Of a DNA stretch of 8,938 bases, positions 1 to 8,938 are shown piece by piece. Under the pieces are notes generated by a model. That model ran no database searches. It saw only the letters and a program-made list of their open reading frames with translations, and was not told where the DNA came from. Numbering within the stretch: the first letter of the stretch is position 1; each line of letters starts with the position of its first letter. The translations under genes and the position numbers were made by a program. The stretch is taken from contig JAAEQP010001627.1 in the NCBI GenBank assembly GCA_024231375.1, positions 1 to 8,938 of the forward strand. The letters run 5' to 3'. Origin of the DNA: a bacterium. Lineage in GTDB: Bacteria > Hydrogenedentota > Hydrogenedentia > Hydrogenedentiales > SLHB01.

Positions 1-1042
1 GCCCTACAACGCGCACAATGGGCGCAAGCAGAATGGCGCCCAGAAAACACACTCCGGTGACAACAGAGGCCAAGCCCGTCCGTGCGCCCGCGGCCACGCC
101 CGTGGCGCTTTCGATGTACGACGTGACCGTCGACGTGCCAAACAACGCGCCGAAGCACGTAGCGCCTGCGTCGCTGAGGAAGGCCCGGTTGGCGCGGGGG
201 AGATGCCCATCGTCGCCGATGTAGCCCGCCTGTTTGCCGACACCCACCAGCGTGCCGACCGTGTCGAAGAGGTCCATGAAGAAGAACAGGACAATCGCCA
301 CCAGCGCCGTATGCCAATTCTCGATGAGTTCGGTGAAGTTGAGGCTGAAAAACGTCTCGAACGACCGGTCGAGGTCCCCCTCGGGCTTGGGCATGACGCC
401 CGTCGCCACGCCGATACCGCAGGTGGCCAGGATGCCGATCAGAATGCCGCCCGGCACGCGCAGGGCCATGAGCGCCGCGATCAACAGCACGCCGAAACAG
501 GTCAGCAGGGCGACCCCGGTACGGAACCCGCCGAGGGTCACCATGGTGCATGGGTCGAGTTTGATGATGCCGCCCCATTGAAGGCCGATGAAGGCAATGA
601 ACAGCCCAATGGCCGGACCAATGGCGTTCTTCAGGCAATCGGGCAACACAAGCAACAGTTTTTCGCGCACGTTGAAGGCGCTCAAGACGAGGAAGATGAC
701 CCCCGAGATGAACACAATGGCCAGGCCCGCCTGCCAACTGAACCCCATCCCCCCCGCAAAGGTCGAACACACCGTAAACGCGAAAAAGAAGTTCTCGCCC
801 ATGCCCGGGGCGAGCGCGAAGGGGTAGTTCGCGTAGAGGCCCATGAGGATGCACGCCAAGGCCGACGACAAACATGTAGCCACCAACACCGAGCCAAACG
901 GCATGCCGCACGCATGCAACACGGTCGGCTGCACGAACACGATGTAGCTCATGGTCGTGAACGTGGTCAGGCCACCGACCACCTCCCGGCCAAGGGTAGA
1001 TCCGTTTTCTTCGATGCGAAAATGACGGTTCAGAAACGACAT
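1..1042 (-). CDS. AzgA/PbuG-type purine (hypoxanthine/guanine/adenine) permease, C-terminus cut by window edge
   Basis: This is an integral inner-membrane transporter of the NCS2/AzgA branch, expected to import purine bases with protons. I translated the reverse strand from the ATG at 1042-1040 and found 347 codons with no stop, running off the left edge. The family is usually about 430 residues, so roughly the last fifth is missing. Family signatures are APGMGENFFFAF at about residues 78-89, DLFDTVGTLVG at 257-267, and GTSTVTSYIESATG from residue 302, followed by a GARTGL motif. Hydrophobic segments recur throughout. The start codon directly follows the deacetylase stop (TAGATG). A Shine-Dalgarno AGGGGGA (1053-1059 on the complement) lies inside the deacetylase 3' end with 10 bases of spacing, so translation is probably coupled. 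The exact base specificity (adenine versus guanine/hypoxanthine) cannot be decided from sequence alone. Confidence 0.93.
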   Translation of the reverse strand, partial: MSFLNRHFRIEENGSTLGREVVGGLTTFTTMSYIVFVQPTVLHACGMPFGSVLVATCLSSALACILMGLYANYPFALAPGMGENFFFAFTVCSTFAGGMGFSWQAGLAIVFISGVIFLVLSAFNVREKLLLVLPDCLKNAIGPAIGLFIAFIGLQWGGIIKLDPCTMVTLGGFRTGVALLTCFGVLLIAALMALRVPGGILIGILATCGIGVATGVMPKPEGDLDRSFETFFSLNFTELIENWHTALVAIVLFFFMDLFDTVGTLVGVGKQAGYIGDDGHLPRANRAFLSDAGATCFGALFGTSTVTSYIESATGVAAGARTGLASVVTGVCFLGAILLAPIVRVVG

Positions 1043-1981
1043 CTAACGCGCGTCCCCCTGCGTCTCGGCCATCGTCATCAGTTCAGCGATGTGAGCCCGG
1101 GCCGATTCGGCCAGCGCCTTCGGATGGTAGCCCCCTTCAAGCACCGACACGATACGCCCCCCGGCGACATCCGCCACGCGGCGTGTGAACTCGCCGTAGG
1201 TGTCCGAGTGTAGCTCCTGGGCCGCGAGCGGATCCAACCGATGCCCGTCGAAACCACATGAAATCAACAGGAAATCCGGCTTGAATCGCTGAATCGCAGG
1301 CAACACCGTATCGTCCATGGCCGCCATCCATTCGCCGGGACCCGACCCCGGCGCCATGGGCACATTCAGATTGGTGTCGGCCGCGCCACGTTCGTCGGCA
1401 CGCCCCGTACCCGGAAACAGCGGTGACTGATGGATACTAGCGACGAACACCGCCGAGTCTTCATAAAACGCCTGCTGCGTACCGTTTCCGTGGTGTACGT
1501 CCCAATCGAGAATCGCCACCTTGCCAAGTTTGGCCTTCTCACGCAGCCACCGCGCCCCAATCGCCACGTTGTTGAACAAACAGAACCCCATGGCCCGGTC
1601 GCGTTCGGCATGGTGTCCCGGCGGCCGCACCGCGCAGAACGCGTTGGCCACCGCTCCGTCCAGCACGGCCTTGCACGCCGCAATCACGCTGCCCGCCGCC
1701 ATCCACGCCGCATCCCACGACCCCGGTCCCATCTTCGTGTCGGGGTCGGGATAGACCTTGTCTGAGCGGCACGTCTCGTCGATGAGGTCGATGTGGATGT
1801 CCGAATGCACCCGCAACAGGTCGTCCCGGGTTGCGCGCGCAGGTTCAAGCACCGTCACCCGGTCGCGGACCTCCTCGAACACAGGCCGAAGCGCCTCAAG
1901 ACGCTTCGGCGATTCGGGATGGTACGCGCCCGCGTCGTGGTTCAGGCCTTCCTCGAGAAACAGCAACCCCGTGCGCGCCAT
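1043..1981 (-). CDS. Class II histone-deacetylase-fold deacetylase (HDAC / acetylpolyamine amidohydrolase family)
   Basis: This is a 312-residue zinc-dependent deacetylase of the arginase/deacetylase fold, presumably cytoplasmic because no signal peptide is seen. Typical motifs in order are HPESPKRL (residues 21-28), RPPGHHAE (119-126) with the catalytic His pair H123/H124, FNN (136-138), DWDVHHGNGTQ (159-169) and CGFDGHRLDPL (242-252). The zinc ligands are inferred as D161, H163 and D245. LEGGY (281-285) supplies the catalytic Tyr of active class I/IIb enzymes, so activity looks intact. The reading frame stays open upstream to 2641, but that stretch lies over a promoter and antisense to the next gene. 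I chose the ATG at 1981 because homology begins there (MARTGLLFLEEG) and an AGGAG lies 11 bases upstream. Bacterial members act on acetylpolyamines, acetylated proteins or other acetamides. The substrate here is not determinable. The adjacent purine permease hints at a small-molecule role. Confidence 0.93.
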   Translation of the reverse strand: MARTGLLFLEEGLNHDAGAYHPESPKRLEALRPVFEEVRDRVTVLEPARATRDDLLRVHSDIHIDLIDETCRSDKVYPDPDTKMGPGSWDAAWMAAGSVIAACKAVLDGAVANAFCAVRPPGHHAERDRAMGFCLFNNVAIGARWLREKAKLGKVAILDWDVHHGNGTQQAFYEDSAVFVASIHQSPLFPGTGRADERGAADTNLNVPMAPGSGPGEWMAAMDDTVLPAIQRFKPDFLLISCGFDGHRLDPLAAQELHSDTYGEFTRRVADVAGGRIVSVLEGGYHPKALAESARAHIAELMTMAETQGDAR

Positions 1982-2015
1982 TGACTTGATGACTCCTAGC
2001 CGGTTGGATACGGCG

Positions 2016-2044
2016 ATTGTACGACCGCCCACCAGACGTGTCAA
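2016..2044 (-). promoter_or_regulatory. Near-consensus sigma-70 promoter for the deacetylase-permease operon
   Basis: On the minus strand a perfect -35 TTGACA (complement of 2039-2044) is followed after exactly 17 bases by a -10 TACAAT (complement of 2016-2021), which matches 5 of 6 positions. Initiation would fall near 2009. This leaves a leader of about 28 bases that carries AGGAG (complement of 1993-1997) before the ATG at 1981. Position, spacing and direction all suit the deacetylase-permease pair. Confidence 0.8.
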
Positions 2045-2047
2045 ACC

Positions 2048-2086
2048 ACTCCACGCACTCCATCCACTTGGTCCACTCCGTCCATC
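2048..2086. repeat. Degenerate 9-bp tandem repeat, four units plus a partial fifth
   Basis: Consecutive nonamers read ACTCCACGC, ACTCCATCC, ACTTGGTCC and ACTCCGTCC (2048-2083), and then a partial copy. The consensus is approximately ACTCCRTCC. The array is intergenic and starts 3 bases upstream of the -35 box of the minus-strand promoter, at about -39 to -75 relative to the predicted initiation site. It could be an array of regulator-binding sites, a slippage-prone microsatellite, or one copy of a dispersed intergenic repeat family. Confidence 0.7.
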
Positions 2087-2201
2087 ACCCTGCGGTGTCG
2101 GCCTGGTCCTCCTGAGGAGCCCCCGTCCCAATCCCGATGATGCATCCCAAAGACGGCTGTGATACACTGACCCGGCGTTTTCGAGTGTGGAGAACTGTCC
2201 T

Positions 2202-3002
2202 ATGCCAGACAAACCTATGCCGGAGTTCGAGTTCCTTTCGCTGGAGTATTGCGAAGGGTATGCCGTGGTGACCATCGACCGCCCCAAGGCGAACGCCTTG
2301 TCCCTCGAACTGGTGAGCGAGATTACCGACGTCATCGCCTTGCTGGGAGCCGACGAGTCGGTCCGCGCCATCGTGATCACGGGCGCGGGCGAACGGTTTT
2401 TCAGCGGCGGCGCGGACATTCCCACCTTACGTGAGTCTCTCAAAGAGCCCTTCGCCGAAGGGGGACTTCTGGCGGCGGGGCTCATCATGGTCGACGCGAT
2501 CGAGGCGTGCACGAAGCCGGTGGTGGCTGCCGTCAACGGGAACGCGGTCGGCGGGGGCTGTGAACTCATATTGGCGTGCCATTTCCGGATCTGCGCCGAC
2601 ACAGCCCAATTTGGCCAGCCCGAGATCAACCTCGGTATCATCCCTGGATGGGGGGGATGTCACCGTCTGCCTCGCCTGATCGGTGAGGCGCGGGCCCTGG
2701 ATTGGCTCGCAACGGGACGGATGGTGTCTTCCCAGGAAGCATTCGAGGCCGGGCTGGTTTGCAAGGTAACTCCGTTCGCGGACGTACTCAACGCCGCGAA
2801 GGAGTTGGCGAGTCTCCTGGCGTCGCGGCCGCCCGTCGCCATGCGCGCGATCCTGCGTACGGTGCGCGAACGGGCACTCTACCCGGACCGAGGCAGGACC
2901 CTGGAAGCGGAAGGGTTCGCGGAAGCGGGGGCCAGCGAGGATGCCACCGAAGGCGTAACCGCCTTCATCGAGAAACGTTCCCCCCGATTCCGTGGTGTAT
3001 GA
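2202..3002 (+). CDS. Enoyl-CoA hydratase/isomerase family protein (crotonase)
   Basis: This is a 266-residue cytoplasmic crotonase, normal length for the family. It is expected to hydrate 2-enoyl-CoA or carry out a related reaction through an oxyanion-stabilised CoA-thioester enolate. The first oxyanion-hole segment is GERFFSGGADI (residues 63-73). The second is in GNAVGGGCELILAC (113-126), which carries E121 at the classical first glutamate position. FGQPEINLGIIPGWGG (137-152) carries E141, the second catalytic glutamate. Both acid/base residues are therefore present, favouring hydratase activity over a pure isomerase. I chose the ATG at 2202 because GGAGAA (2189-2194) sits 7 bases upstream; a GTG at 2187 would add five residues. 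The stop overlaps the next start (ATGA, 2999-3002), so it is translationally coupled to the ceramidase/C45 fusion. The substrate is unknown; beta-oxidation of released acyl chains is an inference from context. Confidence 0.93.
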   Translation: MPDKPMPEFEFLSLEYCEGYAVVTIDRPKANALSLELVSEITDVIALLGADESVRAIVITGAGERFFSGGADIPTLRESLKEPFAEGGLLAAGLIMVDAIEACTKPVVAAVNGNAVGGGCELILACHFRICADTAQFGQPEINLGIIPGWGGCHRLPRLIGEARALDWLATGRMVSSQEAFEAGLVCKVTPFADVLNAAKELASLLASRPPVAMRAILRTVRERALYPDRGRTLEAEGFAEAGASEDATEGVTAFIEKRSPRFRGV

Positions 3003-5404
3003 GTAGGATGAAGCGATCCGGATTCACTATACTGGCCCTGACAACGCTGGCCCTCTGCGTGACGGCCGCTCCCACTCGCGCGCTCGACGCGGGCGCGGCC
3101 CGGATCGAGATCACGCCGCCCCTTGGCGTACCACTAAACGGCTACTACGACCGCTTGGGCCGGGGCGCGCTCAGCGTTCATGACCCGCTCTGGGCACGGT
3201 GCCTCTACCTCGAAGACGACGACACGCGTCTGCTCATCATCAACGCCGACCTGTGCGTGATCAACCGCGAACTGCGCGACCGCGTGATCGAATTGGCGCC
3301 GAAAGAAGTGCCCGCCGAGAACATCATCCTCACGGCAACCCACACCCACAGCGCCCAAGGCGGCATGGACAAGGATCTGCTGTTCCGCTCGGTATCGGGA
3401 CGCTTCATGCCGGAAGTGCTGGAGGAGACCGCCGGCCGCTTCGCGAAAGCCATGCGCGACGCCTACGCCGCACGCAAACGCGCCACCATCGGATACGGCG
3501 CCTTTGCCCAGGACGACCTGTCGGTCAACCGGCGCGAAGACGACGGCGCCATCGACAAACAGGTCGGCGTGATTCGGGTGGAAGATTCCGACGGGAACCC
3601 CATCGCCATCGTCGGCAACTTCGCGGCCCATCCCACGTCCGTGGGCGTGGACGACGCGTTGTCAGTGTCGGCCGACTACTGCGGCTTCTACTACAACGAA
3701 TTGGAGTCGCTGGCCGGTACGGAATGTGTGGCCATGTTCCTCAACGGAGCGCAAGGCAACCAGACCTGCGGCAACCCCGAAGGCAAGAAGGGTTGGGCAC
3801 GCACGGAATCCATCGGCCGCCTACTGGCACAACGCGTCATGGAGGCCTCTGAAGCCGTAACATGCACGGCCGCGGACCTCCACGTCGGGCATGCCACACC
3901 CAAGTTGCCTCTGGCCATTGCCGGCACGCTCGTGCCTTCGTCGACGATTCTCCACACGCTGGAAATCGACGACCTTCTCATGACCTTCTTCCCCGGCGAA
4001 CCCTGCGTGGAGATTGGCCTCCACATGCGAGAGCTTGCCCTGGCCCGCGGGTATGCCAACCAGTTCACGGTGGGACTCTCCGACGACCACCTGCTGTACT
4101 TCGCACCCCGCGCCTACTACCCGAAACTCTACTACGAAAACGCCATGAGCCTCTACGGACCCCGCATCGAGGACTGGTTCTACACCCAGTTCACCATGCT
4201 CATGACGAAAGGCGAACCCGTACTCGGCCGGCAGCCTGTGACGCCCCCCGAGATCGAGATGCTGCCGGGCGGGTCGCGCATCCATCTGAAAGGCACCCCC
4301 TACGCGGTGGGCTACCAACGGGGCGCGGCCTTCTCCGAGGCTATCCAGGGCGTCTACGCGGATCATGTGGTGAATCCATGCGAAACGGGCGAATACATCC
4401 CGGACAGGGGGATGTGGACCTTGGCCCCCTCCTTCATGGACCTGTCGGTGCTGGCCCTGCCGAACTTGGGCATCAGCATGCGCCCCATGACGGAAGGCAT
4501 TTTCGAACCCGTGTTCGAGGAGATGGAAGGCATGGCCGACGGCGCGGGCCTTCCCTTCGACGCGCTGCTCCTGACGCAGTGCGCGCCGGTCATCGCGGCC
4601 CGCACCGAGACCAAAGACTTGTACCGCGCACCGTTCTGCACCATGTTCGCCGCTACGGGTGACCGGGCAGGCGCCGACGACATCCTCGTGGGCCGGAACT
4701 TCGACTGGGCCGCGCAAGAGCCTCCGGTGATCGTTGAGACGACAACGGATTCGGGACGGCGAACGGTGCAGGTGGGATTCGCCTGGAACACCGGGACCTT
4801 CACAGGCATGAACGACGACGGCCTGGTGGTATGCGTGGAGCGCGTCGAAGCCCTCGGCGAACCATCCATCGACGGACCGGCTATCGAATGGGTGCTCCGG
4901 GAAATCCTCGAGAAGTACCAGACCGTCGACAGTTCCCTGCTCCGACTGGAGAAGGCCGATTACCTGCGCGGATACCACGTGTTACTCGCCGACGCCAATA
5001 CCACGGCCCGCGTGGTGGAACTCGGACGCGATCGGGTCGTCCGGAAGGCCGAGGGAGGACTTCTCCTGGGGATCCTGCCGCCGAAGCCACCCAGCGCCGA
5101 AGACACGGAAGGTGCGCCAACCACGCCGACTGTGGACGCCTCTGCCCTTGACCCGGCCGCGGTACGGTACGGACGGGTAGCGGAGTTGCTGGACGACGAG
5201 CGCATCATCGCGCCGAGCGAGATTCAGACGGTGTTGGCCGACCGGCACGAGACCGCACGGGATACCGAACAGATATTCGGCGCCACGACACGGTGCAGCG
5301 TGGTCTTTGAACCAAAGGCGCGTCGGCTCCACGTCTCGTTTCCGCTGGAAAGTGGCGACGCCGGTCCCTACACCACCATCACGCTGACGGAGGAATCGCC
5401 ATGA
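2999..5404 (+). CDS. Exported fusion: neutral/alkaline ceramidase-like domain + peptidase C45 (NAAA/acyltransferase-like) Ntn hydrolase
   Basis: This is an 801-residue secreted protein. Residues 1-28 form a signal peptide: MSRMKR, a hydrophobic core at 8-23, and likely cleavage after TRA. L-A-L-C is not a good lipobox. Residues ~29-415 match the neutral ceramidase N-terminal domain: ARIEITPPLGVPLNGYY (34-50), THTHS (114-118), NFAAHPTS with H211, PGEPCVEIG with E334, and Y367 in HLLYFAP. These correspond to the zinc-site residues of bacterial neutral ceramidase. The GDVSPN-type motif reads GNQTCG (253-258). Residues ~425-801 match C45: HLKGTPYAVGYQRG, then C547 in FCTMFAATG, the probable autocatalytically exposed nucleophile, and GRNFDW with R566 and D569. 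The usual TNHF-like segment is not evident; a Pro/Thr/Glu-rich stretch occupies 694-712. The start at 2999 overlaps the upstream stop. The frame is open back to 2702, but that part is antisense-type shadow of the hydratase. Substrates are presumably N-acyl amides or amides of similar lipids, which is inference. Confidence 0.9.
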   Translation: MSRMKRSGFTILALTTLALCVTAAPTRALDAGAARIEITPPLGVPLNGYYDRLGRGALSVHDPLWARCLYLEDDDTRLLIINADLCVINRELRDRVIELAPKEVPAENIILTATHTHSAQGGMDKDLLFRSVSGRFMPEVLEETAGRFAKAMRDAYAARKRATIGYGAFAQDDLSVNRREDDGAIDKQVGVIRVEDSDGNPIAIVGNFAAHPTSVGVDDALSVSADYCGFYYNELESLAGTECVAMFLNGAQGNQTCGNPEGKKGWARTESIGRLLAQRVMEASEAVTCTAADLHVGHATPKLPLAIAGTLVPSSTILHTLEIDDLLMTFFPGEPCVEIGLHMRELALARGYANQFTVGLSDDHLLYFAPRAYYPKLYYENAMSLYGPRIEDWFYTQFTMLMTKGEPVLGRQPVTPPEIEMLPGGSRIHLKGTPYAVGYQRGAAFSEAIQGVYADHVVNPCETGEYIPDRGMWTLAPSFMDLSVLALPNLGISMRPMTEGIFEPVFEEMEGMADGAGLPFDALLLTQCAPVIAARTETKDLYRAPFCTMFAATGDRAGADDILVGRNFDWAAQEPPVIVETTTDSGRRTVQVGFAWNTGTFTGMNDDGLVVCVERVEALGEPSIDGPAIEWVLREILEKYQTVDSSLLRLEKADYLRGYHVLLADANTTARVVELGRDRVVRKAEGGLLLGILPPKPPSAEDTEGAPTTPTVDASALDPAAVRYGRVAELLDDERIIAPSEIQTVLADRHETARDTEQIFGATTRCSVVFEPKARRLHVSFPLESGDAGPYTTITLTEESP
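5389..5395 (+). promoter_or_regulatory. Strong Shine-Dalgarno for the downstream membrane protein
   Basis: GGAGGAA lies inside the end of the ceramidase/C45 gene, 5 bases before the ATG at 5401. It fixes the start of the next gene and suggests that gene can be initiated efficiently as well as by coupling through the ATGA overlap (5401-5404). Confidence 0.75.
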
Positions 5405-7041
5405 GCGAGGCCGTCCGGTCATACAGCGCCAACGCGGGCCCGACGCGCAAAGGGCGCAAAGGGTGCCTCCGCGTGCGGAGCCTTCTGGCGCTTGTCCTGC
5501 TGGTCGTGATCGGGTACGGGTTCTGGACCACGCGCGACACCCACCCCGCGGCGCGGCTGGTGCCCACAGGCCAGAAATATCTGGTGGCCTTCACCGATCT
5601 CCTCAACACACGGCAGCGAATGGCCGAAAGTTCGGTCTGGGACGCCGTCCCCGAAGGCACAGCGCTGGCGGCTGTTCCGAAAGCGCTGGGACAAGAACTT
5701 GAACTGCCGGCCGGCCTTCCGGGCGGTGTGCCGGAGTGGATTCTCAACAACCTCTTCCACGAAGGCCTGTACCTGACCGGCAACGACCTGGACGCGTTCT
5801 CCGATGCCCTGGTGGTGACGAAAATGTCCCGCGTAGGGAAGCTGCTGGAGTGGATCCATGCCTTCGTTCCCGGCATCGAAACGGACCACGCGGGCGGCCT
5901 CGACCTCCGCCACATCCAGGATCCGGACGTATACTACGCCGTGCGCGGACGCGTCCTCGTGCTGTCGCGGTCGCGGGATGCGCTGGTCCGTTCGCTCACG
6001 TTGACTTCCGAAACGGCGATCGCCGAGGAAACATTGCTGGCGACCGTCAGTGGCGCAGGCCGCGAAGACGTGCGCGGCACCTTCGCCCTCGACAAAGACG
6101 ACCCTCTCGGCACGTGCTTCCAGCATGTCGGATTCGCCATTCGGCTCGATGCCTCCGAGGCGCGAGCCACGTGCCGTGTCGTGCTGCATCCGGCCTGCCA
6201 AGAGCGCTGGCGGGCGTTGCTGAACGGCGCGACCTCCGGGCCATTGATGGCGCCTCCGCCTGGCATGGTGTCGATCTCGGCGAATTTCGGCAAGCCCGTG
6301 GAGGCCTGCTGGGCGGCCATCGGCGAAGGGCTGACCAACTCCCGTAGAGACGTGTGGCCCGATATGCCCGAGACCGTTCCCGCCATCTTCTCCGAGGATC
6401 AATGGCGCGAATGGCAAGCGGTAGAAGAGGGCGTCGAACTCGGACTGGGGTCGTTCTTGACGAACATCGTCGGGCCGCTCGGACCCGGGTTCCGGGTGAG
6501 TTGGTGCGCCGTGGACTTGAATGAGATGATGCCCATGCCGGAGTTGGCGGGCACATTCGATGGGAACCCGGATGCCCTCGACGTGTTCCGGGAAGCCCTG
6601 CCGCCCATCCCCGAGGACGCGCCGCGGTGGGCATCGTTTCCACGATTCGAACCCGAACTGAACACGGTGACGCTTCCCATGATCGGGGGGCCGGCACTCG
6701 AACCCACGGCGGCGCCGTACGGCAGCGGTATCCTGGTGAGCACAAGCAGCCGGTTGGCGGCCGCGTTAATGGAGAGCGGCGGAGTCGCAGGTCAACTCCC
6801 GGAGGCCGGGAACCTGCATATCGCGGTTCGCCCGTATCCCTGCGTCGAAAGCGTGGTGGAGGCCGGGCGGCTGTTGGTAGACCAAGGGGTCATGCGGGGG
6901 CATACCCCCAAGACGTATGCGGCGATGACGGACCGGTGGCTCGTCCAGGCAGGCGCTGTGGAAGAAGCCAGCCTGCACGCTGCGGTTGACGGCGGGGATA
7001 TTGCCCTCGACGTTCGGGTTGTCTGCCCGGCGCGTCGGTAG
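5401..7041 (+). CDS. Membrane-anchored protein of unknown function
   Basis: I do not recognise this 546-residue protein. Its N-terminus is basic (R16, K17, R19, K20, R24, R26) and is followed by a single hydrophobic segment at about 27-42 (SLLALVLLVVIGYGFW). This predicts an N-in anchor with about 500 residues outside the cytoplasm. The remainder is a soluble alpha/beta-looking sequence with no catalytic motif I can name. Two sections look loosely repeated in style: hydrophobic strands ending in short acidic turns, as in the ELxGTFDGNPDALDVF region near residue 380. Large envelope proteins with this layout and no assigned function are common in planctomycete-like lineages. The start overlaps the ceramidase/C45 stop by 4 bases and has a strong Shine-Dalgarno, so it is the third member of that operon. 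A partner or anchor role for the secreted hydrolase is possible but unproven. Confidence 0.85.
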   Translation: MSEAVRSYSANAGPTRKGRKGCLRVRSLLALVLLVVIGYGFWTTRDTHPAARLVPTGQKYLVAFTDLLNTRQRMAESSVWDAVPEGTALAAVPKALGQELELPAGLPGGVPEWILNNLFHEGLYLTGNDLDAFSDALVVTKMSRVGKLLEWIHAFVPGIETDHAGGLDLRHIQDPDVYYAVRGRVLVLSRSRDALVRSLTLTSETAIAEETLLATVSGAGREDVRGTFALDKDDPLGTCFQHVGFAIRLDASEARATCRVVLHPACQERWRALLNGATSGPLMAPPPGMVSISANFGKPVEACWAAIGEGLTNSRRDVWPDMPETVPAIFSEDQWREWQAVEEGVELGLGSFLTNIVGPLGPGFRVSWCAVDLNEMMPMPELAGTFDGNPDALDVFREALPPIPEDAPRWASFPRFEPELNTVTLPMIGGPALEPTAAPYGSGILVSTSSRLAAALMESGGVAGQLPEAGNLHIAVRPYPCVESVVEAGRLLVDQGVMRGHTPKTYAAMTDRWLVQAGAVEEASLHAAVDGGDIALDVRVVCPARR

Positions 7042-7188
7042 TTCGGGCGATCCACGGCGGACGGCGCCACGATTCTATACGTAATTGACAACAGTTCCCG
7101 GACCTTGTCCGGCATTGCACGGGATGTGGCGCATCCGAGGAACGATGCCTTGGGCAACCGTGACTCGCACGGAGTAGAGTAGGAGCAA
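7042..7188. other. Intergenic region upstream of scpA
   Basis: These 147 bases separate the lipid-amidase-type operon from scpA. They hold a perfect TTGACA (7085-7090), but I cannot find a convincing -10 at 16-18 bases from it. They also hold a 6-bp perfect hairpin, CCGGAC-CTT-GTCCGG (7098-7112), without a following T-tract. A promoter for scpA is likely somewhere here, but I cannot assign it. AGGAG (7181-7185) lies 3 bases before the scpA ATG. Confidence 0.5.
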
Positions 7189-8025
7189 ATGACTGACACA
7201 CGCGTAGACGAAGCACGCCCCAACGAGACAGGCCAGGCGCCATCCCCGGGGGAGCAAGGAGACTTCATCGTCGACGAGGCGACCGATGAGGTGCTCCGGC
7301 TGCAACTGGACATGTTCGAGGGCCCCTTCGAGGTGCTTCTCTATCTGATTCGATCCCAGGAGATCGATATCTTCGACATCCCTGCCGTGAAGATCACCGA
7401 GCAGTACCTGCGCTTCCTCGACCTCATGCGCGACGAAAGCCTGGAAGTGACCGGGGACTTCCTGGTCATGGCGGCCACCCTCATTCAGATCAAGTCTCGG
7501 ATGCTCCTGCCCGCGGAGACGGACGGCGAGGATGAGGAGGACTTCGAAGAAGAGGATCCGAGACTCGAACTGGTCGAGAAACTGCTGGAATATCGCAAGT
7601 TTCGCGGTATCACCGAACGCCTGGCGGAACTGGAGTCGGAACGGGAGAACTGGTACACGCGGCGCGTGACACCCAAGTTCGAGCCTGCCGAGGAGGAGGA
7701 AGAAGAACTCCTCGAAGTGACGATGTACGATCTCATCACGGCGTTCCGCAGTGTGCTGCGCTACATCTCCGACGACCTGGTGCATACGGTCGAAGGCGAA
7801 GAGCATTCCATCGACGAAAAGATCGAGGTGCTGCAAGACCGCCTCATGCGGGAAGGCAGCGTCGCCTGGTCGGATGTCTTCAAAGGATGTCGAAGCCGGA
7901 TCGAACTGGTGTGCTGTTTCCTCGCCATCCTCGAGCTGTGCCGGATGGGACAGGCCCGCGCGCATCAGCACCGGACCTTCGAGGAGATCCGCCTCTTCCA
8001 GGTGGCCGAGGGTGTGACGGGGTGA
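7189..8025 (+). CDS. scpA: Segregation and condensation protein A (kleisin subunit of SMC-ScpAB)
   Basis: ScpA bridges the SMC ATPase heads and binds ScpB to form the bacterial condensin that compacts and segregates the chromosome. This copy has 278 residues, slightly longer than the usual 240-270. The excess is a polar N-terminal extension of about 35 residues. The kleisin N-terminal domain is unmistakable: LQLDMFEGPFEVLLYLI (38-54), EIDIFDIPAVKITEQYL (58-74) and a conserved FLVMAATLIQIKSRMLLP helix (91-108) that contacts the SMC neck. A very acidic linker follows (113-123), with a second one at 167-174. The C-terminal winged-helix region ends with FLAILELCRMGQARAHQ (244-260), which binds the SMC cap. 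The stop overlaps the yraN start by one base (TGATG, 8023-8027). The usual neighbour scpB is not in the window. Confidence 0.96.
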   Translation: MTDTRVDEARPNETGQAPSPGEQGDFIVDEATDEVLRLQLDMFEGPFEVLLYLIRSQEIDIFDIPAVKITEQYLRFLDLMRDESLEVTGDFLVMAATLIQIKSRMLLPAETDGEDEEDFEEEDPRLELVEKLLEYRKFRGITERLAELESERENWYTRRVTPKFEPAEEEEEELLEVTMYDLITAFRSVLRYISDDLVHTVEGEEHSIDEKIEVLQDRLMREGSVAWSDVFKGCRSRIELVCCFLAILELCRMGQARAHQHRTFEEIRLFQVAEGVTG

Positions 8026-8402
8026 TGTGGCCCTTCCGCCGAAGGATCCTGCCCTTGGGCGCCCGAGGCGAGCAGGCGGCGGCCAAGTATCTCAAGCGGG
8101 CGGGTATGCGGATTCTGGGACGAAACGTTCACCTGGGCCGCTACGAGGTGGATATCATCGCCCAGGAAGGCGACACCATCGCCCTGGTCGAGGTGAAAAC
8201 GCGGGCAACGGACGCCTTCGCAACACCCGATGTGAACATCACCCACACCAAACGGCAACACCTCATCTCGGCGGCACGCCAATACGCCGACGAACGCGAC
8301 GATCCCGACATCTCCTACCGGTTCGACGTGGTGACGGTGGTCTGGCCCGAGACGGGCACGCCCGCGATCACGCACTACCGAGACGCATTCCCCGCTCGGT
8401 AG
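8025..8402 (+). CDS. yraN: YraN family (UPF0102) endonuclease-fold protein
   Basis: This is a 125-residue protein of the YraN/UPF0102 family, normal length. It has a restriction-endonuclease-like core of unestablished cellular function, often proposed to act in DNA processing or recombination. The PD-(D/E)xK-type pattern is complete: GARGEQAAAKYL (12-23) with E16, then GRYEVDIIA (38-46) with E41 and D43, and VEVKTR (55-60) with E56 and K58. A trailing RFDVV (99-103) is also typical. The frame is open upstream to 7887 inside scpA, but homology begins at the ATG at 8025, whose A is the last base of the scpA TGA. Tight coupling with scpA implies co-translation. The gene ends 21 bases before the convergent DUF5989 stop. 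Confidence 0.93.
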   Translation: MWPFRRRILPLGARGEQAAAKYLKRAGMRILGRNVHLGRYEVDIIAQEGDTIALVEVKTRATDAFATPDVNITHTKRQHLISAARQYADERDDPDISYRFDVVTVVWPETGTPAITHYRDAFPAR

Positions 8403-8423
8403 CGATTCGCCGGTTCGACGCGT
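8403..8423. other. Convergent gene junction (yraN / DUF5989) with no visible terminator
   Basis: Only 21 bases separate two converging genes. I see no hairpin followed by a T-tract in either direction. The sole symmetric element is the 8-bp palindrome GACGCGTC (8417-8424), which is too short to terminate transcription by itself. Termination of both operons must be factor-dependent or lie inside the opposing genes. Confidence 0.5.
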
Positions 8424-8573
8424 CTACATGGCGTAGAGGAACGGCGCGACCACACTCGCCTGCGCAGCGAAGAACATGAACATGCCGAGAAGCAGCATCG
8501 CCAGGATGATGGGGGTCAGCCAATACAACTTCCGGATGCGCAAGAACGCCCATATTTCTCGTAAGGTTTCCAT
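8424..8573 (-). CDS. DUF5989 family small membrane protein
   Basis: This is a 49-residue protein read from the ATG at 8573-8571 to the TAG at 8426-8424. It begins METLREIWAFLRIRKLYWL, followed by one transmembrane segment at about 19-38 and the short tail VVAPFLYAM. That layout (amphipathic charged start, WL-P before the membrane helix, VAPF near the end) is what I recognise as DUF5989. Its members are usually about 50 residues and sit after an SxtJ-like gene. Here it starts 9 bases after the SxtJ stop on the same strand, with a GGAG just before the ATG, so it is probably the last gene of that operon. Its function is unknown. It is short enough to be missed by routine gene calling. Confidence 0.88.
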   Translation of the reverse strand: METLREIWAFLRIRKLYWLTPIILAMLLLGMFMFFAAQASVVAPFLYAM

Positions 8574-8582
8574 AGCTCCATT

Positions 8583-8938
8583 CTAGAACTGATTGAGGTA
8601 TCGCTCAAATTCGTCCGGCTGCTCTTCCGCATCTTCCCAATACGACTCGGACTTGAGGTCCCAGTCCCGCTTCAGCGGATCGTTGCCACGCCATTGGTTG
8701 ATGAATCGGGCCGGAACTATCATGAGATAGAAAACAAGCGACAGCATCACGCGCGTCATGATCCAGTTGAGGACCTCGGCGAGCTTCATCCACGCCACGA
8801 AAACGGGACGTAGCAGCGAAGGCACCACGATCCCGGCCACCAGGAACACGCTGGCCACCGCGAAGAACCACGGCAACATCTGACCAGCCAGCCATGAGCG
8901 CACCAGGCCCAACACGACGAAGGCCGCGGCCATGAGCA
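8583..8938 (-). CDS. SxtJ-family membrane protein, N-terminus cut by window edge
   Basis: The last ~118 codons are visible; the frame is open to the right edge. A Met at 8933 could be internal, because the preceding codon is still coding and family members are about 130 residues. Three hydrophobic segments lie at about residues 1-15, 20-37 and 60-74 (numbered from that Met). A conserved-looking WMKLAEVLNWIMTRVMLSL and IVPARFINQ lie in the region leading into and out of the last helix. A polar tail with DPLKRDWDLKSESYW (85-99) follows. This matches the small SxtJ proteins named from the saxitoxin cluster, which in many bacteria accompany a SxtI/NodU-type carbamoyltransferase and a DUF5989 protein. 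The carbamoyltransferase gene would be upstream on the minus strand, beyond 8938. The biochemical role of SxtJ is unknown. Confidence 0.85.
   Translation of the reverse strand, partial: LMAAAFVVLGLVRSWLAGQMLPWFFAVASVFLVAGIVVPSLLRPVFVAWMKLAEVLNWIMTRVMLSLVFYLMIVPARFINQWRGNDPLKRDWDLKSESYWEDAEEQPDEFERYLNQF

Follow-up and report, generated by a model that had tools for sequence, protein, structure and literature searches.

A predicted exported fusion of neutral-ceramidase-like and C45-type amidase domains, with a putatively TP0453-like partner gene, in the Hydrogenedentota group

The window analysed here (a stretch of 8,938 nucleotides from a Hydrogenedentota contig) carries a gene in which a neutral-ceramidase-like zinc domain and a C45/AAT Ntn-hydrolase domain are joined in one protein, followed directly by a partner gene with a predicted TP0453-like fold. 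Sequence comparisons and structure models show both domains, their conserved active-site residues, the linkage to the partner and the coupled evolution of the two halves; self-cleavage, zinc, hydrolysis, a lipid substrate and an order of action are what we infer. Our main reading, to which we give a probability of roughly 0.4, is that the product is an exported, self-cleaving amide hydrolase with two sites, most likely working on N-acylated lipids together with its TP0453-like partner. The component folds are already known, but neither the fusion architecture nor its phylum-wide spread, the partner or the copies that have lost both sites turned up among the papers listed by our literature searches.

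Two amidase folds in one predicted exported protein

The features of the gene and its two neighbours are as follows, conservation counts referring to the best 120 of 264 homologues, the window's own protein being one row.

2187..3002, + strand: enoyl-CoA hydratase gene (PF00378, E 3e-59), overlapping the start of the fusion by 4 nt (ATGA)
2999..5404, + strand: fused gene, predicted exported neutral-ceramidase-like domain plus C45/AAT Ntn-hydrolase domain, 801 aa
2999..3082, + strand: probable signal peptide, residues 1-28 (by eye; helix 3-22 in the model)
3083..4216, + strand: neutral-ceramidase-like catalytic domain, residues ~29-406
3341..3349, + strand: codons 115-117, His-Thr-His; H115 predicted zinc ligand (human H194), 120/120; H117 pocket histidine (human H196, 4wgk alignment), 118/120
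3530..3532, + strand: R178 (human Arg257, 4wgk alignment), 120/120
3629..3631, + strand: H211, predicted zinc ligand (human H303 by alignment), 118/120
3998..4000, + strand: E334, predicted zinc ligand (human E540 by alignment), 120/120
4097..4099, + strand: Y367 (human Y579 by alignment), at a zinc-ligand position, 118/120
4133..4135, + strand: Y379 (human Y591 by alignment), 117/120
4271..5401, + strand: C45/AAT Ntn-hydrolase domain, residues 425-801
4637..4639, + strand: C547, predicted nucleophile and autocleavage site (F546/C547), 118/120
5401..7041, + strand: partner gene, 546 aa, predicted TP0453-like fold, overlapping the fusion by 4 nt (ATGA)

PF04734 and PF03417 are the only Pfam families matched by the fusion protein at E <= 1. 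The first domain reaches the Pfam gathering score and has the fold of the neutral/alkaline ceramidase superfamily, the second has both the family score and the fold of C45/AAT, and the structure model gives both folds at high confidence. The first-pass annotation had proposed two unrelated amidase folds in one secreted protein; Pfam and the model confirm the two folds in one chain, while the suggestion of convergent activities on one substrate class or of sequential deacylation finds partial support. They also place the C45 domain where it was expected, after residue 425 (425-801), and in the position of the C-terminal Ig-like domain, since the model aligns to 2zws over 1-489 only and C45 comes next. 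Of its C45/NAAA-like label, the C45/AAT part stands on score and fold, whereas the NAAA/acid ceramidase part reduces to similarity of fold, the profile of that family (which we take to be PF02275) being unmatched in a Pfam search at E <= 1. Judging from its sequence, the protein is probably exported, to the periplasm or envelope.

The zinc domain carries all the zinc ligands and pocket residues looked for in PF04734 (H115, H211, E334, Y367, H117, R178 and Y379). The zinc ligands of the human enzyme are H194, H303, E540 and Y579, and in the alignment a single offset of 98 accounts for the four numbers. In spite of this likeness, neutral ceramidases (2zws of Pseudomonas aeruginosa and 4wgk, human) are 22-23% identical to the domain, and the C-terminal part of their chain has no counterpart in the fusion protein: neutral ceramidase has a C-terminal Ig-like domain, which is absent here and C45 follows instead. 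The cut-off of the NCBIfam neutral ceramidase model NF041649 is missed by far (37.7 vs 1200 bits), and the residue Ser274/Ser354 of neutral ceramidase falls at a position (column 256) that is variable in the homologues (R 63, T 44, A 7, S 3, K 2, C 1 of the 120) and is Thr, by alignment, in the window's protein. A true neutral ceramidase equivalog was accordingly rejected on the cut-off, on Ser274/Ser354 and on the Ig-like domain. A review (PMC6952831) describes His196, Arg257, Tyr579 and Tyr591 as critical in the human enzyme and Ser354 as stabilising the position of Arg257; on our reading, activity need therefore not end with the loss of that serine.

In the C45 domain, the putative nucleophile is accompanied, in the same 120 homologues, by R566 (117/120), D569 (119/120), N605 (120/120) and R723 (119, with one gap), which is the nucleophile Cys with conserved Arg/Asp/Asn/Arg of the C45/AAT family, the roles of these four in the site being the ones we assume. 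Residue 547 aligns structurally with the residue that opens the mature beta chain in NAAA, in acid ceramidase and in bile salt hydrolases, and the sole run of at least three residues with pLDDT below 50 is 539-542, just before C547; in the model, such a low-confidence linker is compatible with autoproteolysis at that point. The best structural match is the acyltransferase 2x1c. Unlike the isopenicillin N acyltransferase/C45 family to which it belongs (PF03417, NF040521), the fusion appears to be exported and adds a zinc-amidase-type domain of ~400 residues before the prosegment, and its predicted cleavage comes after F546 rather than after what is presumably Gly in fungal isopenicillin N acyltransferase. 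Acid ceramidase and NAAA (5u81, 6dxw) differ as well, with 12-13% identity and no zinc domain.

Distribution and coupled evolution of the two domains

The protein search returned 264 homologues at E <= 0.001 among 7995 candidates scored; the 120 listed all contain PF04734, and 102 of them contain PF03417 too (precomputed table). How widely the architecture occurs, a question raised by the first-pass annotation, can now be answered: of the 68 Hydrogenedentota-group genomes, 61 have a single frame that spans both domains, one copy each, and the fusion is also found in Omnitrophota and a Planctomycetota group. The remaining Hydrogenedentota-group genomes comprise two in which a contig end leaves a fragment, one with a ceramidase-like match only (G066) and four without any match at E <= 1e-60. 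The same annotation had named an assembly error joining two genes as something that would refute the fusion; the gene is real, and an assembly or frameshift error is refuted by the identical architecture in those 61 genomes and by the 102 homologues with both families in one protein.

Outside the group, a match at E <= 1e-8 occurs in 17 of 193 Omnitrophota genomes (seven fused, eight as neighbouring genes, one cut by a contig end, one with the C45 part only), and at least two of 149 Planctomycetota-group genomes have the fusion. The latter group also holds many unfused copies of both families, so that the substrate does not follow from belonging to a family. Over 80 sequences (79 loci and the window) we counted 44 fused genes, 19 neighbouring pairs (18 in Omnitrophota, one in a deltaproteobacterium) and 17 ceramidase-like parts alone, of which three (L039, L050, L064) are cut by contig ends. 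No C45 neighbour was found for the Omnitrophota ceramidase-like genes L052 and L072, both with room for one; the genome of L072 has a ceramidase-like/C45 pair at another place. Two labels need care: L038, on a 3-kb contig labelled Robiginitomaculum, is probably misbinned, and L014 is labelled Nitrospiraceae but belongs to G060, a genome placed with Hydrogenedentota in the collection.

In all 19 pairs the ceramidase-like gene precedes the C45 gene on the same strand; wherever the start is readable, both members begin, by eye, like signal peptides, and in L044, L054 and L068 both resemble lipoproteins, again by eye. Quick-search trees of the two domains (61 rows each) both need four changes between the fused and split states, so that fusion or splitting took place repeatedly with the pair retained. 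The distances measured in one tree follow those in the other: r is 0.95 over 22 Omnitrophota rows and 0.83 over 38 rows of Hydrogenedentota type, with none of 2000 permutations as high, common ancestry by itself inflating such values. The two domains could in principle be ancestral neighbours fused by chance, with no functional coupling. Gene order may persist alone, as one gene family lies upstream in 12 Omnitrophota loci, and its member L076 resembles tRNA nucleotidyltransferase/poly(A) polymerase. However, the order ceramidase-like then C45 is common to distant phyla, the pair was retained through four or more switches of state, and both sites were lost jointly in two groups, all of which makes chance very improbable.

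Some loci at the margins of this distribution are recorded here. Two ceramidase-like genes stand in tandem on the Nitrospirota-labelled contigs L046 (1929-5091) and L057 (1594-5023), short contigs on which no C45 gene was found; L057 also has a member of an alpha/beta-hydrolase cluster that occurs near Omnitrophota pairs. The Planctomycetota-group fusions L137 (6658-8937) and L138 (6401-8722) have Ser at Ser274/Ser354, which most Hydrogenedentota fusions lack. So does the ceramidase-like part of the deltaproteobacterial pair (L071, 7905-11059), which is followed by an aldehyde dehydrogenase gene and whose C45 part matched no Pfam family at E <= 0.1.

Active-site loss and the downstream partner

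Among the 61 fused Hydrogenedentota-group copies, 46 keep both residue sets as far as they extend; these include five cut at contig ends (three before R723, two without the N-terminal part), L002 with an alignment gap at N605, and five with His or Gln for Arg566. Four copies keep the zinc site and have lost Cys547, ten have lost residues of both sites, Cys547 included, and one (L136) has a dead zinc site and a changed D569 but retains Cys547. The damage can be partial: L130, one of the ten, has lost R178, Y367 and Y379, while H115, H117, H211 and E334 remain. When the active-site columns are removed before a quick-search tree is built, the copies whose zinc site is damaged form two groups, one of seven rows including L136 (branch support 97) and one of four (support 99), whereas the four C45-only losses form a single group (support 100). 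The loss of both sites together in some lineages suggests that the two domains work as one unit, even if this joint loss amounts to two events, too few for significance in a paired test.

The doubly damaged proteins are nevertheless still selected for, because their second codon positions change less than their third (0.23 vs 0.54 in L118/L136, 0.26 vs 0.65 in L117/L122 and 0.37 vs 0.61 in a third pair with both sites damaged), as is likewise seen in intact pairs. The partner gene, moreover, is kept beside all nine of the ten double-loss copies that have downstream room, and lies directly downstream of the fusion in 54 of 54 Hydrogenedentota-group loci with room. It was not found at Omnitrophota loci, by gene clustering or by a profile search of L139-L145, nor beside two Planctomycetota-group fusions, one of which has only ~335 nt of room.

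No Pfam family match was found for the partner protein. Its predicted N-terminal helix (20-43) is hydrophobic by eye, and would probably anchor it in the membrane. The apparent likeness to TP0453 of Treponema pallidum (3k8i, 3k8j) is one of fold only, at 7-8% identity and with TP0453 about half the length; TP0453 is a proposed lipid carrier with a described lipoprotein anchor, instead of which the partner has its predicted helix.

Proposed action and its alternatives

If the main reading is correct, the chain would be exported and would then fold, and the C45 part would cut itself before Cys547. Two chains would result and remain associated, a long one made up of the whole zinc domain and the alpha part of C45, and a beta chain (547-801). 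A zinc-bound water, held by H115, H211, E334 and Y367, would hydrolyse one amide bond and the Cys547 site another, either in one substrate or in consecutive ones; the likeliest substrates are N-acylated lipids, which the TP0453-like partner, probably membrane-anchored, may present or carry. The C45 domain probably acts after the zinc domain or requires it, because C45-only loss is seen in four copies and the reverse in one borderline copy. As doubly damaged copies are kept together with their partner, part of the role, such as lipid or partner binding, may need no catalysis.

This last point could be extended to a largely non-catalytic, lipid-binding envelope complex with the TP0453-like partner, hydrolase activity being secondary. 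The purifying selection on doubly damaged copies and their nine of nine retained partners would fit it, as would a partner linkage (54/54) stricter than active-site conservation (46/61), but both sites are near invariant in the best 120 homologues and kept in those 46 genomes, and we regard it as unlikely. Somewhat less unlikely is that only one domain is catalytic, the other serving as a scaffold, in substrate binding or in maturation: the four Cys547-less copies with a zinc site, all in one well-supported group, point that way, and so do some C45 domains, mainly Cys-less, on much longer branches than their own zinc domains, against which stands again the joint retention in 46 of 61 copies. 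The chemistry itself might be acyl transfer rather than hydrolysis, one or both domains making N-acyl lipids or swapping acyl chains in the envelope. Isopenicillin N acyltransferase, a member of the C45 family, is a true acyltransferase, and the reaction of neutral ceramidase is reversible; the C45 domain finds its best match in that acyltransferase, and of 52 loci with room, 18 have an enoyl-CoA hydratase gene upstream on the fusion's strand. In the other 34, however, it was not found, and exported proteins would not normally meet acyl-CoA, so that we hold acyl transfer to be as unlikely as the non-catalytic complex.

Neutral ceramidase and the acid-ceramidase/NAAA/C45 fold have arrived at similar chemistry by unrelated routes. 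Their joining in several fused and split forms, together with the joint loss, indicates one shared substrate or pathway, and a gene present once in each of 61 genomes, out of 68 from an uncultured phylum, should matter to its cells. Returning to the two-site hydrolase, we tentatively suggest, as possible though somewhat doubtful, that the fusion and its partner form a phylum-wide envelope machine for an undescribed N-acyl lipid, with two convergently evolved sites so interdependent that the loss of one brings the loss of the other, and that it twice became a double pseudoenzyme that binds lipid with its partner. The gene would suggest a novel N-acyl lipid in the Hydrogenedentota group, and natural copies without the C45 Cys, or without residues of both sites, make the order in which the domains act and a non-catalytic role testable with recombinant protein.

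The rest of the window holds a permease gene of the PF00860 xanthine/uracil permease family (2-1042), which extends beyond it, and a histone-deacetylase-like gene (1043-2641), whose 532-aa frame matches PF00850 over residues 241-520 and is probably non-coding in its first ~240 residues. Beyond the partner lie a ScpA gene and then a UPF0102 gene (7189-8402), and on the minus strand a small gene (8583-8933) matches PF19588 SxtJ at E 1e-6.
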